A stretch of 37,307 bases of DNA. It comes from an uncultured Verrucomicrobiales bacterium (lineage in GTDB: Bacteria > Verrucomicrobiota > Verrucomicrobiia > Verrucomicrobiales > DEV007). The translations under genes and the position numbers were made by a program. A model generated the notes under the pieces. That model saw only the letters and a program-made list of their open reading frames with translations, did no database searches and was not told the DNA's origin. The stretch's first letter is position 1. Every line of letters starts with the position of its first letter. The DNA lies in assembly GCA_913058215.1 (NCBI GenBank), contig CAJXQE010000024.1, forward strand, positions 1-37,307, given 5' to 3'. Of this stretch, positions 1-37,307 are shown piece by piece.

Positions 1-48
1 TCTACACTATCCTCTTCGTCGGCAGCGTCAGATGTGTATAAGAGACAG
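1..48 (+). other. Illumina Nextera read-1 adapter with i5 index (artefact)
   Basis: This is not genomic sequence. It reads as the end of the P5 primer (TCTACAC), an 8-base index TATCCTCT (matching the Nextera i5 index known as S503/N503), the read-1 linker TCGTCGGCAGCGTC and the 19-base Tn5 mosaic end AGATGTGTATAAGAGACAG, which finishes at base 48. Translated on the minus strand it gives the peptide VSYTHLTLPTKRIV, a well-known adapter artefact in protein databases. Genomic sequence begins at base 49, in the middle of the pyruvate carboxylase gene. Confidence 0.98.
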
Positions 49-2315
49 GAACTGTCGTGGGTGTGAAAGTGAATCGGTAGTCCGATTTCTTCGCGGAGAG
101 TGGAGACGAGTTTCTTTGCAGCAAATGGACGGGCCAGACCGGCCATGTCCTTGATACACAGAATGTGGGCGCCCATTTTCTCCACTTCCTTCGCCTTCTC
201 GACGTAATACTTGAGCGAATATTTGTCGCGCTTCGGATCAGTGATGTCACCGGTATAGCAGATCGCGGCTTCACAGATGGACTGGGTATCGTTGCGAACC
301 GCTTCCATCGCCACCTTCATATTAGGCAGGTAGTTGAGTGAATCGAAGATCCGGAAAATGTCCATGCCGGACTCGGCGGCATGCTTCACAAAACCCGCGA
401 CAACGTTGTCCGGATAGTTGGAATAGCCGACCGCGTTCGATCCGCGAAAAAGCATCTGGAAACAGATATTTGGAATTTTTTCACGGAGCATCCGGAGACG
501 TTCCCAGGGGCATTCGTGAAGAAACCGCATCGCGGTATCAAAAGTCGCACCACCCCACATTTCGAGACTGAACAGTTTGGGAGTCCGCTGGGAAACGGCC
601 GAGGCGACATTCATCATGTCGAAGGTCCGCATCCGGGTGGCGATGAGCGACTGGTGCGCATCACGCATCGTGGTGTCAGTTACCAGCAATGGCTTTTGAT
701 CGCGAATCCACTGGGCAAATTTTTCCGGTCCAAGTTCCAGAAGCTTGTCGCGCGAACCGGGTTCACCATCACCACGAGGATCAAACGCTGGAAGGCGCGC
801 AGGGTTGAGGGGCTTGGTGATACGATAGCCTTTTGCCGTTGGATTTCCGTTCACAGTCACATCGCTGAGATAGGAAAGCAGTTTGGTCGCCCGGTCGCGA
901 CGCGGCTTGAATTTGAACAGGTCCCGATTGGTGTCGATGAGACGTGTCGTCGCCTGGCCGGTCCGGAAAGTGTCGTCGAGAATCACGTTCTCGATGAAAG
1001 GGATATTGGTCTTCACTCCGCGGATTCGGAACTCGCGCAGCGCCCGGTGCATCCGTTGAAGAGCTACATCGAAACGTGGACCGAAAGCGGTCACTTTCAC
1101 CAACATCGAGTCGTAGTAAGGAGTGATCACTGAGCCCGCATCACCCGCGCCGGCATCGAGACGGATACCGAAACCGGCGGCCGAGCGATAATTCAAAATG
1201 CGACCGTAGTCCGGGGAAAAGTCGTTCGCCGGATCTTCTGTTGTGACCCTTGCCTGAACGGCAAAACCGTTGCGGGGAATTTCATCCTGTTTCGGGATGC
1301 AGATTTCGTCGCTGTAAAGATCGTGGCCCTGGGCAATAAGAATCTGAGAGCGAACCAGATCCACGCCGGTGATGATTTCGGTCACGGTGTGCTCCACCTG
1401 GATCCGCGGATTCATTTCGATGAAGAACCACTCATTCGAATCCATATCGAGCAGGAACTCAACTGTTCCGGCATTGTTGTATCCGATCGATTCCGAAATG
1501 GCGACGGCGGCTTCGCAAAGTTCTTTGCGAACGGTTTCGTCGAGATCAACTGAAGGCGCAATTTCGACGACCTTCTGATGGCGACGCTGCACCGAGCAAT
1601 CCCGCTCGTGGAGGTGGACGATATTCCCGTGATTGTCACCGAGAATCTGCACCTCGATGTGCTTGGCGCGTCCGACAAAACGTTCGAGGAAAACGGCAGA
1701 GTTTCCGAAAGCATTTTCTGCTTCGTTCTGGGCTTCGGTCAAGGCTCCGTTGAGTTCCTCCTCTTTTTGGACGACTCGCATTCCGCGACCACCTCCACCG
1801 AAGGCGGCTTTGATGATGAGAGGAAACCCGACTTCACGGGCGACTCTGAGCGCTTCGTCACGATCTTCGACAGGCTCGTTCGTGCCGGGAAGGGTGGGGA
1901 CATTGGCAGTCTTGGCGAGAGCGCGGGCGGAAACTTTATCGCCCATGGCATCGAGCTTCTCGGGATCGGGTCCGATGAAGGTCAATCCGGCCTCGCGACA
2001 GGCGCGAGCGAAGTCAGCATTTTCCGAAAGAAATCCGTAACCCGGGTGGATCAGAGTGACGCCGCGTTCTTTAGCAATCCGGACGATTCCTTCGATATCG
2101 AGATAGGCACCGACTGGCCCTTTTTCTTTTCTGAGAAGGTAAGCTTCGTCCGCTTTGAAACGGTGGCGGGAAAAGCGATCCTCCTCCGCGTAGATAGCAA
2201 CCGTGCGCAGACCCAACTCAGTGGCAGCGCGAAAAACCCGGATGGCGATTTCGCCCCGGTTCACCACCATCAACTTCTGCTGTTTGGTCTCAGAATTTTC
2301 CTCGATATCCGACAT
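49..2315 (-). CDS. pyc: Pyruvate carboxylase, N-terminal two thirds (3' end cut by adapter)
   Basis: Biotin-dependent, ATP-driven carboxylation of pyruvate to oxaloacetate, a cytoplasmic anaplerotic step. The ATG at 2315 opens MSDIEENSETKQQKLMVVNR, and about 755 codons are present. The N-terminal biotin carboxylase (ATP-grasp) part shows a Gly-rich loop KAAFGGGGRGMRVV near residues 168-182, DCSVQRRHQKVVE near 230, and EMNPRIQVEHTVTE near 298-312. The carboxyltransferase domain begins near residue 540 with DTTMRDAHQSLIATRMR, followed by FRGSNAVGYSNYPDNVV, and breaks off at FHTHDS, where the adapter starts. The end of the carboxyltransferase domain and the C-terminal biotinyl domain are missing; full-length family members have about 1150 residues. 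The order biotin carboxylase then carboxyltransferase in one chain separates it from acetyl-CoA carboxylase and oxaloacetate decarboxylase subunits. A TATATT lies 8 bases before the ATG (2324-2329), so the transcript may have almost no leader. Confidence 0.96.
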
Positions 2316-2463
2316 AGGGCCCGAATATAGACGGTGGTGGCGCAGGGAAAAGAGAGTTTTTTACGGAAAAGCGTGAAATGGGGAATCTGTTGTGCCGGTT
2401 TTGGCAAATGGAACGGAAACACGAAGTTTTTGGAGGGAAATCACTATCGATCTCCCTGCTTCT

Positions 2464-3993
2464 TCAATCCCACTTGAAAGGTCCGCCTTTGAGGCGTTCG
2501 ATTTTACGAATGAGCCAAAGGTTCTGTTCCTCGATTGTACTGAGATTAGGACTCGTGGCGTTTGAATTTCTCCGGTAGTAGGACTTCTGCTCAAAGTGAC
2601 GTCTCAGAGCTTTGGACTTAAAAGGAAATCCGTGTTTCGCAAAGATCTCATTGCGAGCGATAGACAAATCCCGAAGAGACAGATTCTGAACGGCGACCCT
2701 TGATATGACTTCATCGGAGGAGTAGGGAAAAATATCTCCGTTCGCGTTTACTCCGGCAGGGGGGGGAGGTAGAGGCGATGCGCCGCTTACCCTGCCACTC
2801 TCTCCATGAACTCGATTGTGGTAATCCTGCAATTCCTCCGGCGACAACCCGATAATAAACAAATCCTCGTTGGCGGGCACGAATGGACCGCCTTTCTTTT
2901 TCTCAGCACGCTGCAATGCTTCGATGTTGGCTTCTTCGATAGAGGAAAGGTTCGGAGATTTGAAGCCCGGTTTTTTCTCATACCAAAAGCGATCACCAAA
3001 GTAGAACTTGAGGAGTGGAGTTCCAAAGTCGAAACCGTGCCTCGCAAAGATCTCATTCCTGCCAAAGTAGAGTTGAAATAAGGGTTTTGCCTCCAACTCA
3101 GAAACTGACAACAAGCGATTGGAGGAGTCGGGGAAAATGTATTTCACCCTCTCAGGCACCATGACCTCTGCGTTTCTTCTATCGAAGAGAGGTTTTCCAA
3201 GACCATAGGCGAAAGGACGCTGGGGCTGAAGAGAGGAATCCCCAATCGCCTGAATCTCGGCAGCTGTTTCATCGACGACTCTCGCTTCCGTCCTTTGAAA
3301 GACCGTCTCCCATTGCTTATAGCGTTGCATGTCGGAGGCGAGATTCACCGTCAGATAACCACCCCGTTCCGTTCCAAATGCATCCTGGCCCGGCGAAGCG
3401 GCGGTGATGTTGACGAACCCTTCATGCAGGCGCATCAGAAAGTAGAAAGAGTTCCACGGATTGATTTCAATTGGTCCTTCCGCAATATCGTTGATGGAAT
3501 AGCTGGAGCAACAGTCCGTAACCAGGATTTTCAATCGGGCGGGCAGGGCCTCAATCCGGTCAGCCCATTCTTTCCGGCTACGCATTTCTAAATCACAGAA
3601 ATGGAGAAACTGCTCGTTAGTGGCCTTGTCTTTGATCACCCCATGACCGGAGAAGTGGATGTATACCGTGTCGTCTGTGCCTACTTTCCTGCTGAAAGCT
3701 TCAAATTGCGTCATCACCTGCTCTGCCGTGGCGGTCTTGCCGGACACCTCTGTGATTTCAAGCGATACACCCCACCCCTGCTCGGAAATGTTGTCCGTAA
3801 GCAAGCTTCTTACAATTAAGCTGTCTGTGGTGACGCTCTCATTGATGGCGCCATAGTCGCCGGGATACTCATTGCAGAAAACCAGGAATGCGCGAATCGC
3901 TGGTTTGTCCTGAGAGTGGGCAACTCCGCCGCAAAACAGAATTAAAATGAAAGACAAATAGTAAAGTCTTCCTGTAGCCATCAGTTTTTCCAT
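2464..3993 (-). CDS. Secreted caspase-like (C14 family) protein with two YARHG domains
   Basis: 509 residues from the chosen ATG at 3993. The frame stays open to 4155, but only a start at 3993 (or 3981) puts a normal signal peptide (TGRLYYLSFILILFCGGVAHSQ) at the N-terminus. Residues about 30-240 form a caspase/metacaspase-like domain: strand VYIHFSGHG with the presumed catalytic His117, then ILVTDCCSS with the presumed catalytic Cys162. Two YARHG domains follow: FGRNEIFARHGFDF at about 309-343 and IARNEIFAKHGFPF at about 446-478, each followed by an S/TSPNLSxIEE-like stretch (KSPNLSSIEEAN and TSPNLSTIEEQN). A proline-rich linker, PLPPPPAG, lies between them. YARHG is known as an extracellular domain associated with peptidases; its ligand is not established. 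The domain order is clear, but the substrate and role are unknown. The gene sits on the same strand as ndk and pyc with gaps of over 140 bases, so an operon is not obvious. Confidence 0.85.
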   Translation of the reverse strand: MEKLMATGRLYYLSFILILFCGGVAHSQDKPAIRAFLVFCNEYPGDYGAINESVTTDSLIVRSLLTDNISEQGWGVSLEITEVSGKTATAEQVMTQFEAFSRKVGTDDTVYIHFSGHGVIKDKATNEQFLHFCDLEMRSRKEWADRIEALPARLKILVTDCCSSYSINDIAEGPIEINPWNSFYFLMRLHEGFVNITAASPGQDAFGTERGGYLTVNLASDMQRYKQWETVFQRTEARVVDETAAEIQAIGDSSLQPQRPFAYGLGKPLFDRRNAEVMVPERVKYIFPDSSNRLLSVSELEAKPLFQLYFGRNEIFARHGFDFGTPLLKFYFGDRFWYEKKPGFKSPNLSSIEEANIEALQRAEKKKGGPFVPANEDLFIIGLSPEELQDYHNRVHGESGRVSGASPLPPPPAGVNANGDIFPYSSDEVISRVAVQNLSLRDLSIARNEIFAKHGFPFKSKALRRHFEQKSYYRRNSNATSPNLSTIEEQNLWLIRKIERLKGGPFKWD

Positions 3994-4245
3994 CCCCAAA
4001 GTACCTGCCATCCTACACCGCCGGAATGTCCGGAGGCAATCCTGAATGTGAAGTCGGAGCCGCGGCCGGAGGCATTGAAAGGGAAAGGCGCGCAAGATTG
4101 TGAAATCCAGCAGAAAGTCTGCCAAAATCTCAGGGACGAAAAATGTCCCGATCACTTTTCGTCCCGGCCCGACAGGACGGGCGCGGATTGATTACCTGGC
4201 CAGGCTCAATCGATCGACCGGGCAGTTTTCCGGAGCGAATGACGC

Positions 4246-4671
4246 TCAGTAATCAAAAAGCTCGCTGCTCTCAAAGAAGCGATTCACTTCGATCTCACCG
4301 TTTTCGGGAGAATCAGAAGCGTGACAGACGTTGACCATCATGTCGGTTCCCATGTCGCCGCGGATGGTTCCGGCTTCGGCTTCCTTGGAATTGGTGGGCC
4401 CCAGCATGTCGCGAACTTTTCCGACGACTTCTTCGCCTTCGAGGACGATAGCGATCACCGGGCTGGATTGCATGAATTCAACGATGCTCGGGAAAAAGGG
4501 CTGATCGGCGACGTGGCTGTAGTGTTCCTTGAGGATCCCGTCGCTGAGGCGCATCATTTTAGATCCGCGAATCGCGAAACCGGCGTCTTCAAAACGTTTG
4601 ATGACTTCGCCGCAGTTTTTTTTCTGCACACAGTCAGGTTTGAGAAGGATGAGTGAACGTTCGGTGGCCAT
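4246..4671 (-). CDS. ndk: Nucleoside diphosphate kinase
   Basis: Transfers the gamma-phosphate from ATP to nucleoside diphosphates through a phosphohistidine, in the cytoplasm. The 141 residues match the usual family length. The family landmarks are all present: MATERSLILLKPDCV at the start with Lys11, GTIRGDMG at 101-108, and the active-site motif NVCHASDSPE with the catalytic His117. The NVCHASDS form differs slightly from the commoner NxxHGSDS but keeps the His and the SDS. It lies on the minus strand between the caspase-like gene and a lipoprotein gene, with about 100 bases upstream and over 200 downstream, so it is probably transcribed alone. No clear Shine-Dalgarno sequence precedes the ATG. 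Confidence 0.97.
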   Translation of the reverse strand: MATERSLILLKPDCVQKKNCGEVIKRFEDAGFAIRGSKMMRLSDGILKEHYSHVADQPFFPSIVEFMQSSPVIAIVLEGEEVVGKVRDMLGPTNSKEAEAGTIRGDMGTDMMVNVCHASDSPENGEIEVNRFFESSELFDY

Positions 4672-4772
4672 GATTTCTAAAAAGGTTTTGGTTTCGTCCC
4701 TGTTTTTGCAGGGGCGTAATCTGTAGGCCTTTTCTGACGCTTGAAAAGCGGAAATTTGGCTCGATTTCGGGA

Positions 4773-5606
4773 TCAGATCCCGTGCTTGTAACCTTCGCAG
4801 CGATTCATCCAGCCAGCTGACCAGCGTGATTCCCCGCGAGACGAAGGGGAATTTTTGATTCGACGCTGCAGAACACGCTTGGCAGCTTCGCTGTATTCGT
4901 TCGCCGAAGCCTGACCACCGCCGGTTTCGGCCATTTCCAAAAGGACATCGCGAAGTCCCCAGCCCTGACCATTGTATTTTTCTTCAGTTTTGATTCCTTC
5001 CCCTTTAAAGTTCACGTAATCAATGAGCGAGTAAACTCCGGTCCGGGTCGAGGCCACTTTGTAGAAATTGTCGACAATGCGTTTGCTGTTAGCAGGATCA
5101 GGGGTGGCGGACTGCATTTTTGGCAGGGCGCTTTCGAGCCGCTGGACGATGAAACCGGTTTGAGTTGGCACTGAACCGGCAAGGAATTGGCGTAATTCCT
5201 TCATTTGTGCGGAGTTTTGCTGATTTAAGAATTCAGATCTCGAAGTCCAGGGGCTGCCCTTGGCTTCTCCCACCCATTTCGGCATCGCGACTCCCTGTTG
5301 CTTCATATACGAAACCAACTGGGGGAAACTTTCTTGAAAAGGACCGGGCCGACCGGGGACATACCAGATGAAATGGCCGATTCCGAGAGAGGGGAAATCC
5401 TCGCCCTGGTTCCAGCTGGTAAGGCCTTCAACGGTTCCGTTGCACTCGTTTTTCCAGATTTTCTTACCGATTGCCTCCTTATCAGAATTGCTCAATTGAA
5501 TGCCGGATTTGCCGGGGGTGGGCGATGGCGATGAACCGGTCGTGACACAACTGCTCAGGGAAAGGAGGAGCGGGACGAAAAGAATTCTAAAAAGTGCGAG
5601 GCGCAT
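4773..5606 (-). CDS. Lipoprotein of a conserved uncharacterised family with a lysozyme-like signature
   Basis: 277 residues. The N-terminus MRLALFRILFVPLLLSLSSC is a lipoprotein signal with lipobox LSSC, so Cys20 would be lipidated and the protein anchored in the membrane facing the periplasm. After a Ser/Pro linker the mature domain begins IGKKIWKNECNGTVEGLTSW and continues to FPSLGIGHFIWY. The spacing of a Glu, then GL, then LGIGH recalls the active-site start of T4-type (GH24) lysozymes, which have E...GL...TIGIGH. Further conserved-looking stretches are YVNFKGEG...GQGWGLRDVL and the C-terminal RWSAGWMNRCEGY. I recognise these as family-type motifs but know no assigned function. A role in peptidoglycan turnover is an inference from the LGIGH resemblance only. 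It is divergent to the zinc-ribbon pair that starts at 5726. Confidence 0.75.
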   Translation of the reverse strand: MRLALFRILFVPLLLSLSSCVTTGSSPSPTPGKSGIQLSNSDKEAIGKKIWKNECNGTVEGLTSWNQGEDFPSLGIGHFIWYVPGRPGPFQESFPQLVSYMKQQGVAMPKWVGEAKGSPWTSRSEFLNQQNSAQMKELRQFLAGSVPTQTGFIVQRLESALPKMQSATPDPANSKRIVDNFYKVASTRTGVYSLIDYVNFKGEGIKTEEKYNGQGWGLRDVLLEMAETGGGQASANEYSEAAKRVLQRRIKNSPSSRGESRWSAGWMNRCEGYKHGI

Positions 5607-5659
5607 TTGACTAATTTAGTTAAGAAATATAAAAAATCAAAGACAGGATAAAAAACTTT

Positions 5660-5688
5660 TTGATATTTTCTATAAATACTATTATTTT
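5660..5688 (+). promoter_or_regulatory. Candidate sigma-70-type promoter for the zinc-ribbon pair
   Basis: In the AT-rich 119-base space between divergent genes, TTGATA (5660-5665) and TATTTT (5683-5688) are separated by 17 bases, and a start site would fall about 30 bases before the ATG at 5726. Only the hexamers and spacing support this, and in such AT-rich sequence a chance match is likely. Confidence 0.3.
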
Positions 5689-5725
5689 AGGAAGTATACC
5701 GCAAATGTTCATAGTTTGCTTTTGA

Positions 5726-8320
5726 ATGAATCCTCGCACTCAAATTTCCTCTTCGACAGAAGATGCATCTCCTCAACTTGAGCCGAACACCGACGAATTT
5801 CTAAATTCTCTCGGTTTCGGCTCCGATACGATTCAGGAGTTGGATGATATGGACTTTGAGGACGGGGCCAATAAAGGAATTATGCTTTCATCCCAACCAG
5901 ACGACCTGTCCCTTCCGGGTTCAAATGGTTATCAGATACCTAAACGGTTTGGTTTAGAAGATCTGCAAACGGTTATTTCTCCCGAGAAAGTGAAGCCTTC
6001 TGAAGAGATGGTTCATCCGGAGATTCCAGAAGTCGTGGCAGAGATCGAAGACGAATCAGAGCCCTTCGTGGATTCCACTTTGGCGCAGGATATTGGAGTT
6101 CCAGAACAAATCCTTCCTGAAATCGAGACGGAAGAGGAAATTGAAATGCCTGGAAATGTCGTGGACGAAATTCTTGATTCGTCAGTTTCATTTGCGATAT
6201 CTCCCACTGCGAAAGTTGAAGTGCCTGTCTCCAATTCGGATTCCGAGATTTCTGCAGAACAGGATCCGGCTCCAGTCGAGGCCCGGGCTGAAAAGGACGA
6301 GGAGGAAGACCTGTCGCTGGCTTTGCATTGCCCTTCCTGTGAGGGAGAGCTCACTTTGATGCCGGAGCATCTGGGTATTCAGGGGAATTGTGTATGGTGC
6401 GAGGTTCCGATTATCGCAGCAAAGCCTTCGGCCGATGGTTCAGTTAGTGTTTTTGCTGTCCAATCGAGTGAGGGTGGCTCTCCGAAAGTCAGTGCTCCGG
6501 AGGAGATTGAAGAGCCCATCGAGCCGCAAGCTGCCGAACTACCAGTCACGGAACCGCAAGCTGTCGAACCGCAAGTTGTCGGACCACCAGTCTCGGAACC
6601 GCAAGTTCCCGAATCCGCTGTTCCGCAATCTGGCGAAAGTGTGATTACTGAACCTGCCTTACAGGCTGCAGTTGAGGCACCTCCGGTAGATGAAACGTCG
6701 ACTGCCGAAAGTTTATCGTCGGTGAACGCGCCCGGGGCTTCTCAAGGATGGGCGCCTGTCTATGCTGCACTTCCTCAGGATGCCAGCGGTCAGTCCGTTC
6801 TGGCGCAGAGTCTAATACCTTCGGCGATTAGTAGTGCTGATTTACAGGAGGAGGAAGAAGTCCTCCCAATGTCGATGGAGCAACCTTTTGTTCCTGATGT
6901 CGAAACAACGCTTCCTAATTCGGCCATACCTGCAACGGAGACCGAAGAAATCAAACCGGTAGTGGCGACACCTGCGGTTCAGGAATTGCCGGAAGTACCC
7001 GTAACCCGGGCGCCTGCACAGCCCGTGCCGGAGGCAGCTCCGGTTGCGACGCCTGAACCAGCTCAGGAATCCATTTTTTATGCCGATCCCGCTGAGGCGC
7101 CACCATCGCCTGAGCCGCAAGCAGTGACCGCAGTTGCGCCAGAGCAAGCGCCTCTTGCTGAACCTGCTCCTGCTTCAGATCCAGCACCTGCCCCCAAACA
7201 GGATGTTGCTCCTGAGATAGAGCCGGCCACTTTTGCTCAGATCTCTCCTTTCGGATCGCCACTTCCAGTAGCAGAGGAGGAAGCGCCGAAAGCTCCGTTT
7301 AAAGAGGAGCCGATAGAGGCGTCCCCGCAACCTTCTCCTCCAATTGCGGCAGAAGCGGAAGTTCTGGAGAATGCAAGCCACGTCCCTGAAGAAGAGAAAA
7401 AAGAACAGGTTTCCCCATGGGGACAACCTTTTCAGGTAATGGAAGTTCCTGCTGAGGTTCCACGAAGTAGTGTCCCTCCGAAAGAAGTAGCAAACGAGAC
7501 TCCTGCAGAGGAGGCAAGCACTTGGGCTCCCGCTTCGCCATCGGCCAACGCTGCCCCGCAGCAGACACCGGAAGAAGTGAAATCAGATTCCGGGCCTAGT
7601 GGTTTCGGAGCTTCGGAACCTCCACCGGCAAAAGTTGAAGATCCTCCTCCGTCTTTTGGTGAATCTCCTTTTGCGAAACTGCCTGAAGTAGAGGCACCTC
7701 TTGATTCCCCTGCCGAAAATATTCCGATAAAGGAAGCGCCTCCGGTTCAATTTGGTCAATTTCCGCCGGTCGACGAGCCAAAAGAGTCTGCGGCAGAACC
7801 ATCGAAATCGAAATTGCCTTACGATCCCGATGATCCGGATCTTCCTCCTGAAGACCCGCCCAAAACGAAACCCAAGTATAGAACCAGTTCGGTAACCAGT
7901 TCGGGATTCAGTCCGGATAATCCGCCCCCTTCCGATTCGGGAGATGCGAGCCCGCCTCCACTGGGTGGAAACGCGCCGGCTCAGACACCGCCTGCTAAGG
8001 CTGCGGCAAGCAAGGTGGTCATAAAGAAAACCACAACAAAGAAGAAGCCCGAAAATAATGGGAAAAGCATGAAGGCGCTTCTCATAATCATGGGACTCGT
8101 TACCGGAATCTGCGTGGCGTCTTTTCTTCTCCCAGTCGAGAAATACATCGGCAAAGCGAGGGCCTACCTCGACGAAAAACTCAACCTTTCACCAGCGGAC
8201 CCCGTTGTTTCGCCCGTTACGCCTTTCAGCTTACCTGGCACTTCCGGGAAAACACCCGCACCCGCATCATTCTCTCCTTTGCCCGCGCCTTCGCAGCCCA
8301 TCCCCCCAACATCATCATGA
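5726..8320 (+). CDS. Zinc-ribbon, long disordered, C-terminally membrane-anchored protein (paralogue A)
   Basis: 864 residues of unknown function. The first 200 residues are very acidic with no recognised fold. A zinc ribbon follows at 202-225, with Cys202, Cys205, Cys222 and Cys225 (C-x2-C-x16-C-x2-C) around the signature EHLGIQGNC. Residues about 235-780 are rich in Pro, Glu and Ala, almost certainly disordered, and carry EPQ repeats and scattered aromatic motifs (SPFGSP, SPWGQP, SGFGAS, SFGESPF, QFGQFP). A basic patch (KVVIKKTTTKKK) precedes one membrane segment, MKALLIIMGLVTGICVASFLL, at about 782-803, and a short Pro-rich tail of about 60 residues ends the protein. The basic patch suggests the long N-terminal part is cytoplasmic. 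It overlaps the next gene by 4 bases (ATGA), and that gene is a paralogue with the same layout, so the two are translationally coupled. No upstream Shine-Dalgarno sequence is visible. Confidence 0.85.
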   Translation: MNPRTQISSSTEDASPQLEPNTDEFLNSLGFGSDTIQELDDMDFEDGANKGIMLSSQPDDLSLPGSNGYQIPKRFGLEDLQTVISPEKVKPSEEMVHPEIPEVVAEIEDESEPFVDSTLAQDIGVPEQILPEIETEEEIEMPGNVVDEILDSSVSFAISPTAKVEVPVSNSDSEISAEQDPAPVEARAEKDEEEDLSLALHCPSCEGELTLMPEHLGIQGNCVWCEVPIIAAKPSADGSVSVFAVQSSEGGSPKVSAPEEIEEPIEPQAAELPVTEPQAVEPQVVGPPVSEPQVPESAVPQSGESVITEPALQAAVEAPPVDETSTAESLSSVNAPGASQGWAPVYAALPQDASGQSVLAQSLIPSAISSADLQEEEEVLPMSMEQPFVPDVETTLPNSAIPATETEEIKPVVATPAVQELPEVPVTRAPAQPVPEAAPVATPEPAQESIFYADPAEAPPSPEPQAVTAVAPEQAPLAEPAPASDPAPAPKQDVAPEIEPATFAQISPFGSPLPVAEEEAPKAPFKEEPIEASPQPSPPIAAEAEVLENASHVPEEEKKEQVSPWGQPFQVMEVPAEVPRSSVPPKEVANETPAEEASTWAPASPSANAAPQQTPEEVKSDSGPSGFGASEPPPAKVEDPPPSFGESPFAKLPEVEAPLDSPAENIPIKEAPPVQFGQFPPVDEPKESAAEPSKSKLPYDPDDPDLPPEDPPKTKPKYRTSSVTSSGFSPDNPPPSDSGDASPPPLGGNAPAQTPPAKAAASKVVIKKTTTKKKPENNGKSMKALLIIMGLVTGICVASFLLPVEKYIGKARAYLDEKLNLSPADPVVSPVTPFSLPGTSGKTPAPASFSPLPAPSQPIPPTSS
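6521..6613 (+). repeat. Degenerate tandem repeat coding for EPQ-type units
   Basis: Inside paralogue A the DNA repeats CCGCAAG(C/T)TG(C/T)CGAA-type units, interspersed with ACCAGTC(A/T)CGGAA. It encodes successive EPQAAELPVT, EPQAVEPQVV, GPPVS and EPQVPE segments. This low-complexity stretch probably changes length by slippage or recombination, within a region where length matters little. Confidence 0.6.
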
Positions 8321-9900
8321 ACCAGAGCGCAACAACCTCATCGGATTCCAACTCGCAGGCTGAAAATTCTCCAGTAGACGATCCATCGGAAGTGATCCGA
8401 TTGAAATGTCCATCGTGTAATGGCGGCTTGAATCTGCAACGGCGCCACCTCGGAGTTTCCGGAAATTGCGTCCACTGTCAGTCGCCGATAAGAGCCTTGA
8501 TCCGCCCCAACGGAGAATTCTTCGCCGAAAACCCCGAGAATGATAGTCAGGCTCCAGCTCTGCATGGACCTCCTTCTTTTGCCCCGCCTGAAGCTCAGCC
8601 ACAAGTAGAGAACAGTTCTTCTCCACGCTTTCCCGAGGATTCGACTCCAGCTCTTGTCGAAGAAACTCCTGCTCAAGCCCAAGCGGTCGCGACGCCGCCT
8701 TTGCAAAGCGATAAGGGAACAGCAAGCTCGCCATGGGGATTCCCGAAACCGGAAGGATCGGACTCAGAAGCTCAGTGGGAAACACCAGCTGAAGCAAACC
8801 CTCCAATGTCATTTTCTCCACAAGCGGATCCGGAGCCGGTCGCAGTGGAAAATACTTTTGAGACGAATGGAGAAGAAGTTCCAGTGATTCCTGATGTTCC
8901 GGTTGAGGCACAGGTGGACACTGCTTTTGGAATGCCCGTGAAAGACGAGTCGATTTCCACTCCCGTTTTGGAGGATCCCCCTCCTTTTGAAACCACTGGA
9001 CTTTTCCCCAACAGCCCTTCTGAGCCAAATTCGGTGTCGCCTGCTCATTCTGTCGAAGAAATGGCGCCTGCAACAGATCCGTCTTTAACGACAGGAACAG
9101 ATGCGCCGGAGAAAAAAATGACGCCTCCCCTGTTCGCGCAGAGTACCGATCAATCTCCAAAATCTTCGATGTTTGCCTCCGAAGATAACTCCGTTGATGT
9201 CGAATCCGGACCAGTTGCCGACATGGCAAGTGGCCCCTGGGCGAAGACGGAAGGAACTTCACCATTCGAGGAGAATCCTTCTCCCGGATTTGCCGAGACT
9301 CTTTTCAAGCAAGGGGATACAAGCGAAGCGACAGGTGCAGTCGATTCCGATGAAGTGAATCCGGAGCCGAAAGATTCAGCAGAGGCGGAAGCTGAACCCG
9401 CAGAAGCGGTCATTCCCAAAGCGAGAAAGAAACCTTCCAAGGTATTCAAGAACGGCAACCTATCGGGGGCCACAGCAGCCATCACAAAATTGATGCGGAC
9501 GGTGATCTTCCTCACTCTTCTGGTCGGATTCGGATACGCCGCATTTGTGCTGACTCCACCGGAAAAGATGGCGGAGATGAAAGTGAAAGTCAGGGAATGG
9601 CTCAAGCCGGGCGAGGTTCTAAACGAATACCTGCCATTCAAACTCTTTCCAGCGGATGAAGATTCAATGGAGCAAACCGGGACCGGATCCGCGCAGCAGC
9701 CGGATAAACAAACGGCTCCTGCTGCTCAGAGTAAGAGCGAACCTGTCACAACGGAACCACCGGTATCCTCTGAGGAAAAGTCACAGGGCGAAACTCCATC
9801 GGCGACACCGGACTCACAGACGGCGCCTGATCCTACGAAGCGTCCAGCTCCCGCCGTGAGCGCTGATCAAATTGCAGGAGACGTTTTGCCTCCGGAATAG
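8317..9900 (+). CDS. Zinc-ribbon, disordered, C-terminally membrane-anchored protein (paralogue B)
   Basis: 527 residues, a shorter paralogue of the gene just upstream. The zinc ribbon is close to the N-terminus with Cys31, Cys34, Cys51 and Cys54, exactly the same C-x2-C-x16-C-x2-C spacing, and the shared signature RRHLGVSGNCVHCQSPI. An acidic, Pro-rich, probably disordered region of about 320 residues follows, with SPWGFP, TAFGMP, SGPWAK and TSPFEE motifs. Next come a basic stretch (KARKKPSKVFKNG), one membrane segment near residues 395-415 (RTVIFLTLLVGFGYAAFVL) and about 110 polar residues. The membrane segment is followed in both proteins by a related acidic or basic helix (PVEKYIGKARAYLDEKL in A, PPEKMAEMKVKVREWL in B). 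The start codon overlaps the stop of paralogue A, so expression is coupled. Function unknown; the pair may work as a heteromer. Confidence 0.85.
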   Translation: MNQSATTSSDSNSQAENSPVDDPSEVIRLKCPSCNGGLNLQRRHLGVSGNCVHCQSPIRALIRPNGEFFAENPENDSQAPALHGPPSFAPPEAQPQVENSSSPRFPEDSTPALVEETPAQAQAVATPPLQSDKGTASSPWGFPKPEGSDSEAQWETPAEANPPMSFSPQADPEPVAVENTFETNGEEVPVIPDVPVEAQVDTAFGMPVKDESISTPVLEDPPPFETTGLFPNSPSEPNSVSPAHSVEEMAPATDPSLTTGTDAPEKKMTPPLFAQSTDQSPKSSMFASEDNSVDVESGPVADMASGPWAKTEGTSPFEENPSPGFAETLFKQGDTSEATGAVDSDEVNPEPKDSAEAEAEPAEAVIPKARKKPSKVFKNGNLSGATAAITKLMRTVIFLTLLVGFGYAAFVLTPPEKMAEMKVKVREWLKPGEVLNEYLPFKLFPADEDSMEQTGTGSAQQPDKQTAPAAQSKSEPVTTEPPVSSEEKSQGETPSATPDSQTAPDPTKRPAPAVSADQIAGDVLPPE

Positions 9901-9916
9901 AAGAGTGATCCTCAGA

Positions 9917-10522
9917 TCAGCTCGCGAAATACGGGAGCTGATTGGCGGTCGCTTCGATTTGATCGTTCGCTTCAAGAAGTTCGCCAATGGGATCCCATTG
10001 AGCGGAAAGAAAAGCGTCGCGGGCAGTGCTAGGAATTTCTACGGGAATGCTGTCGTCGCCGTAACGGACTTCGCATTTTTCCACATCGATCGTGATTTCA
10101 GTAGAGGGGTCGGCATTAACAGCTGCTGCCAGCTTGTCGATATTCTCTGCTGTAGCGATGGCACAGGGAACTCCGAGAGTGGCACAGTTTCCGAAGAAAA
10201 TTTCTGCAAAACTTTGAGCGATCACGGCGTTGAATCCCGCCCGGTAAATGGCCTGAGGCGCATGCTCGCGGGAGCTTCCGCAGCCGAAATTGATTCCCGA
10301 AATCAGAATGCTCGAATCGGCGAACTTGTCGTCGTTGAGAGGGTGATCTTTCAGCGTTCCGTCTTCCTCATGACGTACGTCGTAGAAAAGGTATTCTCCG
10401 AGACCATCAAAGGTCACGCATTTCATGAAACGGGCCGGAATAATCCGGTCGGTATCGATGTCCGATCCGGGAACGTAAACGCCCTTTCCGCTAACTGAGG
10501 TGATTTTGTCCAGTGCTGCCAT
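9917..10522 (-). CDS. leuD: 3-isopropylmalate dehydratase small subunit
   Basis: Small (swivel-domain) subunit of isopropylmalate isomerase, which with LeuC converts 2- to 3-isopropylmalate in leucine synthesis. The 201 residues fit the family. Diagnostic motifs are DIDTDRIIPARF at about 21-32 and NFGCGSSREHAPQAI at 78-92, the family substrate-recognition loop. leuC is usually directly upstream of leuD, but here the neighbour on that side is a divergent MFS transporter, so leuD is separated from leuC. A homoaconitase-type small subunit cannot be ruled out from sequence alone, but the length and motifs fit LeuD best. Its stop is only 17 bases from the convergent end of paralogue B. Confidence 0.94.
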   Translation of the reverse strand: MAALDKITSVSGKGVYVPGSDIDTDRIIPARFMKCVTFDGLGEYLFYDVRHEEDGTLKDHPLNDDKFADSSILISGINFGCGSSREHAPQAIYRAGFNAVIAQSFAEIFFGNCATLGVPCAIATAENIDKLAAAVNADPSTEITIDVEKCEVRYGDDSIPVEIPSTARDAFLSAQWDPIGELLEANDQIEATANQLPYFAS

Positions 10523-10660
10523 CTTGGTATAATCAGGTAAGTTTCAAACCTCTCGACGCTCGGAGTCGCAAACTCAAGTGGAAACTCCCTGTCGATGAAT
10601 GCAAAATCCCGCTTTTACGGGGTAGCCAAATGTTTCGGATTCTGGTAAATCCTCTACCAT

Positions 10661-12055
10661 ATGTCATCACCGAACGATCTTAATCAATCGAACATGCCGT
10701 GGTATGCCGGAATTACCCGATACCAGTGGCTCGTCCTCCTCATTGCCTGTCTCGGTTGGATCTTCGATATTTTTGAAGGCCAAATTTTTGTCGCTTCGAT
10801 GCGCGATGCGATGCCCGACCTCCTGGGAACGGATCCGGATGATAAGAGCGTATCGAAATGGAATGACGCTGCCTTCGGTATGTTTCTCCTCGGGGGTGCG
10901 ATTGGCGGGGTTTTCTTTGGAATGCTGAGTGATCGGATCGGCCGGGCCAAAACGATGGTGTGGACGATTCTTTTCTATTCTCTCTTCACTTGTCTCAGTG
11001 CTTTTTCACAGGAAGCCTGGCACATGGTGGCCTTGAGATTTCTCGTCGCAATGGGCGTTGGCGGGGAATGGGCCGTCGCTTCGGCCATGGTTGCCGAAGT
11101 CATGCCGACTCGATCCAGAGCGGTGATGAGTTCGATCTTTCACGCATCCAGTGTGTTCGGAACACTTCTCGCTGTTGCCGCGATTGCCTTACTGATAGGT
11201 AACCCGGAAGTGAATGCGTCTATCGCTGCGAAAGGATTCGATCCCTGGCGAGTGGGATTCTTTATCGGAGTGGTTCCTGCGCTGCTCACCATCTGGATTC
11301 GCTGGAAACTGAAAGAACCGGATTCCTGGATCAAGGCGCGCGAAAAAGCGAAAACGGATAAAACTCTGAAGCCGGGCCGCATTTCGGAGCTCTTCTCGAA
11401 ACAGAATATCCGGGCGACAATTATTTGTGTCAGCCTTGCAACGATCGGACTCGTCACCTTCTGGGGTGGGCATATTTATGGGAAGAACGCTCTTCTCCGC
11501 GAAGCTGAAAGCCAACCTGCGATCATTGCTGCAATGGCGGAAGGCGCTACTCCGGAGCAGAAGCTAATGGCCAAATCGACGATCAAAAAGGCGGAGATGC
11601 TGAGTATGGCAATCAACACCATTGGTGGTGGCCTGGGCCTTGTTTTCTTTGGAGCAATTTCCAATAAGCTTGGCCGAAAGGGTGCGTTTGTCCTCTATCA
11701 CGTCATGGCCTTTATCTGCATGATTGTGCTTTTCAAAGTATTAATACCAGGGGGCGCGTCAGCAATGGTTCTGATGATATTCCTGCCCGTATTTGGGTTT
11801 TTTACTTTGGGGATGCATGCGGGCTATGCCGTCTACTTTCCCGAATTGTATCCGACAAGACTCCGCGGAACCGGAGCGGGATTTGGATTCAATATGGGGC
11901 GCCTTGGAACTGCGGCTGCATTTTTCACCTTTGCCTATATGAGCGATCCACCCTCCCCGGAGAATAAAGCGCTCTACCTCTCGCCTCTTTACATTGTTGG
12001 AGCCATCCTTGTCCTCTGGGCAAAAGAAACGCGTGGCGAAGATTTGCCGGAGTGA
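10661..12055 (+). CDS. MFS transporter, metabolite:proton symporter type
   Basis: 464 residues with about 12 hydrophobic segments, an inner-membrane secondary transporter. MFS motif A is seen after TM2 as GMLSDRIGRAKT (about 87-98) and again in the second half as SNKLGRKGAF. The stretch RFLVAMGVGGEWAVASAMVAE around TM4-5 and LKEPDSW in the central loop resemble the aromatic-acid/metabolite:H+ symporter and sialate or sugar-acid transporter groups. The substrate cannot be assigned. TM7-8 are interrupted by a polar, Ala- and Lys-rich loop of about 40 residues. It starts 138 bases from divergent leuD and is followed by a strong hairpin at 12088-12118, so it is probably a single-gene transcript. 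No Shine-Dalgarno sequence precedes the ATG. Confidence 0.9.
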   Translation: MSSPNDLNQSNMPWYAGITRYQWLVLLIACLGWIFDIFEGQIFVASMRDAMPDLLGTDPDDKSVSKWNDAAFGMFLLGGAIGGVFFGMLSDRIGRAKTMVWTILFYSLFTCLSAFSQEAWHMVALRFLVAMGVGGEWAVASAMVAEVMPTRSRAVMSSIFHASSVFGTLLAVAAIALLIGNPEVNASIAAKGFDPWRVGFFIGVVPALLTIWIRWKLKEPDSWIKAREKAKTDKTLKPGRISELFSKQNIRATIICVSLATIGLVTFWGGHIYGKNALLREAESQPAIIAAMAEGATPEQKLMAKSTIKKAEMLSMAINTIGGGLGLVFFGAISNKLGRKGAFVLYHVMAFICMIVLFKVLIPGGASAMVLMIFLPVFGFFTLGMHAGYAVYFPELYPTRLRGTGAGFGFNMGRLGTAAAFFTFAYMSDPPSPENKALYLSPLYIVGAILVLWAKETRGEDLPE

Positions 12056-12087
12056 TTCGTTTCACCATCGGTTTGAGCTTACGATTC

Positions 12088-12118
12088 AACAGGGTCAGGT
12101 CATCGACCTGACTCTGTT
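12088..12118 (+). terminator. 14-bp hairpin, probable terminator of the MFS gene
   Basis: A nearly perfect inverted repeat, arms 12088-12101 and 12105-12118, with loop ATC and one G-T (wobble) position, lies 33 bases after the MFS stop. The stem core is GTCAGGTC/GACCTGAC and the right arm ends in CTGTTT. The T-run is short, so it is either a weak intrinsic terminator or an RNA 3' end stabiliser. Similar palindromes occur in scattered REP-like elements; only one copy is visible here. Confidence 0.5.
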
Positions 12119-12194
12119 TGCCCGGAAATGACAGCGAGGCGAAGCGTCATACGTATCCTGGTAGTTGAGTTTTTCCTCATCCTGCCTCAACTCT

Positions 12195-12232
12195 TGATCT
12201 GGCTGCGGGGATATGATCTGGCTGCGGGGATA
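12195..12232 (+). repeat. Two tandem copies of a 19-bp unit
   Basis: TGATCTGGCTGCGGGGATA occurs at 12195-12213 and again directly at 12214-12232 with no mismatch, in the non-coding space before the gene at 12303. It could be a recent slippage duplication or a paired binding site. It lies 60-110 bases upstream of a possible promoter. Confidence 0.8.
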
Positions 12233-12290
12233 CTTAGAGGAGAAGATTATTTCTCATTGAATAATACTTCTCTGAATCCTGCCAACAGCA

Positions 12291-12296
12291 TATAAA
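12291..12296 (+). promoter_or_regulatory. Candidate -10 box giving a leaderless transcript
   Basis: TATAAA lies 6 bases before the ATG at 12303, so transcription from it would start at or next to the start codon. There is no convincing -35 box 17 bases upstream (TTCTCT). Support is weak and rests on similarity to the TATATT placed 8 bases before the pyc start. Confidence 0.25.
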
Positions 12297-12302
12297 TTTC
12301 GT

Positions 12303-13382
12303 ATGCCATTTTGGAAAAAGAAGAAACCCCCGGCCCAGGACGCTGACGATTTTCACACCAAAGTCGACGCATTCTGGAAATGGTTTGAGAGTCGTTCCCA
12401 GTATTTTCTGGATCAGATCGATGCGGGGAAATGTGGTGATCTTCAGCCTGAGATTTCAAAAAATGTCAACGCGATGTGGCCGTCGTTTGCCTGGGTTTTT
12501 GGTCCTCCTCCTGAAGGGAAAAATGGCCACTCTTTTACCTTGTCAGGCGAAGGTCTGATCGAGCGGCAATTCCTCACTGAAGAATGGTTGCGACGTGCTC
12601 CGGAGATAGAGAACTGGACCTTTTACGCGTCGCGTCAACCCGGGGATGTGCAGCCGCAAGTCACCATGGAAATCGGCGAAAACAGTTTCGAGTTCGGTGG
12701 CTTCTGGGTTTCACCGGTGATCGATGAAGAGAATGAACTGGTCGATATCACTGCCTGGCATCCCTCTTTTGAGACGGCGGAAGAAAATATCAAAAGTACG
12801 GCCTTGTTCCTGATGCTCGATGAAATCCTCGGCGAATACGGTGTCGATACCTGGCTGGGAGTCATTGAAACGTCCGATGCAAAACTTGCTGAAGCAATGC
12901 CTGCGCTGGAGCTTCGCGATTTTCTGCACGATCTCGAAGTGGAACGCGGATGGAAAAAGTATCCGCCCCCGGAATCCTATTCGCTTTATCAACTCCCCGA
13001 GCCAACGAATACCTACCTCCGTGGCGATACGGTCAGTGGGACAAGCAGCAACATGAAGCTGGTCGGCAAATATTTGAACAATCACGGTCCGGTTGAAAAT
13101 GATCTGGAAGGCAGCGGCGCGGAGTTTCTTTTTATCGCCTTTGATTCGGGAATTCTTCCGGATGGCGAACAGGTGATCTTTCGAGGAGAGATCGAAGATG
13201 CTCTGGATTCCGCACTTCGGGCGGAAAGTGCCGGTCATGTTACCGGCGGTGCGATCGGCCAGCAGTTCACCTACATCGATGTGATCAATTTTCGGGGCGC
13301 CGGAGGTAGAGCGCTTCTCGAACAAGCCATTGTCGCGAAAGGATTGCCCGAAAGCACGGCGATTCATCAATTTACCGAATGA
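12303..13382 (+). CDS. Conserved hypothetical protein, cytoplasmic
   Basis: 359 residues with no signal peptide or membrane segment. The N-terminus MPFWKKKKPPAQD is basic, and the rest is acidic and soluble. Visible stretches include FHTKVDAFWKWFESRSQYF near 20-38, WPSFAWVFGP near 59, WHPSFETAEEN in the middle and GHVTGGAIGQQFTYIDVINF near the C-terminus. The last reads like the core strand of an ACT-like or ferredoxin-like domain, but I cannot name a family. Codon use and composition match the neighbours. It is followed after 160 bases by the sigma-factor operon on the same strand, and preceded by a tandem repeat and a possible leaderless promoter. Confidence 0.8.
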   Translation: MPFWKKKKPPAQDADDFHTKVDAFWKWFESRSQYFLDQIDAGKCGDLQPEISKNVNAMWPSFAWVFGPPPEGKNGHSFTLSGEGLIERQFLTEEWLRRAPEIENWTFYASRQPGDVQPQVTMEIGENSFEFGGFWVSPVIDEENELVDITAWHPSFETAEENIKSTALFLMLDEILGEYGVDTWLGVIETSDAKLAEAMPALELRDFLHDLEVERGWKKYPPPESYSLYQLPEPTNTYLRGDTVSGTSSNMKLVGKYLNNHGPVENDLEGSGAEFLFIAFDSGILPDGEQVIFRGEIEDALDSALRAESAGHVTGGAIGQQFTYIDVINFRGAGGRALLEQAIVAKGLPESTAIHQFTE

Positions 13383-13542
13383 AGAGGCGTGGTTCCTTTT
13401 CCCGGACAGCGAGCTTGAAGTTTTGTCCAACAGAGGAAGGGATTCCCCGATACAATTCTTGATGCGCGGGGATGGAAAAAATAATTTCGAAAATCGGGAA
13501 CCTTTTCGCGCTGGTCGGGTATTGGCTGGGTGAAAGAACGAT

Positions 13543-14100
13543 ATGCTCTGCGAAACTCCCGACGACGAATCCCTGGTTGCCCGCGCTACGGCAGGCGACG
13601 TCGCGGCATTTGAATCGCTGATCCGCCGCTACGAAAAGCCGGTCTTCCGCATGATCTGGCAGATGACGACTCATCGGCAAACGACCGAGGATCTTGCTCA
13701 GGAAACGTTTGTGAAAGCCTTCCGAAGCCTGGACCGTTTTGATTCGGGCCGGGGAAGTTTTTCTACCTGGCTCTACACCATCGCCCGGAATCTGTGCCGC
13801 AATGCGCATCGAAAAGTGGTGCAGTTTCCGGTGTTGAAGTTGAGGGATGAGGAATTCTCTGATGAGGGAACGCCGGGCGAGAATGCGGAACGTCGCGAGG
13901 ATTTCCAACGTCTCGACGAGGCTCTCAATCAGCTCGAAGAACCTTTCCGAACCTCATTCATCCTCGCTGTGGTCGAGGAATTTCCGCTAGCGGAAGTTGC
14001 TGCGATCGAGGGCGTCGCCGTCGGCACGGTCAAGTCCCGGGTCAGCCGGGCGAAAGAACACCTGCGCACCTTTCTGAAATCTTCCACTCCTATTGATTAA
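13543..14100 (+). CDS. ECF-type RNA polymerase sigma factor
   Basis: 185 residues, the usual size for a group 4 (extracytoplasmic function) sigma factor. Region 2 is clear: YEKPVFRMIWQMTTHRQTTEDLAQETFVKAF (about 29-59), then the -10 recognition helix RGSFSTWLYTIARNLCRNAHR (about 67-88). Region 4 has the helix-turn-helix FPLAEVAAIEGVAVGTVKSRVSRAKEHLRTFL (about 147-178). The stop codon is immediately followed by the ATG of a small membrane protein, the typical place for an anti-sigma factor, with signal peptidase I next. It probably controls an envelope regulon. The target promoter motif cannot be read from this window. Confidence 0.94.
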   Translation: MLCETPDDESLVARATAGDVAAFESLIRRYEKPVFRMIWQMTTHRQTTEDLAQETFVKAFRSLDRFDSGRGSFSTWLYTIARNLCRNAHRKVVQFPVLKLRDEEFSDEGTPGENAERREDFQRLDEALNQLEEPFRTSFILAVVEEFPLAEVAAIEGVAVGTVKSRVSRAKEHLRTFLKSSTPID

Positions 14101-14343
14101 ATGAAGAACGAACCATCAGACTCACTGGAACCCTGGATTCGCGAGCGACAGGAAGCTGCTCCGAAACCATCTGCGGATTTTGCAGAATCTGTTTTGCAAC
14201 AACTCAAGCCACCACGTCGTGATGAAGGCGCTGCCAAGTTCCTTGTCTGGGGCGGAAAGCTCGCGCTTGTCGCCGGGATCGCTGTGATGGGAATGGTCCG
14301 GACCTATTCCTCACTCTACCTGATGTGCTCGAATCAACTCTAA
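14101..14343 (+). CDS. Small single-pass membrane protein next to the ECF sigma gene, possible anti-sigma factor
   Basis: 80 residues, beginning at the base after the sigma factor stop. An N-terminal cytoplasmic part of about 47 residues contains a short helix (SADFAESVLQQL) like those of anti-sigma N-termini. One membrane segment follows, FLVWGGKLALVAGIAVMGMV (about 47-66), and a tail of 14 residues. It lacks the HxxxCxxC zinc motif of ZAS anti-sigma factors and is too small for a normal anti-sigma domain. Gene position is the main reason for the call. Its end comes 17 bases before the preferred start of lepB. Confidence 0.6.
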   Translation: MKNEPSDSLEPWIRERQEAAPKPSADFAESVLQQLKPPRRDEGAAKFLVWGGKLALVAGIAVMGMVRTYSSLYLMCSNQL

Positions 14344-14360
14344 CAAACGAATATTTTTCT

Positions 14361-15200
14361 ATGAATGATACAAATCCACGCAATCCCTGGATCGCAGCCA
14401 TCCTCACTTTTCCCGCCCCCGGGCTGGGGCAGTTGTACTGCGGAGACCTGCGCAGAGCTTTGATTCTGGCATCCTTTGCTTTGCTGCTGAATCCCGTGCT
14501 TTTAATGGTCCTTATCAAGAGCGGCTTCGGAGTGAAATCCATCGTCCTCTGTCAAATTGTCGAATGGATCGTCGGACTGGTGATTCTCGTGGATGCCTGG
14601 CTCCTGGCGAAACGAAGCAGTCCGGACTATCGACTGAAGGAAGTCAACCGAACGGGGATCTACTGGATGTTTGCTGTCTTCACCTTGCTCGGTGGTGTCA
14701 GTGCAGGACTGGGGAGCGCCTTTTTTGTGAAGGACATTTTTCAGGCGTATAAAATTCCCACTTCATCAATGAGCCCGACCTTGAACCCGGGGGATCAGCT
14801 GATGGTTCGGAAAGGTGTCTTTTTGAAAGAAGACCCTTTCCGGGGTGATGTCGTAGTATTCCCCGCCCCGGAAAATCGCGAGCGTACCTATATCAAACGG
14901 GTGATCGGACTGCCCGGTGATACCGTCGAAATGAAAGATGGAGCCTTGTGGATTAACGGCAAGGCGCTGCTTGAGAAAGAAGGCAAAGAGATCAACGGGG
15001 AAGCTGAGTATTCCATATCCGCTAAAAAACCTGTTCCGGATTTTGGACCGGTTACGGTGCCCGATTATTCAGTTTTCGTTCTCGGGGACAATCGCTCCAA
15101 CTCTCACGACAGTCGAAGTTTTGGACCAATCGCGATCAACTCAATTTCCGGAAAAGCGATTCATCGTCACTGGCCACCGCAGCGGAGCGGTAGCCTGTAG
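14361..15200 (+). CDS. lepB: Signal peptidase I with an N-terminal multi-spanning extension
   Basis: Cleaves signal peptides from proteins exported across the inner membrane. From the ATG at 14361 it has 279 residues; an upstream in-frame ATG at 14325 would overlap the previous gene and add 12 polar residues. The N-terminal part (PWIAAILTFPAPGLGQLYCGDLRRA, then two further hydrophobic segments) resembles the TM2-like membrane module seen before S26 peptidases in other bacteria. The catalytic domain has IPTSSMSPTL with catalytic Ser136, RTYIKRVIGLPGD with Lys179, and the box GDNRSNSHDSR. The C-terminus lies within a heptanucleotide repeat, so its last residues and stop could shift by slippage. 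Co-transcription with an ECF sigma factor suggests envelope-stress control. Confidence 0.93.
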   Translation: MNDTNPRNPWIAAILTFPAPGLGQLYCGDLRRALILASFALLLNPVLLMVLIKSGFGVKSIVLCQIVEWIVGLVILVDAWLLAKRSSPDYRLKEVNRTGIYWMFAVFTLLGGVSAGLGSAFFVKDIFQAYKIPTSSMSPTLNPGDQLMVRKGVFLKEDPFRGDVVVFPAPENRERTYIKRVIGLPGDTVEMKDGALWINGKALLEKEGKEINGEAEYSISAKKPVPDFGPVTVPDYSVFVLGDNRSNSHDSRSFGPIAINSISGKAIHRHWPPQRSGSL

Positions 15201-15216
15201 CCTGTAGTCGGTAGCC
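15189..15216 (+). repeat. Four tandem heptamers spanning the lepB stop codon
   Basis: The units GGTAGCC, TGTAGCC, TGTAGTC and GGTAGCC follow one another without a gap. The first two supply the last codons and the TAG stop (15198-15200) of lepB. A gain or loss of one 7-base unit would change the reading frame at the C-terminus. Confidence 0.75.
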
Positions 15217-15256
15217 GGAAGATTGCGGCTGACTCTTTCGCGGATCGGTAGACCCC

Positions 15257-17680
15257 TCACTTTTTAGTCTTCAGGTCCGCTTTGGTACGATCCGCTTTTG
15301 TTGGAGCCGTGATGGACCGGGACAGGTGAAAGAACCGGCGTTTCCTGGATTTGTTCCGAGCTTTTCGGGTCGGTTTCATCTGGGCTTCAAAGCTTACCGT
15401 TTCACCCGGGGCGAGATCATTCAGGAGCAAGGTTCCCCTCGTCGATGAGCCGGTCACGTTTCTTTTGCCACCTGTGATTTGAAAGTATTTCACTTTGAAG
15501 AACCCGTTCCCTTTGGTGTTTCTAAGCGAGAAACTGTCGTTCATATTCCCATCGTTCTGAATGCCGAACCGATGCTTGAACCGGCTGTTGGATCGCCCCT
15601 TCAACTTGATCGTCTGGCTGGCGGCACTCAAATTGTAGCGGTCGTTGCCGCGGGGACTTTTGCCATTTTCCTGAATGGTGCCATCAGGCTGATAGAAAGG
15701 AATCACGTCGGTCAGGTAGGTGACGGTGAGTTTCGGGCGCTCGGCAGCGACGGTAGACTCTCTGCTTCGAAAACGTTTGGCGGTTTCGGCTGCGGTGTTC
15801 GGGGTCAGCAGAATCCAGCCGTGATTGACGGAGTCTCCAGAGAGCCAGTCTTCGACATCCTGTGCCAACTGAGAAGAGCTCCATTGATAGCTGCCGTTGC
15901 CGTTGACGGAAGTCGTCGCGGATTGAGTTCCGGAAAAATCAGCACCGGCGATTGCCCATGTGCCGCTGTTGTGAAAATTAAAATTCCAGGTGGCGTCGTT
16001 TACGCCGGGGCTCGCTCCTTTCCCTTCTTCCCCGGTCGCATCGGAAAGGCCTTCGCCCCAGTCGAGGGAAAGTTTGCGGAGTTCGTAGTCGATTGGCCCG
16101 GCGATCGTCATGTCCATCTGAAGGGACAGGGAAGCCGAAGTGATCTCGGTGAAAGAGGAGATCTGGTTTTCCACATCAAACTTGAGAAGAGCACGTCGTT
16201 CCCGGTCGTTGCGGGTGGTCCCTGAAAAGATCCATTCTCCTTTGCCATTGCTGTTGTCGTTTTCCTCGAAAATGGAGTTGTCCTTAAGGGGCTCCAGCAC
16301 GCTTGTGATTTCGACAGTGACGGGTTCGATTCGATAAATGCCGCCGGTGGGCTGATTCGTTCCCTCTTCTACGACCGGAGCAAGGGTCGTCCGGGTCGCC
16401 ACGTAAATTTCGCCATCCTCGTCCTCTCCGAAGGCGGTGATGTATTGTCCGATAGGGTTTCCGCCGACGACTTCGAGCACACTCAGTTCGAAAACACCCG
16501 GCGAAGTTTCCTCGAGTCCGAGGAGGGTCCCGTTTGGTGTTTGAAAGCCGGTTGAATAGTCACCGAATAAATATTTTCCCTGCAGAGTGGAAAATTTTGA
16601 GCCCCGGTAGACATAGCCGCCCGTTATCGAAAGCCCGATTTTCTGGAGTCCTCCAATGTTTTCATTGGGATGAGCATACTCGGCGATGGGATCCACAAAA
16701 GGCCCGGTCCCCGGGGCGGTCGTATCAAAATCGAAAGAGCCCTCTTTGTTTCGCCATCCCAAATTGTCGTCGATTTCAACGATGTTGATTTCCTCGACCT
16801 TGCGCTGTCCAACATCGGCAACAAAGAGACGATTCGTTCCGCCGGGGCCGTCATCAAAAGAAATCCGCCAGGGATTCCGCAGACCATGGGCATAAATTTC
16901 TTCACGAACACCGCCTCCCTCGCCGATATGGGGATTTCCGAGAGGAATTCCATACTCTCCGCCGGGGCCGTTGTTGCCGAGAGGGTCGATCCGAAGAATG
17001 CTTCCAAAAAGATTAGTGAGATCCTGAGCATTGCCTAAAACTCCATCGGGTTTGGAGCCGTCTCCCCCTGTGTGGCCGGCATTGTTGTCGTCCGAGCTTC
17101 CTCCGTCGCCGAGAGCAATGTAGAGCAGGTCATCGGTCGGTCCGAAGGCAAGGTCGCCTCCATCGTGATTAAATTGCGGTTGGTCGAGGGTTAACAGAAT
17201 CCGCTCGGACAAGATGTTTGCGATGTCGGGGTCTCCCGCTGAAACCGTATATTCCGCCACCACGCTCATATGGTCGACCGGTGCGGCACCAGTGCCGGGA
17301 GCGTTCGGACTCGAGGCACTGTAATAAACGTAGAACTTTCCCTCGCCGGGTTGACCGCTGTTGCTGTAGTCAGGATGAAAAGCGAGGCCTAGCAGTCCGC
17401 GTTCGTCGAAGTTTGCGCGCTGCGGCACCAACTTTGCACCAATATCCAGAAAGGGAGTGGCTTCAAGATTGCCATTGGCATTGATGATCTGGATTTTCCC
17501 GCGCTGGTCCACCGTGAAAAGTCGACCGGTTCCATCACCGGCATTGCGAATCGAGACCGGGGCGACGAGTTCGCCTTCGCTGATGGGAACAAGTTTTACG
17601 GTGGGAAAGTCCGCGTATACCGGGGAGACAAAAGCTAGAAGAACAGCACAACAAAACGTTGCAGACAAAGAGGGTTTCAT
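15257..17680 (-). CDS. Secreted sugar dehydrogenase-like (GSDH) propeller with DNRLRE and Ig-like C-terminal modules
   Basis: 807 residues with a signal peptide (about 1-23, ending PVYA). Residues about 28-455 are a glucose/sorbosone dehydrogenase-type six-bladed propeller, with ERGLLGLAFHPDY, FNHDGGDLAFGPTDDLLYIA then LGDGG, and HGLRNPWRISFD. In soluble PQQ glucose dehydrogenases the His of NHxGG is catalytic; PQQ use here is not shown. Residues about 460-660 form a DNRLRE-type beta domain (DNSIFEENDNSNGKGEWIF, RRALLKFDV, APGVNDATWNF-like SPGVNDATWNF, ERPKLTVTYLT). Residues about 665-807 resemble the Ig-like module common at the ends of secreted PVC proteins (IQNDGNMNDSFSL, FKVKYFQITGG, LAPGETVSFEAQ). 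It is transcribed convergently to lepB, 56 bases away. The likely role is binding or oxidation of extracellular sugars. Confidence 0.86.
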   Translation of the reverse strand: MKPSLSATFCCAVLLAFVSPVYADFPTVKLVPISEGELVAPVSIRNAGDGTGRLFTVDQRGKIQIINANGNLEATPFLDIGAKLVPQRANFDERGLLGLAFHPDYSNSGQPGEGKFYVYYSASSPNAPGTGAAPVDHMSVVAEYTVSAGDPDIANILSERILLTLDQPQFNHDGGDLAFGPTDDLLYIALGDGGSSDDNNAGHTGGDGSKPDGVLGNAQDLTNLFGSILRIDPLGNNGPGGEYGIPLGNPHIGEGGGVREEIYAHGLRNPWRISFDDGPGGTNRLFVADVGQRKVEEINIVEIDDNLGWRNKEGSFDFDTTAPGTGPFVDPIAEYAHPNENIGGLQKIGLSITGGYVYRGSKFSTLQGKYLFGDYSTGFQTPNGTLLGLEETSPGVFELSVLEVVGGNPIGQYITAFGEDEDGEIYVATRTTLAPVVEEGTNQPTGGIYRIEPVTVEITSVLEPLKDNSIFEENDNSNGKGEWIFSGTTRNDRERRALLKFDVENQISSFTEITSASLSLQMDMTIAGPIDYELRKLSLDWGEGLSDATGEEGKGASPGVNDATWNFNFHNSGTWAIAGADFSGTQSATTSVNGNGSYQWSSSQLAQDVEDWLSGDSVNHGWILLTPNTAAETAKRFRSRESTVAAERPKLTVTYLTDVIPFYQPDGTIQENGKSPRGNDRYNLSAASQTIKLKGRSNSRFKHRFGIQNDGNMNDSFSLRNTKGNGFFKVKYFQITGGKRNVTGSSTRGTLLLNDLAPGETVSFEAQMKPTRKARNKSRKRRFFHLSRSITAPTKADRTKADLKTKK

Positions 17681-17873
17681 GGTGATGCGTTTTTAAGGAG
17701 AGAAGAACAGGATCTCAGTCGGCGTCTGATCAAAATTGCCGGTCTCGAAGAGTGAAGACGAAGCCGGATGATAGCCGGACCGAAACTCCGATGTCAATTC
17801 GGATAGTTGATGGCCAACTAGTGGGGGGCACCTAATATTTCGCAGAGATGGGGAATCTGGATTAGTATTCGCA

Positions 17874-18542
17874 GTGAAAGAGTCGGAGAAATTTATCTGT
17901 CCCTATTGTGAGTCTGACATCGGCATCGAAGATGTGAATGTTTCCACAGATGTCGCCCTGTGCCGTTCCTGCAATCGGACAAGCGCATTTTCCTCCGTTT
18001 GTGAATCGGGAAGAATCTCAGTGAGTGTTCTCCAGTCACCGCCTAAAGGAATTCGTTTCGAGCGTGGTTTCCGGGGCGGCCGGTCGATTGTTTATCGTAG
18101 AGTTTCCAAGGGCGTATTCTTTCTGATTCCTTTTACGGTATTGTGGGCCGGTGGTTCTATGTGGGGGATCTACGGAACCCAGTTCCAGGAAGGAGAATTT
18201 GATTTGGGAATTTCCCTGTTCGGAATTCCGTTTTTGATTGGCTCAATTGTTCTCGTTGGAATGGTGCTCTACACCTTGTTTGGAAAATGGAAGATCAACC
18301 TGAATAGCGGTCTGTTGGAAGTTGGCACGGGCATTGGTCCGGTGGCTTGGAAAAGATCCATCCGCTATCATTCTGATTCGCGGGTGAGAATGAAAGCGAC
18401 GAAGTTGAAGAGCGACGATCACATTCAGAAGGCGGTCTCGGTGGAGACTGACGCCGAGGAATTGCAGTTCGGAACGGCGATTCCTGACGACGCGAAGAAA
18501 TTCATTGCCGCCGCCATTCTCGAAGAAATTCGGAACCGGTAA
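17874..18542 (+). CDS. Zinc-ribbon protein with two membrane segments
   Basis: 222 residues from a GTG start at 17874; the nearby ATG at 17848 runs into a stop. The zinc ribbon has Cys9, Cys12, Cys30 and Cys33 (C-x2-C-x17-C-x2-C) around the sequence IEDVNVSTDVALCRSC. A basic linker containing SPPKGIRFERGF precedes two membrane segments, VFFLIPFTVLWAGGSMWGIY (about 81-100) and FGIPFLIGSIVLVGMVLYTLF (about 116-136), with a soluble C-terminal half. I recognise the ribbon-linker-two-TM pattern as one that recurs in unrelated phyla, but know of no function. This is a different ribbon from the 5726-9900 pair: spacing and flanks differ. A small membrane protein starts 70 bases downstream on the same strand. 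Confidence 0.75.
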   Translation: MKESEKFICPYCESDIGIEDVNVSTDVALCRSCNRTSAFSSVCESGRISVSVLQSPPKGIRFERGFRGGRSIVYRRVSKGVFFLIPFTVLWAGGSMWGIYGTQFQEGEFDLGISLFGIPFLIGSIVLVGMVLYTLFGKWKINLNSGLLEVGTGIGPVAWKRSIRYHSDSRVRMKATKLKSDDHIQKAVSVETDAEELQFGTAIPDDAKKFIAAAILEEIRNR

Positions 18543-18612
18543 GGGTAGCCGTATTCCAAACGGACTTTTTGATTGTAGCGCGCAATTGTTCCCGACGCTG
18601 GCACTCTTGGGC

Positions 18613-18894
18613 ATGTCAGAAATTCTGATCTGCATCACCATACTTTTCACCCTTCCTCTCGCGATCTGGATAGGAAGTCTCTATTTCGACGGGGATTTTG
18701 GTGATTGTTTCGGAGCAGCACTCACTCCCTGGCCTTTTTCCCTCCTGATGGGTGGCCTTTCGGAGCACATCGGAAAAGCGTTCAAGTTTGAGGTATTCCT
18801 GTTCGGAGTGGTTCTGAGCGGATACGTAATTTTCACTATCCTCAGCGCCGCCAGTCATTGGGTCATCGAGACAGTCATTCCGTTTTTTGGATAG
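18613..18894 (+). CDS. Small hydrophobic membrane protein
   Basis: 93 residues from the ATG at 18613. The frame is open upstream to 18505, but that part overlaps the previous gene and is polar, so the later start MSEILICITILFTLPLAIWI is preferred. About three hydrophobic segments are seen: 2-20, 35-50 (FGAALTPWPFSLLMGGL) and the C-terminal FLFGVVLSGYVIFTILSAA. No family is recognised. It probably shares a transcript with the zinc-ribbon membrane protein before it. Confidence 0.5.
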   Translation: MSEILICITILFTLPLAIWIGSLYFDGDFGDCFGAALTPWPFSLLMGGLSEHIGKAFKFEVFLFGVVLSGYVIFTILSAASHWVIETVIPFFG

Positions 18895-19189
18895 ATAGAG
18901 AGTGTCTGCACTATAGGAAGGAATCCAGATGATTGGAAAAACGATTGGAATATCAGCGAATTAGAGAGCGATGAATTTCAAGAAGGTCTATCAAGTCGGT
19001 ATGAGGCTGGCGGAACCAGCAAAACGTTGACACAGAAAGGTGTTTCCGTTTTTCTGAAGGTGAAAACAGGCTTGGTATTCGAGATGAATATCGCTATGCC
19101 TATGAACTAAAATTACTGTTCTGAAAAAACATGAATCAAGTCCGAAGCGCAAGCGCCCTCCACCACACTTACTTTCGATAAATCTCACC
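18895..19189 (+). other. Non-coding stretch, nothing recognised
   Basis: 295 bases between the small membrane protein and the sulfatase. Stop codons break all frames into short pieces, and I see no convincing promoter, hairpin or RNA gene. The last 60 bases are rich in CA/CT before the sulfatase start and have no Shine-Dalgarno sequence. Confidence 0.5.
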
Positions 19190-20953
19190 ATGAAAACCTT
19201 TCTTTCATTTTCGATTTTCTGTTTGTCGGCAACGGTTGCCACAGCCGCTCGTGGAGAGCGTCCTAACATTATCATGTTTCTGATCGACGATCAGAACCCA
19301 TCGAGCATCGCCGCATTCGGGGGTGATACCTACACTCCCAATCTCGACCGCATGGCAGAGGAGGGAATGAGGTTCACTCGCGCCTACGTCAGCAGCTCGG
19401 TTTGCACTCCTTCTCGGTACAGCTTCCTGACCGGTCGGTTTGCTGGTAACTCGCATAGCAAACTCTACACCGAAGCGGTCGGCGGCAAAGAGAATCAGGG
19501 GCTTCCCCAATTCAATGTCGCCCTGGAGCGCGACAAGATGAACGTCGGAAATGTTCTCCGTGAAGCCGGATATACCACCGGATTTGTTGGGAAATTTCAC
19601 CTCACTTCCAGTTTGGATTTTCCGGAGTTTTACAAAGGGAAAGACAAATGGATCAACATTCCCAAAGACGCGCGTCCCGGGCCTGACGTTTCGGCTCAGT
19701 TCAAACACAACGAACGCTGGATGCGTCGTTACCTCAAGGAGCTCGGCTTTTCCTGGGCGAAGAATGTCTACCCGGAAAATACGCCTTCGCCGTATTCCGT
19801 GCACAACCCGGAGTGGACGACGGTGGCCGCTCTGGAATTCATTGAAGAGAACCAGGACGGCCCCTTTTACCTTCATCTTTGCAGCACCCTGCTGCACGGG
19901 CCGGACAAGTCCTGGCGAAAATCCATGGATCAACCGCTCATCACCGGAGAGGGGGAAGTGGAAAGTCTTCCGGAGGTCATGACACCTCGCGCAGAGCTTC
20001 TCAAAACAATCACGGAAAAAGGTTTCGATCCCGACAGCCATGTGGCGGGTGAAGCGTGGATCGACGATTCGCTCGGGGCAGTTTTCCGAAAGCTCAAGGA
20101 ACTCGGAATCGATGACAACACGCTGGTGATTTTTGCGCCGGATCACGGTCGCGATGGCAAAGCCTCCGTCTTTTCACACGGTAGTTGTCAAGTGCCCATG
20201 ATCATGCGTTGGCCAAAAGGAATTGCCGCAGGGCAGGTGTGTGAAGAACTCGTGCAGAATATCGACCTCGTATCCACTTTCTTCGAACTGGGTAAAGCGG
20301 AGAAACCGGAATCCTACCGGATCGATGGACAGAGTCTCACTCCTCTTTTCAAAAACGGAAAAGCCACAGATTGGCGGGATCATCTTTATCTCGAAATGGG
20401 AGCTGCGCGGGCAACGGTCACGAAAGACTGGTCCTACATTGCGGTTCGCTACACCAATGAACAGATCGCTGACATTAAGAAAGCCACGCCGCAAAACTTA
20501 CCTAGAGCCATGGCCTACATTGGACGTTTGGGCATCGGGGTCAGAGGGGCCGATCGCCCCGGTTTCTTTGACGAAGATCAACTCTACCACCTGAAGAGGG
20601 ATCCGAAAGAAATGAAGAACCTGGCTTATCATAAAGATCAGGCCACTCGCATTAAGGAACTGCGCTATCTCATGCAGGAGGACCTCGAAGTCATTGGTCG
20701 TCCTTTTGGAGAGTTCATTCTCGGAGGGAACGCCGCTGAACCCGGGCAGATCGACAAACAGATCGAAATCGTTAAACAACTCGAAATCCAGGGCAAAAGG
20801 GTAACTGTGCCAGAAGCGTTGACAAAAGGTCAGGGAGTTACCGATGAGCCAACTCCGGACGACAAAGCGAAAAGAAAAGCGAAAAGAAAAGCGGAATGGG
20901 AAGCGCGTAGAAAGGCTCGCAAAGAAGCCAAATCAAACAATCAGAGTGAGTAG
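19190..20953 (+). CDS. Secreted sulfatase (type I, formylglycine-dependent)
   Basis: 587 residues, hydrolysing sulfate esters in the periplasm or outside the cell. A signal peptide, MKTFLSFSIFCLSATVATAA, is followed by RPNIIMFLIDDQN with the metal-binding Asp pair at 33-34. The maturation motif is CTPSRYSFLTGR with Cys72, the residue that must be oxidised to formylglycine by a separate enzyme. Also seen are GFVGKFHL and the metal-site motif FAPDHGRDGK. The C-terminal 35 residues are unusually basic (DDKAKRKAKRKAEWEARRKA). Sulfatases of this kind in marine PVC bacteria act on sulfated polysaccharides, but the substrate here cannot be read. No formylglycine-generating enzyme or glycoside hydrolase is next to it. 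Confidence 0.93.
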   Translation: MKTFLSFSIFCLSATVATAARGERPNIIMFLIDDQNPSSIAAFGGDTYTPNLDRMAEEGMRFTRAYVSSSVCTPSRYSFLTGRFAGNSHSKLYTEAVGGKENQGLPQFNVALERDKMNVGNVLREAGYTTGFVGKFHLTSSLDFPEFYKGKDKWINIPKDARPGPDVSAQFKHNERWMRRYLKELGFSWAKNVYPENTPSPYSVHNPEWTTVAALEFIEENQDGPFYLHLCSTLLHGPDKSWRKSMDQPLITGEGEVESLPEVMTPRAELLKTITEKGFDPDSHVAGEAWIDDSLGAVFRKLKELGIDDNTLVIFAPDHGRDGKASVFSHGSCQVPMIMRWPKGIAAGQVCEELVQNIDLVSTFFELGKAEKPESYRIDGQSLTPLFKNGKATDWRDHLYLEMGAARATVTKDWSYIAVRYTNEQIADIKKATPQNLPRAMAYIGRLGIGVRGADRPGFFDEDQLYHLKRDPKEMKNLAYHKDQATRIKELRYLMQEDLEVIGRPFGEFILGGNAAEPGQIDKQIEIVKQLEIQGKRVTVPEALTKGQGVTDEPTPDDKAKRKAKRKAEWEARRKARKEAKSNNQSE

Positions 20954-21242
20954 ACGCGGCCGCAGACAATCCGATCAACCTGTATCTTCCTGGCCTCAAG
21001 GTCGTGATTCCAAAATAGGTGGCTGACTTCAACAATGAAGTGCAACATTAGCTCGTTTTGGGGAAGAGCGCTCCGGTTCCAGAGCGAATTCTCTTTCCCG
21101 GGTGTTAGGCTTAGTTCATGAATTCAAGATGCTCATCAAGGACTGGCACGTCAACATCGGCCCGCCCGTTGTCGAAAAGTCTTTCGAGAAATCGAGAGCG
21201 AACCGGTCCATAGTTGAGATACAAAAAACGTTCGGCTGACAA
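20954..21242 (+). other. Intergenic stretch with a possible minus-strand coding remnant
   Basis: 289 bases between the sulfatase and the next plus-strand gene. On the minus strand, 21236 to 21111 reads SAERFLYLNYGPVRSRFLERL and goes on to a stop (DVPVLDEHLEFMN). This is a protein-like sequence with no start of its own; going further upstream the frame enters the antisense of the next gene. It may be the end of a broken gene. An 8-base palindrome, GAGCGCTC, lies near 21066. Confidence 0.25.
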
Positions 21243-21608
21243 ATGAAAACTCTTTTGAAAATCCTGTTGGTTGCCGTCAGTATTGCTGCGCTGGGATACG
21301 CCTGTAATATCGGCTACGCGTTTTGGGAGTTCCGACCGCGTCAAGTGATCTTGCCGGCTCAGACTCAGCAGCCCTTGACAGAGGAGCAAGCGGTCGCCCT
21401 GTCTCGCGAGGTTCTGCTCCAGTTGGGCGAAGACATTACCAAGTTTACTCCCCGTGCCTATGACGGCACGAAGCTCTACGCTCGCAACACGCTCAATTCA
21501 TCCAGTGGTTATGTGCTTTGGGCTTCTGAAGATTCCCATCCTGGTTTTTCGGTACACCTTGAGCAGAAGGGCGAAGCGATTCATTGTGGCGTTTCCCGAT
21601 GCAAGTAA
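21243..21608 (+). CDS. Short membrane-anchored or secreted hypothetical protein
   Basis: 121 residues. The N-terminus MKTLLKILLVAVSIAALGYACNIGYAFW is a signal anchor or an uncleaved signal, followed by a soluble domain of about 90 residues: EEQAVALSREVLLQLGEDITKF, TPRAYDGTKLYARNT, GYVLWASEDSHPGFSVHLEQ. The fold suggested is one helix followed by strands, like small periplasmic proteins. Two Cys near the end (HCGVSRCK) could form a disulfide. Not recognised as a family. Confidence 0.6.
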   Translation: MKTLLKILLVAVSIAALGYACNIGYAFWEFRPRQVILPAQTQQPLTEEQAVALSREVLLQLGEDITKFTPRAYDGTKLYARNTLNSSSGYVLWASEDSHPGFSVHLEQKGEAIHCGVSRCK

Positions 21609-21697
21609 GTATTTAAACACTAAGGCGGAACCCCTATTCGGCCTGGAAGCAGACGCTAACGAATCTACAAGATGAACTCCCAAAGCGCACTCAACAA

Positions 21698-21943
21698 ATG
21701 AACCCGGCCTTCTGTGCGAGAGCTTCGGGTTTGTCCTACACGGAACAGTCCAAGTTTCAGAGTTTTATATTCGGCGACGACGATCTCTCCACGACTGGCC
21801 CGAGCGACCCGAAGGGACTGCTAAAGGGGGAATGGCACAAATCGCATCTTTGTGATGAGTGCGGTATCAACACGATTGAATACCGGGAAGTCTATTCACG
21901 ACAAGAAGTCGAGGCCTTGATTGCTGAGCAGGAAGAGAATTAG
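21698..21943 (+). CDS. Small hypothetical protein with one CxxC
   Basis: 81 residues. No signal peptide. The middle is polar and the C-terminal half reads KSHLCDECGINTIEYREVYSRQEVEALIAEQEEN, a single CxxC followed by a charged helix. The start lies in a run with no Shine-Dalgarno sequence, 89 bases after the previous gene. Its coding status rests on length, composition and strand only; it could be the tail of a degraded gene. Confidence 0.4.
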   Translation: MNPAFCARASGLSYTEQSKFQSFIFGDDDLSTTGPSDPKGLLKGEWHKSHLCDECGINTIEYREVYSRQEVEALIAEQEEN

Positions 21944-22059
21944 ACGGCTATGATCAATCCCTGACCTGTTGTGAAGTTGACGCATGTGCACAATTCGAAC
22001 ACAATCGTGCCAGTTCATCCGTCCACCTGAAGGGCGGTGGCAGACCTTGGGCTCTAAAA

Positions 22060-22491
22060 ATGACAGAAATGATGAAGAGTAAATCACAAATAGTTTCTGA
22101 CTTTCTCGACGAGGTCTTAAGCAATGGAAACATTGAGGCCACTGGGAAATACTTTCATGAGGACGTAGTGGAGCAAGTCCCTCTCCCAGGTCAGGGACCG
22201 GGCTTGGATGGATTAATGGATGCCTTGCGAGGCTTGAGAGTTGCATTTCCAGACATGCATTGGAATGTCGAGGAGCAGATTGAAGAAGGCGACAGAGTAG
22301 TGACTCGATTCGTATGGACAGGAACGCACCGTGGGGAGATTTTTGGTGTTCCAGCAACCGGGCGTTCAGTCACGGTTTGGGGTGTCGTAATCGACAGGTT
22401 CGTCGGTGATAAGGTGAAAGAAACGAGGATCATTATGGATTCGATGGGATTGATGGCACAGTTAGGTGTTCTTCCGCCACCAAGCGACTAA
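22060..22491 (+). CDS. SnoaL-like (NTF2-fold) ester cyclase/polyketide cyclase family protein
   Basis: 143 residues. The pattern fits the SnoaL-like family: an N-terminal helix (SQIVSDFLDEVLSNGNIEATGKYFHEDVVEQ), then GPGLDGLMDALRGLRVAFPDMHWNVEEQ, RVVTRFVWTGTHRG-type strands, FGVPATGRSVTVWGV and a final MAQLGVLPPPSD. The last segment is typical of the ester cyclase branch (QLGVLPP). Members range from polyketide cyclases to proteins of unknown role, and no biosynthetic cluster lies nearby, so a specific reaction cannot be given. The start could be the ATG at 22060 or one of two in-frame ATGs at 22069 and 22072. Confidence 0.85.
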   Translation: MTEMMKSKSQIVSDFLDEVLSNGNIEATGKYFHEDVVEQVPLPGQGPGLDGLMDALRGLRVAFPDMHWNVEEQIEEGDRVVTRFVWTGTHRGEIFGVPATGRSVTVWGVVIDRFVGDKVKETRIIMDSMGLMAQLGVLPPPSD

Positions 22492-22609
22492 AGTAAGTCT
22501 GGCCCACTCAGCCATTTCGAGTCGGAGTCGCTAAATCAGGGAGAGCAGATAAGCGCCTTGGATTTGTGCAATTATCCTCGAAGGACCAGAGGCCAATTGA
22601 AAGCCTTCC

Positions 22610-23737
22610 TCAAAAAGGCAAGCCGCCGGAGTTTCTGATCATTCCTGCCAGATCGACGAGGAAGTCCCGCATCTTCCAGAGGTCTTTGAGAATCGCGGAG
22701 TCACCCTCCGGAGATTCCTTCTGAAAAGCTGGAATCAATTTCTGACAGCGGGCGATCTCGCGTTTGAAATGGGCGATAAGGAATCCGCGCTGGTAGGGCA
22801 TCTCTGTATCGAGAAGGAGAGACACGCCGGTTCCGGACTTGATGATCAGCGAAAGGAATTCGGATGACTCCGGAGATTTCTCCATATCGGTGTAGTGAAT
22901 CGTGGTGACTTTATCGACGTGAGACTGCAGCTTTTCACAGAGATCCCGAATCTCATTGCTTAAAGCAAAGTAATCTCGTGGCCCCTCGTCGTCGTAGAGC
23001 CCCTTTTCGGAATCCTCTTTCCCTGTGGTGTCAGAACTGTCATAAACCCGCTTGAAGATGGCTTCCATTTCTTCAGGTGTCTCCGCTTCGTCGAGCAGAT
23101 CTTTGAAAGCGTCGGCCCGCTTGTCCGCTTCCTGGAAGCGTTTTTCCCACGAAAATTCGTCGTCGGAGTTGGGATCAATTTTGTCTTCCGCTCGCTGGAT
23201 CTCGTCGTTCACTTCTTCGAATCTTTCGATCGCGAATTCGCGAAGCATCCCGGCAGCGGCATCGGCGATTTCCTTTTGCTCCTGGATATCTGCATCCGTC
23301 ATTTTCCAACGGGGAAGATCGACCGACCATTCGAAGTCGGATGCTTCGATCAGGATTCGACCGCTGTAGAGGCTGAACCATTCGATGTAGAGAATGTTCT
23401 CCCAGGTAAACTCCGGAGACTTTCCCTCTCCAATCAGGTCGAGCACTTCCTCTTCGGGAAAGGCGTAGGTTTTGCGCCTTTCCGAAGCGGTGATGGTCCC
23501 TGCGTGACCCCTGTGTTCTGAATTGAGATGGGCAATCAAATCCTCTTCAATCGGAATGGCTCCGGCAGTATTTGAAAAAGTAAGAACACAACCCGCCAGA
23601 TCCGGCTGAGCATTTCCCTGCAACTCAATTTTCAGGGGTTCAGGAAGTCCTTCGATTCGGATTTCTCCGGAAACCGTTCCTTTGACAGAATTGTCGATTG
23701 TTCCCGAGAGAACATGATCTGCCAGTCGAAGCGCCAT
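22610..23737 (-). CDS. Conserved hypothetical protein with a central coiled-coil
   Basis: 375 residues, acidic, no signal peptide or membrane segment. Residues 1-60 look like a small beta domain (GTVSGEIRIEGLPEPLKIELQ). Residues about 145-200 are a long charged helix (ADAAAGMLREFAIERFEEVND). The C-terminal 100 residues carry FALSNEIRDLCEKLQSHVDKVTTIHYTDMEKSPESSE and RDFLVDLAGMIRNSGGLPF. No family is recognised. It lies 84 bases downstream of dtd on the same strand and may share its transcript. Confidence 0.8.
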   Translation of the reverse strand: MALRLADHVLSGTIDNSVKGTVSGEIRIEGLPEPLKIELQGNAQPDLAGCVLTFSNTAGAIPIEEDLIAHLNSEHRGHAGTITASERRKTYAFPEEEVLDLIGEGKSPEFTWENILYIEWFSLYSGRILIEASDFEWSVDLPRWKMTDADIQEQKEIADAAAGMLREFAIERFEEVNDEIQRAEDKIDPNSDDEFSWEKRFQEADKRADAFKDLLDEAETPEEMEAIFKRVYDSSDTTGKEDSEKGLYDDEGPRDYFALSNEIRDLCEKLQSHVDKVTTIHYTDMEKSPESSEFLSLIIKSGTGVSLLLDTEMPYQRGFLIAHFKREIARCQKLIPAFQKESPEGDSAILKDLWKMRDFLVDLAGMIRNSGGLPF

Positions 23738-23821
23738 TTGAAAAGGAAGCGCGGATTGGCAGGTCTTTCAAAAAGAATCTTGAGGCGAATAGCGAAGGTC
23801 GGTCGCAAATTCCGGGTCAGA

Positions 23822-24274
23822 TCACTCCCGATTCTTCGAATCGATCCAGATCGTGACAGGGCCGTCGTTGATCAATTCTACATCCATCATTGCGCCGAAT
23901 TCCCCCGTTTCTACCGGTTTATCCAGTCCAGCTTCCATCGCTGCGACGAACTTTTCATACATCGGGATGGCGAAATCCGGTCGCGCGGCGCGTTCAAAAC
24001 TGGGGCGGGTTCCCTTTTTAACCCGGGCATGGAGGGTGAATTGGCTCACCACCAGGGCTTGACCCTCCATCTCGACAATCGAGCGGTTCATTTTCCCCTC
24101 ATCGTCCTCAAACACCCGTAGTGAAAGGACTTTACGGACCAGCCAGTCGATATCTTCATCCGAATCCTCGCCCTCAATTCCCAGCAAAAGCAGCAATCCC
24201 TGAGCGATTTCGCACTTTTTTACCGTTTCAATGGTGACCGAGGCTCTGCTGACTCGCTGAAGGAGGATTCTCAT
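23822..24274 (-). CDS. dtd: D-aminoacyl-tRNA deacylase
   Basis: Removes D-amino acids (and glycine) mischarged on tRNA, preventing their use in translation; cytoplasmic homodimer. The 150 residues from the ATG at 24274 match the family; an earlier TTG would add only two residues. Hallmarks are MRILLQRVSRASV at the start, SQFTLHARVKKGTRPSFERA with SQFTL at 77-81, GEFGAMMDV at 124-132, and NDGPVT at 136-141 with the Gly-Pro pair of the chiral-proofreading loop. Motifs and spacing are complete, so the enzyme is probably active. It is upstream of the hypothetical gene at 22610-23737 and divergent from rseP. Confidence 0.95.
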   Translation of the reverse strand: MRILLQRVSRASVTIETVKKCEIAQGLLLLLGIEGEDSDEDIDWLVRKVLSLRVFEDDEGKMNRSIVEMEGQALVVSQFTLHARVKKGTRPSFERAARPDFAIPMYEKFVAAMEAGLDKPVETGEFGAMMDVELINDGPVTIWIDSKNRE

Positions 24275-24419
24275 AGACAATAGGGAGGGGTAAAAACGCT
24301 ATCAATCAAGAAAGACCGCTCACGAAAATGAGCTGTCTGATCTTTTGCCTCTTTCGGCACTGGTGTTATATTCGCGCCCGGCGCGGAAAGTCGCCGGCTA
24401 TCTGCTTACCCAATTACAC

Positions 24420-25877
24420 ATGGAATTTCTTATCGACGCACTTCGCTTCATCGGAGTGGTTTTTCTAGTTCTCATGATCTTCAACGTGATGATCATCGTT
24501 CACGAATGGGGACACTTTCTCGCCGGTCGCTGGCGTGGGCTTGAGATCGACCGCTTTCAAATCTGGTTCGGGAAACCGATCTGGAAGAAGACCTACAACG
24601 GCGTCCAGTACGGTCTCGGTTCCATTCCTGCCGGTGGATTTGTTTCGCTGCCGCAGATGGTGACGATGGAAAGCATCGAAGGCGAAGTGGATGAAGAGAA
24701 TAAAAAGGAACTCCCGCCGATTTCCCCGCTCGATAAAATCATCGTGGCTTTTGCCGGACCTCTTTTCAGTTTCCTGCTCGCACTCGCATTTGCGACCATC
24801 GTCTGGGCATGGGGACGTCCTTTGACGGAAGCACGCAAAACGACAACGATTGGTGCTGTCGGGGAAGCGGCTGCAGCAGCGGGATTGAAAGTTGGCGATC
24901 AGATTCGATTTATCGACGGTAACGAGATCAAACACTTTGGTGGAATGATTGATTCAGTTCTTTGGTCAACGCTTTCCAGCGAACGTGAGAAACTGGAAGT
25001 GGTTGTGGATCGGCCCGGAGAAGGAGAATTAACTATCGAAGTGGAACGGCCGGCTGCCGAGGTAAAAGATGTAGAGGGTCCATGGTACAAAAAGGCCTGG
25101 CACTACGTGAGTTCGCGCGCGCCCTTCCGTCGGATCGGCATCGGGCCGATGGTTTCCCCGGTGATCGCAAAAACTCTGGAGAACAGTCCGGCTGCATTGG
25201 CGGGTCTGAAGCCGAGAGATGTCATTCAATCCATCAACGGGAAAGAAACAAGGCAACCGATCGATGTGATTAATTTCGGGTGGACCATCGGTGAGCCAGT
25301 CGAATTGAAAGTGCTGCGTGGAGAGGAAGTCGTGACTACGACCATGACTCCTCGAATTCCGGAAGTTCCTGAAGGAAATACAGACGCTAAGATCGGTGTG
25401 ATGTTTGATGCGGAAGGTACTCGCGAGATCATTCACGAGAATCCCTTTACCCAGGTGAAGAATGGTTTCCGTTCGATCGTCGCGACGATGCAGAAAGTGT
25501 TTTCTCCGAAATCCGATATTGGTGCAAGCCACCTCAATGGTCCATTCGGTATCATGGGGCACTACTACGATTTGTTTAAGCATCCCGACGGTGTCCGGCT
25601 GGTACTCTGGTTCAGCGTTTTGTTGAACGTGAACCTGGCTTTGCTGAATTTGCTTCCGTTCCCGGTTCTGGACGGTGGGCACATTGTTATGGCGACGATG
25701 GAATGGATTCGCAAGAAGCCGATGCCATTGAAAGTACTCGAAGTTGTTCAAACTGCTTTTGTTCTCTTCCTTCTCGGATTCATGGCCTTTGTCACCCTAA
25801 AAGATGTCGGTGATCGAACCGGTGGCGAAAAGGGAGAGGCGCCACAACCGGAACAGAAGTTTCTTCCTCTCAAATAA
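24420..25877 (+). CDS. rseP: Site-2 metalloprotease of the RseP family
   Basis: Inner-membrane zinc protease that cuts transmembrane anti-sigma factors and remnant signal peptides within the membrane. The ATG at 24420 gives 485 residues starting MEFLIDALRFIG; a TTG at 24345 would add 25 non-hydrophobic residues and is less likely. TM1 carries IIVHEWGHFLAG with the zinc ligands His28 and His32 and catalytic Glu29. Two PDZ domains follow (about 140-210 and 240-315, the second with SPAALAGLKPRDVIQSING). The third metal ligand is in LDGGH (Asp418) in a late TM. This layout equals that of RseP/MmpA. It is followed after 10 bases by ispG, so the two form an operon. It may process the anti-sigma candidate at 14101-14343, though that is inference. 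Confidence 0.94.
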   Translation: MEFLIDALRFIGVVFLVLMIFNVMIIVHEWGHFLAGRWRGLEIDRFQIWFGKPIWKKTYNGVQYGLGSIPAGGFVSLPQMVTMESIEGEVDEENKKELPPISPLDKIIVAFAGPLFSFLLALAFATIVWAWGRPLTEARKTTTIGAVGEAAAAAGLKVGDQIRFIDGNEIKHFGGMIDSVLWSTLSSEREKLEVVVDRPGEGELTIEVERPAAEVKDVEGPWYKKAWHYVSSRAPFRRIGIGPMVSPVIAKTLENSPAALAGLKPRDVIQSINGKETRQPIDVINFGWTIGEPVELKVLRGEEVVTTTMTPRIPEVPEGNTDAKIGVMFDAEGTREIIHENPFTQVKNGFRSIVATMQKVFSPKSDIGASHLNGPFGIMGHYYDLFKHPDGVRLVLWFSVLLNVNLALLNLLPFPVLDGGHIVMATMEWIRKKPMPLKVLEVVQTAFVLFLLGFMAFVTLKDVGDRTGGEKGEAPQPEQKFLPLK

Positions 25878-25887
25878 GGGCCGCTGA

Positions 25888-27684
25888 ATGAAATCGGCTC
25901 ACACGCCATCTCCTTTGCAACGGGCACGCCGTGTCACTCGCGAAGTGCCGATCGGTCCGGTTTCTGTTGGTGGTGATAACCCCATCCGGGTTCAGTCGAT
26001 GCTCACGAGCGATACTCGTGAGACGGACGACTGCGTGAAAGAAGCCGTCGAGTTGGCGGAGGTCGATTGTGAAATCGTCCGCGTCACTGCCCAGACTCGC
26101 AAGATCGCGGAAAACCTCGAGAACATTGTCGCAGGTATTCGCGCAGCTGGTCATAATGTTCCGGTTGTAGCGGATATTCATTTCAAACCCGACGCCGCCA
26201 TGGAAGCGGTCAAGTGGGTGGAGAAGGTGCGGGTCAATCCCGGCAACTACGCCGACAAAAAGAAATTTCAGGTTCGTGAATACACCGACGATCAATACGG
26301 CGAAGAGCTGGAGCGCATCGAAGAGGAGTTCGGTCCACTTGTAGAGGCGAGCAAAGAGCGTGGCGCGGCAATGCGGATCGGAACAAATCACGGTTCCCTC
26401 AGTGATCGCATCATGAACCGCTTTGGCGACACGCCTTTGGGCATGGTCGAGAGCGCGCTGGAGTTTGCCAATATTGCTCGCGATCGCGGCTATCACGATT
26501 TTGTTTTCTCGATGAAAGCGAGCAATCCCAAAGTGATGATTGCCGCCTATCGACTCCTCACCGCAAGGCTCAATCAGGAAGGGGCGGACTGGAATTATCC
26601 GATTCACCTTGGCGTCACAGAAGCTGGAGATGGGGAAGACGGTCGCATCAAAAGCGCCATCGGAATTGGTTCGCTTCTGGCGGATGGTGTGGGTGACACG
26701 ATTCGTGTCAGCTTGACCGAAGACGCGATTCACGAAATTCCGGTAGCGCAGGCCCTCGTCAAACTGATCGAAGACCAGCGTGCTTCCGAAGAATCTATCA
26801 GCGAAGAACTGAGCTGGGACGATGTTCCCTGGGATCCCTTTGACTACGAACGTCGCAAGACGGAATCGATCAAGGTGGAAGGCGTCGCGCTTGGCGGAGA
26901 AGAAACGGTTCGCGTTTTCACTTCACAGAAAAAGTGGAACGCACTCGCTCACAAGATCGACAAGCTCGGTGACTTCACTCCTGAAATCGTCATTGAAAAA
27001 TCAGGAGTCATCGCAGTCGACCCACGGGACGAAGCAGCGATCGCAGAGATCAATGCCTCGGGCGAAGCCAAGCTCGTCACCGTTGCGGACGGTCTCAACA
27101 TTCCGGTCATTGGAGCCTTTCGATTGCTGGCAGCGAGACTCGATACGAGGCATCCGGTTTTGCTGAAAGATACCCTCAATCCTTCAACAGATTCCGATAA
27201 AGATTTTCTCCCGACATTGCTCAACGCAAGCATGAACATCGGCGCACTGATCTGTGATGGAATTGGCGACGCGATCATTGTGCAGGGTGAGGAAGCTCCC
27301 GGGCAGAGCCTGCGACTTTCCTACAATGTGCTTCAGGCCTCCGGTGCCCGCATTTTCAAAACCGACTACGTCGCCTGCCCGAGCTGCGGAAGGACACTCT
27401 TCAACCTCCAGACAACCACCCAGAAGATCCGCGAAGCGACCGGCCATCTCAAGGGCGTCCGTATCGCGGTGATGGGTTGTATCGTCAACGGACCCGGGGA
27501 AATGGCCGACGCCGATTTCGGTTACGTCGGCGGAGCGCCCGGGAAGATCAATCTCTACGTCGGCAAAGAGCCGGTGAATTTTAACATTCCCGAAGCCGAA
27601 GCGGTCGACCGCCTCACCGATCTCATCAAAGAGCACGATCGCTGGATCGATGCCCCGCTGGAGACAGCGGAGATTGCTGATTGA
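25888..27684 (+). CDS. ispG: 4-hydroxy-3-methylbut-2-enyl diphosphate synthase, long form
   Basis: Iron-sulfur enzyme of the MEP isoprenoid pathway, reducing methylerythritol cyclodiphosphate to HMBPP. 598 residues, against about 370 in Escherichia coli: this is the long form with an extra central domain (about 290-480), as in plants, chlamydiae and Bacteroidetes. The N-terminal TIM barrel has RVQSMLTSDTRETDDCV, VVADIHFKPDAAMEA, VRVNPGNYADK and MRIGTNHGSLSDRI. The 4Fe-4S domain has ACPSCGRTLF with Cys497 and Cys500, and MGCIVNGPGEMADADFGYVG with Cys531. All cluster ligands are present. It starts 10 bases after rseP. dxr, a frequent partner in this group of genes, is not in the window. Confidence 0.96.
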   Translation: MKSAHTPSPLQRARRVTREVPIGPVSVGGDNPIRVQSMLTSDTRETDDCVKEAVELAEVDCEIVRVTAQTRKIAENLENIVAGIRAAGHNVPVVADIHFKPDAAMEAVKWVEKVRVNPGNYADKKKFQVREYTDDQYGEELERIEEEFGPLVEASKERGAAMRIGTNHGSLSDRIMNRFGDTPLGMVESALEFANIARDRGYHDFVFSMKASNPKVMIAAYRLLTARLNQEGADWNYPIHLGVTEAGDGEDGRIKSAIGIGSLLADGVGDTIRVSLTEDAIHEIPVAQALVKLIEDQRASEESISEELSWDDVPWDPFDYERRKTESIKVEGVALGGEETVRVFTSQKKWNALAHKIDKLGDFTPEIVIEKSGVIAVDPRDEAAIAEINASGEAKLVTVADGLNIPVIGAFRLLAARLDTRHPVLLKDTLNPSTDSDKDFLPTLLNASMNIGALICDGIGDAIIVQGEEAPGQSLRLSYNVLQASGARIFKTDYVACPSCGRTLFNLQTTTQKIREATGHLKGVRIAVMGCIVNGPGEMADADFGYVGGAPGKINLYVGKEPVNFNIPEAEAVDRLTDLIKEHDRWIDAPLETAEIAD

Positions 27685-27898
27685 GTTTGGGAAGAAGGGA
27701 CGAGAAGTCTTCGAAGGTGGAGAAATGAACCAAGGTGCGCGGTAGAATCGTGCGACTCGGAATGAAAGCTTCGTTTCTGATTACAATTTGAGAAGAGGAT
27801 TGTAATGTGGAGCGCGGGTTTTTCAGGCAAACCTAAGGTCGTCACTGGATATCAGGACGAATCCCTGTTGTTCAACTCAATCAATCCAAATTTAAAAA

Positions 27899-28336
27899 AT
27901 GAAAACCTTACTATGCCTTGTCTTGACCTTTGGAGCGATCCTTCAAATATCCGCAGCCGAAACACAAGGTCTCTACTTGCGGGCGGTTGTAGATGAAGGA
28001 ACAGAGGGTGCCATTCAGATGGATGACGATGATGGTCAAACTGTCTATCTTTCATCTGCTGCGATAATTACCCCGGATGATGTCGAATCAGCGGAGCTCA
28101 AAAGCGATGATCCTGTTTCGATTAGTTTCACATTTAAATCCTCCGGCCAAACTAAACTCGGGAAAGCAACCCGATCGATGATAGGGAAGAAGCTCGCGAT
28201 CATTGTTGATGGGAAGCTCCTTTCAACTCCAGTGGTTCAAGCCGAATTTTCGACTGGAGCGGACGTCACGGGAAATTTTACTCTTGAGGCGGCTGAGTCT
28301 GTAGTCAAGCGAGTGAAGGCGCGCAAGAATCCGTAA
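27899..28336 (+). CDS. Secreted stand-alone SecD P1-head-type domain protein
   Basis: 145 residues. A signal peptide, MKTLLCLVLTFGAILQISAA, is followed by LYLRAVVDEG and VYLSSAAIITPDDVESAEL, then PVSISFTFKSSGQTKLGKAT (about 72-91), GKKLAIIVDGKLLSTPVV (96-113) and TGNFTLEAAE (124-133). This is the consensus of the periplasmic P1 head region of SecD (G-A-..LTREN-like stretch, GK-LAI-LDG-..S-PV, GNFT-EEA). SecD is normally a 6-TM protein partnered with SecF; here the head occurs alone with a signal peptide and no membrane segments. Function unknown; it may act as a periplasmic binding module. Its 5' flank is AT-rich with no ribosome-binding sequence. Confidence 0.8.
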   Translation: MKTLLCLVLTFGAILQISAAETQGLYLRAVVDEGTEGAIQMDDDDGQTVYLSSAAIITPDDVESAELKSDDPVSISFTFKSSGQTKLGKATRSMIGKKLAIIVDGKLLSTPVVQAEFSTGADVTGNFTLEAAESVVKRVKARKNP

Positions 28337-28341
28337 GGGCG

Positions 28342-28370
28342 TTGACAGCAAAAATTGGCTCTGATATGTA
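28342..28370 (+). promoter_or_regulatory. Candidate promoter for the sialidase-like gene
   Basis: A perfect TTGACA (28342-28347) is followed by 17 bases and TATGTA (28365-28370). This is 12 bases before the ATG at 28383, so the leader would be about 6 bases. The -35 box is perfect and the spacing ideal, but the -10 box matches in only 3 of 6 positions. Confidence 0.4.
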
Positions 28371-28382
28371 GCTAAGGCGATA

Positions 28383-29516
28383 ATGCATAGCGACGGTATC
28401 TATCGATCATTCATTGCGCAGAAGAATCTCCTCCTGTTCTTCTGGCTACTGGCAATAGTCTTACCAATTGAGGACGGTTCGGCAGCAGAGGAAGCGCCTC
28501 GAGTGACGGTGAGTAATGTGAGGCGTGCCTTCGACAACGGCGAGCACAATGCCTTTACTGATCTGATTCGCTGGAAGGGCAAATTCTGGCTCGCGTTTCG
28601 CTCCTGTGCCGACGGTCATCCGATCAGTCCGAAAGGTGCCATCATTGTATTGTCATCGCCGGATGCGAAGGATTGGACAGAAGCTTGTCGCCTGAAGGTG
28701 CCGGGACGGGATACCCGCGGCCCGCATTTTCTTGCCTTCAATGGAAAGCTGTTTGTATTTATAGGGGCCATCTATCCTGACGAAGAAACAGAGCTCAAGC
28801 ATTCATCGATGAACCGGAAAAATTTCGGAGGCACTGCCTTTACTGAAGATGGTGAAGCCTGGAGTGAAACGACTCCCCTGGTGGGAACCAAAGAGTATTT
28901 TGTTTGGGGTGCTGCGAGCTACAAGGAAAAGGCTTACCTCAGTGGTCGTCGAACCAGGCGTGTGCCCTCGGAGGCTGGAGATGGCAAATTTGAGCTGCTC
29001 GGTGAGACCGCTCTTTTCGAAAGTAGTGATGGTTTGACTTGGAAAATTACCTCGGTCTATCACCAGGAGCGTGGTGACGAGACTTCCTTTCTTTTTGATC
29101 CAAATGGGGATCTTGTGGCGGCCACCCGGAGAGGCGGTCCTTATCCCGCTCGATTGCTTCGGTCGAAGCCGCCCTATCAGGAATGGATTCACAAGGACTT
29201 CCCGTTTTTCATCGGCGGACCACTTATCAAAAAGTGGGGCGATCACTACATCGTCGGAGGCCGGCGCAATTCCAAGGATGGAAAAAAGACGGGGCTCTGG
29301 TGGTTACGTGGGGACGATTTAAAATCGATGGCCATTCTCCCCAGCGGGGGAGACAATTCCTATCCGGGTTTCGCTGCGATCGATGATAGTCACGGAATTG
29401 TATGTTGGTACTCCAGCCACGAGACGGATGAGGCGGGAAAAGTAATTACGGCGATATATACCGCGGAGCTGGAAATAAATCCTCTGGCTCCAGCGACCGG
29501 GAAACGTGAGCGGTAA
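28383..29516 (+). CDS. Secreted sialidase-like beta-propeller protein
   Basis: 377 residues with a signal peptide near residues 14-34 (LLLFFWLLAIVLPIEDGSAA). The mature protein begins VTVSNVRRAFDNGEHNAFTDL, then FWLAFRSCADGH. Three Asp-box-like turns (S-x-D-x-G-x-x-W type) are visible: SSPDAKDW at 91-98, TEDGEAWS at 154-161 and SSDGLTWK at 214-221. These and the repeated blade pattern suggest a six-bladed sialidase-superfamily propeller. Sialidases use an arginine triad and a Tyr/Glu pair, which I cannot assign with confidence, so the enzyme activity is unproven. The substrate might be a sugar in host or algal glycan. It follows the SecD-head gene by 46 bases on the same strand. Confidence 0.6.
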   Translation: MHSDGIYRSFIAQKNLLLFFWLLAIVLPIEDGSAAEEAPRVTVSNVRRAFDNGEHNAFTDLIRWKGKFWLAFRSCADGHPISPKGAIIVLSSPDAKDWTEACRLKVPGRDTRGPHFLAFNGKLFVFIGAIYPDEETELKHSSMNRKNFGGTAFTEDGEAWSETTPLVGTKEYFVWGAASYKEKAYLSGRRTRRVPSEAGDGKFELLGETALFESSDGLTWKITSVYHQERGDETSFLFDPNGDLVAATRRGGPYPARLLRSKPPYQEWIHKDFPFFIGGPLIKKWGDHYIVGGRRNSKDGKKTGLWWLRGDDLKSMAILPSGGDNSYPGFAAIDDSHGIVCWYSSHETDEAGKVITAIYTAELEINPLAPATGKRER

Positions 29517-29661
29517 TCCCGAAAGGCCTTTCCGACGACATTTCATGCTGTAACTGAAGCATCAGTTTCCAAAGTGGAAGCAGAGCAGCTTCACCCAACT
29601 TCAGGGATTGCCCCGACAGCCAAAACTGCCATTGTAGACGAGACAACGATTTCCACCGACG

Positions 29662-30957
29662 ATGCATTTGTTCCTCCGGTTCACTCTTGTACTTTTGATA
29701 GTATCTCCGCTTGGGGGATGCAAGCACATGGGCTCGCCCTATGAATTGATTGCGCCCCTGGTTCAAAAGGATCACGAGCTTTCTGAGTTTGGATACGGTG
29801 CAGTCAAGGAAACGAAAGACCGAAGCCAATGGAATCAGATCGAGGGTTCGGAACTCGATCTTCATACTCCGAAACCGCTTTTACGCGGGAAACGAACTTA
29901 CATCATTCTTCAGATCGATGGCGGCGGGATAATGGGAATCCCCCCATCTTTCCTCGCGGCTGAACTTGAGAAAGCGTTTCAGAGCAGGCCCGGGAGAAAA
30001 GATGACCGACTTTGCGACATCTTATCCATGTGCAGCGGCACCAGCACAGGAGCAATCATCACGGGAGGTATCGCCGCAGGAGTGCCCGTCCCTGCCATTG
30101 CAGACTTCTACTATACAAAGGGCTACGATCTTTTTCAGGGGAAAGGAAAACTTCCTTTTGGGCCGGTCTTTCAACATGTTCTCAGTCGAAAGGCCTTTCA
30201 GACAGAGATGATCGAGACTCTTGAGGAACACGCCCTGTATCCGCCCACGGTCCGTTTAGGAGAAATGGATCGCGTTCCGATCCTTGTTTTTGCTGCCTAT
30301 GACCTTGTCGGGAAACGGACTGTATTCCTGAGAAATCAGGATCACTTTGATGCGCCGGTTAATACTCAAGAGATCCAGCTCATCGATGCCATCAGTGCCT
30401 CTGCACTTTCCGCCGCAGTCTATTTTGGAAAGCTTGTCGCACCCAATGTGATCCTTCGACACGTCGATGCCGACGGAAAGAGTTATCATCGACAGGGGGC
30501 CGTTTTCGCTGATGGCGGCCAGGGAACTCAGAATACCACGATCGAACTTTCGGCTGTTCAGGCTCTCCAATTCTTGAAGGATGATCCCGAAGCCCAGGTT
30601 GCTCTCATTTCACTGGGATGTGGAAACGAATACGCATCCCGGGATTTCAGCAAGGTGCTGGGCTACAATGGAGCTGCCCAGGTCAGAGACTATCTGTTCA
30701 GAAATCAGGCTCGAAGCGAATCGATTCTCATGCAGTGGCTCTCGGCTCAACGCATTGAGAAATTGGATCAGCGACTCAAGGTCTACCGTTTCGATTGGGA
30801 GCACGATCCAAAGAAGGCGAGCCCGTTTTCAATCAATGAAGAACAACGAGAGTTCCTTGTTGATACAGCCAGGGAAATGAAAGATCGCCCGGATTTTCAG
30901 CAGCTCCTGTCAGACATCGCTGACAGCCGCATTCCCCTGGCACAGTTTCGTGAGTAA
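29662..30957 (+). CDS. Patatin-like phospholipase lipoprotein
   Basis: 431 residues. Lipoprotein signal MHLFLRFTLVLLIVSPLGGC with Cys20 as the lipidation site, so it is membrane-anchored in the envelope. The patatin domain has the oxyanion loop DGGGIMGI at 86-93, nucleophile elbow GTSTG with Ser128, and DGG with catalytic Asp284: all the elements of the Ser-Asp dyad are present. Family members hydrolyse acyl chains from membrane lipids; here the substrate is unknown. ISASALSAAVYFG (about 250-262) matches the helix before the catalytic Asp in this family. The gene stands alone between the sialidase-like gene and the kinase, with over 100 bases on each side. Confidence 0.9.
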   Translation: MHLFLRFTLVLLIVSPLGGCKHMGSPYELIAPLVQKDHELSEFGYGAVKETKDRSQWNQIEGSELDLHTPKPLLRGKRTYIILQIDGGGIMGIPPSFLAAELEKAFQSRPGRKDDRLCDILSMCSGTSTGAIITGGIAAGVPVPAIADFYYTKGYDLFQGKGKLPFGPVFQHVLSRKAFQTEMIETLEEHALYPPTVRLGEMDRVPILVFAAYDLVGKRTVFLRNQDHFDAPVNTQEIQLIDAISASALSAAVYFGKLVAPNVILRHVDADGKSYHRQGAVFADGGQGTQNTTIELSAVQALQFLKDDPEAQVALISLGCGNEYASRDFSKVLGYNGAAQVRDYLFRNQARSESILMQWLSAQRIEKLDQRLKVYRFDWEHDPKKASPFSINEEQREFLVDTAREMKDRPDFQQLLSDIADSRIPLAQFRE

Positions 30958-31139
30958 AGAAATTGGCCTGTTGCTCTTCCTGGATTTTTCGGGAACAGCA
31001 ATTCGCACCACGCTCCAGTGAGTCGCCGGATATTTTTCGGTGGGAAAACCGGACTTCATCTTTGCTGAGTCACTTCGCTTTTCGGATAGACGCTTAAGGA
31101 AATAATTGACACCCGCTATCAAGGCCGCAAACCTTTCCC

Positions 31140-34100
31140 ATGGGGTCAGGATCGAAAAATCTGAGTCAGGAAGCTTTGCTTCTTGTCGCAGAAGCTTCGT
31201 CCATGGGGCCAGTCGAGAGAGACGCATTTTTCAAAAATGCCTGCGAAGATAATCCCGATCTTCTAGAGATAGTTATTCAACGGCTCGACAATCCTGACGA
31301 AGAAGAGTGCGAAGGGGAAACGATTTCGATGTTGGATTCGGAAGGATCTGTTGCGCCAAGCCCTGCAGACACAACACCGTCATTCAACTCTAACAGGCCC
31401 CCTCATCTGGAATTTGGTGACTATGTCCTGCGAAATGAGATCGCCCGGGGTGGAATGGGAGTCGTTTACAAAGCGGAACAAAAGAGCCTGAAAAGGGAAG
31501 TTGCCGTAAAGATGATTCGTTCATCCATGCTGGCTAACGAGGTCGATGTGGAGCGTTTTCATATTGAGGCCGAGGCGGCTGCGAGCCTTGACCATCCCAA
31601 CATTGTTCCCATCTACGAAATCGGCGAGTGGGAGGGGCAATGCTTTTTCAGCATGAAGTTGATCAAGGGGACCACTTTACGCGACAGGGTTTCTGAATAC
31701 CGGATCAATCGCAAAGCCGGAGTGCGCTTAATGGTAAAAGTTGCCCGCGCTGTCTTCGCCGCACACCAATGCGGTATTCTTCACCGCGACCTGAAGCCGG
31801 AAAATATCCTCGTTGATGAAAGTGGTGAACCTTATGTAACCGATTTCGGACTGGCAAAAAACATCAAGAACGAAAGCGGGCTAACGATTGAAGGGCAAAT
31901 TTTAGGAACGCCTAACTATATGGCTCCCGAACAGGCCGAGGAGGGGCGGACAGTCACAACATCGACCGATATCTACGGACTAGGTGCGATCCTGTATGAG
32001 CTATTGACCAACCAGCCTCCTTTTCGAAGCACCAGCCTCCTGGAAACAATGCGTCTCGTCGTGCATAAAGAACCTGAGGCGCCAAGAAAGATTGACACTG
32101 AGATTGATCGGGACCTTGAAACAATTTCGCTGAAGTGCCTGGAAAAAAATCCAGGGAGTCGTTATGAGACAGCCGCCGCCCTTGCTGAAGACCTGGAACG
32201 CTGGCTGCGGAGCGAACCGGTAATCGCCCGCCCCATTGGTCGAACTGAGAAACTGAAGAAATGGATACGGCGTCGACCCACGCTGGCTGCATTGTATAGC
32301 CTCGTTCTGATCTTTATCCTCGGTCTGGCAGTAGGCGGTCCGGCTGTGGCCCTTCATCAGGCGAAGTTGAAGGGCATTGCTGATGAGAGGTCCGACACCA
32401 TTCAAAAACATCTCTACTTCTCCGAAATGACTCTCGCTACAGGGATTATGGGGGAGCGCAATGACCTGGACCAGATTCAGAAGGCTACTGATCGATGGGC
32501 TCTCGAAAACACAGAAGGTGATTTCCGTGGCTGGGAATGGTGGTTTCTCAAGGGGCTTTCGATACCCAAAGTTCACGAGCACCTATACGGCGATACAGTT
32601 ACAGGGCTGGCTCTCAACCCCGATGAAACTCAAGTCGCGATTGCTTCAGGGGGACAAGTGGAGATCCGTACTCCCGATTTTAAAACCCTCATTCATAGTA
32701 TTCCCTTTCGAGCTTCCTTCGTGAACTGGAGGCCGGATGGATTGAGACTAGCTTTAACTAAGCAAAGTGGAATCACCCGATTTTGGGATACAAAAAGCCA
32801 GTCACTCCTTCCTGCCTCGCTGAATCATGATCCGATTCTCTCAGGATCGGGTTGGAGCCCCGACGGTCGCCTTTTCTTTCACTCCAGTTACAGGGGGTCT
32901 ATTCGAATATGGGAAGTAAGCTCAGAGAAGGAAGTCGCCCGGATTGAGGGGGTTGGAAACTACCCCTACGTTACCTGGAGCTCCGTCGAAAATTCGCTTT
33001 TCTATGTCGATTCAAAATCCCTTCAAGTTTGGGAGGAAGCGACTGGAAAGTCCCGGGAGCTTTCTTCCGACTGGAGAAGTGGCGGGCTCTACCAGATCAA
33101 TTGCAGTCCTGATGGATCAATGCTCGCAACAGCCGCTCCGAGAGGTAATCTGAATTTTACGCGACTTCCCGATGGAAAAAATCTGGGAAACTTTCCCGCC
33201 CATCAATCTGCCAACATCAAGAGGATGGCGTGGTCGCCTGATAGCACACGGGTCGCGACGGGAGGCGAGGACAATGCTCTCATACTTTGGGATGCTCATA
33301 AGCGGGAGATTATTCACACCTATCACCACAGAGGCGCGATCCATGGAATTCATTGGACTACCAGAGACGATCTTCTTGCTGCCTTTGGAAACCGTGTGGT
33401 CAGTATCGATGTCAACAATCCCGTCGACGAACGAATATTGCCGGCAAAGCTCAAGTGGTCTACGAAACGTAACACCCTTAGCTGGAGTGCAGCCGGCCTC
33501 CTGCTGTTTGCCGATCACGAAGACCTCTACACCTGGCAACCCGGGCAATCGTCCCCTTCGAGGATTTTCGAGGCAGCGGGAACCATTCTCCGGGCCAAGA
33601 TCAGTAGCGATGGAATGCGAGCTGCGATTTATTCTGAAAATGAGCCAATCACCATAATTGACCTGAAAAATGCGGGGGCGATAATCGCAGAAACGGGACC
33701 TCTTAGTTGGACCGACACACTGGCCTGGAGCCCGGACCAAAAGAAAATAGCTAGCGTCCACCATAATGGATATGCCCACATCTGGGATGCGGAATCTGGA
33801 GAGGAATTGCTGAGTTTTAATGAAGAAGATTCCGCTCTCACCGGTATCACATGGAGCCCCGATGGAACCCTTGTTGCTACTCAGTCTGTCAACGGCTATC
33901 ACAGGGTTAGGGACTCAAAATCCGGTATCGAAATCGCCAGCGGTAAAACGCCCGCCCACTGGGCTCGTGGTATCAAATGGGAACCCAATGGCGACCGTCT
34001 CGCTTCTATAAACCTTGTGGGTGGCGTCATTTTCTGGACCATCGAAGAGTCCAAGCTGATACCTCGGTACATAAGGGCGCAGGAACAGGGGGTTAGCGAT

Positions 34101-34334
34101 TTGCAGTGGGCACCGGACGGCTCACGCGTTGCCACTATCGGCACCAACGGTGAAATCAGATTGATTGATTCCGATACCGGGTTTTTGACAATGCGCCTGA
34201 AAGTAGGTTCAGATTTCGATGCAGAGGATGTTGATATCGAATGGAGCCCCGATGGCAAGACTATCGTCTATGGAGCTGGAAAACAACGGGTATTGCGCTT
34301 GCTGGAGGCACCGGATTGGATGCCCGGTCAATAG
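31140..34334 (+). CDS. Transmembrane Ser/Thr protein kinase with 14 WD40-like repeats
   Basis: 1064 residues. The N-terminal 95 residues match the pre-kinase region of PVC kinases (VERDAFFKNACEDNPDLLE). The Hanks-type kinase domain spans about 95-350: Gly loop IARGGMGVVYKAE, VAVKMIR, catalytic HRDLKPENI with Asp217, DFGLAK with Asp235, GTPNYMAPEQ. One membrane segment at about 382-404 (LAALYSLVLIFILGLAVGG) is followed by the linker DFRGWEWWFLKGL typical of such proteins. I count 14 W-S-P-D-G-type turns in the remainder (for example WSPDGRLFF, WSPDSTRVATGG, WSPDGTLVAT, WAPDGSRVATIG), enough for two seven-bladed propellers. The kinase would face the cytoplasm and the propellers the periplasm. 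Role: probably envelope signal transduction, partner unknown. Confidence 0.94.
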   Translation: MGSGSKNLSQEALLLVAEASSMGPVERDAFFKNACEDNPDLLEIVIQRLDNPDEEECEGETISMLDSEGSVAPSPADTTPSFNSNRPPHLEFGDYVLRNEIARGGMGVVYKAEQKSLKREVAVKMIRSSMLANEVDVERFHIEAEAAASLDHPNIVPIYEIGEWEGQCFFSMKLIKGTTLRDRVSEYRINRKAGVRLMVKVARAVFAAHQCGILHRDLKPENILVDESGEPYVTDFGLAKNIKNESGLTIEGQILGTPNYMAPEQAEEGRTVTTSTDIYGLGAILYELLTNQPPFRSTSLLETMRLVVHKEPEAPRKIDTEIDRDLETISLKCLEKNPGSRYETAAALAEDLERWLRSEPVIARPIGRTEKLKKWIRRRPTLAALYSLVLIFILGLAVGGPAVALHQAKLKGIADERSDTIQKHLYFSEMTLATGIMGERNDLDQIQKATDRWALENTEGDFRGWEWWFLKGLSIPKVHEHLYGDTVTGLALNPDETQVAIASGGQVEIRTPDFKTLIHSIPFRASFVNWRPDGLRLALTKQSGITRFWDTKSQSLLPASLNHDPILSGSGWSPDGRLFFHSSYRGSIRIWEVSSEKEVARIEGVGNYPYVTWSSVENSLFYVDSKSLQVWEEATGKSRELSSDWRSGGLYQINCSPDGSMLATAAPRGNLNFTRLPDGKNLGNFPAHQSANIKRMAWSPDSTRVATGGEDNALILWDAHKREIIHTYHHRGAIHGIHWTTRDDLLAAFGNRVVSIDVNNPVDERILPAKLKWSTKRNTLSWSAAGLLLFADHEDLYTWQPGQSSPSRIFEAAGTILRAKISSDGMRAAIYSENEPITIIDLKNAGAIIAETGPLSWTDTLAWSPDQKKIASVHHNGYAHIWDAESGEELLSFNEEDSALTGITWSPDGTLVATQSVNGYHRVRDSKSGIEIASGKTPAHWARGIKWEPNGDRLASINLVGGVIFWTIEESKLIPRYIRAQEQGVSDLQWAPDGSRVATIGTNGEIRLIDSDTGFLTMRLKVGSDFDAEDVDIEWSPDGKTIVYGAGKQRVLRLLEAPDWMPGQ

Positions 34335-34796
34335 TCTAAACAGTTCACCCCCTCCATCCCGAGGCGATGCCCGGAGGAAGGGGGCGTGTGGTTGATAGCG
34401 GTGCTATCTGGTAGCGATCGAATACCTATACTGCCACTCTAGAGCTGCGATATCGAACCTTTTGGGTTCACTCAGTCGAAAGAGAATTTTGAGCTGGCTC
34501 GATTCACTCCGGAAAGTGCCTGTAAAGAATCGTCTTCTAGTTGCTGGTGGATTGGAACACAACCCACTGCTCCCCGGTCTGATTTGGGCCTCCCCAATTC
34601 CACGACACTATAGGATTGCCATCAAGTTGTAAAAGTTCTAGCTTTAAAATGGGAGGGGAGACAGAAGTCGAGCTAGGAAAGCAGGAGCGAAGTTTCTGCC
34701 TTCCGTTCAAACGGCGAGCTTGAGAATATAGCGAGTCCGTTTCGATCATCGCTAACCCTACCCATTTATTAAAACTGCTACATTGGAATCCACAAA
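34335..34796 (+). other. Gene-free stretch with a possible minus-strand remnant
   Basis: 462 bases after the kinase. A small hairpin, GATAGC-GGT-GCTATC, lies at 34394-34408 without a T-run. On the minus strand, 34749 to 34537 forms a 70-codon open frame that ends VVFQSTSN, with PPILKLELLQLDGNPIVSWNW before it. This resembles the end of a secreted PVC protein, but there is no signal peptide and no upstream body. No promoter of note is seen before the gene at 34797. Confidence 0.35.
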
Positions 34797-35417
34797 ATGA
34801 AAAATTACCTGACCAGAATTACCATTCTTTCACTCTCGATTACGAGTTTGTTGCTGATCGCTTCCCCTTCTCTTAACGCACAGGAGCAGCCGCGTCCCGT
34901 CGGCAAGGGTGGCCAGGGCAACACAGGCAGCTCGAACAGTCAGCCCAAAGTGGCGGCAGCTAAAACCGTGAATACCGGTCCAGTTGCTACGAAGGCCAAA
35001 ATTTTGGACAAGATGCAGGAGATCCTGGACGATCAGGATAAATTTGGCCAGAGACCATCCAACAATCCATTGTTAGCCGACTTGGATAATATCATTCAGA
35101 AGCACTCGGTGATCAATCATTCCAAGGTCGACGTCATCAATTTTGGTCCGGGAACCGTCCGCCTCAATAAACCAGACGGCACGTTTGTGAACCTGAAACC
35201 CAACTTCGGAGTGGCGATGACTGTAAAGTCAGGTCAAATTGATCTCGTAGCGACCAATGATTTTGCTCAGATCCAGCTTCAACATCTGGCCAATGGCTCT
35301 TGTCGTTTCTTCGATGGAGATGATCAGCTATTTACCGTTCTAAAACCCGGAGCTCCTTCCAAAAAAGTCGGAATTACAATGGGGCGTGGTCTGCAGCACT
35401 ACCACTTGGAAAAATAG
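34797..35417 (+). CDS. Secreted hypothetical protein
   Basis: 206 residues. Signal peptide about 1-28 (ITILSLSITSLLLIASPSLNA) and a short Gly/Gln/Ser-rich linker, then a helix (KAKILDKMQEILDDQDKF) and a beta-rich C-terminal half: VDVINFGPGTVRLNKPDG, VTVKSG-like MTVKSGQIDLVATNDFAQIQ, LANGSCRFFDGDDQLFTVLK. Not recognised. It is probably a small periplasmic or surface protein, transcribed alone. Confidence 0.65.
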   Translation: MKNYLTRITILSLSITSLLLIASPSLNAQEQPRPVGKGGQGNTGSSNSQPKVAAAKTVNTGPVATKAKILDKMQEILDDQDKFGQRPSNNPLLADLDNIIQKHSVINHSKVDVINFGPGTVRLNKPDGTFVNLKPNFGVAMTVKSGQIDLVATNDFAQIQLQHLANGSCRFFDGDDQLFTVLKPGAPSKKVGITMGRGLQHYHLEK

Positions 35418-35599
35418 ATCTTGAATCGCAGGTTTGGAGTCCTTTCAAAAAAAGGGCTCATCCGCATTTATGATCTGCTTGTTAGGTCATCACAGCGTGT
35501 GCATGTAAATCGGGTGGCTTCTTAGCCGCCCCTCTCCAAAAAAAATCAAAAAATTCGCCAAGTCTGTAACGGGAATCGTTTTCTTCCCAAGAAACAGGT

Positions 35600-37284
35600 A
35601 TGGTGAAATTCATTCATTCTCTTCTCAAGCTCACTTCGGTGTTCCTTTTGCTCATTGCAGGATCCGCAAAAGCCGACCTGACGCATCGCTGGTCTTTCAA
35701 CAGTGCAGCCGGAGCTGCCGGTGCGGGAACTATCGTCGCCGACGAAGTTTCGGCTTCCCCGGCTGTGGTTCGGGGAAATGGCGCGACCTTTGACGGAACG
35801 GGGATCACTCTGCCGGGAACAACGAACTGTGGCGCGTCGGACGCAACAATCTCGGGTTATATCGATCTTCCTAACGGTCTGGTCTCTTCAAAAACCAACC
35901 TGACCGTGGAAGTGTGGGCGACCCCGATCGATGGTCGGAGCTGGCAGCACTTGTTTGAATTCGGCCGCCTCAATACTGCGGGCGACGGAGCGGGAGCCCC
36001 AGGGGAATGGACGGGAACCGCAGACGCGACTCCGGCTGGCGGTTCCGTCTCCGGTGACACCCTGCTCCTCACCCTGTGCCGGGGAAGTAATCTCAATCAA
36101 CAGCGCCAGTCGAGTCGTCATGATGGAGGCAGCGAAGTGCCGCTCGATGCTAATCTTCCGACAGTCGCCGGAACACAGTATCACTATGTGCTCACCTATG
36201 AAGACGGAGTTGGTGCTTTCGGGGCAGGAGGAGGGCAGGTGACCTGGTATCGGGACGGTGTTGCCGTGACAAGCGCTGACATTGCTTTTCATCTCAATGA
36301 TCTTCAGGACGTGAACAACTGGTTGGGACGGAATCAGTGGAGTGTTCTTTCAACGACGAATGCGCGCTATGAGGAGTTCCGCCTCTACGATCATGCCTTT
36401 GATGCCGCCGAGGTGATTGCCAGTCGCGATGCCGGACCAGACGCGGGTTTCGGTCCTCCTGTTCCTCAGGATGACACCTTCACGATTCATGATGGTCAGA
36501 AAATCAATGGAGCGGTTTTGGGCAATGACGCCGGTCCATTTGATGTGTCGACAGTCGAGATTGTTCAGGCGCCTATTCATGGAAGTGCAACGCCGGATAC
36601 AGCCACCGGACGGATTCTTTACTCGCATGACGGAGCCGGGGCGGGGAATGACAGTTTCACCTATCGTGTCACCGGAGTCGGGGGAATTTCTGTTCCTGCG
36701 ACGGTGAACGTGGAAATTCCCGCAAGTTTGCGTATTTCGAATTCGGATATCAATATTCCGAGCGAGCCGCCTTCGACCGCACTCACAGTGGTGCCGGCGT
36801 TTGCGGGACTAACATTCAACCAGCCTACCGACGTAGCGATTGCCCCGGGAGATTCTTCGCGTCTCTGGGTCACCCAGAAAAATGGAATCGTTCGACTGGT
36901 TCCGGATACTGCCGCCGCCCCTCCGGTGCGTCTTACTTTCTTCGACCTTCCGGCCTTGCTGGCGACTCGTGGAGAGGCGATCGGGAACCCGGGAAATGAA
37001 CGCGGACTGCTGGGGATTGTTTTTCACCCTGACTACCAGACCAACGGCTACTTTTATCTTTTCTATTCGGTCAATGTTGGGGGAACAAATTACAGCCGCC
37101 TGTCCCGCTTCTCTGTTGATGCAGCCGATCCGAACCTTGCCGATTCGACGAGTGAATTAATTCTCATGCAGCAAGAGGATGACTTCGGTCTACACCTTGG
37201 TGGGGACATGCATTTCGGGCAGGATGGCTACCTCTACTTCTCGACGGGAGATGAAGGTGGTCAGTTCGACGGCAGCTCCAATGG
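35600..37284 (+). CDS. Secreted LamG / cadherin-like / sugar dehydrogenase-like protein, C-terminus cut by adapter
   Basis: About 561 codons are present. The ATG at 35600 gives a signal peptide (SVFLLLIAGSAKA). Residues about 27-260 are a LamG/concanavalin-like domain (LTHRWSFNSAAG, NLTVEVWATPIDGRSWQHLFE, YHYVLTYEDGVG, EEFRLYDHAFDAAEV). Residues about 285-375 are a bacterial cadherin/VCBS-type Ig-like domain (NGAVLGNDAG, APIHGSATPD, GNDSFTYRVTGVG). From about 395 a sugar dehydrogenase (GSDH) propeller starts: GLTFNQPTDVAIAPG, GLLGIVFHPDYQTNGYFYLFY, LHLGGDMHFGQDGYLYFSTGDEGG. The chain then runs into adapter. It is a second GSDH-type protein in the window beside 15257-17680. The end is missing, so the remaining modules are unknown. 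Confidence 0.9.
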
Positions 37285-37307
37285 CTGTCTCTTATACACA
37301 TCTGACG
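37285..37307 (+). other. Nextera adapter, reverse complement (artefact)
   Basis: CTGTCTCTTATACACATCT is the reverse complement of the Tn5 mosaic end, followed by GACG, the start of the reverse complement of the read-1 linker. Genomic sequence ends at 37284. Any protein ending CLLYTSD here is chimeric. Confidence 0.98.

Follow-up and report, generated by a model that had tools for sequence, protein, structure and literature searches.

A tandem pair of zinc-ribbon proteins on long disordered tethers in Verrucomicrobiales, possibly a membrane-anchored recruiting scaffold

The described system closest in layout to the gene pair considered here is ZitP of Caulobacter. ZitP controls polarity and pili in this bacterium. 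It begins with a zinc ribbon located in the cytoplasm, followed by one membrane helix and then a DUF3426 domain; the ribbon binds PopZ, and the DUF3426 domain is required for the recruitment of CpaM for pili (PMC5182065, PMC5182063). A zinc-finger domain is also recorded for AgmX of Myxococcus xanthus. AgmX/GltJ, a part of the gliding machinery, has an N-terminal zinc ribbon that recruits MglA, followed by linkers and a single membrane helix, and the GYF and TonB-like domains that GltJ carries count as defining. A third point of comparison, LysW, is a small soluble amino-group carrier protein. The original prediction for the locus below held that no such system was known, a statement contradicted by the published ZitP, whose parts come in the same order (PMC5182065, PMC5182063).

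The window, meaning the whole stretch of 37,307 nucleotides that was analysed, comes from contig C24 of a 7.67 Mb draft genome with a completeness of 92.8%. Two open reading frames on its + strand, present as predicted, encode a protein A of 864 aa (5726..8320) and a protein B of 527 aa (8317..9900), the stop codon of A and the start codon of B sharing an ATGA at 8317..8320 (+). A is made up of an acidic N-terminus, a zinc ribbon, a linker with GF/FG stickers, a basic patch, a helix and a tail, and B of a zinc ribbon, a linker, a basic patch, a membrane helix and a tail; the paralogy of the two is real. The ribbons, C-x2-C-x16-CVWC in A (6329..6400, +; CPSCEGELTLMPEHLGIQGNCVWC) and C-x2-C-x16-CVHC in B (8407..8478, +; CPSCNGGLNLQRRHLGVSGNCVHC), have the identical C-x2-C-x16-C-x2-C spacing that had been read from the sequence and hold HLGxxGNCVxC in common. 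The HLGxxGNCxxC core proposed for them is found in both, but its GNC varies in relatives (GAC, GKC, GQC). Placing each ribbon at the end of its tether needs correcting for A, where 201 residues precede the ribbon with the motifs FLxSLGxG and LSSxPDD (in the window FLNSLGFG, 5798..5821, and LSSQPDD, 5885..5905, both + and both kept across the genus). AlphaFold models the A ribbon alone with four strands at a mean pLDDT of 91.3, and in a model of full-length B (13 alignment rows) residues 21-70, which include the ribbon, reach a pLDDT of 87-95 per ten-residue block. A further frame in the window (17874-18542, +) has two CxxC pairs (CPYC...CRSC) that by eye are unlike the A and B ribbons, and another (2464-4155, −) encodes a Peptidase_C14 (caspase-like) domain with two YARHG domains.

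With their start set 15 residues after the ribbon and their end 5 residues short of the helix, the linkers measure 538 aa in A (6446..8059, +) and 320 aa in B (8524..9483, +). P, E, A, S, T, D, Q, G and K make up 78% and 77% of their residues, and their net charges are −60 and −40. Composition suggests disorder for the A linker, and AlphaFold leaves most of the B linker below a pLDDT of 50, as expected from the prediction. Each protein then has one membrane helix by hydropathy, at 8075..8131 (+) in A and 9499..9555 (+) in B, with peaks at residues 784-802 and 395-413; the B model has a helix at residues 385-412 and a second one C-terminal of the membrane at residues 415-436 (9559..9624, +), a region conserved in the genus, with a tail below 50. 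Charge counts bear out the basic patches. The N-terminal side of the helix has 8 K/R and 1 D/E in A, where the patch spans 8000..8074 (+), and 7 K/R and 0 D/E in B; the C-terminal side has 4 K/R and 4 D/E in A and 6 K/R and 5 D/E in B. By the positive-inside rule, this distribution predicts that both ribbons sit in the cytoplasm, and the tails, 62 aa in A (8132..8317, +) and 114 aa in B, follow the helix, that of A being expected outside the cytoplasm. A single membrane helix with the ribbon inside, as in ZitP, is thus the topology predicted from hydropathy, charge and the B model helix.

How far this likeness extends can be judged from family searches. Neither A nor B had a match above cut-off in Pfam, NCBIfam or PHROGs, so no characterised family that could overturn the prediction was recovered there. 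The sequence matches of the ribbons are weak and mixed (MqsA at E 0.00087, eS27, LysW), and those to MqsA, Zn_ribbon_Top1, DUF2089 and LysW were set aside as generic zinc-ribbon likeness. No Foldseek match to the ribbon model reached E 0.001; LysW came first (18% identity, E 0.31) and the ZitP ribbon (2nb9) lower, both with modest scores, and LysW, unlike A and B, has no tether or helix. ZitP shares with A and B a C4 ribbon inside the cell, a single helix and a part beyond the membrane. However, its ribbon is spaced CxxC-x19-CxxC rather than x16, its tether is about 70 residues long (ribbon 1-37, helix 106-127) compared with 320-540, and it is one protein, not two paralogues. The ZitP-type ribbon family PF13719 (zinc_ribbon_5) matched neither full-length protein (E up to 10) and was not among the matches listed for 10 aligned ribbons (best 25 of 37 families, E up to 1), and DUF3426 was absent from the matches of A and B (E up to 10) and of 10 post-helix regions of relatives (E up to 1). 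PopZ (PF10691) was found in 0 of 28 relatives, the window's own genome included, by a search whose control matches in Caulobacter, which leaves a direct copy of the ZitP-PopZ system unsupported. Because PF13719 and DUF3426 were not found, the spacing differs and PopZ was found in none of the 28, the likeness to ZitP is one of design, not kinship, and A and B belong to a different family. AgmX/GltJ also has its parts in a similar order (ribbon, linkers, single helix), and Pfam (E up to 10) shows neither its GYF nor its TonB-like domains in the two proteins of the pair. In the partial literature searched on zinc-ribbon proteins of Verrucomicrobia, nothing on the pair was found. The layout itself was already known from ZitP.

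Of 56 genomes searched with B, 22 gave a match, the window's own among them, and each of these belongs to the window's genus. A ribbon profile matched 125 of the 288 genomes tested from the order, including 25 of 33 from the genus, again with the window's own (at most 24 candidates were scored per genome, and misses are not proof of absence). The labels of the 19 named loci recovered with A, all of them metagenome assemblies, read Verrucomicrobiales, Akkermansiaceae, Verrucomicrobiaceae or Verrucomicrobia. Of the 25 genus genomes that have one or more ribbon genes at the locus, 18 have A then B on the same strand, three have A only (G010, G013, G020), one has only a B-like gene (G029) and three are not judgeable owing to contig ends or separate contigs (G016, G018, G027). 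Adjacency thus holds in 18 of 22 judgeable genomes without being constant, and the two genes do not occur mostly apart. Coupling through ATGA was correct for the window but is not general. The gap between A and B is −4 to 44 nt in 14 of the 18 pairs, with −4 solely in the window, and 353 to 1218 nt in G005, G012, G021 and G023, where the upstream frame stops early; outside the genus, the −4 overlap recurs in three g17 genomes. The pair is present at all six loci fetched from three other genera of the family (g17, g20, g26; the ribbon profile also matches a fourth g17 genome, G111, outside these six), and fetched loci of g15, g16 and g21 have a single ribbon gene. In a homologue at L046 (14110-16017, −), a single frame holds two ribbons, along with a tandem repeat resembling APVIVKDE.

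The neighbouring genes place these loci. A 277-aa gene with a lipoprotein-like start (in the window 4773-5606, −; start judged by eye, no Pfam match) lies on the upstream side in 22 of the 25 genus genomes, the three misses all being contig ends. Downstream lies leuD in 21 of 25, three of the four misses being contig ends and G029 having no leuD in the stretch read. Among the genus genomes that have no ribbon match, G015, G017 and G030 (loci L179, L180, L181) have leuD and the lipoprotein gene adjoining without the pair, as an empty site; G002 breaks off within the lipoprotein gene, and this gene had no match in G001, G003, G006 and G022. Outside the genus, the lipoprotein gene flanks five of six pair loci, and both it and ndk (NDK identity confirmed) flank four of six single-gene loci (L119-L122). 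From these shared flanks, pair loci and single-gene loci are the same chromosomal place. The pair is real and conserved, and since A occurs without B in three genomes and the pair is absent between its flanks in three, the bacteria can do without the pair, and A can exist on its own.

The explanation we favour, to which we give a probability of roughly 45%, is that A and B form a membrane-anchored scaffold whose paired ribbon headpieces, on disordered tethers, capture and cluster a cytosolic protein partner. Such a recruiting scaffold fits a folded head on an extended, acidic tether with a sister protein made alongside, and the reading builds on the parts, their conservation and adjacency, the predicted disorder of B and the sticker enrichment described below. 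A and B would be paralogous single-pass membrane proteins with a zinc-binding ribbon inside the cell, each ribbon serving as a protein-binding headpiece whose long disordered tether extends from the inner membrane. The products of the neighbouring genes may then act jointly and capture and cluster a cytosolic partner much as ZitP does PopZ. The aromatic stickers of A would add many weak contacts, and the SPF..GFAETLF block of B (9253..9306, +), kept across the genus, may be a docking site. Against the scaffold stand a sticker enrichment that is not universal, the three genomes with A and no B, the three with flanks but no pair, the lack of a Foldseek match at E 0.001 and the weak, mixed ribbon matches; its candidate partner PopZ was not found in the 28 relatives, and no partner was found. 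The membrane-anchored scaffold of the original prediction remains the best inference, with a protein now favoured over a nucleic acid as the partner. The ribbons could instead bind DNA or RNA and so fix the nucleoid, ribosomes or mRNA to the inner membrane, a reading that we consider unlikely. Nucleic-acid binding is frequent among zinc ribbons, and the weak resemblances to MqsA and ribosomal eS27 point the same way, but the window's tethers are acidic. ZitP, the closest layout, binds a protein (PMC5182065, PMC5182063).

The pair is not alone, since related ribbon-tether-helix proteins with an extra domain are widespread in the order. In g17, g20 and g26, B has a domain of about 230 residues C-terminal of its helix, ending in WGAW; at L114 (9829-11418, +) the B frame ends at a stop codon inside a still recognisable domain. 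A profile of this domain matches in 180 of 288 genomes of the order, and some domain match occurs in 26 of 33 genus genomes searched, with an N-terminal ribbon in seven of the eight such proteins read fully. A wider profile, with an invariant DW and an invariant W near the terminus, matched in 27 of 288 genomes of the phylum, all 27 in the window's order, and within the sample searched the domain is restricted to that order. The window's own genome, which is incomplete, had 0 matches at E up to 10, leaving A and B without a detectable domain. Nothing credible was found for the domain in Pfam or among solved structures; the DW pattern allows no more than a guess at an NTF2-like fold. Many of the domain proteins read start with a CPxCxxxLTVPxxLAGxxGPCPxC ribbon, continue through a proline-rich tether and a single helix and then carry the domain, and some, for example L198-L209, have helix and domain without a ribbon. 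At L177 (358-2988, −) a Ser/Thr kinase replaces the ribbon and is followed by a membrane helix and the same domain as in B of other genera.

The ribbon-tether-helix-domain proteins of Verrucomicrobiales (L143, L147, L150-L152, L154, L157, L158, L171-L176, L178) share with A and B the C4 ribbon, proline-rich tether and single helix, and their domain is present in B of other genera. They differ in having the DW/near-terminal-W domain, which the window's A and B lack, and in their ribbons (LTVP..lAG..GPCP or LRVP..LAG..APCP); those included in a ribbon tree lie outside the A/B group. This tree rests on 41 columns, and only one of its splits is firm, the one between LTVP-type ribbons and those of A, B and the single genes (support 100/99); its row L129_C1 is a spurious frame match, and the pattern used did not pick up the ribbons of L171, L172, L174 and L175. 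The labels A and B rest on the CVWC motif, so that their clustering in the tree is not independent evidence. As B of other genera has the domain, held in common with the Ser/Thr kinase, the window's pair is read as a derived, domain-less branch of a larger family, and as the window's B does not have it, the link to that family runs through B plus a loss. We infer that a ribbon-tether-helix-domain gene was duplicated in tandem at the ndk locus. A is without the domain in every case read, B would have lost it in the window's genus, and L120, a single gene at the same locus, would fit an ancestor. This history also allows for degenerate sensors, in which an ancestor sensed the outside via the domain and signalled by ribbon and tether, the genus B having lost the domain and A being its partner. 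The domain kept by B elsewhere, its place behind the kinase helix and its occurrence with N-terminal ribbons in the genus agree with this, but the pair in the window lacks the domain, its genome gave no match to it and no ligand or signalling partner is known, and we consider the idea improbable.

The linker sequence is poorly conserved and short motifs are kept, as judged from genus alignments that, after removal of broken, truncated or divergent frames, comprised 14 of 21 for A and 15 of 20 for B. The FLxSLGxG motif of A is seen by eye as RSRFLxx(L/I)GF in five of six A proteins from other genera (L111-L115). In B, WGFP is kept across the genus together with SPF..GFAETLF, which pattern matching did not show in B proteins from other genera. 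Linker and sticker tests covered 13 of 20 genus A frames, namely the window and 12 of 19 relatives. The linkers range in length between 148 and 770 residues, and the A linkers have 1 to 25 occurrences of GF, FG, GW and WG (in the window 7, with 1.1 expected). The A count lies beyond all 500 shuffles in 10 of the 13; the exceptions are L068, L073 and L079, where 40, 156 and 414 of 500 shuffles reach it. Outside the genus, only two of seven proteins had low shuffle counts (L120 6, L112 17 of 500). In 9 of 13 B proteins no more than 12 of 300 shuffles come up to the observed count, but the window's own B is not enriched (75 of 300); among seven third paralogues the lowest values were 12 and 22 of 300 and the others at least 80. 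Even spacing of the aromatic residues in A was rejected as a general property, as only 3 of 13 proteins had 5% or fewer of random placements as even. The stickers could be taken further, with A forming a meshwork like that of FG nucleoporins on the inner membrane face, cross-linked with B via the ribbons into a client-selecting, membrane-bound condensate. The superphylum is noted for unusual cell compartments. We rate this version as quite improbable.

It is very unlikely that A and B are type IV pilus assembly or polarity factors, as ZitP is for Caulobacter pili. In the putative Akkermansiaceae (family f2), two PilT-like ATPase genes are immediately followed by a ribbon-helix gene at 7 of 25 loci (L129, L130, L213, L216-L218, L222; eight with L221), the same arrangement is found at L253 in another family, and the window's genome has a pilT/pilU pair. 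These ribbon-helix genes are paralogues, however, not A or B, and no ribbon gene stands behind the genome's own pilTU; of the 12 pilTU loci inspected, the genome's own among them, L253 alone carries one. The pilus link is only a lead. At L249 (3868-4947, −), in the small-genome relative G042, the gene directly downstream of pilTU encodes a SurA-like PPIC rotamase. A passive envelope spacer or filler, with the ribbon merely a folding clamp, would suit the variable length and poor conservation of the linkers, but is highly improbable given that the ribbon sequence and short motifs are conserved and that upstream and downstream ribbons differ consistently.

A separate ribbon-tether family in Verrucomicrobiales would suggest that the recruiting design known from ZitP arose more than once in bacteria. 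The tandem pair without an outer domain and the kinase that shares this domain are part of that expanded family, which offers a way into the study of how cells are organised in bacteria for which few scaffolds are known.
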